Positions 1 to 64,000 of a stretch of DNA of 64,000 bases are shown one piece after another. The position numbers were made by a program, and so were the translations under genes. The number at the start of each line of letters is the position of its first letter. Position 1 is the stretch's first letter. This DNA comes from an uncultured Litoreibacter sp. (GTDB lineage: Bacteria; Pseudomonadota; Alphaproteobacteria; Rhodobacterales; Rhodobacteraceae). The stretch is taken from assembly GCF_947501785.1 (NCBI RefSeq), contig NZ_CANMXB010000001.1:3476501-3540500 (forward strand), written 5' to 3'. The notes below the pieces were generated by a model. That model worked only from the letters and a program-made list of their open reading frames with translations. It searched no databases and had not been told where the DNA came from.

Positions 1-584
1 AGGTGCGGCGCGTCGATTTTGGCGAGAACTCTCTGTTTTGGGCGGGGGCCGATACCGGCCAGGATGGCACCGGCGCAAACCGCGACGTGCGCTTTGTGAA
101 TACGGTGCGCAAAAAGACCTACCTGCTGGGGCTGATCCGGTCCGACAGCACGCGACCGATGGTCTACCGCAACGAGGATACCGGCTGGGGCTGGCCGCCT
201 TACTTCAAGCTGGATTCGTCGAATTTGCAGACCGAACTGGCTGACGCCAAAAGCACCGCGGCCGAGCCGCAATGGGTGGTGTTGACCCACTATGGCTGGC
301 GCAATGAGTTCCTGTCGATCTTCCCCAACGCCGTGGGCGTGCGTCCGATTGATGACCCCAACAAGCTGCTGATCCCCTATTTCAACATCCTGATCCTGAT
401 TATTCTGGCGGGGCTGATGCTGGGCTTTTACCGCATGACCCAATGGTTCCGGCGCGAGAAGATTGACCCGATTGTGGATTCAGCTTCCGAGACCTGGGAC
501 GGCGTTGACGCCTATGCGGATGAAAAGCGCGCAGGGTTCCGTGGCTGGCTGGACAGTTTCAAAGGCAAAGACAAGCGCTACTGA
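1..584 (+). CDS. DUF1523 family membrane-anchored protein, 3' part
   Basis: The gene is cut by the left window edge; about 193 C-terminal residues are visible in the frame whose codons start at base 3. The segments DVRFVNTV, VYRNEDTGWGWPPYFKLDSS and HYGWRNEFLSIFPNAV match what I recall of the Rhodobacterales DUF1523 family. One hydrophobic segment near residues 125-145 (LLIPYFNILILIILAGLMLG) is a membrane span, followed by a basic and acidic cytoplasmic tail. No catalytic motif is recognisable and the function is unknown. The methionine at base 3 is very probably internal, because family members have an additional N-terminal part. The assignment rests on motif resemblance. Confidence 0.75.
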   Translation, partial: VRRVDFGENSLFWAGADTGQDGTGANRDVRFVNTVRKKTYLLGLIRSDSTRPMVYRNEDTGWGWPPYFKLDSSNLQTELADAKSTAAEPQWVVLTHYGWRNEFLSIFPNAVGVRPIDDPNKLLIPYFNILILIILAGLMLGFYRMTQWFRREKIDPIVDSASETWDGVDAYADEKRAGFRGWLDSFKGKDKRY

Positions 585-622
585 ATTGTGCGCGTTCCGC
601 GCGCGTGATGTTTTGCGTTCTT

Positions 623-641
623 GGGGGAGCTTCGCTCCCCC
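623..641. terminator. GC-rich triloop hairpin at a convergent gene end
   Basis: GGGGGAGC and GCTCCCCC form a perfect 8-bp stem with loop TTC. A smaller hairpin, GCGCG-TTC-CGCGC at 590-602, precedes it. The site lies between two converging genes and is followed by the AT-rich element at 664-688, so it may terminate transcription from both sides. Confidence 0.55.
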
Positions 642-663
642 GCCACGCGGGCATCCCCCTTGA

Positions 664-688
664 GCATATTTTTGGCAGAAAGAAGCTA
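664..688 (+). repeat. AT-rich dispersed element, copy 1 (25 bp)
   Basis: The element begins GCATATTTTTGGCAGAAAG and continues AAGCTA. All 25 bases recur exactly in reverse orientation at 18282-18306, and with one mismatch over the first 23 bases at 37570-37592. All three copies sit just downstream of stop codons. The T-run after a GC-rich hairpin fits a terminator tail, but the conserved GGCAGAAAGAAGC part is not explained by that. Confidence 0.75.
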
Positions 689-698
689 TTCGCAGCCC

Positions 699-3002
699 TT
701 ATTCGCCGTAGGGGATCCAGATGTTTTTGACCTCAGTGGCCGCCGCCAGCATGTCTTTGCTATCCGGGATCTGCGGAGCAATCAGCGTTCGTTTGAGGTT
801 GCTGGTGGACTTGGCCTCGATGATTTGTGCGAGGTCAGTTGAGGAAAAACTCCACATTGCATCCACGTCCATATGCGCGGCCATATGCGGTGCAAGCTCC
901 GCGTGGCTGCCGGTGAGGATGTTGGCCACGCCGGCGGGCATGTCGGAGGTTTCCAGCACTTGGATAAAATCGGTCGCGGCCAGCGGGAAGGGCTCGGAGG
1001 CGGCGAGGATCACGCGGTTGCCCATGGCGATAGCCGGGGCGAGCGTACCGATCAGGCCTGCGAGCGGTGCATCGTCGGGGCAAAGCGCCGCGATCACGCC
1101 GACCGGTTCCTTCATCGCCAAAGCGACACCGCGAATTGGGACACCGTGCACTTGCCCATCGTATTTGTCGGCCCAAGCGGCGTAAGTGAATAGGGTGGAG
1201 ATCGCGGTTTCGACCTCTTTTGCGCCGTTCTTGCCGGTCAGGGCCTTTAGTCGCGCCTCAAACTCATCCGCGCGGGTGGCGAGGTTCTCGGCTAGGTAGT
1301 ATAGGATTTGCGCGCGCAGGTGGCCGGTGGTCTTGGACCACGCTTTGGCGGAATGCGCAGCCTCAACCGCATTGCGCAGGTCCTTGCGGTTGGCGAGGCT
1401 GACCTCGCCCAGCGCATGGCCCTTCGGCCCGTAGACCATCCGGGAATAACCGCCATCAGGACGCGCCTGCTTGCCACCGATATAGAGCTTGGCGGTGCGA
1501 TCTACGCCATCGCTGGGGGTGCCGTCGCCGGTGAAGGCTGTAACCGGTTTTGCCGGCTTGTCCTGCGCCTTCGCGCGGGTGTAGCCCGCCAACCCTTCCC
1601 AGCCGCCTTCGCGCCCGAAGCCGCTTTCGCGGACCCCGCCAAAGCCTGCGGCCGCGTCCATCATGTTGGTGCCGTTGATCCAGACGATGCCTGCCGCCAG
1701 CTTGGGCGCGATGTCCAACGCCAGGTTGATGTTCTCGCTCCACACCGTCGCGGCCAGCCCGTAGCGGGTGTCATTGGCGATTTGCACGGCCTCCGCAGGG
1801 GTGCGGAAGGTGGCGGAGACCAGCACGGGCCCGAAGATTTCCTCCTGCATCAGGGGCGATGCGCTGTGCAATCCGGTGATCAATGTCGGCGGGTAGAAGC
1901 AGCCGTCGGGCGCCTCTGTTTGGAAGGTCTCGCCTTCGGGGTTGCCCTCTACCATGCCCTTGATCGCAGCCAATTGCACAGGGTCCACAATCGCGCCCAC
2001 GTCGATGCATTTGTCCAACGGGTCGCCGATGCGCAGGCCTTGCATGCGGGTTTTAAGCTTGGCGTAGAAGCGGTCCGCGATGCCTTCCTGGACCAGCAGC
2101 CGCGAGCCTGCGCAGCAGACTTGGCCCTGGTTGAACCAGATGGCGTCGACCAGCCCTTCGACGGCGCTGTCCAAATCTGCGTCGTCGAAAACGATGTAGG
2201 GGGATTTGCCGCCCAATTCCAAACTGAGCGCCTTGCCGGAGCCTGCTGTGGCCTCCCGAATTTTGCGCCCAACGGCGGTGGAGCCGGTGAAGGCCACCTT
2301 GTCCACGTCGCTTGCCACGATCATTTCGCCCACGCGGCCGTCGCCGGTGACGATGTTGACGACGCCGTCCGGCACGCCGGCTGCCGCGCAAATCTCGGCG
2401 AAAACCATGGCCGACAGGGATGTGTATTCGGCGGGTTTCAGCACCACCGTGTTGCCCATCGCCAGCGCTGGCGCGATTTTCCAGGCCAGCATCAGCAGCG
2501 GGAAGTTCCACGGGATGATTTGGCCGCAGACGCCAAGCGCTTCGCGGTCGGGCAGCTCGCCGTCCATCAGCTGGGCAAAGCCTGCGTGGTGGTAGAAATG
2601 GCGGATTGCCAGAGGCACGTCGATGTCGCGGCTCTCCCGGATCGGTTTGCCGTTATCGAGGCTTTCCATAACCGCCAGAAGGCGGCTGTTCTTTTGCAAT
2701 CCACGTGCAATGGCGTAAAGCACGCGGGCGCGGCGTTCGCCGTCTTTGGCCCATGCGGGCTGCGCCTTTCGGGCGGCTTTGACCGCCGCTTCAACGTCTT
2801 CGGCCGTCGCCTGCGTCACACCCGCCAGCTTCTCTCCCGTGGCGGGGTTGTTGCTGTCGAAATCGTCGCGCAACGGTCCCCATTTGCCGCCAATGTAATG
2901 CCCGGCAATGCCGCCGCGATCAGTCAGCCATGTCAGCGCCTCAGACGCGCTTTCGGGGGCGGGGCCATACTCCATCGTCTCGAATTTTTCTTTGACAGTC
3001 AT
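699..3002 (-). CDS. ALDH16-type two-domain aldehyde dehydrogenase
   Basis: Predicted NAD(P)-dependent aldehyde oxidation. The 767 residues exceed the usual 480-500 of the superfamily. Residues about 30-480 form a complete domain with the NAD-site region IIPWNFPLLMLAWKIAPAL, the general-base segment LELGGKSP and the nucleophile segment GQVCCAG. Residues about 500-767 form a second, shorter ALDH-like domain (KEPVGVIAALCPDDAP, LAPAIAMGNRV) in which neither the catalytic cysteine motif nor ELGGK is visible. This is the ALDH16 arrangement; a bacterial ALDH16 from the related genus Loktanella has, as I recall, been characterised. The gene starts 3 bases after deoC, so it is probably in one operon with it and may oxidise the acetaldehyde released by the aldolase (inference). 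Confidence 0.88.
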   Translation of the reverse strand: MTVKEKFETMEYGPAPESASEALTWLTDRGGIAGHYIGGKWGPLRDDFDSNNPATGEKLAGVTQATAEDVEAAVKAARKAQPAWAKDGERRARVLYAIARGLQKNSRLLAVMESLDNGKPIRESRDIDVPLAIRHFYHHAGFAQLMDGELPDREALGVCGQIIPWNFPLLMLAWKIAPALAMGNTVVLKPAEYTSLSAMVFAEICAAAGVPDGVVNIVTGDGRVGEMIVASDVDKVAFTGSTAVGRKIREATAGSGKALSLELGGKSPYIVFDDADLDSAVEGLVDAIWFNQGQVCCAGSRLLVQEGIADRFYAKLKTRMQGLRIGDPLDKCIDVGAIVDPVQLAAIKGMVEGNPEGETFQTEAPDGCFYPPTLITGLHSASPLMQEEIFGPVLVSATFRTPAEAVQIANDTRYGLAATVWSENINLALDIAPKLAAGIVWINGTNMMDAAAGFGGVRESGFGREGGWEGLAGYTRAKAQDKPAKPVTAFTGDGTPSDGVDRTAKLYIGGKQARPDGGYSRMVYGPKGHALGEVSLANRKDLRNAVEAAHSAKAWSKTTGHLRAQILYYLAENLATRADEFEARLKALTGKNGAKEVETAISTLFTYAAWADKYDGQVHGVPIRGVALAMKEPVGVIAALCPDDAPLAGLIGTLAPAIAMGNRVILAASEPFPLAATDFIQVLETSDMPAGVANILTGSHAELAPHMAAHMDVDAMWSFSSTDLAQIIEAKSTSNLKRTLIAPQIPDSKDMLAAATEVKNIWIPYGE

Positions 3003-3005
3003 AAC

Positions 3006-3998
3006 TTATCCCATCGGATGGCGGTAAGAGGCGGAGTAGGCGCCCGTCACGTGGTGCTCCAACTGCCGCTCGATATCGTTCAGTAGCGACGAGGCTCCGA
3101 AGCGGAAGAGGTCGGGCTGTAGCCAACGGTCGCCCAGCTCGTCTTTCATCAGCGCCAGATAGGTGATCGCGTCCTTGGCCTTGGAAATGCCGCCCGCCGG
3201 TTTGTAGCCCACATAGTAGCCCGTCGCGTCGAAATAGTCGCGGATGGCGCGGATCATCACCAGCGAAACGGGCAGCGTCGCGTTCACGCTTTCCTTGCCG
3301 GTGGAGGTCTTGATGAAATCCGCCCCCGCCATCATGCAAATCAGCGAGGCGCGGGCCACATTGCGCAACGACCCCAGCTCGCCTGTGGCCAGAATGGCCT
3401 TCACATGGGCGTCTCCGCAGGCGGCGCGGAACTCTTTCATCTCGTCATAAAGCGCCTGCCAGTTTTGCGTCAGGACGTGGCGGCGGGAGATGACGATGTC
3501 GATCTCGCGCGCGCCCAGTTGCACGCTTTCCTCAATCTCGGCGACGCGCAGATGGAACGGCGACAAGCCCGCAGGGAAGCCGGTCGACACAGCCGCCACT
3601 GGAATGCCCGAGCCGTGCAAGGCTGAAACCGCAGTGGGGATCATGTCGTGATAGACGCAGACCGCGCCGGTGGTCAGCCCGTCCATGCCAAGCCGGTCCA
3701 TGATGTCGGCCCGAACTGGTTGGCGCGCTTTGGCGCACAAGCGGCGCACCCGGCCCGCCGTGTCGTCGCCCGACAAGGTGGTCAAATCAATGCAGGTCAC
3801 GGCCTTCAGCAGCCAGGCCGCCTGAAACTCCTTTTTCACCGACCGCCGGCCCGGCAGGGTCTTCGCCCGCCGCTCGATCGCCGAGGTGTTTGCCTGCACC
3901 CGCGCGACCCAATCAAGGTCCAGCGCCATGCCGGGGTTGCGCGCCAGATGCACTTGCGGCAGCTGCGCGGTTTGGATGTTCGTAACCGTGTCTGTCAT
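3006..3998 (-). CDS. deoC: Deoxyribose-phosphate aldolase
   Basis: Cleaves 2-deoxyribose 5-phosphate to glyceraldehyde 3-phosphate and acetaldehyde in deoxynucleoside catabolism. The Schiff-base segment ADFIKTSTGKES is present, as is the KAILATGEL strand. The product is 330 residues, longer than the 250-260 of the E. coli type, mainly because of an N-terminal extension of about 80 residues. The start at 3998 (MTDTVTN) was chosen over an in-frame start at 4070 because the extra 24 residues have no family character; no strong ribosome binding site decides it. It is the first gene of a probable deoC-aldehyde dehydrogenase operon and diverges from rpe across 114 bases. Confidence 0.93.
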   Translation of the reverse strand: MTDTVTNIQTAQLPQVHLARNPGMALDLDWVARVQANTSAIERRAKTLPGRRSVKKEFQAAWLLKAVTCIDLTTLSGDDTAGRVRRLCAKARQPVRADIMDRLGMDGLTTGAVCVYHDMIPTAVSALHGSGIPVAAVSTGFPAGLSPFHLRVAEIEESVQLGAREIDIVISRRHVLTQNWQALYDEMKEFRAACGDAHVKAILATGELGSLRNVARASLICMMAGADFIKTSTGKESVNATLPVSLVMIRAIRDYFDATGYYVGYKPAGGISKAKDAITYLALMKDELGDRWLQPDLFRFGASSLLNDIERQLEHHVTGAYSASYRHPMG

Positions 3999-4112
3999 GG
4001 CCAAAACCGTGTCATGCCCAGCGCCCAAGCGCAAGACGGCCCTCGCGGAAACGGCGGTTTTCAAACGCATCGCGGGGCGCTAGGAACAACCTATCACAAA
4101 GGGGATTCTGCC

Positions 4113-4793
4113 ATGACTTTCGACCGCTCCGTCAAAATCGCGCCGTCCATCCTGTCGGCGGACTTCGCCAATTTCGGGCTGGAATGCGAGGCCATAGAGG
4201 CGCAAGGCGCGGACTGGGTGCATGTCGATGTGATGGACGGCCATTTTGTGCCCAACATCACCTTCGGGCCCGCCACCTGCAAGGCCATCCGCCCGCATAT
4301 CAAGACGGTGATGGACGTGCATCTGATGATTGCCCCCGTCGATCCCTATATCGCGGCGTTTGCCGAAGCCGGCGCCGACGTCATAACCGCCCATGTCGAG
4401 GCCGGCCCCCACATTCACCGCACCCTGCAAGCCATTCGCGGGGCAGGGGCCAAAGCGGGGCTGGCGCTGAACCCCGGCACGGATCTCGATAGCGTGGACT
4501 ACCTGCTCGATATGGTCGATCTGGTTTGCATTATGACCGTGAACCCCGGCTTTGGTGGGCAGAAATTCATCCATAGCCAAGTTGAAAAGGTCCGCAAGCT
4601 GCGCGCCATGATCGGGGATCGCCCCATCCACATCGAAATCGACGGCGGCGTTACACCTGAAACGGCACCTCTGGTGGTGGAGGCTGGGGCAGATGTGCTT
4701 GTCGCAGGCTCCGCCGTGTTCAAAGGCGGCAGCGTGTCGAACCCCGCGCCTTACGGCGACAACATCAAAGCGATCCGCGCCGCTGCCAGCTAG
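4113..4793 (+). CDS. rpe: Ribulose-phosphate 3-epimerase
   Basis: Interconverts ribulose 5-phosphate and xylulose 5-phosphate in the pentose phosphate and Calvin pathways. The 226-residue protein has the expected TIM-barrel markers: KIAPSILSADF at the N-terminus, the metal and acid/base strand VHVDVMDGHFVPN, the VMDVHLMI strand, MTVNPGFGGQKF and the phosphate-binding VAGSAVFKG near the C-terminus. The start at 4113 gives the standard family N-terminus; an AAGGGG sequence lies about 8 bases upstream. The last four bases overlap the end of the converging serine hydrolase gene. It diverges from deoC, so two pentose-phosphate genes share a promoter region. Confidence 0.97.
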   Translation: MTFDRSVKIAPSILSADFANFGLECEAIEAQGADWVHVDVMDGHFVPNITFGPATCKAIRPHIKTVMDVHLMIAPVDPYIAAFAEAGADVITAHVEAGPHIHRTLQAIRGAGAKAGLALNPGTDLDSVDYLLDMVDLVCIMTVNPGFGGQKFIHSQVEKVRKLRAMIGDRPIHIEIDGGVTPETAPLVVEAGADVLVAGSAVFKGGSVSNPAPYGDNIKAIRAAAS

Positions 4794-5839
4794 TCGGCCA
4801 GCTTTGCGCGGATGATCGGGGCAAGGTGCTCTTCGACCACCTTCACGGCCAATTGCCAGTCATTGGGCTGGTTGTAATTGCCCGCGTAGACGACCAGCAC
4901 CAAATCCAGCCCCTTGTTGACCGAGAAACGCTGCCCGCCATTGCCAAATCCCGCCGACCAAGGCGGCGGGTTGCCGGGTGGCATGTACCAGAAATAGCCG
5001 TAATCCAGTTCAAACCCGGTCGATGTTTTGCGCGACAGTGCCGTCTCGATCCAGTCGGCGGGAACCACCTGCGTGCCGTCATAAACGCCGCCGTCAATCA
5101 GCATCTGGCCGATCTTCGCCAGATCAGGGGCGCGCAGCCGCAGCCCTGATGCCGCCGAGGGCACGCCGTCCCAACCGACCCATTCAAACGTTTCAATGCC
5201 CAGCGGACCAAACAGCGTCTCTTTGGCGAAGGCGTCCAGCCGCATGCCGGACCCGTCTTCTATCAGCTTGCCGATGATGGTCGTGGCCCCGCCGTTGTAA
5301 TTCCAAATCTTGCCCGGCTCCGTCACCATGGGGCGGTCCAGCACGAAGCGGTAGCGGTCATCGGCGCGTTCCATCGCGATCTCGCTGTTGGCGGGGTCGG
5401 TGTAGGGCAGGTTCTCGTTCCACTCCGTCCCCATCCGCATGGTCAGCGCGTCCTCAATGGTGATCGCGGCCCGCACGGGGTCTTCCAGCAGGTCTTCGTA
5501 ATCCGGGAACTGCGCCACCAGGGGCGCGTCAACGGGCGGCACAAGGCCGTCTTCCAAGGCGATACCATAGAGCAATGCGGTGATGCTCTTGGTCACTGAC
5601 CGCAGGTCATGCACCGTGTCCGGCCCATGGCTTTGCACGCCAAGCGGCGCGCCCCAGGCCTCATCCTCACCTTCGAAATAGGCGTCCATAATCACCTCGC
5701 CGCCCATGCGCAAATGCACGCTGTGCAGGCCGCTCAACTCACCGGCGTCGAAGGCGGCGCGCAAGGACTGGTCATGCGTGTCGGCGGCGGCCATCGTGCC
5801 GAGCAACAGTGCAGACATGAAGGTGAGAAAGCGGGTCAA
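4790..5839 (-). CDS. Secreted serine hydrolase, beta-lactamase/class C PBP family
   Basis: The 349-residue protein begins with a signal peptide (FLTFMSALLLGTMAAADT, cleavage likely near residue 20), so it should act in the periplasm. The motif SVTK at about residues 84-87 supplies the nucleophilic serine and lysine of the SxxK family; WNYNGG corresponds to the YxN motif and FGNGGQ to the third (KTG/HTG-like) motif. This is the esterase/EstB-like branch of the family rather than a proven beta-lactamase. Substrate unknown. The gene lies 61 bases downstream of a small hypothetical gene on the same strand and ends overlapping rpe by four bases. Confidence 0.88.
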   Translation of the reverse strand: MTRFLTFMSALLLGTMAAADTHDQSLRAAFDAGELSGLHSVHLRMGGEVIMDAYFEGEDEAWGAPLGVQSHGPDTVHDLRSVTKSITALLYGIALEDGLVPPVDAPLVAQFPDYEDLLEDPVRAAITIEDALTMRMGTEWNENLPYTDPANSEIAMERADDRYRFVLDRPMVTEPGKIWNYNGGATTIIGKLIEDGSGMRLDAFAKETLFGPLGIETFEWVGWDGVPSAASGLRLRAPDLAKIGQMLIDGGVYDGTQVVPADWIETALSRKTSTGFELDYGYFWYMPPGNPPPWSAGFGNGGQRFSVNKGLDLVLVVYAGNYNQPNDWQLAVKVVEEHLAPIIRAKLAD

Positions 5840-5900
5840 GGTTCGACCTCCGGCAATGTATGATCTGGAAGATGGTATCAGGGCATGTTCGGTCGTGCCA

Positions 5901-6245
5901 CTAATTCCGCGTGGCTACAAAAAAGGGGTCCTCTTCCCGCCAATAGGTCAACAGGCTGCGTCCGGTTGGGGCGGATGCGCCCCGCGTTTCCAAGGCAAAC
6001 AGGTCCGCGGCGAGAAGGGATGCCATGCGCAAAGTCTGGCCGACCTCGCTGTGTTCCGCGGCATCGCCGTCAAACACCCGTTCGATCGCATGGGCGGCGC
6101 TGACCAGGACGAAGACCAGTTGCAATCCGCTGACATCCGGCCACCTGCGCGCCAGGTCAGCAACGGCAGAACGCGGCCCATCCGGACCGTCAGAGACCCG
6201 CGCGATTGCAAAATCGACCATGTCATCGATTTGTTTCAGGCCCAA
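5901..6245 (-). CDS. Hypothetical 114-residue protein
   Basis: Not recognised. The reading frame has the composition of a real soluble, mostly helical protein, with a hydrophobic helix around GLQLVFVLVSAAHAIERVF and a C-terminal LLTYWREEDPFF. No signal peptide or metal motif is seen. The longest frame starts at TTG (6245) with AGCGGG just upstream; an ATG at 6221 is the alternative. It lies upstream of the serine hydrolase on the same strand and may be cotranscribed with it. Opposite-strand frames here lack protein-like character. Confidence 0.55.
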   Translation of the reverse strand: MGLKQIDDMVDFAIARVSDGPDGPRSAVADLARRWPDVSGLQLVFVLVSAAHAIERVFDGDAAEHSEVGQTLRMASLLAADLFALETRGASAPTGRSLLTYWREEDPFFVATRN

Positions 6246-6308
6246 TCTACCCGCTTTCTGACGTACTGGTTATTTCTGCTGCCGGGCCGGCAGGTTGCTC
6301 GGGCGGTA

Positions 6309-6322
6309 GTAGAACATTCTAC
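6309..6322. promoter_or_regulatory. Palindrome upstream of the ABC exporter operon
   Basis: GTAGAACATTCTAC is a perfect 6-bp inverted repeat with a 2-base spacer, about 100 bases upstream of the exporter start. Its size and position would suit a dimeric repressor, but no known box is matched. Confidence 0.25.
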
Positions 6323-6425
6323 ACGGCCCTTGGGAATGAGTTTTTGGCCGCAAATTCGCACAACAGTTGCGGCTTTCACATAGCCGTGAGCGGCAGTAGG
6401 TTGCCGCGTGAAGAGGAGACGCATT

Positions 6426-7352
6426 ATGGCGGGTATTGTCTCGGTCAATCAGCTGGTCAAAACATATGATGGCGGGTTCCAGGCCCTGAAATCGGTGTCT
6501 CTGGACATCGAGGACGGCGAAATTCTGGCGCTGCTTGGCCCAAACGGGGCTGGGAAAACCACATTGATTTCAGTGATTTGTGGTATGGTGAACCCCACCA
6601 GCGGCACAGTGTCGGTTGGTGGGCATGACATCATCACCGATTTCCGCGCGGCGCGGCAGCTGATCGGGTTGGTCCCGCAAGAGATTAATCTCGAGCCGTT
6701 CGAGAAGGTGATCAACACAGTGCGATTCACCCGCGGGCTGTTTGGCAAACCCCGTGACGATGCCATGCTGGAAAAAATTCTGCGCCAGCTTTCGCTCTGG
6801 GACAAGAAGGACAGCCGCATCATGGAGCTGTCCGGCGGCATGAAACGCCGGGTTCTGATTGCCAAGGCGCTCAGCCACGAGCCGCGCGTGCTATTTCTGG
6901 ATGAGCCGACCGCGGGTGTCGATGTCGAGCTACGCAAAGACATGTGGGACATCGTGCGCGACCTGAAGGAGGATGGCGTCACCATCATCCTGACCACGCA
7001 TTACATCGAGGAAGCGGAGGCGATTGCCGACCGCGTCGGCGTCATCTCCAAGGGCGAAATTCTGCTGGTCAAAGAGAAAGCCGCGCTCATGGCGCAGATG
7101 GGCCGCAAGGAATTGGAAATCGAATTGCAATCGCCACTGACCGAAGTCCCGGCAGCGCTCGCGGATTACGCGCTTTGCGTGGGCGACAGTGGCCGCAGCT
7201 TGATTTACAGCTACGACACCAGCGCCGAGCGGACCGGCATCACCAAGCTGCTCAGCGATCTGGCGGCAGCCGGGTTGGTGATGAAAGACGTCGCCACGCG
7301 GCAATCGTCTCTGGAAGACATATTCGTCGGGCTGGTGGAGGATGCACAATGA
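6426..7352 (+). CDS. ABC-2 type exporter, ATP-binding protein
   Basis: The nucleotide-binding subunit of an exporter of the CcmA/NodI/DrrA type, 308 residues. Walker A GPNGAGKT lies at 38-45, the signature LSGGM at 135-139, Walker B VLFLDEP at 155-161 and the H-loop in [13 protein letters not shown]-terminal extension of about 90 residues is typical of the subfamily. The start at 6426 is chosen because AGAGGAGA lies about 7 bases upstream; a start 18 bases earlier would overlap that site. The stop overlaps the permease start (ATGA), so the two are translationally coupled. Substrate unknown; the order ATPase-permease also occurs in multidrug and polysaccharide exporters. Confidence 0.93.
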
Positions 7353-8110
7353 ACATGCAAGCAATCAGGGCAATCTATGTCTTTGAAATGGCGCGGTTCT
7401 TCCGCACGCTGACGCAAAGCTTCGTGTCGCCGGTGCTGTCCACGTCGCTTTACTTTGTGGTGTTTGGAACCGCGATCGGCAGCCGCATCGAAAGCGTCGA
7501 GGGCGTCAGCTACGGCGCCTTCATCGTGCCCGGCCTCATTATGCTGTCGGTGATGACGCAGGCCACGGCGAACGCGTCTTTCGGCATCTATTTCCCGAAA
7601 TTCATCGGCACGATATACGAGCTGCTATCCGCTCCGGTTTCCTTCCTGGAGATTGTGATCGGCTATGTCGGCGCCGCGGCGACAAAGGCGCTTTTCATCG
7701 GCTGCGTCATCTTCGGGACCGCCTTCTTTTTTGTTGATCTGCAAATCGCGCATCCCGTGGCGATGGTCGCCTTCTTGGTGCTCACCTGTTTCAGCTTTGC
7801 ACTGCTGGGCTTCATCATCGGCATCTGGGCGCAGAACTTCGAGCAATTGCAGCTGATCCCGCTGCTGGTGATCACGCCCTTGGTGTTCCTTGGGGGCTCG
7901 TTCTATTCGATCTCGATGTTGCCGCCGGTCTGGCAGACGATCACCATGTTCAACCCGGTGGTGTACCTGATCTCGGGCTTCCGCTGGGCGTTCTTTGGGA
8001 CGGCGGATGTGCCCATCGGGCTCAGCCTGTTCGCAATCGCTCTGTTTACGGGCGGCTGCATTGCGGTGATCGGATGGATTTTCAAGACCGGGTACCGCAT
8101 CAAGAGTTGA
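7349..8110 (+). CDS. ABC-2 type exporter, permease
   Basis: The membrane subunit (253 residues) of the exporter encoded just upstream. Hydrophobic segments cluster around residues 35-55, 60-80, 105-130, 140-165, 172-195 and 225-248, the six-span pattern of ABC-2 permeases. The segment [17 protein letters not shown] followed by [13 protein letters not shown] is typical of the family's C-terminal half. The start codon overlaps the ATPase stop by four bases. One permease gene is present, so the transporter is presumably a homodimer with two ATPase copies. Confidence 0.92.
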
Positions 8111-8166
8111 TCCCGCGTGAATGTGGTTTCGGGTAAAAGAGGGGAGCAACCAACCGGAGGCTTTCC

Positions 8167-8649
8167 ATGTCCGACACCACATCTCCCCTGAGCCCACGCG
8201 GCATTCTGATGCTCATGCTGGCGGGCGCGCTGGCCACGGCGGCCTTTGATATCTACGGGCAGGTGATCAGCCCTGCCTTGGGCGGGTCGCGGCTTGCGCC
8301 GGTCCCGCTGGCAGGCTCGGTCTGGCGCGCGATTGCGGGCTTCCCGTCAAAAGAAATGGCCGAGTTGCTGCATTACACCGCAGGCGTCATCGGCTATCCG
8401 CTGGGCTTCGCGCTGGTCGCGCGGCCCCTTTGGCAAAAGATTGCACCCGCCGTGCCGTGGTGGGCCGTCGCCGTGGCGTTCGGCTGTGCGCAATGGGTGT
8501 TTGCGCTCTATATCATGGCGCATCTGGTGGCGGGGCAGCCGGCCTTCTTAGGCTGGACCGGCATCACATGGGCGGCACTGTGGGGGCACATCGTCTATGC
8601 GCTGGTGGCCATCGGCGTCAGCAATCACTTTGCTCTGGTGCGGCGTTAG
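8167..8649 (+). CDS. Hypothetical integral membrane protein
   Basis: A 160-residue protein with four predicted membrane spans (about 13-33, 62-82, 92-115 and 130-152). ACCGGAGG lies about 8 bases before the ATG at 8167. Conserved-looking polar residues inside the spans include HYTAG and the IMAHL segment. No family was recognised. It follows the exporter permease by 56 bases on the same strand and could be the third gene of that operon. A tandem hairpin array begins six bases after its stop. Confidence 0.75.
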   Translation: MSDTTSPLSPRGILMLMLAGALATAAFDIYGQVISPALGGSRLAPVPLAGSVWRAIAGFPSKEMAELLHYTAGVIGYPLGFALVARPLWQKIAPAVPWWAVAVAFGCAQWVFALYIMAHLVAGQPAFLGWTGITWAALWGHIVYALVAIGVSNHFALVRR

Positions 8650-8654
8650 CCGCC

Positions 8655-8700
8655 CAAATCCTCGAGGAGGATTTGAATTCAGAGTTTCTTCGAAACTCTG
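8655..8700. repeat. Tandem triloop hairpins, array of two
   Basis: Hairpin 1 (8655-8675) is CAAATCCTC, loop GAG, GAGGATTTG. Hairpin 2 (8680-8700) is CAGAGTTTC, loop TTC, GAAACTCTG. Both have perfect 9-bp stems and three-base loops, and the centres are 25 bp apart. The first stem is identical to the one at 14129-14149. The array fills the gap between two converging genes. Confidence 0.8.
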
Positions 8701-8707
8701 CCCCGCG

Positions 8708-9505
8708 CTACGATCCAAGCCCCAGCAACTCATCCAGCTGCTTGGCAAACCACCCGCGTGGGATGAAATGCCCGCGCGGGTGAACGTCCAGCGTCACGCT
8801 GCCGGCGGTACAGTCGTCCCAGACCGTGCGGTCAAAATGGTCGCGCTCGGTGGTCGAGTAGCTGGAGGTGCCCGTCACCTCCCCGCAGCCCAGCATGTTC
8901 CGCCATAGCGAGACGGCGTAGGTCGTGTCGCCATCCGGCCCGAAGGGAAAATCCAGCACGTTGTCGGTCAACCCATGCACGTGGCGCACTTCCAACGGGG
9001 CGGTTTCGCAGTCCTCGTCCTGATCCAGCGTGCCGGAGACGGCCAGCAATGCGCGTACATCCGTGCCGTTCTCGCAGGCGTAGCGCCACGCCATGTTGGA
9101 CCCCCAGGAATAACCCGACACAAAGATGCGCGACCGGTCGATCGGGTAGCGTGTGGCGGCGTCTTCGATGATGGCGGCGGCGAAGTCGGTGTCTTGCGAC
9201 CCGGGGTGCCAGAAATCCCAGCTTTTGTTCAGCCCGTTGGGCGCCAGCAGCAGCACCCCACGCTTGCGGGTCGCGCCGGAAATGCGGCCATGTTTGACGA
9301 TCAGGGTGCCTTGGCGCGCCCAGCCGTGGAAATGCAGCATCACCGGCATGGGCGTCACCCCGTCCCAGTCGTCAGGCACTTTGACATGGTATGAGCGGTC
9401 GCCAAGCGGGCAGGGCGTCTGGTCAACGCAGTCTTCCGCGGCGGCAAGGCCGGGGAGCGCCGCGGCGAAAGCCACAGCCAGAGCAAACAGGATATGAAGG
9501 CGCAT
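8708..9505 (-). CDS. Secreted PHB-depolymerase/feruloyl-esterase-like hydrolase
   Basis: A 265-residue alpha/beta hydrolase with a signal peptide (LHILFALAVAFAAALPGLAAAE), so it is exported. The nucleophile elbow GYSWG lies in FVSGYSWGSNMAWRYAC, preceded by FAAAIIEDAATRYPIDRSRIF, the typical lead-in of the LpqC/PHB-depolymerase family. HVHGLTDNVLDFPFGP supplies the likely acidic region, and the final HPRGHFIPRGW the histidine. Several cysteines may form disulfides. Substrate unknown: short polyester or acetyl/feruloyl ester are family possibilities. It is the last gene on its strand before the hairpin array. Confidence 0.85.
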   Translation of the reverse strand: MRLHILFALAVAFAAALPGLAAAEDCVDQTPCPLGDRSYHVKVPDDWDGVTPMPVMLHFHGWARQGTLIVKHGRISGATRKRGVLLLAPNGLNKSWDFWHPGSQDTDFAAAIIEDAATRYPIDRSRIFVSGYSWGSNMAWRYACENGTDVRALLAVSGTLDQDEDCETAPLEVRHVHGLTDNVLDFPFGPDGDTTYAVSLWRNMLGCGEVTGTSSYSTTERDHFDRTVWDDCTAGSVTLDVHPRGHFIPRGWFAKQLDELLGLGS

Positions 9506-9577
9506 TACGAAGCCGGTCCTTTTGAGGTGTCACGCCAGCCTAGCGGCTAATCCGCGCGAAGGGACCTCAAAAAAACG

Positions 9578-12500
9578 TTAGTCGTCGTTCAGGGGTTTCA
9601 GCGTGATGGAGCCAAAATAGTTGGACACCTCATCCTTCTCGTTTCTGGCGGTCGACATCTCAACCGTCATCACATGCCGGCTGCCATTGCCGGCGGTCAG
9701 CTTGAAGTCGTCGCGGTACGGCCGGCCCTTCTTGATGGTGCGTTCGCGGTGCTTGGCAAAGCGGGGCTGGTCCTCCACATCCACCATCGAATGGATCAAC
9801 TTGAACGTGGCCTCGACCGACGGGTCAACCCGCATGATGCGGTAGTTGCTTGGGCTCCAATACGCCACGTCCGTCAGGATATCGTAGGAGAAGAACCCGA
9901 CGTCGCGCCGGTCAATAAGCGTCTCCACTTCGCGCAGGCGGGTGCTGGTCGCCACTTCAGCGGTAATGTCGCGGAAGGAGCCGACCACGGCCACCGAGTT
10001 CCCGGTGGAGTCCTTGGTCACAGCGCCCATCGCGCGCACCCAGACGGCCTGCCCGTCTCGGCGGCGGAGCCGCGCTTTGAAGTCGTAGGCAACGTCATCC
10101 TCTATTGCGCGCTGGACGGCTGCGGTCACCATCTCGCGGTCATCTTCATGATAGGCGTTTAGGCCGTTTTCGAGGGTAACCTCGAACGTGGCCGGGTCCT
10201 CGCCGTGAATTTCGTAAACACGTTCCGACCAGTGCAAAGAATTGTCGCTGAGATCAATGCGCCAATAGCCGGTTTCAGACACTTGTTCGATCAGCTCCAG
10301 CGACCGGTGGCTCATGCCCACCTCGGCGGTCGCGCCAATCATTTCGGTCACGTCGTTGCCGACGATGACCACAACCATTTGCCCGGTGGAAGGGTCGGTG
10401 TAGGCGTGCCGGAGCGCCGCCAGCCAAACGGTGTTGTCATCGCCCTGGCGTAGCGGGAAAGCCTGGTCATGCGGCTTGCCGTCCAAAAGCACCCGCAGCC
10501 CGTTGCCTTTCGGGATCTTCGCGTCCTTCAGCAATGTGTCGACAGGGGTGCCCAGGGCCTCTTCGGCCTCGACGCCAAGAACGGCGGCCATGCTGGAACT
10601 CAACCTGGTGATCAATCCGCCCTCGTCATGCTGCAGCAGGTAGATGGGCGCGTTGGTCAGCAGCTGGTTCAGCTCGTTGGCCAAGGACTGGATGGCAGGC
10701 GGGGAGCGCAGGAACACAAGGGTGGTGCCGATCATCTGGCCGCCGTCGCCGGTAAACGGGGCGCATTGCAACGTGTAAGGCCCGCTGTCGGTCAGGAAGT
10801 CGGCATGCACGGGTTCGCCCAGCTGCAGCGCGCGGTTGCAGAATTCCACAAGGCGGGGAAAGCCGCCGGGCAGATGGATTTGGCTCAAATGCGGGTTGCG
10901 CAATGGCTCCGTGATGCCGAACAGCTGCATGGCGTCCTGGCTGGCGCGCACAATCTGCAACGCGTTGTCCAACACCAGCAGCGGCACAGGGACGTTGCCC
11001 AGCAGGGAGCCAAGCTCGGCGTTCAGCCCCATCAACTCGGAGGAGTTCACCTGCAGCTCCTCGTTGACGGTGATCAGTTCTTCATTGGTGGACTGCAGTT
11101 CCTCGTTGGAGGTCTCCAGTTCTTCATTGGTGGCCTGCAGCTCTTCGTTGGTGGACTGCAGCTCTTCGTTCAGGGCCTGCAGCTCTTCGTTGGAGGTTTC
11201 CAGTTCTTCAATGGTCTGCTGCAACGCCTCGCGGGTGGTGGCCAGTTCCTGGTCCAGTTCCCGCAAGTGGTCATCCGTCATGGCGGTGCCGGTGGTGGCC
11301 TGCGACGCCGACAGGTCCTCGTAGTCATGCTTGGTCCAGGAGTTGATGACCATCAACGCCAGCCGCTCGTCAATCGAGGGCGCCTGTATCGGGATCGCTT
11401 CCAGGCGCACCAGCCGGTCGTCATCTTCGATCAGGGTGTGCTTGGTGCCGACGCGGCGCTGGTCATGCTTCAGGGCCAAGGTGACAAGGCTGCGCGCTTC
11501 CTCTCGGTAAGGGGATTTCAGCAGGCTTAGCTGCAGGTTCAACGATGAGTCCTCGGACAGGTTCACGTAGGGGGTGATGTCGCCATAGACGCGCAGAAAG
11601 CTGTGGTCGGAGGAGACAAGAATCGAATTTTCTCCCAACGAGCGCGCAAGCGCGTCAAACATTAACCGTTCGGTCGGGGTGGGCTCGGGCGCGGCAATCG
11701 GTTCGCGGTTTTTGCGCGCGACAGGCGGCGAGGACCAGCTCCCCGAAAATGCCTTCGCACCAATCTGGTCTTTCTTGCGGAGCGGGCGTTTACGGAAGAT
11801 ATGCGGGTTGCCCGCGACCTCGGTAAACAGCTGGTCCGAGCCGGTGACACTTTCGGCGGTGCCCACGAACATGTAGGCGTTTTGCTTCATGGCGTAATGC
11901 AGCCGGGCGAAGACGCGGGTTTGCAGCTTGGAGGAGAAGTAGATCAGCAGGTTTCGGCAGCAGATCAGGTCCATGTTCAGGAAGGGCGGGTCCTGGCACA
12001 GGTTGTGGTCGGAAAACAGGATCACGGCGCGCAGCGCTTCGATCACCCGCACGCCCTCGGATTGCTGGATGAAATACTTGTCCGACAGCTCTTTGGGGAC
12101 GTCCAGCAACGCGCCTTGCGAATATTGCCCCTTGCGGGCGTAATCCAGCGCCGCGCGGTCAATGTCGGTGGCGAAAATCTGGGTTTTGGACCGCACCAGC
12201 TCGGCCGCGCCGCCCATCGCTTCGGCCAGCAGGATGGCGATGGAATAGACCTCCTCGCCGGTGGCGCAGCCCGCCACCCAGATGCGCAGCGGCCGGTCCT
12301 TGCGCTGGTCGACCAGCTCCTGGACGTATTGTTGCAGGTCCTCAAATTCTTCGCGGTCGCGGAAGAACCGCGTGACCGAGATCAGAAGGTCCTTGAACAG
12401 CGCATCCACTTCGCGTGGCTCGTTGCGGCAATGGACCACGTAGTCCTCGACGGTGGGGATGCCCAAGGCGGTCATGCGCCGGTCGATGCGGCGCAGCACC

Positions 12501-13204
12501 GTGGATTGCTTGTACTCGCGGAAATCGACGCGGGTGCGGGCCAGAACAATCTGCAAAATGCCCGAAATGGGCGACACGTCGCCCCCGTCTGATCGGAACT
12601 GTTCCAGGTTGCGCGGGGAATCCACGATCTTCTTGAGATGGATGGCAATGTCGCTGGGGCGCAGCACCAGATCGACACAGCCGGTGGCGATCGCGGCGTT
12701 GGGCATGCCGTCATATTTGGCTGATTCGTCGTCCTGGGCGATGGTGATGCCGCCCGCCTCGCGCACGGCCTGGATGCCGTAGGCGCCGTCTGATCCGGTG
12801 CCGGACAGGATGATGCCCATCGACCGGTCCTGGCGGTCTTCGGCAAGGCTGATCAAAAACCGGTCAACCGATGGCTTGGGTTTTCCCATCTCATCGCTTG
12901 GGGGGCGCAGGCGCAGCCGGCCGTCCTCCATCACGACGTCGGCGCGGGGTGGGGTGACGTAGATGACATCGGGCTTCGGGACCATCTTGTCTTCAATGTC
13001 GACCACCAAAAGGTCGGTCTCGCTGGCGATCAGGCTGGTCATCAGGCTTTTGTGCTGCGGCGACATGTGCTGGACGATGACGTAGGCGCATCCATTGTCG
13101 GTCGGGAGGCTGGTCGCCAATTCTCTGAGGGCTTCAAGCCCACCTGCTGATGACCCAATTCCAACGACGAGCGGTGGCTTGGCCTTTTTCTTAGCCTTTG
13201 GCAT
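9578..13204 (-). CDS. CheB-CheR-PAS chemotaxis-type signalling protein
   Basis: A 1208-residue multidomain protein. Residues about 10-195 form a CheB methylesterase domain with GSSAGG (Ser19), QHMSP (His46) and GTGSDGAYG for the Ser-His-Asp triad. Residues about 215-480 form a CheR methyltransferase domain with FFRDREEF and the SAM-binding GCATGEE. Residues about 645-735 are a coiled coil built from near-identical repeats such as TNEELQ and TSNEELQ. Residues about 740-1208 hold PAS-type domains; RLRRRDGQAVWVRAMGAV and GSFRDITAEV are typical PAC sequence. The protein ends in a PAS-like domain with no HisKA or HATPase module, unlike many CheB/CheR hybrids. It diverges from a 229-residue unknown gene and has no cheA or receptor neighbours here. 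Confidence 0.92.
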   Translation of the reverse strand: MPKAKKKAKPPLVVGIGSSAGGLEALRELATSLPTDNGCAYVIVQHMSPQHKSLMTSLIASETDLLVVDIEDKMVPKPDVIYVTPPRADVVMEDGRLRLRPPSDEMGKPKPSVDRFLISLAEDRQDRSMGIILSGTGSDGAYGIQAVREAGGITIAQDDESAKYDGMPNAAIATGCVDLVLRPSDIAIHLKKIVDSPRNLEQFRSDGGDVSPISGILQIVLARTRVDFREYKQSTVLRRIDRRMTALGIPTVEDYVVHCRNEPREVDALFKDLLISVTRFFRDREEFEDLQQYVQELVDQRKDRPLRIWVAGCATGEEVYSIAILLAEAMGGAAELVRSKTQIFATDIDRAALDYARKGQYSQGALLDVPKELSDKYFIQQSEGVRVIEALRAVILFSDHNLCQDPPFLNMDLICCRNLLIYFSSKLQTRVFARLHYAMKQNAYMFVGTAESVTGSDQLFTEVAGNPHIFRKRPLRKKDQIGAKAFSGSWSSPPVARKNREPIAAPEPTPTERLMFDALARSLGENSILVSSDHSFLRVYGDITPYVNLSEDSSLNLQLSLLKSPYREEARSLVTLALKHDQRRVGTKHTLIEDDDRLVRLEAIPIQAPSIDERLALMVINSWTKHDYEDLSASQATTGTAMTDDHLRELDQELATTREALQQTIEELETSNEELQALNEELQSTNEELQATNEELETSNEELQSTNEELITVNEELQVNSSELMGLNAELGSLLGNVPVPLLVLDNALQIVRASQDAMQLFGITEPLRNPHLSQIHLPGGFPRLVEFCNRALQLGEPVHADFLTDSGPYTLQCAPFTGDGGQMIGTTLVFLRSPPAIQSLANELNQLLTNAPIYLLQHDEGGLITRLSSSMAAVLGVEAEEALGTPVDTLLKDAKIPKGNGLRVLLDGKPHDQAFPLRQGDDNTVWLAALRHAYTDPSTGQMVVVIVGNDVTEMIGATAEVGMSHRSLELIEQVSETGYWRIDLSDNSLHWSERVYEIHGEDPATFEVTLENGLNAYHEDDREMVTAAVQRAIEDDVAYDFKARLRRRDGQAVWVRAMGAVTKDSTGNSVAVVGSFRDITAEVATSTRLREVETLIDRRDVGFFSYDILTDVAYWSPSNYRIMRVDPSVEATFKLIHSMVDVEDQPRFAKHRERTIKKGRPYRDDFKLTAGNGSRHVMTVEMSTARNEKDEVSNYFGSITLKPLNDD

Positions 13205-13339
13205 TCATTACCTTTTCGGCCCGCAGGCCCAATTTAGTGTAGTAAAATTCTTTACTTCCAAAAATGTACAGTTCGGCATTTTAGACAAAAAGTGGCTACA
13301 AACAATCTGGAATATTAAATTTAGAATAAGCTGACATCG

Positions 13340-13354
13340 TAAACCATTTGTTAA
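13340..13354 (-). promoter_or_regulatory. CtrA-like site upstream of the CheB-CheR-PAS gene
   Basis: On the minus strand the bases read TTAACAAATGGTTTA, that is TTAA-N7-TTTA followed by C. The CtrA consensus is TTAA-N7-TTAA(C), so there is one mismatch. The site lies about 140 bases upstream of the minus-strand start and 60 bases upstream of the divergent gene, in an AT-rich region. Confidence 0.4.
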
Positions 13355-13412
13355 CATTGTTTGACTATGGGTAAACAAGGCACTGTTGATCGACACAATT
13401 CCGGGAACTGCA

Positions 13413-14102
13413 ATGACTTCATTAGAAGCTCTAGACGCCGCGGACAATGATCGGTTTGTGATTCATTTAACCCGCAGAATAACTGGCAAAGATGTCGACG
13501 GACTGCGCGTGTCCTCAATCGAACTTCAACATGTCGATATTCGGAACAGGTATTCCTTCAAGCAAGGCCGCGCCCTGCATGAGGTATTTGCCGCTGATCT
13601 GGCAAATGCGCTGAAAGCGGCATTGCAAAACATGGTGCCCGGCGAGCGCATCATTTCGATGCCGGACTTCAAGGTGACCATTCCGGGGGTGGTCCTGGGC
13701 GGGCTGCGCATCCTCTACTCCAAGGCCGAGAACGGCAAGGAGACGATCATGATGCGGGTGCGCGAATATGTCGGCGCAATCAAGTCCGCGTTCCGCTTTG
13801 ACCCGTCGCTGGCGGTGGACACAGCGACCATGCGCGAACGCATCGCCGTCGAGGTGTTGCGCGACATCGTCAACCCGCTGCTCGATATCCTGTCCATTGC
13901 CCGCGACACACCGCCCGAGGTCATCGACAACAATTCAGCCGCGATCAGAGGCCAGCTGAAGCGCATGTCCATGCGCCAGGACGAGATCAATTTCTACGTC
14001 GGCCTTTTGAAACGCTACATCGCCGGTTGCCGCAGCGACGCGGAAGGCCAGACCGCCAATGGCATCGACATGGAAACCGTGCCCGGGTTGGGCCGGAGCT
14101 AG
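13413..14102 (+). CDS. Hypothetical protein divergent from CheB-CheR-PAS
   Basis: No recognised family; 229 residues, soluble, no signal peptide. Residues about 1-125 look alpha/beta, with DRFVIHLTRRITGKDVDG near the start. Residues about 135-215 look all-helical: TMRERIAVEVLRDIVNPLLD followed by AIRGQLKRMSMRQDEINFYV. The helical part resembles a histidine-phosphotransfer or four-helix-bundle fold in general character only; no phosphorylatable histidine motif is evident. The start at 13413 (MTSLEALD) has only a weak GGGA upstream; a TTG at 13386 is an alternative. It shares a 208-base AT-rich promoter region with the chemotaxis-type gene and may belong to the same pathway (inference). Confidence 0.72.
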   Translation: MTSLEALDAADNDRFVIHLTRRITGKDVDGLRVSSIELQHVDIRNRYSFKQGRALHEVFAADLANALKAALQNMVPGERIISMPDFKVTIPGVVLGGLRILYSKAENGKETIMMRVREYVGAIKSAFRFDPSLAVDTATMRERIAVEVLRDIVNPLLDILSIARDTPPEVIDNNSAAIRGQLKRMSMRQDEINFYVGLLKRYIAGCRSDAEGQTANGIDMETVPGLGRS

Positions 14103-14175
14103 GCAGACTTTCCCAGAAAGTCTGCACCCAAATCCTCGATGAGGATTTGTCCCCAATTTCTATTCTAGAAATTGG
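14103..14175. repeat. Tandem triloop hairpins, array of three
   Basis: Three perfect hairpins in a row: GCAGACTTTC-CCA-GAAAGTCTGC (14103-14125), CAAATCCTC-GAT-GAGGATTTG (14129-14149) and CCAATTTCTA-TTC-TAGAAATTGG (14153-14175). Stems are 10, 9 and 10 bp, loops are three bases, spacers are three bases, and centres are exactly 25 bp apart. The array begins on the base after a stop codon and fills the gap between converging genes. Confidence 0.85.
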
Positions 14176-14181
14176 CGCCGC

Positions 14182-16599
14182 CTAAGCCTTCACCCGCAAA
14201 TTCGCCGGATCATATTGCCCGCGCGCCACCACCTTGGCGGGCTGGGGCACACCAACGACATCCACATGCACGCTTGTGCCCTCAGCCTCAAACGCGGGGT
14301 CGACATAGGCGTAGGCAAGGTTCTTGCGCAGCCGGTGCCCCCAATCCGCCGACGTCACCGTCCCAATGACACGCGCGCCGTCGCGCACGGACGCGCCGCC
14401 ATGGCTCGGCGCATGGGTGGCCTCAATCTCCAGCACCACCAGCTGCTTGCGTGGCCCCGCCGTCAGCATTTCCTGCAAAGCGGGCTTGCCGATGAAGTCC
14501 TTGCCCATGTCCACAAACCGCTCCAGCCCAGCCTCAAACGGGTTGAACTCGGTGATCAGGTCCGCCTTCCAATGCATGTAACCCTTCTCCATGCGCATCG
14601 ACTCCACGGCCCGCGCGCCGAACAGGCCCATCCCATGCGCCTCGCCAGCCTTCCTGAGCGCCAGATAGGCCGCATAAAGCTGCGCATTCGGCACGTGGAT
14701 TTCATAGGCCAATTCGCCGGAGAAGCTGACCCCCATCACCACCGCCGGCGCGATCCCGATAAACGCCTCCCGCACAGATAGCCACGGGAACGCTGCCGCC
14801 GACCAATCCGCGCGGCTGCACGCGGATAGCACGTCGCGCGCCTTGGGTCCGGCCAGCACCAGAATGGTCCAGTCATTGGTCAGCGACTTGATCGAGACGT
14901 CCGCACCCTCCGGCACATGGCTCGTTAGCCAATCCATGTCATGCCACTCGGCGGCGGCGGCAGACCCCCACCAGATGCGATCGCCCGTCAGGTTGGCCAC
15001 CGTTGCTTCGCCCTTGATGTTCCCTTGATGGTTCAGAAAATACCCAAGGCCCACACGGCCTTCCTTGCGCGTCACCCGCCCGCAAAAAATGCCATCCAGC
15101 CAGTCCCGCGCATCCGCGCCGGTGATCTCGAACCGGTTGAACCCGTTCACCTCGCAAAGCCCAACGCCCGACTGCACCATCTCCACGTCGCGCTTGACCA
15201 CCTCAAACGCCTCGTTGAAGCCAAAGCCCAGCGTTTCCGCAAACTCCGGCGAGGGCCGGATGTAATCCACCCGTTCCCACCCATTCACCACGGTGAATTC
15301 CGCGCCCTCCGCCGCCAGCACAGGCGTCAACGGAGTCGTCTTCGCAGGCCTCCCCGCAGGCCGGTGCTCATGCGGGAAGTGGAAGCGGAACTCGTTCTGG
15401 TAGTCCTCGATGGCCTTCAGCGAGGTCAGCTCCACATTGCCGTGCCCCGTGAACCGCCGCGGGTCCAGACACCACATGTCATACTCCGCCTCGCCATGCA
15501 CAATCTGCTGCGCCAGCAGCCAGCCATGCCCGCCACCTTCGCCCACGCCGGCCCGCAGCCCGATGATGCAAAACGCGTTGCGCTTGCCCGGGACCTGTCC
15601 CACCAAAGGCGCGCCGTCGATCGTGTAGGTGATCGGGCCGTTTACCACCCGCTTGATCCCCACCTCCATCAGCGCGGGCATGCGCGCAAACGCGCCTTCC
15701 AGCACGTCCATCACCCGGTCCAGATCGTCGGGGCACAGGTCGTTGGCAAAGGCGGGGTCAATCCCGTCCATCCCCCACGGCCTGCAATCCTGCTCGTAGA
15801 AGCCCACCAGCAAGCCGCCCTTTTCCTGCCGCGAATAGTAGTCCGAAATCGGGCATCGCAGCAGCGGCATACGGTGCCCGGCTTCCGCAATCGCCGGAAT
15901 ATCCTCGGTGATAAAATACTGGTGCTCCATCGAGGCGACAGGGTGCTGCACACCCATCATCGCCGCCACCTCATTCACCCGATATCCACCCGCATTCACC
16001 ACGACATCGCAATCAATATCGCCATTGGTGGTCTGCACCGTCCACGTATCATCGCTATGTTGCACCAGCCCTGTCACGGCCGTATGCCGGTATACCTCCG
16101 CCCCCGCCTTGCGCGCATGAAAGGCCAGCGCCTGACACAGCTGCGCGGGGTCAATGTCGCCGTCCTCGCCGTCCCACAAACCGCCCAGCAGGTTCTCAGT
16201 CGAAATCAACGGATGCCGCCGCGCGCATTCCTCCGCGTCAATCACCTCATAGGTGACGCCCATCCCCTCGGCCATCGACGCAAAATGCCGGTAACCGTCC
16301 ATCTGCGCCTCAGTATTGGCCAACCGAATGCCGCCGTCGCCATGATGATACCCAACCGGGTACTCCGGGTCGTCCCGCAGCTTTTTGTACAAAGCGACCG
16401 AGTGCGATTTCAGCCCCACCATCGTCTGATTCATCCCGAAATTCGTCACCTGTGCCGCCGAATGCCACGTGGTCCCAGATGTCAGCTCGTCGCGTTCAAT
16501 CAGCACCACATCCGACCAGCCCTCTTGCGTCAGGTGATACAGGGTCGAGCACCCCGCAATCCCGCCCCCAATCACAACGGCTCTGGTTCTGGTTTTCAT
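14182..16599 (-). CDS. FAD-dependent oxidoreductase with GcvT domain (dimethylglycine/sarcosine dehydrogenase-like)
   Basis: An 805-residue protein. Residues 1-about 375 are a DAO-type FAD domain with the dinucleotide motif VVIGGGIAGCSTLYHL near residue 8 and SGTTWHSAAQ, whose histidine corresponds to the residue that binds FAD covalently in dimethylglycine dehydrogenase. Residues about 430-805 are a GcvT/aminomethyltransferase-type domain (MRMEKGYMHWKADLITEFNP, FIGKPAL), which in this family binds tetrahydrofolate and captures the released one-carbon unit. It probably demethylates an N-methylated amine oxidatively and forms methylene-THF; the substrate is not visible. It diverges from the MttB-family gene across 161 bases, which suggests a shared methylamine or betaine-type substrate (inference). 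Confidence 0.88.
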   Translation of the reverse strand: MKTRTRAVVIGGGIAGCSTLYHLTQEGWSDVVLIERDELTSGTTWHSAAQVTNFGMNQTMVGLKSHSVALYKKLRDDPEYPVGYHHGDGGIRLANTEAQMDGYRHFASMAEGMGVTYEVIDAEECARRHPLISTENLLGGLWDGEDGDIDPAQLCQALAFHARKAGAEVYRHTAVTGLVQHSDDTWTVQTTNGDIDCDVVVNAGGYRVNEVAAMMGVQHPVASMEHQYFITEDIPAIAEAGHRMPLLRCPISDYYSRQEKGGLLVGFYEQDCRPWGMDGIDPAFANDLCPDDLDRVMDVLEGAFARMPALMEVGIKRVVNGPITYTIDGAPLVGQVPGKRNAFCIIGLRAGVGEGGGHGWLLAQQIVHGEAEYDMWCLDPRRFTGHGNVELTSLKAIEDYQNEFRFHFPHEHRPAGRPAKTTPLTPVLAAEGAEFTVVNGWERVDYIRPSPEFAETLGFGFNEAFEVVKRDVEMVQSGVGLCEVNGFNRFEITGADARDWLDGIFCGRVTRKEGRVGLGYFLNHQGNIKGEATVANLTGDRIWWGSAAAAEWHDMDWLTSHVPEGADVSIKSLTNDWTILVLAGPKARDVLSACSRADWSAAAFPWLSVREAFIGIAPAVVMGVSFSGELAYEIHVPNAQLYAAYLALRKAGEAHGMGLFGARAVESMRMEKGYMHWKADLITEFNPFEAGLERFVDMGKDFIGKPALQEMLTAGPRKQLVVLEIEATHAPSHGGASVRDGARVIGTVTSADWGHRLRKNLAYAYVDPAFEAEGTSVHVDVVGVPQPAKVVARGQYDPANLRVKA

Positions 16600-16760
16600 G
16601 GCGGCTCTCCTAATTGCGTTGGGCCATCCACATTGAAAACGCCCGTATCGTCAATCCCGCACGCCCTTCATTTCAACCTATCAAAACCCGATTTCAGCGA
16701 TCCCGAACCCCGCGCAGTTTTTGCTTGCCAGACCGCCCATTCGCGGCTCACCTCACCCCT

Positions 16761-18284
16761 ATGAGCAGACGTCAATCCGGTGGCCGCAGCGCCCGCCTCG
16801 CCCTCCGCGCCGCCCCTCCGGCGGTCAACCCCGCGCCCGCCGGCCAAATCGGCGGGGCCTACAAGCCGCTGTCGGAGCCTGACCTCAAAGCCATCTATGA
16901 CACCGCCCTGAGACTGCTCGAAAACCTCGGCATGGGGGAGGTCCCCGACCGCCTCGAAAAACTCTTCCTCAGCAAGGGCGCGCATCTCAACGAAAAGGGA
17001 CGCACCTGCTTCCCCCGCGCCATGGTCGAGGACGCCATTGCCTCTGCCGCCAAACGCTTCCCGCTGCACGCCCGCGACCCGCAACGCACCATCGAGGTGG
17101 GCGGCGACAAAGTCCATTTCGGCACCGGCGGCGCGGCGGTGCAAACGCTTGATCTGCAAACCGCCAGCTACCGCCCTTCAACGCTGCAAGACCTTTACGA
17201 CTTCACCCGCCTGCAAGACACGCTGCCCAATGTCAGCTGGTTCACCCGCTGCTGCGTCGCCACCGATGTGCCCGACAATTTCGACCTTGACGTCAATACC
17301 GTCTACGCCCTGATGCGCGGCACCTCGAAACCGGTCGCCACGTCCTTCACCCTCGCGGAATACGTGGACCCCATCGTCAAACTGCTCGACACCGTCGCAG
17401 GCGGGGAGGGGGCATTCTCCAAACGCCCCTTCGTCAAAGCCCACATCTCCCCCGTCATCTCGCCGATGCGCTACGGCGAAGACGCGGTCGACGTCACCTA
17501 TGCCTGCATCGAACACAACATCCCCATTTCCGCCATCACAGCCGCGCAATCAGGTGCAACCGCTCCTGCTACGCTCGCAGGCTTCCTCGCGCAGTCGCTG
17601 GCCGAAACCCTCGGCAGCTTGCTGATGGTCAACGCCATCAGCCCCGGCTACCCGATGGTCTTCTCCAACTGGCCGCTGGTCATAGACCTCAGAACCGGCG
17701 CCTTCTGCGGCGGCGGCGGAGAAATCACCGTGCTTAACGCCGCCTCCGCGCAGCTCAGCAACTGGTTGGGTCTGCCCTCGGGTGTCGCCAGTTCCATGAC
17801 CGACGCCAAGGCCATCGACCAACAATACGGTATGGAAAAAGGACTAACCGCGCTCGCCGCAGGCCTCGCCGGAGGCAACCTGATCTACGAATCCTCCGGC
17901 ATGACCGCGTCGCTTCTGGGCGCATCTTTTGAAGGCTTCGTCCTCGACAACGATATGATCGGCCAGGTCTACCGCGCGCTCCGTGGCATCGAGGTCTCAG
18001 AAGACACGCTGGGGTACGAGGCCATCTGCGACGCCATCCTTGGCGAAGGCCACTTCCTCGGCCACGACCAAACGCTGCAAGCGATGGAGCGCGACTACCT
18101 CTACCCCGACCACGCCGACCGCGACGCGCCGAGCAAGTGGGAGGAGGAAGGAAAACCCGACGCATGGTCCCGCGCCAAACAGGCCGCGACGGATATCCTA
18201 AGCCAGCCCGACCCCGGCTACCTGACGAAAGACCAAGACGCCAAAATCCGTGACCAGTTCAAAATCCTGCTTGACCCGGTCTAG
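16761..18284 (+). CDS. MttB-family (COG5598) methyltransferase, non-pyrrolysine
   Basis: A 507-residue member of the trimethylamine methyltransferase superfamily. Visible family segments include a TIM-barrel N-half with VHFGTGGAAVQTLDL, HISPVISPMRYG, then SGATAPATLAGFLAQ and FSNWPLVIDLRTGAFCGGG. The true trimethylamine enzyme has an in-frame amber codon for pyrrolysine; none exists here, so this is of the MtgB/glycine-betaine-type branch that acts on quaternary amines and transfers methyl to a corrinoid protein. No corrinoid protein gene is in the window. The N-terminus (about 30 residues) is basic and low in complexity. The start at 16761 was chosen as the first ATG giving this N-terminus; no clear ribosome binding site. 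Confidence 0.88.
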   Translation: MSRRQSGGRSARLALRAAPPAVNPAPAGQIGGAYKPLSEPDLKAIYDTALRLLENLGMGEVPDRLEKLFLSKGAHLNEKGRTCFPRAMVEDAIASAAKRFPLHARDPQRTIEVGGDKVHFGTGGAAVQTLDLQTASYRPSTLQDLYDFTRLQDTLPNVSWFTRCCVATDVPDNFDLDVNTVYALMRGTSKPVATSFTLAEYVDPIVKLLDTVAGGEGAFSKRPFVKAHISPVISPMRYGEDAVDVTYACIEHNIPISAITAAQSGATAPATLAGFLAQSLAETLGSLLMVNAISPGYPMVFSNWPLVIDLRTGAFCGGGGEITVLNAASAQLSNWLGLPSGVASSMTDAKAIDQQYGMEKGLTALAAGLAGGNLIYESSGMTASLLGASFEGFVLDNDMIGQVYRALRGIEVSEDTLGYEAICDAILGEGHFLGHDQTLQAMERDYLYPDHADRDAPSKWEEEGKPDAWSRAKQAATDILSQPDPGYLTKDQDAKIRDQFKILLDPV

Positions 18285-18306
18285 CTTCTTTCTGCCAAAA
18301 ATATGC
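18282..18306 (-). repeat. AT-rich dispersed element, copy 2 (reverse)
   Basis: This is the exact reverse complement of the 25-bp element at 664-688. It starts on the stop codon of the MttB-family gene and fills the 27-base gap to the end of the converging gene. On the minus strand it reads GCATATTTTTGGCAGAAAG then AAGCTA. Confidence 0.75.
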
Positions 18307-18311
18307 ATGGC

Positions 18312-19307
18312 CTAACACTGGCCAGACCCCAACAAAATCTGCTTCCAAATTGCCGTCTCGTCCACAAGCGTCCATTCCCGCCGCAGACCATCTGGCCCAA
18401 ACTCGGCATGGGTAATCCCCATCACATGCACCGGCACCCCCGTTGGCGCGCCAAACCGCCCCCAACCGTCATGCAAACCATCCAGTGACCACCGCACCGC
18501 CGCCCGTGGAGACATGCCCTCATCTTCACGCCCCACCACATGATGCACCTCGAACCGCGCCGAGGGGAAAGACGACCGCAACGGCAGCCAGAACCGGTCC
18601 ACCTCCGCCCAGCCATGTCCCTCGAAGTGGCCGGGGTAATGCACCATCACCGCGCGGTCATACTCGGACTGAACGGCGGAGAACTCCGCCCCCATCAGCC
18701 GCTCCAAGACGGATGCGAGCCGCGCCCCGGCTTCATGGTCATTGCCTTGCCCTAGGTACGGCCCCGGCACATCCAAAGCAGGGGTAAACGGCTTTACGCA
18801 AAGCGCTGGTCCGCCCTCAATCGCAATCTGGCGGCGGGTCCAGTCGACCACGTCCTGACCCATTTGCACCACAATCGCCGACTGGTCGCGCACCAGCCAT
18901 TCGTCCAACACGGCGTTCTTCGAACAATAGCAATCCGCCAAAATCCGGTACTGCAACCGCCGTCCCGTCGGCGCGCCATAGGCTCCAAAGCCCAAATGGG
19001 TGGCCGAACAAATCAACCGATGCGACGACAAGAACCCACCCTCGGCCTCACACCAGATCACGTCCTCGCCTGGCAATTCCCGGTCCGGAAACTCCGCCAG
19101 GGTCGCCATGGTCGCCGCAATAATCCCGTCATTGCCGACAACAACCGAGGCCGGCGAACGCACCACCAGCCCGTCACCGTAATACTGACGCAGCGTCCCA
19201 ATACGCCGCTCTTCCCATATCTCGGCGGTAATCCCGTTGATGTAATGCGGCACGTCGCGCCATTTCGGGTCGAACCCGTCGAGCACCTTAGAACGGGTCA
19301 TCGTCAT
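18312..19307 (-). CDS. Double SnoaL/NTF2-like domain protein
   Basis: A 331-residue protein made of two alpha+beta cone-like domains of the SnoaL/NTF2 superfamily, about residues 15-165 and 190-325. Typical sequence in the first is [19 protein letters not shown] and in the second [26 protein letters not shown]-like ends ([18 protein letters not shown]) are typical of polyketide-cyclase-type members. Enzymatic role unknown. The start lies 20 bases inside the truA coding region on the same strand, so the two are probably translationally coupled. It converges on the MttB-family gene, so the relation to one-carbon metabolism is uncertain. Confidence 0.78.
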
Positions 19308-20052
19308 ACCCCACGCCCGCCAGATAAAGCCCGTCAGGCGGGCAAACCGGGCCGCAGGCCGCGCGGTCGCGCGCCTCCAGCGCCGCCTTCATGTCCTCAG
19401 GTTTCCACGACCCGGACCCGACCTGCACCAGCGAGCCCACAAAGCTGCGGATCTGGTTGTGCAGGAATGACCGCGCCCGAAAATGGAATCGGCATTCCAC
19501 CCCGTACGGCACCTCTACGCGCTCAATCCGTCCCTCGTCCAACGTCTTCACCGGGGAGGCCGCCTGGCACATGGTCGACCGAAACGTCGTGAAATCATGC
19601 TGGCCCAACAAATGCCCGGCCGCCTCCTGCATCGCATCTACATCCAGCTCATGCTTGATGCGCCACACCAATCCACGCTCATGGGTCAACGGCGCGCGCC
19701 GTGACACCAGCCGGAACAGGTAGCGCCGTTCAACGGCTGAAAACCGGGCGTGCCAGTCATCAGCCACCTCTGCCGCCGCCAAGACGCAAACGGGCAGGGG
19801 CTTGAGGTGGTAATTCAACGCCTCAGACAGCCGAAAAGGATCCCACTCTACCGCCATATCCGCATGCGCGACCTGCGCGGTCGCATGCACGCCAGTATCC
19901 GTGCGGCCGGCCGCCGAAATGCCGTCGAAATCCGGCTGCAGCTTGCGCAAAGCGTCCTCAACCGCGCCCTGCACAGAAGGCAGGTCGGTCTGGCGCTGCC
20001 ACCCTTTGAAGGGCGCGCCGTCATATTCGATTTTCAAGGCGTATCTGGGCAT
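19288..20052 (-). CDS. truA: tRNA pseudouridine(38-40) synthase
   Basis: Converts uridines 38-40 of the tRNA anticodon arm to pseudouridine. The 254-residue protein has the TruA N-terminus [16 protein letters not shown], and the catalytic aspartate in [12 protein letters not shown] (Asp52). The C-terminal half contains [16 protein letters not shown] and [19 protein letters not shown], both standard for the family. Length is normal. It overlaps the start of the double SnoaL/NTF2-like gene by 20 bases and precedes it in transcription. Confidence 0.97.
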
Positions 20053-20148
20053 GTCCCCCGTCTATCGCGGGGAAAGCCGCAAACCAAGCCCCCTACACAG
20101 GCGGCCTGCCGCACCTTATGTAAGGACACGGTTAAAGAAAGTTACGAT

Positions 20149-21564
20149 TTGATTATCAACAATATCGTCGACGGGGTCACCCGCACCATCGAGGACGCGA
20201 CCAGCTCCGTCACCGGCATGTTCGAGCCCGAAATCCGGCTTGGTGTGACGGGCCTGTCGCGCGCGGGCAAGACGGTGTTCATCACCTCGCTGATCGCCAA
20301 TCTGATGGACCGGGGCCGCATGCCGCAGCTTCAGGGTGCCGCGCATGGCAACATCAAATCCGCCTATCTCAGGCCGCAGCCCGACGACACCATCGCGCGG
20401 TTCGATTATGAAACGCATCTGGCCGCAATGACCGGCCCCGAACCGCATTGGCCCCAATCCACCCGCACCATTTCCGAGCTTCGACTGTCCCTGAAGGTCC
20501 AGCCCGGCGGGTTGATCGGCACCTTCTCCGGTCCGCGCACGGTGCATCTGGACATCGTGGACTACCCCGGCGAATGGCTTTTGGACCTTGGCCTGATCGA
20601 CAAAAGCTTCGCCGAATGGTCGCAGGACAGCCTTGAGCGTGCCAGCAATCGCGACGCCGCCCAGGCCTACCGCGACCTGCTGGACAAGACCGACAGCTCA
20701 GCCAAGCTGGTAGAACCCGCCGCGCAGGAACTGGCGTCCGTCTACACCGCCTATCTGCACGACATTCGCGAGGCCGGTTTTTCCGACGCCACACCCGGCA
20801 GGTTCCTGTTGCCCGGCGAACTCGACGGCTCCCCCGTCCTGACCTTCGCGCCTCTGCCCAAGCCCGATAGCCAGCCGCGCAACTCCCTCTACCGCGAATT
20901 CGAACGCCGCTACGAGGCTTACAAATCCAAGGTGGTCAAACCCTTCTTCCGCGACCATTTCAGCCGGATCGACCGGCAGGTGGTGCTGGTCGACGCACTT
21001 GGCGCGATCCATGCCGGACCGCAGGCGTTGGATGCGTTGCGCCGCTCCATGGTCGATATCCTGCAGGCCTTCCGCCCCGGACGTAGCAGCTGGCTAGGCT
21101 CGATCCTCTTTGGCAAAAAGGTCGAGAAAATCCTTTTTGCCGCCACCAAGGCGGACCACTTGCACCATTCCCAACATGGGCGGCTCACCGCGATCATGGA
21201 AGCGCTGCTGAGGGACGCCAAAGACCGCGCCGATTTCGCAGGCGCGCAAACCTCTGCCATGTCGATTGCGGCTTTAAGGGCCACGGTGGAACAACAGATG
21301 GACCACGAAGGCGACACGCTCGACGTGGTGCGCGGCGCGCTGTTGAGCACCGGCAAACAGGCCGCGTTCTACCCCGGTGACCTGCCGTCTGATCCCTCCA
21401 AACTGATCGGCCCGGCGCGGGACGGGGACGCGAAATGGTTGGATGCGGATTACTCGGTGATGGCCTTCGCGCCCGCAGATATCGAGCTGAACGTCGGTGA
21501 CGGCCCGCCGCATATCCGGCTGGACAAGGCGGCAGAATTCTTGATCGGGGATCGTCTGGTATGA
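20149..21564 (+). CDS. YcjX-like P-loop NTPase
   Basis: A DUF463/YcjX family GTPase-like protein of 471 residues. Walker A GLSRAGKT lies at about residues 35-42, and VHLDIVDYPGEWLLDL is the DxxG-type switch region. LFAATKADHLHH resembles the NKxD base-recognition motif. The start is placed at TTG 20149, because family members have a short helical segment (here GVTRTIEDATSSVTGMFEPE) before the P-loop; the frame is open upstream but carries no family sequence. The stop overlaps the next start (ATGA). In E. coli ycjX-ycjF belongs to the Psp stress neighbourhood; no psp genes are seen here. Confidence 0.9.
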   Translation: MIINNIVDGVTRTIEDATSSVTGMFEPEIRLGVTGLSRAGKTVFITSLIANLMDRGRMPQLQGAAHGNIKSAYLRPQPDDTIARFDYETHLAAMTGPEPHWPQSTRTISELRLSLKVQPGGLIGTFSGPRTVHLDIVDYPGEWLLDLGLIDKSFAEWSQDSLERASNRDAAQAYRDLLDKTDSSAKLVEPAAQELASVYTAYLHDIREAGFSDATPGRFLLPGELDGSPVLTFAPLPKPDSQPRNSLYREFERRYEAYKSKVVKPFFRDHFSRIDRQVVLVDALGAIHAGPQALDALRRSMVDILQAFRPGRSSWLGSILFGKKVEKILFAATKADHLHHSQHGRLTAIMEALLRDAKDRADFAGAQTSAMSIAALRATVEQQMDHEGDTLDVVRGALLSTGKQAAFYPGDLPSDPSKLIGPARDGDAKWLDADYSVMAFAPADIELNVGDGPPHIRLDKAAEFLIGDRLV

Positions 21565-22613
21565 GCAAAGCAAAAGGGCCCGTCCTGTTCGATCTGGACG
21601 AAAAACCCAAACCCAAATCCCGCGCCAAGCCGAAGGTCAAAGAGGTCGCAGACACCCCGCTGACCCCAGCAACCGCGCCGGTGGTTCCCGACATGGAGGC
21701 CCCGACACCAACGGGCCAAGCCATGCAAACGCTGACCAACCTCGCCGCCCGCCGCCCGTCGCGGTTGACGCGGTTTTTCTGGTCAATGCTGGTGGCACTT
21801 CTGGGCTTCATGGCCTCGGTCGCCGCATGGAATTTCGTGGCGGGGCTGGTCGCATCCAATCCAATTCTCGGCTACGTCGCCTTGGGCCTGACCGCGCTGT
21901 TCTGCCTCGCGCTATTGCTCGTCGCGGGTCGCGAATGGCTGGCCTTGGTGCGCCTGAAACGCATCGACGGCGTGCGGATGGAGGCGGAGGCGGCACTCGC
22001 CACCAGCGACCTCAAATCCGCCCGCAAAACCCGAGACCGCATTGTGGCGCTTTACAAAGCGCGGCCAGAACTCGACGCCGCCCGCGCCGAAGTCATGCGC
22101 CGCGACGGCGACAGTTTCGACGCGGATGCGGTGTTCGGCGTGGTCGAAAATCAGTTGCTGGCCCCCTTGGACGAGGCTGCCAAACGCGAGGTCGAATCCG
22201 CCGCCCGCCAAGTCGCGACTGTCACCGCCATAGTGCCGCTGGCCTTGGCCGATCTGATCACCGCACTGACCGCCAACCTGCGCATGATCCGCCGCATCGC
22301 GGAAATCTACGGAGGGCGCTCCGGCGCGCTGGGCAATTGGCGGCTGACCCGCGCGGTGATGACCCATTTGGTGGCCACGGGTGCGGTGGCCGTAGGCGAC
22401 GACCTGATTGGCTCCATCGCGGGGGGCGGTGTGCTCAGCCGCATCTCCCGTCGCTTTGGCGAGGGGGTCATCAACGGCGCGCTCACTGCCCGCGTCGGCG
22501 TGGCCGCCATTGAAGTCTGCCGGCCGCTGCCCTTCGTGGCGGAACACAAACCCTCGGTCACAAACATGGTGAAACGCGCGCTGACCGGGCTATTTCCATC
22601 CGCAAAGGAGTAA
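21561..22613 (+). CDS. YcjF/TIGR01620 family membrane protein
   Basis: A 350-residue inner-membrane protein encoded with YcjX. It has a charged, Lys/Pro-rich N-terminus of about 70 residues, two closely spaced membrane spans (about 72-95 and 102-123), a soluble part with LKSARKTRDRIVALYKARPE, and a DUF697-type C-terminal region (VPLALADLITALTANLRMIR). Function unknown; the family is consistently paired with YcjX, and the overlapping ATGA junction supports a joint complex. A GC hairpin and an AT-rich tail follow the stop. Confidence 0.88.
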   Translation: MSKAKGPVLFDLDEKPKPKSRAKPKVKEVADTPLTPATAPVVPDMEAPTPTGQAMQTLTNLAARRPSRLTRFFWSMLVALLGFMASVAAWNFVAGLVASNPILGYVALGLTALFCLALLLVAGREWLALVRLKRIDGVRMEAEAALATSDLKSARKTRDRIVALYKARPELDAARAEVMRRDGDSFDADAVFGVVENQLLAPLDEAAKREVESAARQVATVTAIVPLALADLITALTANLRMIRRIAEIYGGRSGALGNWRLTRAVMTHLVATGAVAVGDDLIGSIAGGGVLSRISRRFGEGVINGALTARVGVAAIEVCRPLPFVAEHKPSVTNMVKRALTGLFPSAKE

Positions 22614-22640
22614 CGCCGCGCTTGCGCGCGTCGCTACGGC

Positions 22641-22702
22641 GGGGGCTCCGCCCCCCGTCGCTGACGCTCCTCCCCCCGAGGTATTTTTGAAACAATGATG
22701 GG
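22641..22702. terminator. Triloop hairpin plus GTATTTTTGAAAC tail
   Basis: GGGGGC-TCC-GCCCCC (22641-22655) is followed by CCCCCCGAG and GTATTTTTGAAACAATGATG (to 22702). A preceding CGCGC-TT-GCGCG hairpin is centred about 25 bp upstream. The tail resembles those at 55315-55340 and, reversed, 32395-32424. It sits between converging genes. Confidence 0.5.
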
Positions 22703-22704
22703 AT

Positions 22705-23886
22705 CTAGCGCGGGGTCAGTGAACCCAGCGGTGGGATAAGGTTGCCGCAGACCAGCCGCGTCAGGATGCGCGGCGTGGGGGCGATTTGGCTCAGCGGGAA
22801 CAGCGCGTGGTCGCGGAGTTTGGGCAGCCATGTCGAGTCGGATTGGTATTGCGGCGTGAACGCCCATGACATGGCTTGGTAGATGCGCACGTGCCAGCGG
22901 CGAGCGCTTGCGTAATGGTGCAGGGCCACGTTGATGTTGTTTTCGTATTTCAGCGCCTGCGCCAATGCCATGGCGTCCAGAAGTGCCATATTGGCCCCCT
23001 GGCCAAGCTGCGGGGACGCCTTGTGGGCGCTGTCGCCGATGATGGCGAGGCGGTCCGCGTAAGGTTTGCGCAACGTGCCGTGGGAGTAACGCGCCATGGT
23101 CATTTGGTCGTGGGTTTTGATGGTCTCAAGGAACGGCGCGAAGGCGGGCCAGAGGGACGTGGCCTCCTGTTTCCAGTCGTCCAGAGGCGTGGCGAGCCAG
23201 TCGGGGTGGGCGTCACGGGGCATGGACCAGAAGATCGCCGCCTGTGGAGCGTCGGACCCCGGCAGGGTGCCGCAGGGCAGGACCCCCATCATCCGGTCGG
23301 CGCGGCGGTAGCTTTGCGACAGATGGTCCAGCGGCAGGTCCGTTTCGGGCCACGGCACCGTGCCCCAGATCGCACCATAAGGCAGCGGCGTGGCCTTGAT
23401 CGCAGACAGGTCGCTGCTGGCGCCGGAGGCGTCGATGATCAGGTCGAATTTGGGGGATGTGGGGTGGGACTTGAAGTGGATGTGGCCATGTTCGAACGCG
23501 GTGGCCTCGTGACTGGAGGTCAGGGTCACGCCCGCCTCCAACGCCGCGTTTAGCACGGCGTCGAACAGGGCTGCGCGGTGGATGCCAAGGCCGTAAGTCA
23601 CCCCGTCGCCCGCGCGGTCGTACCAGACGTCCAAAACGCGGCGCTTGGTCTCGCTTTCATGGCCCAGCATGCGGGTGATGCGGTTGCCTTTGGACCTTGC
23701 AATGTCTCCCGCGCCGATGGCGTCGAGCACCTCCAAGCCAACGGGTTGGATCACAAGGCCGGAGCCCACCGGGCGGGGCGCGTCGAACTGGTCATAGACG
23801 GTGACCTCATGCCCCTGACCCGCCAACAGCGCGCCTGCGGCCAGACCGCCGATCCCGGCCCCTGCAATTCCGATCTTCAAACTCAT
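22705..23886 (-). CDS. FAD-dependent monooxygenase
   Basis: A 393-residue flavoprotein of the aromatic hydroxylase (salicylate/p-hydroxybenzoate type) fold. The FAD dinucleotide motif IGIAGAGIGGLAAGALLAGQ is at the N-terminus and the second FAD motif GDSAHKASPQLGQGANMALL is near residue 285. The middle DG-type motif is represented by LIIDASGASS. Such enzymes use NAD(P)H and oxygen to hydroxylate a substrate; the substrate is not evident and no catabolic genes are adjacent. It diverges from ileS over 216 bases. Confidence 0.88.
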   Translation of the reverse strand: MSLKIGIAGAGIGGLAAGALLAGQGHEVTVYDQFDAPRPVGSGLVIQPVGLEVLDAIGAGDIARSKGNRITRMLGHESETKRRVLDVWYDRAGDGVTYGLGIHRAALFDAVLNAALEAGVTLTSSHEATAFEHGHIHFKSHPTSPKFDLIIDASGASSDLSAIKATPLPYGAIWGTVPWPETDLPLDHLSQSYRRADRMMGVLPCGTLPGSDAPQAAIFWSMPRDAHPDWLATPLDDWKQEATSLWPAFAPFLETIKTHDQMTMARYSHGTLRKPYADRLAIIGDSAHKASPQLGQGANMALLDAMALAQALKYENNINVALHHYASARRWHVRIYQAMSWAFTPQYQSDSTWLPKLRDHALFPLSQIAPTPRILTRLVCGNLIPPLGSLTPR

Positions 23887-24000
23887 GGCGCCAGTGATAC
23901 CTGCAACACAGGGAAGCGCAATGCGACACTGGACCCTCGCGTATCACGGGGCTATACCGCTTCACATGACGAGGCTTCGCATCATCATTCGAATTATATC

Positions 24001-24029
24001 CCCGGCGCTCTGACAGATGAGACGCCGGG
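24001..24029. promoter_or_regulatory. Hairpin in the ileS upstream region
   Basis: CCCGGCG (24001-24007) and CGCCGGG (24023-24029) form a perfect 7-bp stem around a 15-base loop, about 75 bases before the ileS start. It could act in the 5' leader or as a terminator. No T-box-like sequence is present, and none would be expected in this group. Confidence 0.3.
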
Positions 24030-24102
24030 CCAAGGTGTTTGAGCCACTCGCACCGCCCCTTTTCGACATTCCCCAATACGCCGACAAAAAAGGACGCCTA
24101 AA

Positions 24103-27081
24103 ATGTGCGCCGACACCCCTGAAGTGAACTACAAAGACACGCTGAACCTGCCGAAGACCGATTTTCCGATGCGGGCCGGTCTGCCCAACCGCGAGCCCGG
24201 CTGGCTGGAGCGCTGGGCGCAAATCGGTGTCTATGAGAAGCTGCGCGAGAAGGCGAAGGCTGAGACGCGCCAGCCCTTCACCCTGCATGACGGCCCGCCC
24301 TACGCCAACGGGCATCTGCATATCGGTCACGCGCTGAACAAGACCATCAAGGACATGATCGTGCGCAGCCATCAGATGATGGGCTATGACGCGCGCTACA
24401 TCCCCGGCTGGGACTGCCACGGGTTGCCGATCGAATGGAAGATCGAGGAGAAATACCGCCAGAAAGGCCGCGACAAGGACGCGGTTGATCTGGTCGAGTT
24501 CCGTCAGGAATGCCGCGCCTTCGCCGAAGGCTGGGTCGACATCCAGCGCGAGGAATTCAAGCGACTGGGCATCACCGGGACATGGGACAAGCCCTACCTG
24601 ACGATGGATTTCCACGCTGAACGCGTGATCGCGGAGGAATTCCAGAAATTCCTGATGAACGGCACGCTGTATCAAGGCTCCAAACCTGTGATGTGGTCTC
24701 CGGTAGAGAAGACCGCCTTGGCGGAGGCGGAGGTGGAGTATCACGACCGTCAGGCCGACGCGATCTGGGTGAAGTTCCGCGTGTCGGGCATTTCCGGCAC
24801 CGATGAATTGACGGACGAATTGCTGGAGTTGCATGGCGAGGATGACTACGCCGCCGCCGTTCAAACACTGGCCGGTGATTTCCAGTCAACCAATGTGGTG
24901 ATCTGGACCACGACGCCTTGGACGATCCCGCAAAACCGCGCAATCTGCTACAACCCGGGCATCGCCTACGGGCTTTACGAGGTGACCGAAGCGCCTGCCG
25001 ACAACTGGACCAAGGTGGGCGCGAAGCTGATCCTAGCCGACAAGCTGGCGGGCGAGGTGATGGAGGCGGCGCGCGTCGAAGGGTTTACCCGTTTGCGCGA
25101 CGCAACGCCTGCGATCCTTGGCTCGTTGACCTGCGCGCATCCGCTGGAAGGCGTGCATGAGGGCGGCGGCGAATGGAACTACGAGGTGCCGATGCTGGAA
25201 GGCGCGCATGTCACTGACGACGCCGGGACGGGCTTTGTCCATACCGCGCCTTCGCACGGGGATGATGACTACGCGGTGGGTGTGAAAAACGGGTTGGAGA
25301 TGACGTATAACGTCATGGACGACTCGTCCTATCGCGCCGATCTGCCGCTCTTTGGTGGCGAACAGATCATCAAGCCGAACGGCAAGCCGGGCGGGGCCAA
25401 CAAGGCCGTGATGGGCGTGCTGGGCAAGGTTGGCGCTTTGATGGCGTCCAAACGCATCACCCTGTCGGACGCGCATAGCTGGCGGTCCAAAGCGCCTGTT
25501 ATCCGGCTGAATCGCCCGCAATGGTTTGCCGCCATCGACAAGGAGGTGGGTGACGGGCTGGACACCTTTGGCAAAACGATCCGCGAGCGGGCCTTGACCG
25601 AGATCGACAACGTGAAATGGACCCCGCAATCGGGCCGCAACCGGCTCTATTCCATGATGGAGGCGCGGCCCGACTGGGTGCTGTCGCGTCAACGCGCATG
25701 GGGCGTGCCGCTGACCTGTTTCACCAAGAAGGGCGCGGCGTTCACCGATGACGACTACCTGCTGCGCAACGCCGATGTGAACGCCCGCGTGCTGGAGGCG
25801 TTTGAGGCTGAAGGCGCGGATGCTTGGTATAAGGACGGCGCGAAGGAGCGGTTCCTGTCGGGCATCGTGGACCCTGATGACTATGATCAGGTGATGGATA
25901 TTCTCGACGTGTGGTTTGACAGTGGCTCGACCCATGCCTTCACCCTGCGCGACCGCGAAGATGGCACCGAAGACGGCATCGCCGATGTCTATATGGAAGG
26001 CACCGACCAGCACCGCGGCTGGTTCCATTCCTCCCTGCTGCAATCTGTCGGCACCACGGGCCGCGCGCCGTATCGCAACGTGGTGACACACGGGTTCACG
26101 CTGGATGAGAAGGGCATGAAAATGTCCAAATCCATCGGCAACACCATCGTGCCCGAGAAGGTCGTCAAACAATACGGCGCCGACATTCTTCGGCTGTGGG
26201 TGGCTCAGTCCGATTTCACGGTGGACCAGCGGATTGGTGACGAAATCCTGAAAGGCGTGGCGGATTCGTATCGTCGTTTGCGCAATACGCTGCGGTTTAT
26301 GCTGGGGTCGTTGAACGATTTCACCGAGGCCGACCGGGTGGAGCCCGCCGACATGCCGGAGCTGGAACGCTGGGTGCTGCATCGCTTGGCGGAGCTGGAC
26401 CAAGTGGTCCGCGAGGGCTACGCTAAATACGACTTCCAGGGCGTGTTTCAGGCGGTGTTTACCTTCGCCACGGTGGACCTGTCGGCCTTCTATTTCGACA
26501 TCCGCAAGGACGCGTTGTATTGCGACGGGGACACCGAACGCCGCCGCGCGGCGCGGACTGTTCTGGACATTCTTTACCATCGGTTAACCACGTGGCTGGC
26601 CCCAATTCTGGTTTTCACCTGCGAGGAAATCTGGCTGGAACGCTTCCCCGAGGACGGGTCCTCGGTCCACCTGCAAGATATCCCTGAGACCCCTGCGGAG
26701 TGGCGTGATGACGCGTTGGCCGCGAAATGGGCCACCGTGCGCAAAGTGCGCCGCGTGGTGACGGGGGCTTTGGAAGTGGAGCGGACGAACAAGGTGATCG
26801 GGTCGTCTCTGGAAGCGGGGCCGACGGTGTTCGTGGACGCAGATGCGGCGAAGGTTTTGGAGACCGTCAGCTTTGACGACATGTGCATCACCTCGGCTAT
26901 TTCGGTGACGACAGACGCCGCTCCGGCAGATGCGTTCAAGTTGGACGAGGTGGCGGACGTCGCCGTGGTCTTTGCCAAGGCGGATGGTGAGAAATGCCAG
27001 CGGTGCTGGAAAATTCTGCCCGATGTCGGAAGCCACAAGAACCCCGGCACCTGCGCGCGGTGCAACGAGGCGGTGGGCTAA
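24103..27081 (+). CDS. ileS: Isoleucyl-tRNA synthetase
   Basis: Charges tRNA-Ile with isoleucine. The 992-residue class I synthetase has HIGH at residues 73-76 (ANGHLHIGHALNK) and KMSKS at about 673-677 (GMKMSKSIGNT), with the CP1 editing domain between them (TTPWTIPQNRA; GTGFVHTAPSHGDDDY). The C-terminus carries a zinc-binding pair of CxxC motifs (CQRCWK, CARC), the type 1 bacterial arrangement. A GGACGCCTAAA stretch lies before the ATG at 24103. The next gene begins three bases after the stop, so a thioesterase-ogt-transporter series is probably cotranscribed. Confidence 0.98.
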   Translation: MCADTPEVNYKDTLNLPKTDFPMRAGLPNREPGWLERWAQIGVYEKLREKAKAETRQPFTLHDGPPYANGHLHIGHALNKTIKDMIVRSHQMMGYDARYIPGWDCHGLPIEWKIEEKYRQKGRDKDAVDLVEFRQECRAFAEGWVDIQREEFKRLGITGTWDKPYLTMDFHAERVIAEEFQKFLMNGTLYQGSKPVMWSPVEKTALAEAEVEYHDRQADAIWVKFRVSGISGTDELTDELLELHGEDDYAAAVQTLAGDFQSTNVVIWTTTPWTIPQNRAICYNPGIAYGLYEVTEAPADNWTKVGAKLILADKLAGEVMEAARVEGFTRLRDATPAILGSLTCAHPLEGVHEGGGEWNYEVPMLEGAHVTDDAGTGFVHTAPSHGDDDYAVGVKNGLEMTYNVMDDSSYRADLPLFGGEQIIKPNGKPGGANKAVMGVLGKVGALMASKRITLSDAHSWRSKAPVIRLNRPQWFAAIDKEVGDGLDTFGKTIRERALTEIDNVKWTPQSGRNRLYSMMEARPDWVLSRQRAWGVPLTCFTKKGAAFTDDDYLLRNADVNARVLEAFEAEGADAWYKDGAKERFLSGIVDPDDYDQVMDILDVWFDSGSTHAFTLRDREDGTEDGIADVYMEGTDQHRGWFHSSLLQSVGTTGRAPYRNVVTHGFTLDEKGMKMSKSIGNTIVPEKVVKQYGADILRLWVAQSDFTVDQRIGDEILKGVADSYRRLRNTLRFMLGSLNDFTEADRVEPADMPELERWVLHRLAELDQVVREGYAKYDFQGVFQAVFTFATVDLSAFYFDIRKDALYCDGDTERRRAARTVLDILYHRLTTWLAPILVFTCEEIWLERFPEDGSSVHLQDIPETPAEWRDDALAAKWATVRKVRRVVTGALEVERTNKVIGSSLEAGPTVFVDADAAKVLETVSFDDMCITSAISVTTDAAPADAFKLDEVADVAVVFAKADGEKCQRCWKILPDVGSHKNPGTCARCNEAVG

Positions 27082-27084
27082 GCA

Positions 27085-27531
27085 ATGGAGCCGCGCAACC
27101 CCGCATATGACGCTCGGGTGCGCGGCAGCTTTGCGGACCAGAACGTCATGGCGACGCTGGGCGTGACCATGGCGGAGGTCTCTGCCGGCCGCGTCGTGTT
27201 GGAGATGCCGTTTCGCGCGGACCTGACGCAGCAGCACGGGTTTTTGCATGCGGGCGTGGTGACCACGGCGCTGGACAGCGCGTGTGGTTATGCGGGGTTC
27301 TCGTTGATGCCGGAAGGTGCCGAAGTGCTGACGGTGGAGTTCAAATCCAACTTTCTGCGCCCCGCAGCGGGCGAGCTCTTTCGCTTTGAAGGTCAGGTCA
27401 TCAAGCCCGGGCGCAGCCTGATGGTGACCGAAGGGCGGGCCTATGCGGTGAAGGATGGGGCTTCGAAGCTGATCTCGACCATGAGCGCCACGATGATGGT
27501 GATCGAGGGGCGGGAGGGGATCAATGGGTAA
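27085..27531 (+). CDS. PaaI-family hotdog thioesterase
   Basis: A 148-residue single hotdog-fold protein. QQHGFLHAGVVTTALDSACG is the PaaI/YdiI-like active-site helix region, with the HGG-type element as FLHAG. VEFKSNFLRPAAGELFRFEG is the following strand. Probably hydrolyses an acyl-CoA; substrate unknown. It starts three bases after ileS and overlaps the ogt-like gene by eight bases. Confidence 0.88.
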   Translation: MEPRNPAYDARVRGSFADQNVMATLGVTMAEVSAGRVVLEMPFRADLTQQHGFLHAGVVTTALDSACGYAGFSLMPEGAEVLTVEFKSNFLRPAAGELFRFEGQVIKPGRSLMVTEGRAYAVKDGASKLISTMSATMMVIEGREGING

Positions 27532-27982
27532 CAAAGCCCGCCTTGAAAGCCCCGTCGGCTCCCTGACTTTGACCGAGCGCGATGGCGGCATCGCAGCATT
27601 GGATTGGGGCCGCTTTGGTGGCGAGGCAGAGACGGATGTGCTGCGCGAAGCGGTGGCGGAATTGGAGGCCTATTTCTCCGGCGCGCTGAAAAATTTTTCT
27701 GTCCCTCTGAAGCCGAAGGGCAGAGCTTTCCAACAAAAATTTTACAACTCCCTCTGCGCGATCCCCTACGGGGAGACGCGGACCTACGGCGATTTGGCGG
27801 GGGAGTTGGGTGTTTCGGCCCAGGCCATCGGGCAGGCCTGTGGGGCGAACCCTTTGGCGATCATGATCCCATGCCACCGGGTGCTGGGGGCGACCTCTCT
27901 GGGCGGGTATTCCGGGCGGCAGGGGATAGAGACGAAGGTGGCGCTGCTCAAGCTTGAAGGGGCTGCGGGGCTTTTGATTTGA
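27524..27982 (+). CDS. ogt: Methylated-DNA-[protein]-cysteine S-methyltransferase
   Basis: Repairs O6-alkylguanine by suicidal transfer to cysteine. The 152-residue protein contains the active-site motif PCHRV (Cys117) in LAIMIPCHRVLGA, the helix-turn-helix region YGETRTYGDLAGELGVS, and the arginine-finger context of the family. It is shorter than E. coli Ogt but within the range of single-domain members. The start overlaps the thioesterase by eight bases; the stop overlaps the next start (TTGA). No Ada regulatory domain is present. Confidence 0.95.
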   Translation: MGNKARLESPVGSLTLTERDGGIAALDWGRFGGEAETDVLREAVAELEAYFSGALKNFSVPLKPKGRAFQQKFYNSLCAIPYGETRTYGDLAGELGVSAQAIGQACGANPLAIMIPCHRVLGATSLGGYSGRQGIETKVALLKLEGAAGLLI

Positions 27983-28815
27983 CGCTGTTCGTCTTCTTCG
28001 CAGTCCTTGGCGCGGCGTTCCTGCATGCCACATGGAACGCGCTGATCAAGACCGGCGCGGACAAAATGACGGGGATGATGATCCTGACCTTGGTGCAGGG
28101 CGGCTTCGGGTTGGTCATCGCCATGACCCGCGATTTCCCGGAGGCCGCCGTGTGGTGGTGGCTGCTTGGATCAGGGGTGTTTCATTCGGCCTACAAGCTA
28201 TTCCTTGCATACGCTTACGAGCATGGCGACTTGAGCCGCGTTTACCCGATTGCGCGCGGTGCTGCGCCGATGATGGTGCTGGGCCTCAGCTTCTGGCTGC
28301 TGTCGGACCCCATCGGCGGCATGGAATATCTGGGCATCGTGATCCTTGGCTGCGGCATTTTGATGATGGCGCGCGGCGTGTTTTCCAACGCGGAATCTGC
28401 GCGGTTGGTGCCGCTGGCTTTGGGATCCGCCATGGCCACGGCGGGGTACTCGATTGTGGACGGCTTGGGCGCGCGTGTGTCGGGCGACGCGGTGGCCTAT
28501 GTGGCGTGGTTGTTCGTGATGGACGCGGTGTTCTTCACACCCATTTGCGTGGCCTTGAAAGGGCGGGCGGTGTTCACGTCGGACTTGCGGATTTGGGGGC
28601 TGAACTCGGTCGCGGCATTTGCGTCTTACGGGGCCTATGCGGTCGCGGTTTGGGCCATGACCGTCGCGCCGATTGCGCTGGTGACGGCGCTGCGCGAGAC
28701 GTCGATCCTGTTTGCGGTGCTGATCGGGTGGCTGGTCTTCGGCGACCGCATGGACCGCCAGAAAGCCGTGGCGGCGGCGTTGATTGTCGGTGGGGTGGTG
28801 CTGACGCGGCTTTAG
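27979..28815 (+). CDS. EamA/DMT-family transporter
   Basis: A 278-residue membrane protein with about ten hydrophobic segments and an internal duplication, the drug/metabolite transporter pattern. The first span FFAVLGAAFLHATWNALIK and the closing LRETSILFAVLIGWLVFGDR are characteristic of EamA repeats. The start is a TTG overlapping the ogt stop (TTGA). The substrate cannot be told from sequence. It ends overlapping the converging pcs gene by four bases. Confidence 0.88.
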   Translation: MTLFVFFAVLGAAFLHATWNALIKTGADKMTGMMILTLVQGGFGLVIAMTRDFPEAAVWWWLLGSGVFHSAYKLFLAYAYEHGDLSRVYPIARGAAPMMVLGLSFWLLSDPIGGMEYLGIVILGCGILMMARGVFSNAESARLVPLALGSAMATAGYSIVDGLGARVSGDAVAYVAWLFVMDAVFFTPICVALKGRAVFTSDLRIWGLNSVAAFASYGAYAVAVWAMTVAPIALVTALRETSILFAVLIGWLVFGDRMDRQKAVAAALIVGGVVLTRL

Positions 28816-29510
28816 ACCGCTTCACGCTCGTAGATCACCTGCTGCGCCACGCCTGCGAAAAGCAGGTAAACGGAGGTGACGATCAACCCCCAATGGGCCC
28901 AGCTTTGCGCGTCGAAATTCACCCAAGCGGCCCAACCGGCGAAGAAGGTCCAGCCCAGCGCCATCGGCAATGTCACGTTGCGCCAGCGTTCGGTGCGAAC
29001 GGGGTGGACGAACTTGAGTGGCAGGAACATCGCCACGGCGAGGACCGCGACGAGGACGAGGATGATCCAGAAATTGGGCTCCAGCGCGAAGACCACCACG
29101 GCCACCATGTTCCAGCACCCGGGGAAGCCGGAGAAGGAATTATCCTTTGTTTTCATACGTGTGTCGCAGAAATACATGGCGGAGGCGAAGGTGATGACGA
29201 TGATGACGAACCAGCCGGTCCAGCCCTCGAAGAGCCCTGATTTGAACAGCGCGAAGGCGGGGATGAAGACGTAGGTCAGGTAGTCGATGATCAGGTCAAG
29301 CAGGACCCCGTCGAATTGCGGGGCGTGGTCCTTGACGTTGTATTTGCGCGCCAAGGGCCCGTCGATGCCATCGACCCCGAAGGCCACGACCAGCCACACG
29401 AACATCAGCGACCATTTTTCGTCGACGGCGGCGAGCATCGCCAGCATGGCGAAAACGGCGCCGGTTGCGGTTAACAAATGAACGGAAAGAGCTTTGATCT
29501 GCGGTGTCAT
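28812..29510 (-). CDS. pcs: Phosphatidylcholine synthase
   Basis: Condenses choline with CDP-diacylglycerol to give phosphatidylcholine and CMP in the inner membrane. The 232-residue CDP-alcohol phosphatidyltransferase has the signature residues Asp50, Gly51, Ala54, Arg55, Gly68, Asp72 and Asp76 with the longer spacing between AR and G that is typical of Pcs. About seven hydrophobic segments are visible. The start at 29510 (MTPQIKALSVHL) was chosen because upstream codons lack protein character, although the frame stays open. The neighbouring 350 bases upstream hold no gene. Confidence 0.93.
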   Translation of the reverse strand: MTPQIKALSVHLLTATGAVFAMLAMLAAVDEKWSLMFVWLVVAFGVDGIDGPLARKYNVKDHAPQFDGVLLDLIIDYLTYVFIPAFALFKSGLFEGWTGWFVIIVITFASAMYFCDTRMKTKDNSFSGFPGCWNMVAVVVFALEPNFWIILVLVAVLAVAMFLPLKFVHPVRTERWRNVTLPMALGWTFFAGWAAWVNFDAQSWAHWGLIVTSVYLLFAGVAQQVIYEREAV

Positions 29511-29860
29511 CAAAGCGTCATGGCGGAATTTCGTCAGCGATGCAACGAAAAGGCCGCGCGGCGCTGGTCCGGCAGAGAGGGTATGACGTCTCGTGCTATA
29601 GGAAGGGAAAGAGGCGGCGCCGCCGAGATATGGCATAGCCCTGCGTGGCAGGAGATGACCCGCCGCGCCCAAATTCACCGGTGAACCTGCGTGAAAGCTG
29701 CTCCGACCATGCGGGGGTGCCGCATCGTCGTGCCCATCCACGGGAGGCCACATATGCTACGACGGCTTGAAAGGCCGAAGGATCGATCGCGGCGAGGTAT
29801 AGCGGGCAGGACTTAGCGGGATGTTACCCGACCGCGCGCAGCCCCCTCCTAAAACGCAAC
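29511..29860. other. 350-base gap, potentially structured, no gene recognised
   Basis: No convincing coding frame is seen. The stretch is rich in short complementary elements: the palindrome TTCACCGGTGAA near 29673-29684, CCTGC-GTG-GCAGG near 29641-29653, and CGGG-ATGTTA-CCCG near 29817-29830. I checked by eye for RNase P, SRP, tmRNA and TPP riboswitch cores and found none. It may carry a long pcs leader or an unrecognised small RNA ending at the 29861-29892 terminator. Confidence 0.4.
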
Positions 29861-29892
29861 AAAGCCCGCGCGGATCGCTCGGCGCGGGCTTT
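29861..29892. terminator. Strong bidirectional terminator
   Basis: AAAGCCCGCGC (29861-29871) pairs perfectly with GCGCGGGCTTT (29882-29892) around a 10-base loop. It lies 19 bases after the end of the cytochrome P460-like gene on the minus strand. The A/T ends allow it to work in either direction. Confidence 0.8.
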
Positions 29893-29911
29893 GAGATGTG
29901 ATGTTTGGCGC

Positions 29912-30496
29912 TTAGTTGGAGACGCGAACCTCTTCCAACGGGTAGCCCAGCGCGTCCTGGCCTTCAAACGCCTCGTGGCAGTTGTGGCAGAAGCTTTGCT
30001 TGATCTTCATCGGCTTGCCGTTTGGCTGCACCGCGGAATAGATCCAGTCATCCGCGTCCGGGGCCGCGCCGGCCTCGCCTTTGGTCATGATGAACAGCGG
30101 GCCAACAACGGCCTTGGACTTCTTGACGTTGATCTTGATCGATTCCTTGGCCAGCACCGAACCTGCGGGCATCACGACGCCCTCTTCCTCGAATTTGAGG
30201 TATTGCTCGGCGGCGATGTCGTTGGCGAATGTGTTCAGCAGGCGGTTGCCATGCGGGCCGGCAACAGCGGGACGCGTCGCGGTGGGTGCCCATGTGCGGT
30301 AAACGGCGGCGATTTCATTGTCGCCCTTGGTGTAGCCTTCCAGCATCTTGTCGCCGATGCAGGCATAAATTTCTTCGATCTGCGCGCCGCTTAGGTCGAA
30401 CGCGTCTTCGACGTCAGTTTTGCAATCGGCGGCAGAAGCGCCAGTGGTGAATGCCATGGCGGCTGCGCCGGCGGCGATGAATGTGCGAATGGTCAT
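29912..30496 (-). CDS. Cytochrome P460-like c-type haem protein
   Basis: A 194-residue periplasmic protein with a signal peptide (IRTFIAAGAAAMAFTTGASA, cleavage after ASA). A single haem c motif CHNCH lies near the C-terminus (residues 170-174) in KIKQSFCHNCHEAFEGQD. Upstream text such as GPLFIMTKGE and DDWIYSAVQPNGKPMKI fits the cytochrome P460/cytochrome c'-beta fold. True P460 enzymes oxidise hydroxylamine using a lysine cross-linked haem; whether this protein does cannot be told. The start at 30496 follows GGGAGA. It stands alone between xerC and pcs. Confidence 0.72.
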   Translation of the reverse strand: MTIRTFIAAGAAAMAFTTGASAADCKTDVEDAFDLSGAQIEEIYACIGDKMLEGYTKGDNEIAAVYRTWAPTATRPAVAGPHGNRLLNTFANDIAAEQYLKFEEEGVVMPAGSVLAKESIKINVKKSKAVVGPLFIMTKGEAGAAPDADDWIYSAVQPNGKPMKIKQSFCHNCHEAFEGQDALGYPLEEVRVSN

Positions 30497-30621
30497 GAGT
30501 GTGTCTCCCGGGAAAGTCTGCGGCAGGGTGTCGCACAACTGTAGGATATGGCCAGCCCCTAAGCCCCCACAATTCTACACAAACGCGTGAGATTTGGGGC
30601 AGCGGGTCCCAGTTTTTGGCT

Positions 30622-31551
30622 TTAACCGCGGCCGCGCGGGTGGGCGGAGGCATAGACCTCCATCAAACGGGCCGTATCCACGGCGGTGTAGGCCTGCGTG
30701 GTCGACAGCGAGGCGTGGCCCAGCAATTCCTGAATGGCGCGCAGGTCGCCGCCTGCCTCCAGCAGGTGTGTCGCAAAGGAATGGCGCATGGCATGAGGCG
30801 TGGCCGTGGCGGGCAGGCCCAGCTGCATCCGCGCATTTTCCATGGCTTTCGCGATCAGGCGCGGGCTGAGCGCGCCGCCGCGCGCGCCGCGAAACAGGGC
30901 CTCGCCGGGGTCCAACTGATAGGGCAGGGCGCGCACATATCGGTCCACCGCCCGTTTGGCCGCATCAAGCACCGGCACGACACGTTCTTTGCCGCCCTTG
31001 CCCTTGATCCGCAACACGTCGGGCAGAGGCGCGTCCTTGGCGTTGAGGCTCAGCGCCTCCGATATCCGCAACCCGCAGCCATATAGCAACGTCACCACCG
31101 CGACATCGCGGGCGGCGATCCAACCCGTTGTGGATTGAAGCTCCACGGTTTCGATCATCGCCTTTGCCGCGTCCTGCGCCAAGGGGCGGGGCAGCTTCTT
31201 TTGGAACTTGGGGGAGCGGGTGGCCAGCACGGCCGTGGGTTCGAACCCGTCGCGTTCCGCGAACCAGCGGTAGAAGGATTTGACGGCGGACAATTCGCGT
31301 GCCAGCGACCGCGCCGCCACGCCGCGGGCACGCTCATGCGCCATCCAGGCCCGCATGTCGGTGGGTTTGATGCGTTTGAGCGGGGCGAGGCCGGTGTCTT
31401 CCCCGAAATGCTGGGTCATGAAGGCGATGAAGCCAAGCACATCATGGCGGTAGGCCTCCAACGTGTTCTCGGCCACCCCGTCCAGCGCGGAGAGATGTTT
31501 CAGCCAGTTTTCCAAAGCGTCCCGGGCAGCGGGGGAGATCAAGCCAACCAT
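30622..31551 (-). CDS. xerC: Site-specific tyrosine recombinase XerC
   Basis: Resolves chromosome dimers at dif together with XerD. The 309-residue protein has a SAM-like N-terminal core-binding domain (residues 10-95) and a catalytic domain with Arg162 (GLRISEAL), a lysine in KGGKER, His253 and Arg256 (HAMRHSFATHLL), His279 (LGHASL) and Tyr288 (TTQAYT). It overlaps the end of the DUF484 gene by 13 bases; XerC-DUF484 pairing is widespread in proteobacteria. This context and the standard length argue for the chromosomal XerC rather than a phage or integron integrase. Confidence 0.93.
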   Translation of the reverse strand: MVGLISPAARDALENWLKHLSALDGVAENTLEAYRHDVLGFIAFMTQHFGEDTGLAPLKRIKPTDMRAWMAHERARGVAARSLARELSAVKSFYRWFAERDGFEPTAVLATRSPKFQKKLPRPLAQDAAKAMIETVELQSTTGWIAARDVAVVTLLYGCGLRISEALSLNAKDAPLPDVLRIKGKGGKERVVPVLDAAKRAVDRYVRALPYQLDPGEALFRGARGGALSPRLIAKAMENARMQLGLPATATPHAMRHSFATHLLEAGGDLRAIQELLGHASLSTTQAYTAVDTARLMEVYASAHPRGRG

Positions 31552-32240
31552 CGGCGCATGGCGCGTTCAAACGCGCCGCAGAAAAAGGCCAAAAGGTCGG
31601 TGCCTTGATTGGGGCGGAACTGGTGCGGGTCCTCGGATCCCATGATCAACAGGCCCGGCAAGCGGCCCTTGCCAAGGTCAAGCTTAAGCAGCGCCTCCGA
31701 CTTTATGTAGGCCGCGTTGTCGCCGTAGACATCCGACGATGCGGGCGAGACCTGACGCAGGGTGACGGGGCGCACGGTCATGTTGCGGCCTGCGGTGATG
31801 TAGTGATCGATGACGCCCGGCTCCACGATGGAGAGCACGTCTTCGAACCCGATGGACGGGCTGTCATGTTCCTTGGATTCCAAAATCAGCCGCAGGCGGG
31901 AGACCCGCAAAGCCTCCAGCAGGTCGCCTGACAGCGATTGCAGGAACATCGGAAAATCGGTGGGCTCCAACGCGCGCAAAACCGCGTTGTGGATCAAATT
32001 GGTGCCGGCGAGGTTTTCATAGGCGGCGGCGATGACAGAGCGGTGGGTGTCTTCCAACCGGTCCAACCGGCTTTCCAGCCGGTCCATGGCGATGCCGCGC
32101 AGATCGACTATGTTGCCACCGAGCGTGCGCTCGTTCGCGTCGATCAACGCCTTCATAAGCGTTTGATCCTCAAGGATAACCTCGGGATCGTCCAGAATTT
32201 TCTGACGGAGTGCGTCTAGCACCGCTGCCTGCTCAGTCAT
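31539..32240 (-). CDS. DUF484 family GAF-like protein
   Basis: A 233-residue soluble protein. The N-terminal region ALRQKILDDPEVILEDQTLM, followed by a helical linker (DRLESRLDRLEDTHRSVI) and an alpha/beta GAF-like domain ending in FFCGAFERAMRRWL, is the DUF484 signature. Function unknown. The start at 32240 (MTEQAAV) is preferred over upstream codons, which have no family sequence. It overlaps xerC and precedes it in transcription. Confidence 0.9.
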   Translation of the reverse strand: MTEQAAVLDALRQKILDDPEVILEDQTLMKALIDANERTLGGNIVDLRGIAMDRLESRLDRLEDTHRSVIAAAYENLAGTNLIHNAVLRALEPTDFPMFLQSLSGDLLEALRVSRLRLILESKEHDSPSIGFEDVLSIVEPGVIDHYITAGRNMTVRPVTLRQVSPASSDVYGDNAAYIKSEALLKLDLGKGRLPGLLIMGSEDPHQFRPNQGTDLLAFFCGAFERAMRRWLA

Positions 32241-32394
32241 CGCTGTCCTCATTGTCGCGGTCCCCGTTTTCCGGGGCATTTTGGGAACTATAGCGGGGGT
32301 GGTTCGGAAATTCACTGATGAAATGCGGGTTTGCGAAAAGCGGCTCCCGGCGGTGTGACATTGGTGTTGCCACCTATTCCTCACGCACCCCTTT

Positions 32395-32441
32395 GGTTTC
32401 GTTTTGGCGAAAATACTCCGGGGTGCGGGGCAGCGCCCCGC
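32395..32441 (-). repeat. Triloop hairpin plus AT-rich tail, reverse orientation, in a 318-base gap
   Basis: GCGGGGC-AGC-GCCCCGC (32425-32441) is flanked on its left by the tail that on the minus strand reads CCCCGGAGTATTTTCGCC. It is a reversed member of the tail family seen at 22673-22702 and 55315-55340. The rest of the 32241-32558 gap holds no gene I can support and presumably contains the divergent promoters. Confidence 0.5.
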
Positions 32442-32558
32442 TTGTCGACGCGCGGCGGCGCGGCGACACCAAAAAGGTTTTCATTGATTTAAGGGCCAAA
32501 CCTGCCACTCTGCCGGCTTACTTGTTGGGGGAAGACTGCGAAACATTCAATTAAGCTG

Positions 32559-32945
32559 GTGACGAAAAGCCTTATTTTGTGCCTGATTGGGACGGCCGCC
32601 GCCTATTCGGCGCCAATTTCAGAGATGCGCCAAATCATTGGCAGCCCGCTTCAACTGGCCAGCAGCCAAGGCGTCAAAGGCCCGAATGTGAACGAAGTTT
32701 TCTTCAACGGCGGCAGCTTTGTCCAAGAGGGTAACAACAGATGGAGCGAGCTGGGCCAGAACGGCGCGCGGCGGTTCGACTTTGTGGAGCAGGCACGGGA
32801 CGAATGGTCCGTTTACTTGCGTGACAACAGCCGTGGCGTGAACATCCAGTTGGATCTGTTCCGCAAGAAAGTCGTTTACAGCGATGACAGCGGGAAAAAA
32901 TTTGACCTCTACATGATTGAGGACGCCTTCACGGGTCAGCACTAG
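32559..32945 (+). CDS. Small secreted protein of unknown function
   Basis: A 128-residue protein with a signal peptide (KSLILCLIGTAAAYS). The mature part contains NEVFFNGGSFVQEGNNRWSE and RDEWSVYLRDNSRGVNIQLD, a compact beta-rich module that looks like a small domain of other predicted secreted proteins (resemblance only). The start is GTG at 32559 with no good ribosome binding site. The gene stands between the DUF484/xerC unit and DUF808, with its own upstream region. Confidence 0.7.
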   Translation: MTKSLILCLIGTAAAYSAPISEMRQIIGSPLQLASSQGVKGPNVNEVFFNGGSFVQEGNNRWSELGQNGARRFDFVEQARDEWSVYLRDNSRGVNIQLDLFRKKVVYSDDSGKKFDLYMIEDAFTGQH

Positions 32946-32992
32946 GACCGGTCCGGAATGTCGTCATGCTTCAAGGCAGTGGCCAGTTCGGC

Positions 32993-33949
32993 CTAAGACC
33001 CTCGCAGGCTGTTCCAGGCGGGCACGATTAGCTTGCTGACAATCGGAATGAGGGCAAGGCCGAGCACCAGCCCAAACACCCCGTCGAAAGCGGCGGTAAC
33101 GGCCCATTTGATGAAGCCTTGGGCCTGAGTTGAGGCATGGGCCACCTCCTCGGCAATGTGGTGGATGGTGTCGTAGAGCCATGGCGCGCCCAGCACGTCC
33201 AGCCCGTGGATCACGATGGACCCCCCGACCCAAAGCATGGCGGCGGTGCCGACAATCATCAGGCCTTTCAGGAAGCCGGGCATGGCTTTGACGATGCCGC
33301 GCCCGAAGGACCTCGTTGCCGTTAGACGGCCCTTTTCAGACAGGAGCAGCCCAAAATCATCGGCCTTCACAATCAGCGCGACGGAGCCGTAGACCATGAC
33401 GGTGATGCCGATGGCGACGGCGGCCAAGGTCGCGGCCTCCATATAGATGTTGCTGTCGGGGATCTCGGCCAGTGCGATGGTCATGATCTCTGCGGACAGG
33501 ATGAAATCCGTTTTGATCGCGCCTTGCACCTTTTCTTCTTCCAGATGGGCGGGGTCCTTGGTCAGGTCCTTGGGCTCATCCGCGTCGTGGTGATGCGGCA
33601 CGAACAGGTGGTAGACCTTCTCCGCCCCCTCGAAACACAAGTAACCGCCGCCGAGCATCAGCAGCGGCGTGATCACCCAAGGCGCAAAGTTGGCCAGCAG
33701 CAGCCCGATGGGCAGCAGGAACAGCAGCTTGTTCTTGATCGACCCGCGCGCGATGCGCCAGACGATGGGCAGCTCGCGCGCCGGTTTGAAACCGGTGACG
33801 TATTTGGGCGTGACGGCGGCGTCGTCAATTACGGCGCCTGCGGCCTTGGCCCCGGCCTTTGCGGCCTGGCCAATGACATCATCGACCGAGGCCGCCGCCA
33901 CTTTGGCGATGCCGGCCACGTCGTCTAGCAATGCGAGTAATCCGCTCAT
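32993..33949 (-). CDS. DUF808 (YedI-like) inner-membrane protein
   Basis: A 318-residue membrane protein. The N-terminal GLLALLDDVAGIAKVAAASV and KYVTGFKPARELPIVWRIAR, followed by GSIKNKLLFLLPIGLLLANF, are the DUF808 signature. About six membrane spans are visible, the last near residues 280-305. It has an acidic and histidine-containing loop (HHHDADEPKD) after residue 115. Function unknown. Its stop is 35 bases after the start of the thioredoxin-like gene's end on the same strand. Confidence 0.9.
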   Translation of the reverse strand: MSGLLALLDDVAGIAKVAAASVDDVIGQAAKAGAKAAGAVIDDAAVTPKYVTGFKPARELPIVWRIARGSIKNKLLFLLPIGLLLANFAPWVITPLLMLGGGYLCFEGAEKVYHLFVPHHHDADEPKDLTKDPAHLEEEKVQGAIKTDFILSAEIMTIALAEIPDSNIYMEAATLAAVAIGITVMVYGSVALIVKADDFGLLLSEKGRLTATRSFGRGIVKAMPGFLKGLMIVGTAAMLWVGGSIVIHGLDVLGAPWLYDTIHHIAEEVAHASTQAQGFIKWAVTAAFDGVFGLVLGLALIPIVSKLIVPAWNSLRGS

Positions 33950-33984
33950 GGTCTGATGTTGCGATGTTTAGGCCGGCAACGCAA

Positions 33985-34479
33985 TCAGGCGCGTGGACGA
34001 TGCGGTTTCATCAGGTCCTCAAACAGCGGCGTCAGGTCGGCCCGGTCCTGCGGGCCCCGCAATATCTGCTGCAGCTCACCCTTGCCGTCAAACAGCAGCA
34101 AGGTGATGTGGGGGACGCCATGATCGGCCGCGAATGTTGACCCCTCAAGGGTCTTGATGTTTGCGACGAGCAACCCCGGCTTGTCACCGTCCATGTTCTT
34201 GATTGCCTTGCGGGTTTCCCTTTGCAGCGCGTTGCACACAGGGCAGGTGGGGTCGTGGATTTGCACGATGGTCGGCGTGCCATTGCCCAGACTGGACAGA
34301 TCAGACTCGTGGATGGTTGCCTGCAGGGAGGTCACCCCAAAGTAGCCGCCGACGCCCAGAACTGCTGCACCCGCGACGCCGTATTGGAGGAACGCGCGGC
34401 GCGACTTGGCCTTTGCGGCGTTTGATTGCTGCGGCTTTGCGGATTTGGTGCGCTTGGATTTCTTGTTGTTTTTGGCCAT
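33985..34479 (-). CDS. Tat-signal thioredoxin-like protein with CPVC
   Basis: A 164-residue protein. The first 27 residues are strongly basic (MAKNNKKSKRTKS...), followed by SRRAFLQYGVAGAAVLGVGG, which fits the twin-arginine consensus SRRxFLK and a hydrophobic core. The rest is a thioredoxin-like domain with the redox motif CPVC in HDPTCPVCNALQ and a cis-proline strand HGVPHITLLLF. It is therefore probably a periplasmic or membrane-anchored disulfide protein. The start at 34479 (second of TTG-ATG) is the natural ATG. Target unknown. Confidence 0.75.
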   Translation of the reverse strand: MAKNNKKSKRTKSAKPQQSNAAKAKSRRAFLQYGVAGAAVLGVGGYFGVTSLQATIHESDLSSLGNGTPTIVQIHDPTCPVCNALQRETRKAIKNMDGDKPGLLVANIKTLEGSTFAADHGVPHITLLLFDGKGELQQILRGPQDRADLTPLFEDLMKPHRPRA

Positions 34480-34524
34480 CAAATGTCTCCGTCAAATTTG
34501 GGGAGAGGGTAGCCGAAAACGAAA

Positions 34525-34559
34525 TGACCGCAGCCCCGAAACTGCCGGGACTGCGGTCA
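34525..34559 (-). terminator. Terminator after the transaldolase-like gene
   Basis: TGACCGCAG and CTGCGGTCA pair perfectly, with an inner CCC/GGG stem, 22 bases after the gene's stop. On the minus strand the hairpin is followed by TTTCGTTTTC, a usable T-rich tail. Confidence 0.75.
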
Positions 34560-34580
34560 CGAATGCGTTATGAGACCTGT

Positions 34581-35234
34581 TTAGACGATCTTGATATTGG
34601 CCTTCTCAGCGTCTTTCAGGAAGGCCGCGAGGCCTTTGTCAGTCAGCACGTGGTCGGCCATTTTCTTGATCACGCCGGGAGGGGCCGTGGCCACATCCGC
34701 GCCGATTTTGGCGCAGTCGGACATGTGGTTGGCCGACCGGATGGAGGCCGCGAGGATCTGCGTCTCGTAGCCGTAATTGTCGTAGATGTCGCGGATGTCG
34801 GCGATCAGCTCCATGCCGTCGAGGTTCAGGTCGTCAAGGCGCCCGATGAAGGGCGAGATGAAGGTCGCGCCCACCTTGGCGGCCAGCAGCGCCTGATTGG
34901 CGGAGAAGCAGAGCGTGACATTGACCATGTGGCCCTCGTTCGTCAGCACGTTGCAGGCTTTCAGCCCGTCCCATGTCAGCGGCACTTTGACGGCGATGTT
35001 GTCGGCGATCTTGGCCAGCTTGCGGCCCTCAGCGATCATGTCGTCAGCCTTCAGCGCCACCACTTCCGCCGACACCGGGCCGTCGACGATGGAACAAATT
35101 TCCTTGGTCACTTCGAGGATGTCACGGCCCGACTTGGCGATCAGCGACGGGTTGGTGGTGACCCCGTCCACGATGCCCAACGCGTTGAGCTCCTTGATGT
35201 CGTCAATCTCGGCGGTGTCTACGAAGAATTTCAT
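34581..35234 (-). CDS. Transaldolase / fructose-6-phosphate aldolase-like
   Basis: A 217-residue small transaldolase (TalC/FSA subfamily), a TIM barrel forming a Schiff base. [16 protein letters not shown] at the start, [13 protein letters not shown], the lysine strand [15 protein letters not shown], and [11 protein letters not shown] are diagnostic. It may be a transaldolase of the pentose phosphate pathway or a fructose-6-phosphate aldolase; short members of both kinds look alike by eye. It is divergent from priA and ends at a strong terminator. Confidence 0.93.
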
Positions 35235-35322
35235 GTGGGATGGCCTTTCGGTGGGCGTTGAGGTCTGGTTAATGTCGGCTTTACCTTACTTGGGCACGGT
35301 AGGGCAATCAGATGGCGGGTGT

Positions 35323-37506
35323 ATGACGGCTGGGTTTTTCCATGAAGGCGATTTGGTGGGGGTGTTGACCACCCAACCGCTGGACCGCGTGTTGGATTAC
35401 AAGGCGCCGGAAGGCGGCTGCCAATTGGGCGCATTTGTTGAGGTGCCTTTGGGGCCTAGGAAAGTGCTGGGCGTGGTCTGGGGGCCGGGTCGCGGGGATT
35501 GGGACTACGCCAAGGTACGGTCAGTCATCCGCGTGCTGGACGTGCCGCCGATGCGCGAGGAGATGGTGTCCTTCTTGGAAAAAGCGGGGGCCTACACGCT
35601 GACGCCGATGTCGGCCATGTTGCGGCTGGCCACGCGCTCGCCGGGATTGGGCGACCCGCCGTCGATGCGCAAGATTTACCGAATGGGCACCGGCGAAGTG
35701 GACCGCGTAACGCCTGCGCGCACCAAGGTGCTTGCGGTGCTGGAGGAATTTGGCGGACTGGCCTTTACGTTGAAAGAACTGGCGGAGATGGCGGGGGTCG
35801 GCACCTCGGTCGTCAAAGGCATGGTGGCGCAGGGGGCTGTTTTTGAGGAGCAGTCGCCTCGGGACCTGCCGTTCGCGCGGCTGGACCCTGAGTTGCCGTC
35901 CAAGGAGTTGACCGAGGATCAGGCGGCGGCGGTTGCTGTTCTGAACGAAGGGGACGGGTATTCGACGACGTTGCTGAAAGGCGTGACCGGATCTGGCAAG
36001 ACTGAGGTGTATTTGGAGGCGGTTGCCGCTTGTCTGCGGGCGGGTCGGCAGGCCTTGGTGTTGCTGCCGGAGATTGCGCTGACGTCCGAGTTTTTGACGC
36101 GGGTCGAGGCGCGGTTTGGGGCGAAACCCGCTGAATGGCATTCGGGCGTGACCATGACCGAGCGGCGGCGCGTCTGGAAGATGGTCGGCGAAGGCGGGGC
36201 GGAATTGATCGTGGGGGCACGCTCGGCGCTGTTCCTGCCGTACCGCGATTTGGGGCTGATCGTGGTCGATGAGGAGCATGACACGTCTTACAAGCAAGAG
36301 GACGGAGTTTTGTACAATGCCCGCGACATGGCGGTGCTGCGGGCGTCCATGTGCGCAGCGAAGGTTGTGCTGGCCTCCGCCACGCCGTCATTGGAATCGT
36401 GGGCCAATGCGGAAGCCGGGAAGTACCGGCGCGTGGTGCTGACGTCCCGGTTTGGGGCGTCGGTGATGCCCGAGATGCGGGCGATTGACATGCGGTCGGA
36501 GGATTTGCCGGGGGGCAAATGGGTGTCACCGACGTTGAAGCGCGAGATTGAGGCGCGGATTGAACGCGGCGAGCAGTCGTTGATTTTCCTGAACCGCCGG
36601 GGTTATGCGCCGGTGACCCTGTGCCGTGCTTGCGGGCATCAGATCGGGTGCGACCAATGCGACGCACGGATGGTGGAGCACCGGTTTTTGAAGCGGCTGA
36701 TGTGCCACCAATGCGGGGAGACGAAGCCGATGCCGACGGTGTGCCCATCCTGCGAGGCGGAGGACCGGCTGTCGCCAATTGGGCCCGGGGTGGAGCGGAT
36801 GGGGGAAGAGGTGACGGCGCTGTTCCCCGATGCGCGGGTGCAAGTCTTGTCGTCAGATCATTATGGCACCGCCCGGCAGCTGAAGGCGCATATCGAGAGC
36901 ATCGCGGCGGGGGAGGCGGATATCATCATCGGCACGCAGCTGGTGGCGAAGGGGCATAATTTTCCATTGCTGACGCTGGTGGGGGTGATTGATGCCGATC
37001 TGGGCCTGCAAGGGTCCGATCTGCGCGCGGCAGAGCGCACGTTTCAACTGATGCGCCAGGTGGCCGGTCGCGCCGGGCGTGCGGAGAAGGAGGGGCTGGC
37101 GTTGTTGCAGTCGTTCCAGCCGGAGCATCCGGTTATCCGCGCCATTTTGAGCGGTGATGAGGAAGGGTTCTGGGCCGCAGAGGCCGCAGAGCGCGAGCAG
37201 GCGGGCGTGCCGCCTTACGGTCGCATGGCGGGGATCGTGCTGTCGGGGCCGGAGGTCGGGCCAGTGTTTGATCTGGGCAACCATTTGGCGCGCAATGATG
37301 CGGCGTTGAAGCGGGTGGGGGCGGTTGTTTACGGGCCTGCGCCTGCGCCGATTGCCCGTATCAGGGGGCGGCACCGGGTGCGGCTGCTGGTGAAAGCGCC
37401 GAAAGGTGTCGCGTTGCAGGGAGCGCTGGCGGAATGGGTCCGGCCGATCAAGTTGAAGGGCGATTTGCGGCTGTCGATTGATATTGATCCGCAGAGCTTT
37501 TTCTAA
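35323..37506 (+). CDS. priA: Primosomal protein N' (replication restart helicase)
   Basis: Restarts stalled replication forks by loading DnaB. The 727-residue protein has an N-terminal DNA-binding domain (VGVLTTQPLDRVLDYKAPEG; GPRKVLGVVWG), a superfamily 2 helicase core with Walker A TGSGKTEV and Walker B DEEHD, and a zinc-binding insert with cysteine pairs (CRAC, CDQC, CHQC, CPSC). RQVAGRAGRAEKEG is motif VI. The start at 35323 is the ATG giving the family N-terminus; the frame is open further upstream through the transaldolase gene on the other strand. It is followed by a hairpin pair and AT-rich element, then hisC. Confidence 0.96.
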   Translation: MTAGFFHEGDLVGVLTTQPLDRVLDYKAPEGGCQLGAFVEVPLGPRKVLGVVWGPGRGDWDYAKVRSVIRVLDVPPMREEMVSFLEKAGAYTLTPMSAMLRLATRSPGLGDPPSMRKIYRMGTGEVDRVTPARTKVLAVLEEFGGLAFTLKELAEMAGVGTSVVKGMVAQGAVFEEQSPRDLPFARLDPELPSKELTEDQAAAVAVLNEGDGYSTTLLKGVTGSGKTEVYLEAVAACLRAGRQALVLLPEIALTSEFLTRVEARFGAKPAEWHSGVTMTERRRVWKMVGEGGAELIVGARSALFLPYRDLGLIVVDEEHDTSYKQEDGVLYNARDMAVLRASMCAAKVVLASATPSLESWANAEAGKYRRVVLTSRFGASVMPEMRAIDMRSEDLPGGKWVSPTLKREIEARIERGEQSLIFLNRRGYAPVTLCRACGHQIGCDQCDARMVEHRFLKRLMCHQCGETKPMPTVCPSCEAEDRLSPIGPGVERMGEEVTALFPDARVQVLSSDHYGTARQLKAHIESIAAGEADIIIGTQLVAKGHNFPLLTLVGVIDADLGLQGSDLRAAERTFQLMRQVAGRAGRAEKEGLALLQSFQPEHPVIRAILSGDEEGFWAAEAAEREQAGVPPYGRMAGIVLSGPEVGPVFDLGNHLARNDAALKRVGAVVYGPAPAPIARIRGRHRVRLLVKAPKGVALQGALAEWVRPIKLKGDLRLSIDIDPQSFF

Positions 37507-37511
37507 GCGGG

Positions 37512-37592
37512 CAAGAGTTTTGAAGAAAAACTCTTGAAAAATTTCGTTGAAATTTTTGGCCTGCGGCGCGCATATTTTTTGCAGAAAGAAGC
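37512..37592 (+). repeat. Two hairpins and AT-rich element, copy 3
   Basis: CAAGAGTTTT-GAAGA-AAAACTCTTG (37512-37536) is directly followed by AAAAATTTC-GTT-GAAATTTTT (37537-37557); centres are 23 bp apart. GCATATTTTTTGCAGAAAG and AAGC follow at 37570-37592, matching the 25-bp element with one G-to-T change. The group lies just downstream of priA. Confidence 0.7.
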
Positions 37593-37664
37593 CGCATGTT
37601 GCGCCCTTTTCTTTAGCGAGTGCTGCGGATACACAGTGCGGAGTTGGGATTTAGGATCACTGCC

Positions 37665-38744
37665 ATGACCATCACTCCGCAGCCGGGCATACTGGATATT
37701 GCGCTGTATCAAGGGGGTGCCGCCTCTGTTGAGGGCGTGGCGGATGTGGTGAAGCTGTCATCCAATGAAAACCCGTTTGGACCAAGCCCTCGCGCGTCGG
37801 ACGCGTTTCGGCAATCGGCAGGTGAGTTGCATGTGTATCCGTCGACCCAGCACGAGCGGTTGCGCGAGGCGATTGGCGAGGTGCACGGGGTCGACCCTGA
37901 GCGGGTTATTTGCGGCGTGGGGTCGGACGAGATCATTTCGTTCCTGTGCTACGCCTATGCGGGGCCGGGCGACGAGGTTTTGCATACCGAGCACGGGTTC
38001 GGGATGTACAAGATCTCGGCCTTGGCGGCGGGGGCCACGCCGGTATCCGTCAAAGAGAATGAGCGGGTCACGGATGTGGACGCACTGCTGGCGGGCGTGA
38101 CGGAGCGCACCAAGCTGGTCTTTATCGCCAACCCGAACAACCCGACGGGCACGATGATCCCCGAGGCAGAGGTGGCGCGGCTGGCGGATGGTTTGCCGGC
38201 GGGCTGTTTGCTGGTGCTGGACGGGGCCTACGCCGAATATGTGGACGGGTTTGACGCAGGGCTGTCCGTGATGGAGGGCCGCAAGAACGTGTTTATGACG
38301 CGGACGTTTTCGAAGATTTATGGTTTGGGCGGATTGCGCATTGGTTGGGGCTACGGGCCGCAGGCGATTGTGGACACGCTGAACCGGATCAGGGGGCCGT
38401 TCAACCTGTCGGGGCCTGCTCTGAAGGCGGCGCATGCGGCGGTGCGGGACACGGGCTATACCGAGCGGTGCCGACGCGAGAACGCAAAATGGCGGGAGTG
38501 GTTGGCGGCGCAGCTTGCGAAGGTGGGCGTGCCGTCGGACCCGTCAGAATGCAATTTCATCCTCGCGCGGTTCGGCTCGGAAGACGAGGCGCGGGCCTGT
38601 GACGCAGCGCTGAAGGCCAAGGGGCTGATCGTGCGCATGGTGGGGGGATATAACCTGCCGGAATGCTTGCGTATCACCATTGGGTCGGAGCAGGCCTGCC
38701 GCCGGGTGGCGGCGGTTATTGCAGAGTTTAAGGGGCAAGGCTGA
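37665..38744 (+). CDS. hisC: Histidinol-phosphate / aromatic aminotransferase
   Basis: A 359-residue class II PLP aminotransferase. [12 protein letters not shown] at residues 31-42 is typical of HisC, and the PLP lysine is Lys217 in [16 protein letters not shown]. Members act in histidine biosynthesis or transaminate prephenate-derived aromatic intermediates. Here the next gene is a prephenate/arogenate dehydrogenase joined by a 1-base overlap (TGATG), so this copy may serve tyrosine synthesis as well as or instead of histidine synthesis (inference). The start at 37665 has GGGATTTAGGAT upstream; an earlier start at 37620 adds non-family sequence. Confidence 0.92.
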
Positions 38745-39652
38745 TGGCGCAATTCTATGAACGTGTGGCGCTGATCGGGCTTGGACTGATTGCCTCGTCG
38801 ATGGCGCACCGGATGCGGGCGGATGGGTTGGCGGGCGAGATCGTCGGCACCGCGCGCTCTGCCGAGACGCGCGACGAGGTGCGCAAGCTCGGGTTTTGCG
38901 ACCGCGTGGTCGACACCGCGGCGGAGGCCGTGGACGGCGCGGATTTGGTTGTGCTTTGCGTGCCGGTGGGGGCCATGGGGGTCGTCGCCGCCGAGATTGG
39001 ACCGCATCTGGCGACGGGCGCTTTGGTCAGCGATGTGGGGTCCACAAAGCGTGCGGTGATTGAGGCCGTAGCCCCGCATCTGCCGGAAGGCGTGCATTTC
39101 ATCCCGGCACACCCGCTAGCGGGGACCGAGCAGTCGGGGCCGCATTCGGGCTTTGCGGAATTGTTCGAGAACCGGTGGCTGCTGATGACCCCTGAGGGCG
39201 CAGATGCGGATGTGGTGGCGCGCTACAAGGCGTTCTGGCAGGCGATGGGCGCCTTGGTCGACGAGATGGAGCCGGACCACCATGATCTGGTTGTCGCGGT
39301 GACGTCGCACGCGCCGCATTTGATTGCCTATACCATGGTCGGCGTGGCTGATGACTTGCGGCGGGTGACCGATAGCGAGGTGGTGAAATATTCCGCCGGG
39401 GGCTTCCGCGATTTCACGCGGATTGCGGCATCTGACCCGACCATGTGGCGCGACGTGTTTCTGACCAACAAGGACGCGACGTTGGAGATTTTGGGGCGGT
39501 TCACCGAGGAGCTGTTCGCCTTGCAACGCGCCATTCGGCAGGGCGACGGCGACCACCTGCATGCCTATTTCACCCGCACGCGCGCGCTGCGGCGCGGGAT
39601 CATTGAGGCGGGGCAGGATACCGACGCGCCGAACTTTGGTCGGGGACGGTAG
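38744..39652 (+). CDS. tyrA: Prephenate/arogenate dehydrogenase (TyrA family)
   Basis: Makes the tyrosine precursor by NAD(P)-dependent oxidative decarboxylation. The 302-residue protein has a Rossmann motif with one change from the canonical GxGxxG (GLGLIASS at residues 12-19), LCVPVGAMG, DVGSTK, and the catalytic-region sequence HFIPAHPLAGTEQSGP. The C-terminal helical dimerisation domain contains FRDFTRIAASDPTMWRDVFL. Cyclohexadienyl (dual-substrate) activity is possible. It shares the TGATG junction with hisC and is followed two bases later by the extensin-like gene. Confidence 0.93.
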   Translation: MAQFYERVALIGLGLIASSMAHRMRADGLAGEIVGTARSAETRDEVRKLGFCDRVVDTAAEAVDGADLVVLCVPVGAMGVVAAEIGPHLATGALVSDVGSTKRAVIEAVAPHLPEGVHFIPAHPLAGTEQSGPHSGFAELFENRWLLMTPEGADADVVARYKAFWQAMGALVDEMEPDHHDLVVAVTSHAPHLIAYTMVGVADDLRRVTDSEVVKYSAGGFRDFTRIAASDPTMWRDVFLTNKDATLEILGRFTEELFALQRAIRQGDGDHLHAYFTRTRALRRGIIEAGQDTDAPNFGRGR

Positions 39653-39654
39653 CG

Positions 39655-40443
39655 ATGGTGTGGCGTGCGTTGTTTTTGAGTGCTGTGTTGGTGTCCCCGG
39701 CGTTTGCGAATGCGCCGGAGCGGTCGATCCGCCCGCTGCCGCGCGGGGTGTCCATTCAAGCCGTCGTGAAGGCGGAGCAGGCGGCGGCGTTGCCGAAAAC
39801 CTCGACGGCGAAGCGCGGTTTTGGACTGAAGCGGCTGTTTCAGGGCAAGCGACCGCAACGGCCCACGCAACGCCCCGCCGGGCTGAAACAAAAGCGCGCC
39901 CAGCAGATAGCGGTGAGCGCGAAAGGGTCCGTTTGCGGTGTGCCGGAAATAAAGGGCGCGGCCATTGGTGCCATTGCAGGGCGCGGGGCGTGCGGCGTGC
40001 AAAATGCCGTGCGTTTGACATCCGTGTCGGGCGTAGGCCTGTCGCAGAAGCCGACGATTGACTGCACGACAGCCAAGGCTTTGAATACATGGGTGAAAAA
40101 TGGCTTGAAACCCGCCGTGGGCAAAGTCGGCGGCGGCGTGCGGTCGTTGAAAGTCGTGGCCCATTATGCCTGCCGGAACCGCAACAGCGCCAAGTCGGGG
40201 CGGCTGTCAGAACATGCCAAGGGTCGGGCCGTGGATATCTCGGCGATCAACCTGAACAACGGGCAGACGATCACCGTGTTGAAGGGCTGGCGGGCCAAGC
40301 AGCAGGGGCCGATCCTGAAGAAGGCGCATAAGGCGGCCTGCGGGCCGTTTGGCACCGTGTTGGGGCCGAATGCCAACCGGTTCCATCAAGACCATTTCCA
40401 CTTTGATACCGCGCGGTATCGGTCGGGGAGTTACTGTCGCTAG
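39655..40443 (+). CDS. Extensin-like family secreted protein
   Basis: A 262-residue protein with a signal peptide (VWRALFLSAVLVSPAFANA), a proline- and basic-rich linker of about 70 residues, and an extensin-like C-terminal domain from about residue 95. Domain markers are CGVQNAVRLTSV, CRNRNSAKSGRLSEHAKGRA, VDISAINLNNGQ and the histidine cluster HQDHFHFDTARYR near the end. The HxDxHxH arrangement suggests a metal site, as in D-Ala-D-Ala carboxypeptidase-like folds, so an envelope peptidoglycan role is plausible. It overlaps the converging DUF2125 gene by four bases. Confidence 0.9.
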   Translation: MVWRALFLSAVLVSPAFANAPERSIRPLPRGVSIQAVVKAEQAAALPKTSTAKRGFGLKRLFQGKRPQRPTQRPAGLKQKRAQQIAVSAKGSVCGVPEIKGAAIGAIAGRGACGVQNAVRLTSVSGVGLSQKPTIDCTTAKALNTWVKNGLKPAVGKVGGGVRSLKVVAHYACRNRNSAKSGRLSEHAKGRAVDISAINLNNGQTITVLKGWRAKQQGPILKKAHKAACGPFGTVLGPNANRFHQDHFHFDTARYRSGSYCR

Positions 40444-41438
40444 GGCAGCCTGATCTCTGGCGCGGGACCGATGGGAAGTGGCCCCAAGAAGGTTGCGCCG
40501 TTCGAGAAGCTGAGTGTGGCATCAAGCGCGTTCGCGTTGCCCGATGAGCTGGCCAGCAATCCAAGGCCGAACTCGGCGGCGGAGGCGGCGTTGGCCTCAA
40601 TCGCTCCGGCTTGCACGGCCAAGGCCAGCATCTCGCGCCAGTTGCGGGCGGTGATGGCAACCTCGCCGTTGGGTTTGGCGTTCTCGACCGTCATGTCGCC
40701 TTTGGCGCGGATTTCCAGCTCTCCCCATGCGCCGCGCAAATCGCGGATCGTTAGGGCGGTCACGTCAGGGCGCTGCGTCTCGATCGCGATGCGATCCAGC
40801 GCGCCGCTGAGTTGTGCCTGTAGGTCGAATTGCAGCGCTTCGATCTGGTCGGGCAGGGTGCCGCCCTGGTCGATGATGGCGCGGAACCGCTCGCCCGGCA
40901 GCAGTTGGTTGATGTTGGCCGCGACGTCATAGGTGTTGGTGGTGCCCGGCGCGTTTCGGATGGCTGCGTTGAGTGCGTCGAACCCTGCGGTCCAGCCGTC
41001 GGTGGAGGTGATCACCGCGCCGCCCATCTCGACATTGGCGCTGTCCAAAGCCAATGCGGTCGAGGGTTTGACCTTCAGGGAGGCCCGCATGTCGTCGGTC
41101 TTCAGGGTGAATTTCTCACGCGGGGTCGCGATGGTTTGCTCATGCGGCCAGACGGCGATCAGGTGGTTGGGCTTGTAGCTGAGCGACAGGATTTGGAAGA
41201 ACGGGGCCTGCCAGCTGAGCCCCGTTTCGGGGTCGGTCAATTGCAGATCGGTAAAGGTCGTATCGAACCGGTTGGGGAAGCCGCGCACGACGTGGTCGGA
41301 ATAGTCGACCTGCCAGCCCTCGGCGCGACGATCATCAAGCCATTTGGTCATCGCGGTCTTGTGGCCTTGGGAGCCGACAAACCAATAGCCGGACCAGCCA
41401 AGGCCAAGAACGACAATGAGGGTGATTAACTTGCGCAT
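40440..41438 (-). CDS. DUF2125 envelope protein
   Basis: A 332-residue protein with an N-terminal signal anchor (KLITLIVVLGLGWSGYWFVG). The rest is predicted to be mostly beta-strand. GFPNRFDTTFTDLQLTDPET and PHEQTIATPREKF match the DUF2125 family of alphaproteobacteria, whose role is unknown. The start at 41438 is chosen because codons further upstream have no family character. It stands on the opposite strand to its neighbours. Confidence 0.85.
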   Translation of the reverse strand: MRKLITLIVVLGLGWSGYWFVGSQGHKTAMTKWLDDRRAEGWQVDYSDHVVRGFPNRFDTTFTDLQLTDPETGLSWQAPFFQILSLSYKPNHLIAVWPHEQTIATPREKFTLKTDDMRASLKVKPSTALALDSANVEMGGAVITSTDGWTAGFDALNAAIRNAPGTTNTYDVAANINQLLPGERFRAIIDQGGTLPDQIEALQFDLQAQLSGALDRIAIETQRPDVTALTIRDLRGAWGELEIRAKGDMTVENAKPNGEVAITARNWREMLALAVQAGAIEANAASAAEFGLGLLASSSGNANALDATLSFSNGATFLGPLPIGPAPEIRLP

Positions 41439-41503
41439 TTCGGGTCTTTCCCCTTTTCCTTTGTCGTCCCGTTTACTAGGCCGAAGACAGGAGGGCCAGA
41501 GAC

Positions 41504-42058
41504 ATGGTTGCCCAGCCAACATTGGACAAACCCCTTTGGGTGTTCGCATACGGATCGCTGCTTTGGAACCCGGGCTTTGCACCGGTGGAAAGCGTGACCG
41601 CGCAACTGACCGGCTACCATCGGTCGTTTTGCATGTGGTCGATCCATCATCGCGGCTCGATCGACGATCCCGGGTTGGTTTTGGCATTGGATGTGGCGGA
41701 CGGCGCATCTTGCGACGGTGTGGCGTTTCGGGTCGCTGATGACGAGGCCGGAACTGTGCTGCAAATGCTGCGCGAGCGCGAGTTGATTTCGTCAGCCTAT
41801 TACGAGGCGATGGTGCCACTGACCCTGTCTGACGGGCGGGAGGTGCAGGCCTTGGCCTACATCATCAACCAGGATCATGTGCAATATTGCGGGGATTTGT
41901 CGCTGGAGCGGCAGGCCGAGGTGATTGCGAGTTCGGTCGGTGGTCGCGGACCCAACACCGAATATTTGTACAACACCGCCGCGCATTTGGAACAAATGGG
42001 GGTGCATGACCCCGATATGGCGTGGCTTGTGGCGCGGGTGCGGGAATTGGCGGCCTAA
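41504..42058 (+). CDS. ChaC-like gamma-glutamylcyclotransferase
   Basis: Predicted to cleave gamma-glutamyl peptides, probably glutathione, to 5-oxoproline. The 184-residue protein has the substrate-loop motif YGSL at residues 16-19 (VFAYGSLLWNPGF), the ChaC segment FCMWSIHHRGSIDDPGLVLA, and the acidic active-site region RERELISSAYYE around residues 91-101. Length is typical of ChaC. It is an isolated gene between the DUF2125 protein and the MotA/ExbB-like pair. Confidence 0.92.
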   Translation: MVAQPTLDKPLWVFAYGSLLWNPGFAPVESVTAQLTGYHRSFCMWSIHHRGSIDDPGLVLALDVADGASCDGVAFRVADDEAGTVLQMLRERELISSAYYEAMVPLTLSDGREVQALAYIINQDHVQYCGDLSLERQAEVIASSVGGRGPNTEYLYNTAAHLEQMGVHDPDMAWLVARVRELAA

Positions 42059-42147
42059 GGCCTATCGCAGAAAACCTTGGCAAATTGCCCTTGGCCCCCG
42101 TATGTTCTTAAAAAAAAGACGGTTGCGGGCAATTCAAGGGTATGGGT

Positions 42148-43359
42148 ATGGACACTCCTGACAGGGGGCGGAGCGGGCAGTTTACACAGCCAATACGCGC
42201 TATCTTGTTGATGCTGATCATCCTCGGGCTGGTGTGCTTCGGCGGATACCTGATTTACCCCAGCGTCTCTTCGGTTTTCCTTGCCAACCCGTTTCTCAAC
42301 GGCGTCATTCTGGCGGTGTTTGTGCTGGGGGTGTTCGCCTGTTTTTGGCAGGTGTTTCAGCTGATCACCTCGGTCTCGTGGATTGAGAGTTTCGCGGTTG
42401 ATGCGGCCAGCCATGACGAGGGCGGTGCGCCGCGGTTGCTGGCCTCTTTGGCGGCGTTGCTGCGGTCGCGGGGCGCGCGGATGCAGATCAGTGCGTCGTC
42501 TTCGCGCACCATTCTGGATTCAGTCGGCACCCGCATGGACGAGTCGCGCGACATCACGCGCTATATCATCAACCTACTGATTTTCCTTGGACTTTTGGGC
42601 ACGTTTTATGGGTTGGCGACCACTATCCCGGGTATTGTCGAGACGATCCGCTCGCTCAACGTACAAGACGGGCAAAGCAGCCAGGACGTGTTTTCCAACC
42701 TGATTGGCGGGCTGGAAAGCCAGTTGGCGGGGATGGGCACGGCGTTTGCGTCTTCTCTTTTGGGGCTGGCGGGGTCGCTTGTCGTCGGCCTGTTGGAACT
42801 GTTTGCCGGGCACGGTCAGAACCGGTTCTACCGCGAGATGGAAGAGTGGCTGTCGACCATCACTCGCGTCGGGTTTTCGTCCGGCGAAGACGGCGGGGCG
42901 GGCGGGTTTGACCAATCTGTGGTCGCGACTGTTCTCGACCACATGGTCGAGCAGATTGACAGCCTGCAAGGGCTGTTCATGCAGGGTGAAAGCGCTCGCA
43001 AAGACACGGATGAACAATTGAATCGGATGACCGATTCAATGAAGCGTCTCACAGACCGGCTGGACACAGCCATTGACCCCAGCGAGGCGTTGAACCGCGT
43101 TGCCGCGGGGCAGGAGCAGCTGATTGCGCATCTGGCACACACCGCCGAAGAGAATGACGGGATCGACCCGGAAAGCCGGATGCGGCTGCGGTCCATCGAT
43201 GTTCAATTGTTGAAAATCCTTGAGGAGCTGAAGGCGGGACGTCAGGAAACGAGCGCGCAGGTCTCTGGCGATTTGGCACAGGTGACGCAGGCCATCCGGC
43301 AACTGACGCGCAACACGCGCCCCCCGTCAAACGTCCGCTCCACCAAGGCACCGGAGTAA
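42148..43359 (+). CDS. MotA/TolQ/ExbB-like proton-channel protein
   Basis: A 403-residue inner-membrane protein with four predicted spans: about 18-38, 49-70, 145-165 and 190-215. The third and fourth (YIINLLIFLGLLGTFYGLAT and GMGTAFASSLLGLAGSLVVG) match the MotA/TolQ/ExbB channel signature. A C-terminal cytoplasmic part of about 170 residues is helical. The start at 42148 (MDTPDR) has AAGGG seven bases upstream; an ATG at 42142 is too close to it. It is followed three bases later by a MotB-like gene. Flagellar and Tol-Pal genes are not adjacent. The pair probably forms an ion-driven envelope complex of unknown task. Confidence 0.9.
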   Translation: MDTPDRGRSGQFTQPIRAILLMLIILGLVCFGGYLIYPSVSSVFLANPFLNGVILAVFVLGVFACFWQVFQLITSVSWIESFAVDAASHDEGGAPRLLASLAALLRSRGARMQISASSSRTILDSVGTRMDESRDITRYIINLLIFLGLLGTFYGLATTIPGIVETIRSLNVQDGQSSQDVFSNLIGGLESQLAGMGTAFASSLLGLAGSLVVGLLELFAGHGQNRFYREMEEWLSTITRVGFSSGEDGGAGGFDQSVVATVLDHMVEQIDSLQGLFMQGESARKDTDEQLNRMTDSMKRLTDRLDTAIDPSEALNRVAAGQEQLIAHLAHTAEENDGIDPESRMRLRSIDVQLLKILEELKAGRQETSAQVSGDLAQVTQAIRQLTRNTRPPSNVRSTKAPE

Positions 43360-43362
43360 GCA

Positions 43363-45366
43363 ATGGCTCTTGCGCGGCGCAGCGGACAGAGGTTTGAGGC
43401 CAACATCTGGCCGGGCTTCGTTGACGCGATGACAGCGCTGTTGCTTGTGCTGGTGTTCGTGCTGTCCATCTTCATGATGGTGCAGTTCATGCTGAACGAA
43501 ACCATCACCACGCAGGATAGTGAGCTGGATCAATTGTCGGGGCAGGTCCAGTCTTTGGCGGAAGCACTGGGGTTGGAGCAGCAGCGCGGGTTCGACCTGG
43601 AATCGCAATTGGACGCGGCGCGCGATACGGCGGCGGAACAGACCGCATTGATCGCCTCGCTCTCGACGCAGCGGGACGAACAATCAACCCGGATTGCCAG
43701 TTTCGAGCAGCAGGTGGCCGGACTATTGTCGCAGCAGGCCAACCTGGAGGGGCGCATCGCGACCCTGACAGGCGAGCGCGACGCGGCACAAACCGCGTTG
43801 GACGAGGCTGAGCAGGGCAACCAGGCCCTGGTCGCGCGGATCGCGGATATTGAGGCCGGGCTGGCCCGTGAAATCACCGAGAAGGAAGCGGCGCAATTGG
43901 CTTTGGCGCAAGCCCGTGCAGAGATAGACGAAGGGACCGAAGCCGCACGGTTGGCGGCGGCCCGGACGCAGGCCTTGCAGGCCCTGATCGCGGATCTGGA
44001 ATTGAAGGCCGAAGAGCAGGGGCGCGCATTGGATGAGGCTGAGGCCACCCGTTTGGCGGACGCTGCCGCCGCCGCGGCATTGCAGGAACGGCTTCAGAAC
44101 GCCGATGCCGAACTGACCGCGATGTCGCTTGCGCTGGAGGAGAAACGCAAAGAAGCGGAGGATACGCTGACGCTGTTGGCCGCGGCCAACTCGGCCAAAG
44201 ATGACCTGGACGAAAAACTGCTGGCCGCCCTTTTGGCCGGGCAAACCGCGAAAACGGCCTCTGCCAATGTTGAGACGTCGCTCAATTCGCAGGTCGCTTC
44301 ACTGGAGGCCGAAGTTGCGAGGCTCACCGAAACCGGCGCAGCGGCAGATGAGGCGCTTGCCGCCCTTGAAAGCCAGCTTGCCGAGTTGAAACAGTCCAGC
44401 GAAGCGGCGAACGTCACACGGGCTGACCTGATGGGACGCATCGGGGCGGGCGCCGCGAGGGAAGCGAAACTACGCGACGAGCTGGCCAAATTGAAAGCCG
44501 CTGAAAGCACCACGCAAGAAGAGCTGCGCCGACAATTATTGGCTGCCCTGGCAGCGCAGCGGGCGGCGGAAGCAGATGCCGGTGACGCGTTGAGCGAGGC
44601 CGAGCAACGGGCGATTTTGCTGGCCACAGCGAATGAGGCACTGAGCGCCGAGCAAGCCGCGAGCGCGGATAGTCAACGCAAGGTCGAAGCACTAAACCAG
44701 CAGGTCGCGGCGTTGCGATCTCAGCTAGGGTCCTTGCAGGCGCTGCTTGATGAGGTGGGCGCGCGGGACGCGGACGCAAATGTGCAGATCAGCGCACTGG
44801 GCACGCAGCTGAACACCGCGCTCGCACAGGTGGCGGCAGAGCAGAAAAAGCGCGCGGCGCTGGAAGAGGCCGAACGCGCGCGGTTGGAGGCGGAGGCCAA
44901 AGAGCTGGAGAGCTACCGGTCTGAATTCTTTGGCCGGTTGCGCCAACTTCTTGGCAATCAGGACGGCGTGCGGATCGAAGGGGATCGTTTTGTGTTCTCC
45001 TCAGAAGTGTTGTTCACACCGGGCAATGCGAACCTGTCGCCGGAAGGTCAGGGGGAGATCGCCAAAGTGGCCGAAATCCTGTTGGGCGTTGCCGACGACA
45101 TCCCGGCAGAGCTGAATTGGGTCATCCGGGTGGACGGACATACCGACAACGTGCCGCTCTCCGGTCTTGGTGAATTTGCCGATAACTGGGAGCTGTCGCA
45201 GGCGAGGGCTTTGTCCGTGGTGCGCTATATGAGCGGGTCGCTGGGCATTCCACCGTCACGATTGGCGGCGAACGGGTTTGGAGAATACCAGCCGCTAAAT
45301 ACAGCGGACACGCCCGAAGCGCGGGCGCAAAACCGGCGGATCGAGCTGAAACTGACCGAGAAGTAA
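43363..45366 (+). CDS. MotB/OmpA-like protein with long coiled coil
   Basis: A 667-residue partner of the channel protein. After a short cytoplasmic N-terminus, one span begins at about residue 20 with Asp21 (FVDAMTALLLVLVFV), in the position of the ion-binding aspartate of MotB. Residues about 50-525 are almost entirely Ala/Glu/Gln/Leu-rich coiled coil, far longer than the linker of MotB (roughly 300 residues in total). Residues about 535-667 are an OmpA-like peptidoglycan-binding domain (VDGHTDNVPL, ELSQARALSVVRYM, NRRIELKL). It would reach from the inner membrane to the cell wall. The gene converges on an M23 peptidase with a four-base gap. Confidence 0.9.
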   Translation: MALARRSGQRFEANIWPGFVDAMTALLLVLVFVLSIFMMVQFMLNETITTQDSELDQLSGQVQSLAEALGLEQQRGFDLESQLDAARDTAAEQTALIASLSTQRDEQSTRIASFEQQVAGLLSQQANLEGRIATLTGERDAAQTALDEAEQGNQALVARIADIEAGLAREITEKEAAQLALAQARAEIDEGTEAARLAAARTQALQALIADLELKAEEQGRALDEAEATRLADAAAAAALQERLQNADAELTAMSLALEEKRKEAEDTLTLLAAANSAKDDLDEKLLAALLAGQTAKTASANVETSLNSQVASLEAEVARLTETGAAADEALAALESQLAELKQSSEAANVTRADLMGRIGAGAAREAKLRDELAKLKAAESTTQEELRRQLLAALAAQRAAEADAGDALSEAEQRAILLATANEALSAEQAASADSQRKVEALNQQVAALRSQLGSLQALLDEVGARDADANVQISALGTQLNTALAQVAAEQKKRAALEEAERARLEAEAKELESYRSEFFGRLRQLLGNQDGVRIEGDRFVFSSEVLFTPGNANLSPEGQGEIAKVAEILLGVADDIPAELNWVIRVDGHTDNVPLSGLGEFADNWELSQARALSVVRYMSGSLGIPPSRLAANGFGEYQPLNTADTPEARAQNRRIELKLTEK

Positions 45367-45370
45367 GGCC

Positions 45371-46332
45371 TTAGTTGAGCGTCACCGTGACCACGTCCTC
45401 AGACAGCGTTTCGCCGTTGCGTATGTGGGTGACCAAACCGGTAAACTTGCCTTCAGGCCAGCCACCCGGGGGGCGCCGCTTCCCGGCCGCGCGAAACAGC
45501 TCCGCTTGCGGCTTGGTCAGCAACGTTGTGTCCCTGAATTCCCAGCCTTGCGGGCCATCAATGCTGAACTGGATCTGATCGCCGGCTTGGCTGGCAAAGA
45601 TGTAGGACCATAGAACCAGCGCAGGTGTGTCGGTGGACATGGTTTCCGGGTCAGAAAGCCCGGCCTTGATCTGTTGGAATTCCGGGACCGCGTCGTGAAA
45701 TCCAATGTCGAGCAGCCCACCTGAAATGTATTCCGGCGTGGTTTGCCATAGCGTACGTTCCGCCACCCCGCAGCTGCTTGCATCGTCGGGATTGAACGGG
45801 TCCACGACCTCTCCGTTTTTGCGCACGGACAGGTGCACATGCGGGAATTCGGTTGCTCCCGACAGCCCGACCTGTCCCAGATTGGTTCCTTTGGCGACCC
45901 GGTCGCCCTTGGACACCGCAAGGCTGCCTTGCTTGAGGTGGCAATATTGCGTCTCCCAGCCGCCGCCGTGGTTGATCACCAGCCCGTTGCCGCATTCACG
46001 GTTTCGGACATCAGGAGCGTTGGGGTCGCGGAAGTTTATGTCTGGCATGCCGTCGCGTGTTGCGGTCACGGTGCCGGGGGCTGCGGACAAGACGGTGACG
46101 CCCGCTTCCATATCGGCAAGCGTGGGCACGCGGAAATCGGTGCCCTTGTGCCCGTCATAGCTGAGCGCACCGCAGCTATAGTCGCGCACGCCCTCGGTCG
46201 GGTCATTGTCTGTGTATTGTTGGATGATGCAGGCTGGCCCATCAGCGCCGCAATCCAGCGGCGGTGACAGGAGAGGGTCCTTCGCAACCGCCGGAGCCGC
46301 TGCGAAGGCCAATATCATTGAGAGGGCGAGCC

Positions 46333-46336
<4 letters not shown>
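45371..46336 (-). CDS. Secreted M23-family metallopeptidase
   Basis: A 321-residue exported peptidoglycan endopeptidase-like protein with a signal peptide (ALSMILAFAAAPAVA). Zinc ligands of the LytM/M23 fold are present: His63 and Asp67 (GHKGTDF) and His168 (FPHVHL, with His166); His133 (YCHL) is also conserved. A C-terminal region of about 110 residues after the catalytic domain is beta-rich and unrecognised. The start is GTG, overlapping the clpA stop (GTGA), so it is downstream of clpA in the same unit. It converges with the MotB-like gene four bases away. Confidence 0.9.
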
Positions 46337-48663
<2,327 letters not shown>

Positions 48664-48690
48664 CCCATGCTCCTTTATATCAGGGCAGTT

Positions 48691-48707
48691 CCGGGTCGAG
48701 GACCCGG
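48691..48707. promoter_or_regulatory. Triloop hairpin in the clpA 5' region
   Basis: CCGGGTC-GAG-GACCCGG is a perfect 7-bp stem with a three-base loop, 28 bases upstream of the clpA start. It has the same architecture as the gene-end hairpins but lies upstream, not downstream, of its gene. Confidence 0.4.
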
Positions 48708-48847
48708 GTACGACCTTTGCCTCTTAGACCTTACAGTTCGGTTTAAATTCCCAACCTTCAAGTCTTTTCTGATCACATTACTTGTGATTTAGCCCGATTT
48801 AAGGCGGATCGAGTCAAAAAGGGCAATTTTTGACCTTTATGTAGCGT

Positions 48848-48859
48848 ATACCTAGGTAT
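48848..48859. promoter_or_regulatory. 12-bp palindrome between clpA and the methyltransferase gene
   Basis: ATACCTAGGTAT is a perfect palindrome 45 bases before the methyltransferase start, just after TTGACC at 48830-48835. It could be an operator over a weak promoter. No named binding site is matched. Confidence 0.25.
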
Positions 48860-48903
48860 GCATTGCGGGGCAGGGTACGGCCCCCCAAATCAAGGCGGAC
48901 CAG

Positions 48904-49662
48904 ATGCATTTAGATGTGCAGGATCTGAAGAATTTCTACTACCGCACCAATTTGGGGCGCGTGGCGCAGCGTGCGGTGCGCGAACAGGTCAATGAGTTCT
49001 GGAAATCCTGGAAGGGCGAAACGGTCGTTGGATTTGGTTTCGCGGCCCCGTTACTGCGTCCCTACTTGGCGGATGCCCGACGCGTCGTCGCGCTGATGCC
49101 GGGCCCCCAAGGGGTGATGCACTGGCCAGCAGGCGAACCGAACGTCGCGGCCTTGTGTGAAGAGACGCTGTGGCCGTTGCAATCGGGGCAGGCGGACAAG
49201 CTGGTCGTTTTGCACGGGCTTGAGACGTCCGAAAACCCTTCCGCGTTGCTGGAAGAATGTTGGCGTGTGCTCGCGCCGGGCGGCAGGGCGTTGTTTATCG
49301 TACCCAATCGCGCCGGTATCTGGTCGCGGCGCGACCGCACGCCCTATGGTTTTGGGCGGCCTTATTCGTTGGGCCAGCTCGAGGCGCAGCTGAAAAAGCA
49401 CAATTTCTCGCCCGAGAAGCACCTCGCGGCTTTGTTCGCGATCCCCAGTGAAAAGCGCTTTTGGCTAAAGGCGGCCAACATGATGGAGAGTTTTGGACGC
49501 AAGGTGTCGGGGCGCTTCGCTGGCGGCGTTTTGATCGTCGAGGCGACCAAACAGGTCTATGCGCCAAGGCCAAAGGGCAGGAAAGTCAGCGTTCGCAGCC
49601 CGTTACGCGGTATGGAAGGCACGCCTGCGCCTGTTGTGGGGCGGGTGACTCGTCAAGATTGA
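48904..49662 (+). CDS. SAM-dependent methyltransferase domain protein
   Basis: A 252-residue class I methyltransferase-like protein. [20 protein letters not shown] replaces the usual glycine-rich motif [21 protein letters not shown] covers motif II, and [20 protein letters not shown] is the well-conserved motif III. The C-terminal 60 residues are basic and end in a low-complexity tail. Substrate unknown. It reads towards the atp operon, 259 bases ahead of atpH, and is probably transcribed separately. Confidence 0.85.
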
Positions 49663-49921
49663 TCCCGTTGCCGCCCCCAGACAGCACCGACTTATCCACA
49701 GCTACAATCGGTCGCAGGGCCAAAAAGCCAAGAAAAGAAGGGGTGGAGGGGTATAAGGGCGGGGACCCCACGAATTACCTCATTGGGAGTTGCGCCGCGC
49801 AGACCGCTTTGCTACATCGCACCTGATTTACGGGGGATGCCTTTGCGCGTTCCCTTTTCAATTGCCTGAAAGCCGGCCTCAAAGATCGGCAGACGGGCGC
49901 CAAGTCATCGAAGGGGTGGAC

Positions 49922-50482
49922 GTGTCCGAACCAGTCTCGATCTCAACGGGTATTGCAGCGCGCTATGCAACGGCCGTGTTTGACCTTGCCAAAGAGGGCA
50001 AGAAACTTCCAGCGCTCGAAAAAGACATCGACGCATTGGACGCCGCAATGGGCACCAGCGCGGAATTCAAGTCGCTGATTTCCTCGCCGCTTTACACACG
50101 TGAGCAGCAAGGGGCCGCAATCGCCGCTATCGCCAAGAAGATGAAGCTGTCGGCCACCGTCGCCAACACGCTGAGCCTGATGGCGTCCAAGCGCCGCCTG
50201 TTTGTGCTGCCGCAGCTCGTCACGGAATTGCGCGCGCGCATCTCGGACGAAAAGGGCGAGGTCACAGCCGACGTGCTGGCCGCCAAGGCCCTGACCAAAG
50301 CGCAACAAGACAAACTTGCCAAAACGCTGAAAGCGTCTGTCGGCAAGGACGTGAAAATCAATATGGCCGTTGATGAGACTCTCATCGGCGGTCTTGTCGT
50401 TAAAGTGGGCTCGAAGATGATCGACACGTCGATCCGCTCCAAGCTCGCCGCCCTGCAGAATTCTATGAAAGAGGCCGGATAA
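49922..50482 (+). CDS. atpH: ATP synthase F1 subunit delta
   Basis: Connects the peripheral stalk to the top of the F1 head. The 186-residue protein starts at GTG 49922 with GAAGGGGT upstream. [20 protein letters not shown] at the N-terminus and [20 protein letters not shown] near the C-terminus are standard. It is the first gene of the F1 operon atpHAGDC; the F0 genes are not in this window, which is the usual split arrangement in Rhodobacterales. It ends one base before atpA. Confidence 0.96.
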
Positions 50483-50483
50483 C

Positions 50484-52019
50484 ATGGCAATCCAAGCAGC
50501 GGAAATCTCCGCAATCCTGAAAGACCAAATCAAGAATTTTGGCAAAGAAGTTGAAGTGGCCGAAGTTGGCCGCGTGCTGTCCGTTGGTGACGGTATCGCC
50601 CGTGTCTATGGTCTGGACAACGTCCAAGCCGGTGAGATGGTCGAATTCCCCGGTGGCATCCAAGGTATGGCGCTGAACCTCGAATCCGACAATGTCGGTG
50701 TGGTTATCTTCGGCTCCGACCGCGACATTAAAGAAGGTGACACTGTTAAGCGCACCAACTCGATCGTGGACGTTCCCGCCGGTGACGAGCTGCTGGGCCG
50801 CGTTGTTGACGGTCTGGGCAACCCGCTGGACGGCAAGGGCCCGATCAAAACAAAGAACCGCGCCGTTGCAGACCAAAAAGCGCCGGGCATCATTCCGCGT
50901 AAATCGGTTCACGAGCCAATGGCAACCGGTCTGAAATCCGTCGACTCGATGATCCCGATTGGCCGTGGCCAACGTGAGTTGGTTATCGGTGACCGCCAAA
51001 CCGGCAAAACCGCTGTGGCGCTGGACGCGATCCTGAACCAGAAGACCTACAACGACGCCGCGAAAGACGAGAACGGCAAGCTGTATTGTATCTACGTGGC
51101 CATCGGCCAGAAGCGCTCCACCGTGGCGCAGCTGGTGAAGAAGCTCGAAGAAACAGGCGCGATTGAGTACTCAATCGTTGTGGCTGCGACCGCGTCAGAC
51201 CCGGCGCCGATGCAGTTCCTTGCACCATATGCGGCAACCGCAATGGCGGAGCATTTCCGTGACAACGGCCGCCACGCGCTGATCGTTTATGATGATCTGT
51301 CGAAGCAGGCTGTGTCTTACCGTCAAATGTCCTTGCTTCTGCGTCGCCCACCTGGGCGTGAAGCCTATCCTGGCGACGTTTTCTACCTTCACTCCCGCCT
51401 GCTGGAGCGTTCGTGCAAACTGAACGAAGATAACGGTTCCGGTTCCTTGACCGCGCTGCCGGTCATCGAAACCCAAGGTGGTGACGTTTCCGCGTTTATT
51501 CCGACCAACGTGATCTCGATCACCGACGGCCAGATCTTCCTCGAAACCGAACTGTTCTACCAAGGTATCCGCCCAGCGGTGAACACCGGTCTGTCCGTGT
51601 CTCGTGTGGGGTCTTCCGCACAAACCAACGCGATGAAGTCGGTCGCTGGTCCGGTTAAGCTGGAGCTTGCTCAGTACCGCGAGATGGCTGCGTTTGCGCA
51701 GTTCGGCTCCGACCTTGATGCCGCAACCCAGCAGCTGCTGAACCGTGGCGCGCGTCTGACCGAACTGATGAAGCAGCCTCAGTATTCGCCTTTGACCAAC
51801 GCCGAGATCGTTTGCGTGATCTATGCGGGCACCAAAGGTTACCTGGACAAGATCGAAGTGAACCAAGTTGGCGCATTCGAGCAAGGTCTGCTGGCCCACC
51901 TGCGTGGCAAGCACCAGGACCTGCTGGACACGATCACCAACGAAGATCCGAAGATCAAAGGTGACATCGAGGACAAGATCAAGTCGGCACTCGACGCTTA
52001 CGCCGCAGATTTCGCTTAA
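50484..52019 (+). CDS. atpA: ATP synthase F1 subunit alpha
   Basis: Non-catalytic nucleotide-binding subunit of the F1 head, 511 residues. Walker A is GDRQTGKTA, and [20 protein letters not shown] is the conserved alpha-subunit segment with [10 protein letters not shown]. The N-terminal beta-barrel and C-terminal helical domains are complete. No unusual substitutions noted. Codon use is biased towards highly expressed codons (for example CGT for arginine) compared with neighbouring genes. Confidence 0.99.
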
Positions 52020-52031
52020 GGGGACTGGCAG

Positions 52032-52901
52032 ATGCCCAACCTAAGTGACCTCAAAAATCGGATCGCGTCGGTCAAATCGACCCGCAAGATCACGAAGGCG
52101 ATGCAAATGGTCGCCGCCGCAAAACTGCGCCGTGCGCAGGAAGCGGCGGAGGCTGGACGCCCCTATGCAGAGCGTTTCAACGCTGTGATGGGTGGCCTCG
52201 CAGCGTCGGTCGGCTCCTCCGAGGGCGCGCCGAAGCTGTTGGCTGGAACCGGGTCCACACAAACCCATCTGCTGGTCGTCATGACCGCAGAACGTGGGCT
52301 GTGTGGCGGCTTCAACGGCAATATTGCGAAGGCGGCCCGCGCCGCGGCGCAAAAGCTGCTGGCTGAAGGCAAGACCGTGAAGGTTCTGACCGTTGGTAAG
52401 AAGGGCCGCGAGGCGATCAAGCGTGAGCTTGGTGACCATTTCGTGGGCCATGTGGACCTGTCTGAGGTCAAGCGCATCGGCTATGCCGACGCGTCTGGCA
52501 TCGCGCAGGATGTGCTTTCGCGTTTCGACGCGGGCGAGTTTGACGTGGCGACGATCTTCTTCGCGCGCTTCGAATCCGTCATCAGCCAAATCCCGACCGA
52601 GCAGCAGATCATCCCTGCGGATTTCGAGGCGACTGGCGAAGACGGCACCGTCTACGACTACGAGCCTTCCGAGGAAGAAATCCTTGCGGACCTGCTGCCA
52701 CGCGGTGTGGCCACTCAAATCTTTAGCGCTCTGTTGGAAAATGGCGCGTCCGAGCAAGGTGCTCGGATGTCTGCTATGGACAACGCGACACGTAACGCTG
52801 GCGAGATGATCGACAAACTGACCATCCAATACAACCGCTCGCGTCAGGCTGTCATCACCAACGAGCTTATCGAAATCATTTCGGGCGCTGAAGCGCTCTA
52901 G
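52032..52901 (+). CDS. atpG: ATP synthase F1 subunit gamma
   Basis: Central rotating shaft of the enzyme, 289 residues. The N-terminal helix with [20 protein letters not shown] and the C-terminal helix with [20 protein letters not shown] form the coiled coil that enters the head; [12 protein letters not shown] is the central conserved loop. It sits between atpA and atpD with gaps of 12 and 15 bases. Confidence 0.99.
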
Positions 52902-54341
<1,440 letters not shown>

Positions 54342-54353
54342 GGAGCAAGCCTC

Positions 54354-54731
54354 ATGGCTATGATGCAATTCGAACTTGTCTCGCCAGAACGGAAGCTTGC
54401 TTCCGTCGAGGCGAGCGAAGTGCAAATTCCGGGCGCGGAAGGTGATTTCACCGCCATGCCCGACCACGCACCGGTCATCACCACCTTGCGCCCCGGCTAC
54501 CTGACGGTTGTCACTGCATCGGGCACGGAAGAGTATTTCGTGACAGGCGGCTTCGCTGAAGTATCTGGCGAAAGCGCAACTGTTTTGGCCGAACGCGCCT
54601 ATGCCAAGGCGGATATGACATCCGAGCTGGCAGCGGAGCTGGTTGCTGAGGCGGATGAGGCCCACGGCGCCGCCGGAACGGACGCGTCGGCAAAGCTGGC
54701 CGCTGACATGGCCGCAGGTGTTGCGCTGTAA
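54354..54731 (+). CDS. atpC: ATP synthase F1 subunit epsilon
   Basis: Links the shaft to the c-ring and can inhibit ATP hydrolysis. The 125-residue protein has the beta-sandwich N-domain ([40 protein letters not shown]) and a short, alanine-rich helical C-terminal region. It is the last gene of the operon, followed 30 bases later by a terminator-like hairpin. Confidence 0.97.
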
Positions 54732-54761
54732 GGCGTGGCCGTTTCGCTACATTGAACGACA

Positions 54762-54787
54762 TAGGGGCCTCGAATTCGGGGCCCTTA
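54762..54787 (+). terminator. Terminator of the atp operon
   Basis: TAGGGGCC and GGCCCTTA pair over 8 bp with one G-T wobble around a 10-base loop, followed by TGCATTTTATG. It lies between atpC and the lectin gene, so the latter may depend on read-through or its own promoter. Confidence 0.6.
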
Positions 54788-54848
54788 TGCATTTTATGAC
54801 CAAATTCTTGCCAAATTCCGCCTTTATGGCCCTCGTAAGAGGTAACGA

Positions 54849-55199
54849 ATGCAGAAGTTAACAAACAACCGGATCGGCGTGACGCAGGGCTCCCGAGTGC
54901 TGTTTTCCGACTATGTCGATGACGGCCCTATGTGGACCGGCACAGGGCCGCGCGAGCAGCGGTTCGATGTGGCGTTTGAGGAGGCCTTTGCCTCTATCCC
55001 CAACGTACATGTCGGTTTGAGCATGTGGGACATTGACCACAAGCGGAACCAGCGCATGGATATCGCGGCTGAGAACATTTCCGAAAAAGGGTTCGATCTG
55101 GTGTTTCGGACCTGGGGCGACAGCCGTGTCGCACGTGTGCGAGCGAATTGGATGGTCATCGGTCCGTTGCCCAATGAGGATGACTGGGAACTTTACTGA
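54849..55199 (+). CDS. H-type lectin domain protein
   Basis: A 116-residue protein made of one H-type lectin domain (the fold of snail agglutinin and discoidin). FEEAFASIPNVHVGLSMWDI, AAENISEKGFDLVFRTWGDS and a final VRANWMVIGP are the family pattern. There is no signal peptide, so it would be cytoplasmic unless exported by another route. In animals and slime moulds this domain binds N-acetylgalactosamine; the bacterial role is unknown. An AAGAGGTAACGA sequence precedes the ATG at 54849. It follows the atp operon, beyond a probable terminator. Confidence 0.85.
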   Translation: MQKLTNNRIGVTQGSRVLFSDYVDDGPMWTGTGPREQRFDVAFEEAFASIPNVHVGLSMWDIDHKRNQRMDIAAENISEKGFDLVFRTWGDSRVARVRANWMVIGPLPNEDDWELY

Positions 55200-55258
55200 G
55201 CTGCAGGGTTTGCGCCGCGTGTGCCACACATCGCCCTGTTAGGGGCTCTGTGCCAACT

Positions 55259-55340
55259 GGGCTCCGCCCGTTTTGGCCTGAAACTGTCCTCGACAGTTTC
55301 CAAGATGGCCTCAACCCCCCAGAGTATTTTGAAACATGGG
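55259..55340. repeat. Triloop hairpins and GTATTTTGAAAC tail at a convergent end
   Basis: GGGC-TCC-GCCC (55259-55269) and GAAACTGTC-CTC-GACAGTTTC (55280-55300) have three-base loops and centres 26 bp apart. CCCCCCAGAGTATTTTGAAAC and a following ATGGGA (55315-55340) resemble the tail at 22673-22702. The group fills the gap between the lectin gene and prs, which converge. Confidence 0.6.
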
Positions 55341-55346
55341 ACGGGG

Positions 55347-56363
55347 TTAGGCGCCCGGATACATGCCCTCGTAGATTGGCGCCAGCGTGTCTGCGTCAAA
55401 GAGCGAGGACACGGAGGTGCCGCCAGAGATGTTCAGGATCGCCTGAGCAAACATCGGCGCGGTTGGCACGATGCGGATGTTTTTGCATTTCTTGACGGGG
55501 TCGGTCGGCTCGATGCTGTCGGTGATCACCAGGCTCTTCATCACTGATTTGGTGATCCGCTCGACCGCTGGGCCGGAGAGGACGCCGTGGGTGATGTAGC
55601 TGTGCACCTCGGTGGCGCCGGCGGCCATGATGACTTCCGCCGCTTTGCACAGCGTGCCGGCCGTATCGCAGATGTCGTCCACGATGATACATTTCTTGCC
55701 TTTGACGTCGCCAATGACCGTCATTTCGGCCACCTCACCGGGTTTCTCGCGGCGCTTGTCGACGATGGAGAGCGGGGCTTTGATCCGTTGCGCCAATTCG
55801 CGCGCGCGGGCCACGCCGCCCACATCTGGGGAGACGACCATGACGTCGCTCATGTCCTTGAAGTGGTGCAAGATGTCGAGCGCGAAGATCGGGGAGGCGT
55901 AGAGGTTGTCCACCGGCACATCGAAAAAGCCCTGAATTTGCGCGGCATGCAGGTCCATTGTGAGAACCCGTTCGATGCCGGCTTCCTCGATCAGGTTGGC
56001 AACAAGCTTGGCCGAAATCGGTGTGCGGGCTTTTGTGCGGCGGTCCTGGCGGGCGTAGCCGAAATAGGGAATGACGGCGGTGATGCGGGCGGCTGAGGAA
56101 CGCTTCAAAGCGTCCGACATGATCAGCAGCTCCATCAGGTTGTCATTTGCGGGGTTGGAGGTGGACTGGATGATGAACATGTCCTCGCCGCGCACGTTTT
56201 CAAACACCTCGACAAAAATCTCGCCGTCGTTGAACCGTTCAACGCGGGCGTCGACGGGCACGACTTTGATGCCGCGATGCATGGACATGCGTTTGGCGAT
56301 GGTCGTGGCAAGTGGCTTGTTCGCGTTGCCCGCGATCAGTTTCGGCTCGGTGGTGGTTGGCAT
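55347..56363 (-). CDS. prs: Ribose-phosphate pyrophosphokinase
   Basis: Makes PRPP from ribose 5-phosphate and ATP for nucleotide, histidine and tryptophan synthesis. The 338-residue protein has the PRPP-synthetase signature [18 protein letters not shown], the flexible-loop region [17 protein letters not shown] and the PRPP-binding loop [15 protein letters not shown]. The start at 56363 (MPTTTEPK) is preferred over codons upstream, which show no family similarity. It diverges from the DsbA-like isomerase over 124 bases. Confidence 0.98.
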
Positions 56364-56487
56364 GAATTTTGTCCCCGGTGTTGGCAGCTGCACCCGCCGC
56401 GTCAATGGCCCCCGCCACCCGCGACATTGCACACCACCTAGCAGCCCGTTAGCGTGGTGCAAACAGTTTATCCAAGGACGTCGCGAC

Positions 56488-57087
56488 ATGCCCCATATCG
56501 ACTACTATTTTGCCACGCTTTCCCCCTACACCTACCTTGCGGGCACCCGGATGGAGGAGGTGGCCGCAAAGCATGGCGCGACCATCCGCTACAAGCCGTT
56601 GGACATCATGGGGCTGTTCGGGCGCACGGGCGGCACACCGCCGCCGCAGCGTCATATCAACCGGCAGGAATGGCGCTTGCAGGAGATGCGGCGCTCTGCC
56701 TCCAAGTTGGGCATGAAGATGAACCTAAAGCCCGCGCATTGGCCGACCAACCCGGCGCCGTCCTCTTATGCGATCATTGCGGCGCAGACAGCTGGCGGGG
56801 GTGACCTTGCGGGCCTAGTGCATGGTTTCGTGCGCGCTGTTTGGGCAGAGGAAAAAGACGTCTCTGACGATGCGGTCGTCCGCGCCGTGCTCGAAGCCCA
56901 TGGGTTTGACGGCGGCCTTGCGGATAGCGGTATGTTGGCAGGGGCCGAGGAATACGCCGCCAACCTTGAGGAAGCGGTTGAAAAGGGCGTGTTCGGTGCG
57001 CCGTTTTACATCACCGACGGTGATGAGCGGTTCTGGGGGCAGGACAAGATCGAAGATCTGGACCTGTACCTGCAGGGCAAGCTGTAG
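56488..57087 (+). CDS. DsbA-family 2-hydroxychromene-2-carboxylate isomerase-like protein
   Basis: A 199-residue thioredoxin-fold protein of the HCCA isomerase/kappa-class GST family. [20 protein letters not shown] has the catalytic serine region (LSPYTYL), and [21 protein letters not shown] is the characteristic C-terminal strand and loop. These enzymes use glutathione; the naphthalene-pathway reaction is only one of several roles, and no such pathway is present here. CCAAGGACG precedes the ATG at 56488. Confidence 0.9.
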
Positions 57088-57120
57088 CTTCAGGTGCCCA
57101 TCCAATCCTCAGGCGGGGCT

Positions 57121-57915
57121 ATGGCCCATTTCATCCGGTCCGGTCATGGGCCGGAGGACGGGCTGCTGTTGCATTGCATGCTGGCAAATGCGCGCGCTTT
57201 GGATGGGCTGACCGCCAAGCTGGCGGGCGACATGCAAATGCTGTCGATGGACCTGCCCGGGCATGGGCAATCCGAGGATTGGGATACGGCGCGCGACTAT
57301 GCCGAAATGGCGCGGGACATGGCTGTGGGACTGCTGGAACGGCCCGCCCATATCGTCGGTCATTCCTACGGCGGCTATGTGGCGTTGCGGCTGGCCGTTG
57401 ATCACCCGGAACTGGTGCGCAGCCTGACGTTGATTGAGCCAGTTTTCTTTGCTGCTGCCAAACACAGCGACCCCGCGGCGTTTAAGACCTATGAGCGATC
57501 AAGCCGGGCATTTATTGGGGCGATAGCCGTTGGTGATCTGGTCTCCGCTGCGCGCGCTTTCACCGCCGATTGGGGTGACGGAAAGCCGTGGGAAAGCATG
57601 AAGCCTGATGCCATGGACTATATCATCGAGCGAATGCCGCTGGTTGCGGCCAGCGGGGCGTCAATTGTCAAAGACAGCGGCGATGTATTTGACCGTTTGA
57701 GCGAGATTGATGTGCCGTGCCTGCTTATTGAGGGGCAAAATTCGCCCCCTGTAATGGGTGCAATCCTGACTGCGTTAGTGGGTCAGATTGCCAATACGCA
57801 ACGTGTGGAGGTCGAGGATGCGGGCCATATGGCCCCGCTGACGCACGTGCCGGAAGTTGCGGCGCTGATCAGCGCCTTCCAGGAGGGTCAGCCTCGGAGC
57901 AGCGAGATCAGTTGA
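57121..57915 (+). CDS. Alpha/beta hydrolase
   Basis: A 264-residue cytoplasmic hydrolase. The nucleophile elbow GHSYGG is in PAHIVGHSYGGYVALRLAVD, the oxyanion region is LLHCMLANARAL, and the catalytic histidine is in VEDAGHMAPLTH near the end. The start at 57121 has AGGCGGGG upstream; a GTG at 57094 would add nine residues. It lies 33 bases after the isomerase-like gene. Its 3' end overlaps the converging threonine aldolase gene by 28 bases. Substrate unknown. Confidence 0.88.
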   Translation: MAHFIRSGHGPEDGLLLHCMLANARALDGLTAKLAGDMQMLSMDLPGHGQSEDWDTARDYAEMARDMAVGLLERPAHIVGHSYGGYVALRLAVDHPELVRSLTLIEPVFFAAAKHSDPAAFKTYERSSRAFIGAIAVGDLVSAARAFTADWGDGKPWESMKPDAMDYIIERMPLVAASGASIVKDSGDVFDRLSEIDVPCLLIEGQNSPPVMGAILTALVGQIANTQRVEVEDAGHMAPLTHVPEVAALISAFQEGQPRSSEIS

Positions 57916-58949
57916 TCTATTTCTTCCGCCGTCTTGTTCCAATCGCAGACCATGCGGCAGCGGATAGGCTCGTCATCTGGCCCCTCTAGTGACGCATCAA
58001 ATGGGAAGAGGTAATATTTGGCTCCTGCCCCCATGGCGCGCCGGTGGGCGGCGCGGGGCAGGTTGGCGAAGACCATGTTGGCCTGCGGACGGTCAGGGAT
58101 GGTTGCCCCTTCGATGCCATCAATTCCAGCAACAAGACGCGCGCAGTTCGCATTGGCTTTCGCGCCAAGCTCCAACCACAGATCATTGGTGACATAGGCC
58201 TGCATCTGCGCAGATAAGAAGCGATGTTTGGAAAACAGGTGCGCCCCGCGTTTGCGGCGCAGTTCAAATTGCCGCGCCTCGGTCGGATCAAAGAAAATGA
58301 CTGCTTCGACACCGGCACAACCGTTCTTGGTGCCACCAAAGGACACCACATCAATCCCCGCTTTCCACGTCATCTCGGCCGCCGAGCAACCAAGCGCGGC
58401 GCAGGCATTGGCGAAGCGCGCGCCATCGAGATGGGTTTTTACGCCGAACTCATGCGCGATCGAGGTGATCTGCTTGATCACATCAAGGCTGTAGAGCGTA
58501 CCAACCTCCGTCGCTTGCGTGATGGTGACAGGTCCGCGCTGGATGGAATGCACGTCCTTGTCCTCGGCCTTGGTTATCTTCGCGCGCAGGTCGTCAGGGT
58601 CCATTTTTGCGCCTTGGCCTTCGACCAGCACGATCTTCGCGCCGTGCGCGTAGAATTCCGGCGCGCCGCACTCATCCTCTTCGACGTGGCTGACCCGATG
58701 GGCAAAAATCGCGTCCCACGGGTCGGCATATGTTGCGAGAGCAAGTGCATTGGCCGCAGTGCCGGTGGCGACCAGAAAAACGGCGGCGTCAGGGGCTTCA
58801 AATGTGCTCCGGATCTTGGCGCGCACGTCTTCCATGATCGTGTCGTTGCCGTAGGGCATCTGGTAGCCGTCATTCGCGGCGATGACCGCCTCCAAGACCT
58901 TTGGGTGCATTGGGCCAGCGTTGTCAGATGCAAAGTTGAGGCTGTACAT
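57888..58949 (-). CDS. ltaE: Low-specificity L-threonine aldolase
   Basis: PLP enzyme cleaving threonine (and allo-threonine) to glycine and acetaldehyde. The 353-residue protein has the PLP-lysine motif SFGGTKNGCAGVEAVIFF and the N-terminal NFASDNAGPMHPKVLEAVIA, where the usual SDN-GA motif is visible. HVEEDECGAPEFYAHGAKIV is the aldolase family's second conserved block. It is followed nine bases later... on the same strand in transcription order it lies after the YcgN gene, with a 9-base gap. Confidence 0.93.
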   Translation of the reverse strand: MYSLNFASDNAGPMHPKVLEAVIAANDGYQMPYGNDTIMEDVRAKIRSTFEAPDAAVFLVATGTAANALALATYADPWDAIFAHRVSHVEEDECGAPEFYAHGAKIVLVEGQGAKMDPDDLRAKITKAEDKDVHSIQRGPVTITQATEVGTLYSLDVIKQITSIAHEFGVKTHLDGARFANACAALGCSAAEMTWKAGIDVVSFGGTKNGCAGVEAVIFFDPTEARQFELRRKRGAHLFSKHRFLSAQMQAYVTNDLWLELGAKANANCARLVAGIDGIEGATIPDRPQANMVFANLPRAAHRRAMGAGAKYYLFPFDASLEGPDDEPIRCRMVCDWNKTAEEIDQLISLLRG

Positions 58950-58958
58950 AGGCGGCTC

Positions 58959-59426
58959 CTATAGGTCTTCGATGATGTGGTCATCCCACTCGTCTTCAGG
59001 GATTTCAAATTCGGGTACGGTCCAGCCTTTGACGGACATGCCGGCATCGTGAACCGTTTCGGCGGTTCCCGAAATCAGCGGGTGCCAATCGTAAAGCGGC
59101 TTGCCTTCGTGGAGCAGGCGATAGGCGCAGGTCGACGGCATCCAATAGGCAATCTCGCTGATGTTTTGCGGCGTCAGGTGAACGCATTCCGGGACGAATT
59201 GCAGCCGAATGTCATATTGAGCGCAGCGGCAGGTGTCGCCATCGAGCAGGCGGCACGCCACGCGGGTGAAGGCGATTTCCTCAGTTTCAGGGTCTTCAAG
59301 CTTGTTCAGGCAGCATTTGCCGCACCCGTCGCACAGGGCTTCCCACTCTTTCGAGGACATTTTCTTAAGGGGGACCTTTTCCCAGAATTTGGGCCGGAGC
59401 CCGTTTCGGTCAATGGGGTCCTTCAT
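58959..59426 (-). CDS. YcgN family cysteine-cluster protein (UPF0260)
   Basis: A 155-residue protein with a cysteine-rich metal-binding pattern: LCDGCGKCCLNKLED near residue 32, and RVACRLLDGDTCRCAQYDIR about 20 residues on. FVPECVHLTPQNISEIAYWM and PSTCAYRLLHEGKPLYDWHP complete the UPF0260 family signature. Function unknown; the cysteines could bind zinc or iron. The start at 59426 overlaps the ribF stop (ATGA), so it is cotranslated with ribF. Confidence 0.93.
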   Translation of the reverse strand: MKDPIDRNGLRPKFWEKVPLKKMSSKEWEALCDGCGKCCLNKLEDPETEEIAFTRVACRLLDGDTCRCAQYDIRLQFVPECVHLTPQNISEIAYWMPSTCAYRLLHEGKPLYDWHPLISGTAETVHDAGMSVKGWTVPEFEIPEDEWDDHIIEDL

Positions 59427-60355
59427 GCGTTGGCCAAGAGGGCGCGGGCCTGCGCGCAATCGGCGTCCATCTGGGCAATCAACGCGTCTAAGCTCTCGAA
59501 CTTTTCTTCACCGCGCAGGTAATCCACCAGCGCGACGGAAATATGTTCCCCATACAGATCCCCTTTGAAGTCAAAGAGATAGGTTTCGCAGTTTGGCTGG
59601 TTCTCACCAAACATCGGACGCACACCGATGGAGGCTGCCCCCTGGTAGCTGCCTTGATGCGGGCCGGTCAGAACGTCCACAAACACCGCATAGACGCCGA
59701 ACTTCGGCTGGTGCAGCCCGGTCGTGTCCTGGTTCGCGGTGGGGTAACCCAACTCGCGGCCACGCTGTTCGCCGGTGATCACCTTGCCCTCTATCCGGTG
59801 CCAGTGGCCCAGCATTTCGGCCGCGTCGCGCGGGTTTCCGTCAGTGAGTGCCTGGCGGATGTTGGTAGAGGACACCTGCTGCGCGCCCGTCTCGACTATG
59901 TCTGCGATTGTCACGCCGAAGCCGTGGTCATTGCCAAACTCCCTGAGCATCTGGGTGTTCCCAGCGCGTCCCTTGCCAAAGCAGAAATCCGCGCCGACCA
60001 CGACATGCGTCAGGCCAAGCCCCTGAGCGATGACGTCGCGGGCGAATTCTTCTGCGGTCAGACCGGATAGTGAGGCGTTGAAGTTTAGCTCATACAGGCG
60101 CTGGACCCCTAATTTTTCAAGTCGATTGGCCTTGGCTTCTGCGTTCATGAGCCGGAAGGGCGGAGCGTCGGGGGCGAAATATTCGCGGGGGTGCGGCTCG
60201 AATGTTACGATCCCCAACGGTGCTTCGGGGGCCGCCCGTCTGGCGATGTCGATCACGGCCTGATGGCCAATATGAACGCCGTCAAAATTGCCTATGGCAA
60301 CCGTGGCGCCGCGGTCTTCCGGGCTGACGAACTGATGGTCACGTATGATGCGCAT
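59423..60355 (-). CDS. ribF: Bifunctional riboflavin kinase / FAD synthetase
   Basis: Phosphorylates riboflavin and adenylates FMN. The 310-residue protein has the nucleotidyltransferase part with VAIGNFDGVHIGHQAVID (residues about 18-35) and FCFGKGRAGNTQML, followed by the riboflavin-kinase part with GYPTANQDT and the C-terminal YLRGEEKFESLDALIAQM. Length is typical. It is linked to ycgN by a four-base overlap and lies 48 bases downstream of the MaoC-like gene. Confidence 0.96.
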   Translation of the reverse strand: MRIIRDHQFVSPEDRGATVAIGNFDGVHIGHQAVIDIARRAAPEAPLGIVTFEPHPREYFAPDAPPFRLMNAEAKANRLEKLGVQRLYELNFNASLSGLTAEEFARDVIAQGLGLTHVVVGADFCFGKGRAGNTQMLREFGNDHGFGVTIADIVETGAQQVSSTNIRQALTDGNPRDAAEMLGHWHRIEGKVITGEQRGRELGYPTANQDTTGLHQPKFGVYAVFVDVLTGPHQGSYQGAASIGVRPMFGENQPNCETYLFDFKGDLYGEHISVALVDYLRGEEKFESLDALIAQMDADCAQARALLANA

Positions 60356-60403
60356 GGGGTTTGGGTAAACGCCCGCGCAATAGGGTGCAAGTCGAGGGTT
60401 CGA

Positions 60404-60859
60404 TTAATCGAATTTGCGCGAAGGGGCCAAGACCACGGCCTCCCCCTTTAGCACGTTTTTCCCGTCAACTTCGCAGCGGGTCATCATGGTCACTTTGCGT
60501 TTGGCGTGGTCGATGTCGGTCACCTCGACCTCTGCCATGACCATGTCGCCGGGGCGCACGGGTGCCATGAATTTGAGACTTTGACCAAGGTAGACTGTGC
60601 CATGGCCAGGAAGTTGTTCGCCAATAACGGCCGAAATCAACCCGGCGGTCAGCATGCCATGGGCGATGCGGCCTTCAAAAATTGTGTCTTGGGCGTAGTC
60701 GTCATCTAGATGCACCGGGTTTCGATCGGTGGAGACTTCGGCAAACAATTCGATATCGCGGTCGGTGACCTGCTTGCGCAGATGGCGTTTCATGCCGATC
60801 TCGATATCTTCGATGCAGATCGTTCCGCGGGGGAAATTGTCTCTGGCCGTATCGAGCAT
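60404..60859 (-). CDS. MaoC-like (R)-specific enoyl-CoA hydratase family protein
   Basis: A 151-residue hotdog-fold protein. FAEVSTDRNPVHLDDDYAQD carries the Asp and His of the hydratase 2 motif, and FEGRIAHGMLTAGLISAVIG the following helix. Predicted to hydrate enoyl-CoA or an analogous dehydratase reaction. The start at 60859 (MLDTARD) is chosen because AGAGGTG lies about 5-6 bases upstream; a TTG seven codons earlier would overlap it. Confidence 0.9.
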   Translation of the reverse strand: MLDTARDNFPRGTICIEDIEIGMKRHLRKQVTDRDIELFAEVSTDRNPVHLDDDYAQDTIFEGRIAHGMLTAGLISAVIGEQLPGHGTVYLGQSLKFMAPVRPGDMVMAEVEVTDIDHAKRKVTMMTRCEVDGKNVLKGEAVVLAPSRKFD

Positions 60860-60883
60860 CTCATCACCTCTAAGTAACAATCG

Positions 60884-60898
60884 GGCGCGATACGCGCC
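60884..60898. promoter_or_regulatory. Triloop hairpin ahead of the MaoC-like gene
   Basis: GGCGCG-ATA-CGCGCC is a perfect 6-bp stem with a three-base loop, between the HAD gene's end and the MaoC-like start. It may end the HAD transcript or act as an attenuator. Confidence 0.35.
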
Positions 60899-60951
60899 AA
60901 GTTTGAAACTTAATTACTTTGCAGATGCAGCAAAGTCCAGCGAAAAACGCG

Positions 60952-61824
60952 TTAGCTCAGCTTCCCAATTGTGTAGCGTGGGCTCACCATTTCCTTTTGA
61001 AGATAAGCGTTTAGCAGGTCGGGATCTGGGTGCCGGTCAGTTTTTGTTTCCGCCGCGGCAAGGCCGCCAGAGATGAAAAGGGAATCAAGGTCTTCGCCTT
61101 GCGCGCCCTGAATGTCGGTTAACACGCCGTCGCCGATACACAGGATACGGGCGTCAGACGTGGATTTCCCCAATGCGGCCAACCGGCGGCGGGCGAGGTC
61201 ATAAATTGGCGGGTGAGGCTTGCCGAAATAGAGGCTTTCGCCGCCCATCTCGGTGTAGAGCTGCGCCAGAGCACCGGCGCACCATTCGCGGTGCTCACCG
61301 CGATCCACAACAATGTCGGGATTGGCGCAGAGCAGCTTCATGCCCTTCTGCTTGGCATATAGGAAATCGGCGCGGTTTTCTTCCGGATCGGCCATGGGGT
61401 CAACCGGTCCGCAACAAATTATACCTTCGGCCTGCTGCAGGGGAACCTGTTGAATTTCCACCGGATTTTCGATGATATTCAGAGGGTCGAAGAAAGTTTG
61501 ATCGTGTGGCTGACCAATGAAGAACACTTTGGAGCCAACCGCGCCGCGATACATTGCGGCCCGCGCGCTGTCGCCCGAAGTGGCGATGTCGTCGTAGCTG
61601 TCAGCGGCGACACCGATCTTTTCAAGTTGTTTTGCAACCGACGCGCGGTGTCGCGGGGCGTTGGTTACGTAGATGACAGTGCCGCCGCTTTGACGGTATT
61701 TTCGCATCGCCTCAACGGCGCTTTCAAACGGGTCAACGCCGTTATGAATGCAGCCCCAAAGGTCCACAAACAGCGCGTCATATTGATCGGAAATCTCGGT
61801 TAACGCGTCGATGATCTGGGTCAT
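60952..61824 (-). CDS. TIGR01459-family HAD-like protein
   Basis: A 290-residue class IIA (NagD-like) HAD protein. The nucleophile segment is LFVDLWGCIHNGVDPF: Asp21 is present, but the residue two positions on, normally the general-acid aspartate, is Trp23. YVTNAPRHR gives motif II, YFGKPHPPIYDLA the lysine, and CIGDGVLTDIQGAQ the acidic motif. As I recall, this W is typical of the TIGR01459 family, so phosphatase activity by the usual mechanism is doubtful. The start at 61824 follows GAGGCC; an ATG at 61854 has no ribosome binding site. Confidence 0.9.
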   Translation of the reverse strand: MTQIIDALTEISDQYDALFVDLWGCIHNGVDPFESAVEAMRKYRQSGGTVIYVTNAPRHRASVAKQLEKIGVAADSYDDIATSGDSARAAMYRGAVGSKVFFIGQPHDQTFFDPLNIIENPVEIQQVPLQQAEGIICCGPVDPMADPEENRADFLYAKQKGMKLLCANPDIVVDRGEHREWCAGALAQLYTEMGGESLYFGKPHPPIYDLARRRLAALGKSTSDARILCIGDGVLTDIQGAQGEDLDSLFISGGLAAAETKTDRHPDPDLLNAYLQKEMVSPRYTIGKLS

Positions 61825-61930
61825 TGGGGCCTCATGAACGGGAGTTTCGGGCATGCATTTTGCGTCTACGCCACCTGTACACCGATTTGTGCACAGATGG
61901 AGCGGGGAATGTGGTTGGCGCCGGGAGCTC

Positions 61931-62479
61931 TTACCGCCACTTGATTGAACAGCCCATTGACGGGATTTGGTCCTGCGGACCTTTTCCGGTTTCGGCGACC
62001 TGACGCATGGCGTGAACGAGTTCCCGCGTGCGCCCGTCAGGGTTGCCCATGGCCGCGCTGTCGAGGCGGCCCCGATATTGCAGGCCGCCATGCGCGTTGA
62101 AACCAAAGAAGTCGGGCGTACATACCGCGCCGTAGGCCTTGCCGACCGCCTGGCCCTCGTCGACGAGATAAGGAAACGTCCAGCCGCTGAGTTTGGCGTA
62201 AGCTTTCATGTTCGCGGGGCTGTCGGCGGGCACCAAGTCGTAGTCATTGGACATGATTGCGACCGTATTGACGCCTGTTGCTTTGAGTTCGTTTGTGTCC
62301 TCTGCCAATCGCTCGGCAATGGCCTGCACATATGGGCAATGGTTGCACAAAAAGGCGACTAGAAGCCCCTTGGGCCCCATCGCCGACTGCAATGTGGTGG
62401 TCTGGCCGTCCGGGTCCTGAAGTTCAAAATCAGGGGCGGGCCAGTCGAAATTACAAACAGGTGTGTCGAGTAAAGCCAC
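61931..62479 (-). CDS. Thioredoxin-fold (AhpC/TSA-like) redox protein
   Basis: A 182-residue cytoplasmic protein of the peroxiredoxin/thioredoxin-like superfamily. The redox motif CNHCPY lies in LVAFLCNHCPYVQAIAERLA, and AVCTPDFFGFNAHGGLQYRG is the cis-proline region followed by the family's typical strand. These proteins are usually annotated as thioredoxin family or redoxin domain; reductase or peroxidase activity cannot be decided. ATG at 62479 is the first start. It lies 107 bases upstream of the HAD gene on the same strand. Confidence 0.87.
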   Translation of the reverse strand: MALLDTPVCNFDWPAPDFELQDPDGQTTTLQSAMGPKGLLVAFLCNHCPYVQAIAERLAEDTNELKATGVNTVAIMSNDYDLVPADSPANMKAYAKLSGWTFPYLVDEGQAVGKAYGAVCTPDFFGFNAHGGLQYRGRLDSAAMGNPDGRTRELVHAMRQVAETGKGPQDQIPSMGCSIKWR

Positions 62480-62489
62480 GTGGGATGCC

Positions 62490-62520
62490 TCCGGCGGGGA
62501 TATTTTCAGACATGGGAAGG
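62490..62520 (+). repeat. ATATTTTC tail element
   Basis: CTCCGGCGGGGATATTTTCA followed by GACATGGGAAGG is a weaker member of the AT-tail family seen at 22673-22702 and 55315-55340. It lies between ppaC's end and the thioredoxin-like gene's start, without a strong hairpin. Confidence 0.35.
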
Positions 62521-62572
62521 AATGGGCGCGCCTCCTTCCAAACGCGGGCGCGCGTTATCCTAAATATTGGGA

Positions 62573-63490
62573 TTACACCTTCAGGTTCGGGATAATCTGC
62601 TTCTTGCGGCTCATGATGCCGGGCAGCACCACAGTGTCACCCGATACTGTCGCGCCGAAACTGGCTTCTGCCACACGTTTGGATAGGTCGTTGGGGACCA
62701 GCATGGTGGCTTCTTCATTAAGAATGTCGACCACGAAGAGAAGGACCTCGTTCACCTTGTCCTCACCGGCAACATTCGGCATGGCGGCCATCAGCTCGGC
62801 CTTGCGGTCCAACACCATTTTGGGCGAGGTGGTTTCCAACACAGAGACCCGGAATTTGACGCCGTCAACCTCGTATTCCTTGCTGTCCATGCGCAGCAAT
62901 TCGGCTTCAGAGAAGGCCGAGACGTCGGATTTGGCCGCAAACATTTCTGCCGCGTAGTCCGCAATGTCGATATTCAGGTCCGCAGCGAGGCTTTCGGCCA
63001 GTTTGCGGTCAGTATCGGTGGTGGTGGGTGACCGGAATTCCAGCGTGTCTGACAGAATGCAGCTGAGCATCGCGCCTTTGATGTTGTCGGGCATATGGCC
63101 CGCGTGATGGCCCATCAGATCGTGCATGATCGTCGCGGTGCAGGCCAGCGGGCGGATCGTGATGTCGATGGGACCGGCTGTTTCCAATCCGCCGACCAGC
63201 TTGTGGTGGTCGATGATGGCTTGAATGTCGGCGCTGTTGATATTGTCGGGCAGCTCGGCCGGGTTGTTGGTGTCGACCACGATGCAGGTCTGTTCATTGT
63301 CCAACGTGTCGATAATGGTGGGTTTGGCGAGGTTCCAGCGGTCCAGCACGAAGGCGGCTTCGGTGTTGGGCTCGCCCAGCAGCACGGCGCGCGCGTCGCC
63401 GCCCTGGTGGTTCAGGAACCATTCCCAGATCAGCGGCGAGCCGGTTGAGTCGGTGTCTGGAGATTTATGGCCAAAAATAAGCGTCGTCAT
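62573..63490 (-). CDS. ppaC: Manganese-dependent inorganic pyrophosphatase (family II)
   Basis: Hydrolyses pyrophosphate. The 305-residue DHH-family enzyme has IFGHKSPDTDS at residues 6-15 supplying metal ligands, VVDTNNPAELP with another aspartate, the DHH motif in AIIDHHKLVGG, and the C-terminal DHHA2 domain with SRKKQIIPNLKV at the end. Length and motif order are normal. It diverges from the small transcription unit at 63572. Confidence 0.96.
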   Translation of the reverse strand: MTTLIFGHKSPDTDSTGSPLIWEWFLNHQGGDARAVLLGEPNTEAAFVLDRWNLAKPTIIDTLDNEQTCIVVDTNNPAELPDNINSADIQAIIDHHKLVGGLETAGPIDITIRPLACTATIMHDLMGHHAGHMPDNIKGAMLSCILSDTLEFRSPTTTDTDRKLAESLAADLNIDIADYAAEMFAAKSDVSAFSEAELLRMDSKEYEVDGVKFRVSVLETTSPKMVLDRKAELMAAMPNVAGEDKVNEVLLFVVDILNEEATMLVPNDLSKRVAEASFGATVSGDTVVLPGIMSRKKQIIPNLKV

Positions 63491-63571
63491 GAGCGTGTTG
63501 TCCTGCGCGAAAGGGGTGATTTTGGCGGTCTTATAGGTGGCGGCGGGGGGGATGTCACCCTTGCGCGCATT

Positions 63572-63600
63572 TTGACAGGCAGCGGTTGGGGTGCTATGAG
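63572..63600 (+). promoter_or_regulatory. Strong sigma-70-type promoter of the pentapeptide unit
   Basis: TTGACA at 63572-63577 and TATGAG at 63595-63600 are separated by 17 bases. The -35 box is a perfect match. The predicted start is near 63606-63608, about 23 bases before the first tiny ORF. It is one of the best promoter matches in the window. Confidence 0.7.
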
Positions 63601-63629
63601 GAAGTCACCTACCAAGGAGGACTCTGTCG

Positions 63630-63647
63630 ATGGACAAACTGGCCTAA
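63630..63647 (+). CDS. Pentapeptide ORF 1, MDKLA
   Basis: ATG GAC AAA CTG GCC TAA encodes Met-Asp-Lys-Leu-Ala. AAGGAGG, a full-strength Shine-Dalgarno sequence, lies nine bases upstream (63614-63620). It is the first potential coding element after a promoter at 63572-63600. Such a short ORF could be a regulatory leader, a ribosome-stalling element, or a decoy; no known leader peptide matches. Translation is predicted only from the ribosome binding site and position. Confidence 0.5.
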   Translation: MDKLA

Positions 63648-63706
63648 TTTCCCGCCATCCCGACTGCGTTTTTTCGCGTTACCTTTGCTGTAGGAGCACA
63701 CTGACA

Positions 63707-63724
63707 ATGGACAAGACCGGCTGA
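63707..63724 (+). CDS. Pentapeptide ORF 2, MDKTG
   Basis: ATG GAC AAG ACC GGC TGA encodes Met-Asp-Lys-Thr-Gly. TAGGAG lies about ten bases upstream (63691-63696). It shares the first eight bases, ATGGACAA, and the encoded Met-Asp-Lys with ORF 1, 77 bases upstream. The stop's last base is the first base of the terminator stem at 63724-63740, so translation would end on the hairpin. Confidence 0.5.
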   Translation: MDKTG

Positions 63725-63740
63725 CCCCGTTTCGGGGTTT
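63724..63740 (+). terminator. Terminator of the pentapeptide unit
   Basis: ACCCC-GTTTC-GGGGT is a 5-bp stem followed by TT and GACAC; the stem begins on the last base of the second stop codon. With the promoter it delimits a transcript of about 135 bases. A second short hairpin, GCACG-TTTGC-CGTGC, follows near 63750-63764. The T-tail is short, so read-through into the next gene is possible. Confidence 0.55.
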
Positions 63741-63797
63741 GACACGTTCGCACGTTTGCCGTGCGGCCCCAACTCACTCCATTTGAAAGGGTATGAC

Positions 63798-63971
63798 ATG
63801 CCCAAATCTTCCAAGAAAACCCGCTCTGGCGGGACCAAAAAAGCTGTCCAACACTCCGCGAAACCGGGCTTTGACGCCGCGCAGTTGAAGGTCGGGAAAG
63901 GCGGCGGCAAGTCGCAACAGGCCTATGGCGGCAAACCTCCACGATTCCCCGGACGCACCGGCGGGCGTTGA
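63798..63971 (+). CDS. 57-residue basic protein of unknown function
   Basis: The sequence is lysine- and glycine-rich: it starts MPKSSKKTRSGGTKKAVQ and ends PPRFPGRTGGR. It has no predicted fold, signal or metal motif and is probably disordered, and could bind nucleic acid. GAAAGGG lies about ten bases upstream of the ATG at 63798. It may be expressed from the 63572 promoter by read-through. Codon use is normal for the window. Confidence 0.6.
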   Translation: MPKSSKKTRSGGTKKAVQHSAKPGFDAAQLKVGKGGGKSQQAYGGKPPRFPGRTGGR

Positions 63972-64000
63972 GCCTGCGGGCCCCGCCACGCGTGACATGC

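Follow-up and report, generated by a model that had tools for sequence, protein, structure and literature searches.

Two tandem five-codon ORFs preceding a polybasic protein gene in Rhodobacteraceae: a candidate translation-sensing leader

Organization of the locus

The window analyzed here, a stretch of 64,000 nucleotides, carries near its right end a compact unit in which two very short open reading frames precede a gene for a small, strongly basic protein, all on the plus strand. The unit begins with a sigma-70-like promoter motif, TTGACA-N17-TATGAG, at 63572 to 63600 (TTGACA at 63572-63577, a 17-nt spacer, and TATGAG at 63595-63600). An earlier sequence-only reading of this DNA had described this promoter as near perfect; the exact match is indeed there, as the only one in the whole window, but a stricter consensus scan that demands a T at the end of the -10 element does not call it. 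When up to two mismatches are allowed, the motif occurs at two sites in the window against 1.84 expected, and by itself it proves little. Among 51 distinct copies of the leader, a TTGA lies 56 to 60 nt 5' of the first ORF in 48, and the -10 element is loosely conserved.

The first ORF (ORF1, ATGGACAAACTGGCCTAA, coding for MDKLA*) occupies 63630 to 63647 and is preceded by the Shine-Dalgarno sequence (SD) AAGGAGG at 63614-63620. A C-rich linker (63648 to 63706) separates it from the second one (ORF2, ATGGACAAGACCGGCTGA, MDKTG*, at 63707 to 63724), whose SD is TAGGAG at 63691-63696. The pattern ATGGACAARN6TRA has two occurrences in the window, both of them at this locus, against 0.02 expected. 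A hairpin that we call P3, GACCCCG-TTT-CGGGGTT, abuts the ORF2 stop at 63723 to 63739, with its onset inside the stop codon. Downstream come a probable SD, GAAAGGG (63785 to 63791), and the gene for a polybasic protein of 57 amino acids (63798 to 63971, MPK...PPRFPGRTGGR). The promoter, both ORFs and their SDs, the onset of the hairpin and the 57-residue basic ORF thus lie where the sequence-only reading had placed them.

A longer GC-rich hairpin, a possible terminator, comes next; within the window it contributes its 5' arm and its loop (63980 to 64000), the 3' arm being beyond the end. Its T tail is short, and a simple terminator scan of this genome does not call it. In this genome, this hairpin is followed by a DUF2161 gene. 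The left, divergent neighbor is a gene with DHH and DHHA2 domains, for which we retain the label ppaC given to it in the earlier reading.

Distribution of the unit

We searched for further copies with a pattern derived from the SD, start context and stop of ORF2 (GGAG-N4-CTGACAATGGAC-N9-TRA), which matched 6 of 394 genomes of the family. All six have a second SD-led five-codon ORF and a TTGAC site upstream and the basic protein downstream. A covariance model of ORF2 plus the hairpin (R1), run over the same 394 genomes, added 16 genomes accepted after inspection (G050 and G343 among them with scores just above E 0.001), which brings the carriers to 22 of 394. R1 matches up to E 1 were found in 223 of the 394 genomes, the great majority of them weak. 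The start of ppaC is less than 500 nt away in 21 of the 22 carriers and about 1.2 kb away in G313. In the Rhodobacteraceae, the unit consists of a promoter-like site, two SD-led five-codon ORFs, a hairpin at the second stop and a polybasic protein of 53 to 65 amino acids. We also inspected eight loci where the model matched without ppaC. The matches in G277, G007, G035, G303 and G219 look like chance, and those in G250, G300 and G061, which have a single SD-led mini-ORF before an unrelated gene, were excluded from the unit count.

In an order-wide sample, matches at E <=1e-4 were found in 18 of 196 genomes, all 18 from the same family; two genomes of the same genus as the one analyzed here, G168 and G439, had no match to the covariance model in this sample. 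In G168, ppaC directly adjoins a DUF2161-like gene, and the unit is absent. A GTDB-based scan with the ORF2 pattern (one genome per species, 84,980 species) returned 43 stretches, of which 42 contain the unit; the stretch L100 was dropped as a chance match. The 42 come from Rhodobacteraceae, Paracoccaceae or unresolved Rhodobacterales/Alphaproteobacteria, and their genera include Yoonia, Octadecabacter, Tateyamaria, Ruegeria, Boseongicola, Flavimaricola, Vannielia, Tabrizicola, Loktanella and others. We recognized ppaC just upstream in 37 of the pattern stretches, and in L090 through tblastn; L091, L106 and L110 are truncated upstream. The Ruegeria stretch L076 carries the unit with its basic gene in 8 kb of sequence without ppaC and, judged by this gene order, the unit seems to have moved there as a whole. 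Another Ruegeria stretch with the unit is L106, one of those truncated upstream.

The distribution across the family is patchy. The earlier reading had held that relatives lacking the ORFs would count against it; most relatives, including G168, are without the whole unit, and the ORFs of the carriers are mostly intact. Where the unit is present in the Rhodobacterales, the two ORFs, their ribosome binding sites and the hairpin are kept with few exceptions. A phage or plasmid origin was considered and rejected, as blastn of positions 63560-63980 of the window against phage and plasmid collections gave no match and the ORF2 pattern had none in viral contigs.

Conservation and drift of the five-codon ORFs

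From the 64 loci with the unit (42 + 22, partly from the same genomes), both ORFs were obtained in 58. Removal of identical copies left 51 distinct ones, of which 41 are less than 80% alike (the diverged set); related genomes are counted separately in these sets, which overstates the independence of the copies. Truncation at a stretch end removed L081, L091, L106 and L110 from the two-ORF set. Deviant second ORFs were seen in G198, with nine codons, and in G157, which is without its stop.

For most copies, ORF1 lies outside the search pattern. It has five sense codons in 47 of the 51 distinct copies (3, 6, 11 and 13 codons in the others), and in 37 of the 41 diverged copies, against a null value of 0.025 for a first stop at codon 6. 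These 37 ORFs display 36 different strings from codon 3 to the stop, so that length is kept where sequence is not. The start is ATG in 48 copies and GTG in 3, and the stop is TGA in 24, TAA in 22 and TAG in 5. The pattern of ORF2 recurs in 42 further Rhodobacterales stretches. ORF2 itself is five codons long in 50 of the 51 copies, a count that is partly by construction because the pattern used for the named set already fixed the position of the stop, the Asp codon and the spacing of the SD. Asp follows the initial Met in 37 of 47 ORF1 and 48 of 50 ORF2, with positions 3 to 5 varying. With this variation in codons 3 to 5 and no run of codons for a single amino acid, we discarded an amino-acid-specific attenuator of the trp or his type.

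The start region is more constrained than the peptides. GGAG is placed exactly 10 nt 5' of the start in 44 of 51 copies for ORF1 and 48 of 51 for ORF2. As a control, long ORFs called mechanically in this DNA supplied 84 starts with an SD; their SD spacing peaks at 7 to 9 nt, and none of the 84 has a start region ending in TGACA. The two ORFs had been proposed to be a duplicated element, an idea that gains support from the tandem match of both to one covariance model in 15 of 56 loci (E <=1e-5). In the copy L055 (G329, positions 1444 and 1521), both mini-ORFs code for three residues (MEK and MDK), the pair having changed length together.

RNA helices and the linker

We looked for conserved pairing by permuting the partners among copies. 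The strongest signal comes from a helix, P1, which joins a 5' arm at 63608 to 63620, near the predicted 5' end of the transcript, to a 3' arm at 63681 to 63695, just before ORF2. Over the 41 diverged copies, the 5' arm (22 to 9 nt before ORF1) pairs better with the pre-ORF2 segment of its own copy than with those of the others (z -7.3, 0 of 20,000 permutations), against z +1.0 for a control with the 5' part of the linker. When 234 window pairs were tested over 34 copies, P1 came out on top (z -6.9), followed by P2 (z -4.3), a hairpin inside the linker at about 63665-63678 that covaries among copies and is weak in this sequence; the next pair reached z -2.8, and positive values went up to +3, which sets the level of noise. 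The strength of P1 is moderate, with its own partner ranking first for 5 of 41 arms and within the best 14 for 30 of 41, and it is stronger than with shuffled 3' arms in 39 of 41. P1 covers at least 2 bases of the ORF1 SD in 35 of 41 copies and reaches the ORF2 SD in 29 of 41, so the 5' arm can be described as an anti-SD for ORF2 followed by the SD of ORF1, and the 3' arm as an anti-SD for ORF1 extending into the SD of ORF2. Thermodynamic ensemble folding weakly supports P1, with a predicted pairing of the ORF1 SD to the linker of 0.49 against 0.32 in shuffled sequences and of the ORF2 SD of 0.68 against 0.69. The single-sequence fold of the whole leader stretch was no better than that of shuffles (z -0.03), and among the window pairs tested none formed a covarying helix between the leader and the SD of the basic gene.

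P3 is present in 46 of 51 copies; the corresponding frequency is 22% in shuffles and 8% for the sequence at the ORF1 stop. Its base pairs differ among copies (CCCCG/CGGGG, CGCC/GGCG, CCCGC/GCGGG). The earlier reading had taken this hairpin for a terminator. This part is not supported: only three T follow the core here, the 8 nt after it have a mean of 1.9 T (38 copies), and the terminator scan does not call it.

The linker ranges from 39 to 76 nt in the 51 copies, in all three phases, and in the 41 diverged copies it is made of 42% C and 25% G. C exceeds G in 39 of the 41, with a mean skew of 0.18 against 0.04 in 80 control stretches. Rfam gave no matches in the region 60000-64000 of the window up to E 5 and no gathering matches in five of the related loci. 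In L049 (G172), the interval from ORF2 to the basic gene contains a tandem array of GACTTTGCGCGGGCCGTGCCGCGTGGACCC-like repeats.

The polybasic protein gene

The encoded proteins have 53 to 65 amino acids (44 measured). The aligned family (31 members) shows an MP start and a PPRFPGRxGGR-like end; L080 and L098, outside the alignment, start with MA. The composition (18% P, 18% R, 13% G and 10% K) suggests a disordered protein, and the computed pI is 11 to 12 (45 proteins). The median pN/pS over 13 close pairs is 0.19, the highest value shown being 0.57, so we can consider this a real gene, which by the substitution pattern of its sequences is under purifying selection. None of the 31 basic proteins matched Pfam, no homologue was found in NCBIfam (5 members scanned) or PDB, and PHROG gave one match, at E 0.037, in 1 of the 31.

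The gene and the leader go together. A profile of the basic protein run over 150 genomes of the family found it in 8, all 8 with the leader by coordinates, and a whole basic gene accompanies 49 of the 51 leader copies; in the other two, the gene is cut by the end of the stretch (L086) or truncated (L077). L077, an Octadecabacter MAG, has its basic gene cut to 22 codons and lacks P3, with both ORFs kept; P3 is absent from both Octadecabacter copies. The distance from the ORF2 stop to the start of the basic gene is 50 to 87 nt in 44 copies and 137 nt in L049. The GC-rich hairpin after the gene has a mean score of 31.2 against 15.5 for one shuffle each (44 copies). Another hairpin, within the first part of the basic gene, seemed conserved on visual inspection and was dropped, as it had little advantage over synonymous-codon shuffles (mean z -0.56, n 35).

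Proposed function and alternatives

Both ORFs, their SDs, P1, P2, P3 and the link to the basic gene are conserved in our comparison. Conserved short ORFs with ribosome binding sites stand before a gene, with no obvious second promoter or terminator in between, and the locus would be the 5' leader of a transcription unit that encodes the basic protein. We consider it probable, at roughly 60%, that the pair of ORFs acts as a translation-sensing leader controlling this gene. A dual leader for the basic protein was one of the options of the sequence-only reading, and it is the one favored by the conservation of the hairpin and of each ORF with its ribosome binding site, and by the presence of the protein only together with the leader in the eight carriers of the sample searched.

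We infer that the ORFs are translated and that the basic gene is their target, together with the sign of the response and the role of Rho. The two SD-led five-codon ORFs would serve as the sensors of translation. Closure of P1, between the 5' end and the segment before ORF2, would hide both ribosome binding sites, an early ribosome on ORF1 would hold P1 open and make ORF2 usable, and a ribosome finishing ORF2 would melt P3. Given how short the ORFs are and how much their peptides vary, the readout would be the loading, leaving or stalling of ribosomes and not a particular peptide or amino acid. The C-rich linker suggests Rho as the means of this readout. When translation is fluent, ribosomes would leave the mini-ORFs at once, the linker would be naked and transcription would be cut short, probably by Rho. 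A failure of initiation, with closure of P1, or a stall of ribosomes on the mini-ORFs would instead mask the linker, and the basic protein would be made. This exact version, with the basic protein off under fluent translation and on when ribosomes are scarce or stalled, is offered tentatively, its sign being favored because of the model for the duf1127_1 leader of Sinorhizobium meliloti (see below) and the C-rich linker.

The opposite sign would result from a translational cascade, in which ORF1 makes ORF2 accessible by opening P1. Ribosomes that terminate on ORF2 would in turn open P3 and, through re-initiation or local unfolding, increase translation of the basic gene, so that the protein is made when translation is good. 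The order and fixed geometry of ORF1, P1, ORF2 and P3 fit such a cascade, but the distance from the ORF2 stop to the basic gene, with its range of 50 to 87 nt and the 137 nt of L049, and the missing conserved pairing to the SD of that gene speak against it, and we regard it as unlikely. Less likely still is that the reading frames are incidental and that the duplicated GGAG...CTGACAATGGAC motif serves as a binding site for a small RNA or a CsrA-like protein. GGA motifs do resemble CsrA sites, and CTGACAATGGAC is stricter than an ordinary start region, as the 84 control starts indicate; however, a mere site does not explain why ORF1 keeps a stop at a fixed distance while switching between TGA, TAA and TAG, or why the start is ATG or GTG. 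The search for the CsrA family (PF02599), which found it in 3 of 14 control genomes, gave no match in this genome, and we rejected a CsrA target on this basis.

The other option of the sequence-only reading, a small RNA ending at P3 with the basic gene as an independent neighbor, fares worst among these. It would account for the promoter-like site in front of the unit and for the hairpin conserved behind ORF2, and since the hairpin after the basic gene is also weak-tailed, short T tails alone do not exclude P3 as a terminator. On the other hand, P3 is short and without a U tract, the basic gene was never found without the leader in the 150 genomes, and Ruegeria L076 has both together in a stretch without ppaC; we therefore consider this explanation improbable. 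The translation-sensing leader is our preferred reading.

Comparison with known systems

Many known leader peptides sense through particular codons or through the sequence of the nascent chain. Other very short ORFs are the pentapeptide minigene of 23S rRNA (E-peptide) and the bar minigenes of phage lambda, which also have five or fewer codons with an SD and act through the peptide or through peptidyl-tRNA drop-off. In our unit, unlike in these minigenes, the peptide is not conserved and the ORFs are paired in a structured leader. What evolution maintains here is the ORF length, the start context, a stop and the RNA pairing, whereas the peptide drifts; this pattern suggests that ribosome loading is sensed directly.

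The closest parallel is the duf1127_1 leader of S. meliloti, where the ribosome binding site of an upstream ORF (uORF) pairs with C-rich codons, expression rises when initiation is impaired, and Rho-dependent attenuation is proposed and argued with experiments (PMC12218461). Both leaders are alphaproteobacterial, have a uORF ribosome binding site able to pair with C-rich RNA and precede a gene for a small arginine-rich protein. In both, this protein is the target, the RNA and not the peptide sequence matters and ribosome availability or translation inhibition is sensed, as reported for duf1127_1 (PMC12218461) and as proposed here for our unit. The S. meliloti leader has one longer uORF with the attenuation element within its codons, no SD-to-SD helix is described in the parts of that study consulted, and the target is a DUF1127 protein (PMC12218461), whereas our unit has two five-codon ORFs, a P1 helix that spans both SDs and a basic protein without a Pfam match. 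The toiL uORF of the Escherichia coli topAI-yjhQ operon senses several translation stresses through stalled ribosomes and RNA refolding, with Rho involved (PMC12121999). It resembles the leader proposed here in being a uORF that senses translation stress and in the use of Rho, but it is described as a single uORF with a structure that occludes the ribosome binding site of the downstream gene (PMC12121999), for which we found no corresponding covariation.

The proposed mode of action is of a known kind, as it resembles that of uORF leaders. The leader itself falls outside the described examples that we considered, with its two uORFs, fixed five-codon length, SD cross-pairing, lack of a DUF1127 target and undescribed target family, and our searches of the open-access literature found no description of such a twin five-codon ORF element. 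It is conceivable, although we hold this broader claim with some doubt, that it represents a new class of leader RNA, where a pair of five-codon ORFs, interchangeable and acting independently of their peptides, and a cross-wired SD/anti-SD helix form a two-step meter of ribosome loading that controls a new, probably disordered polybasic family that may act on RNA or ribosomes. As a compact element present in named cultured strains and linked to an undescribed protein family, the unit lends itself as a clean natural system for studying how bacteria gauge their translation capacity.

Lone mini-ORFs at other loci

The three excluded model matches with a single mini-ORF deserve a brief description, with the neighboring genes named by eye. 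In L065 (G300), an SD-led MDKTA* lies at about 1514-1531, between the end of a tuf-like gene and a gene similar to hexapeptide acetyltransferases, about 40 nt before the latter; it could be a lone leader of the same style or a chance occurrence. L058 (G250) has, at about 1521-1532, AGGAGCGCCCTGACA-ATGGAGCGTTAA-ATG, a mini-ORF of three residues with the same start context that directly precedes a MoxR-like ATPase gene. In L066 (G061), the model matches 1501-1553 of the locus on the minus strand, where an SD-led ATGAACATCTAA (MNI*) with the same CTGACA start context is found about 80 nt before a reductase-like gene. Together, the sequences of these three loci hint at lone mini-ORF leaders elsewhere.
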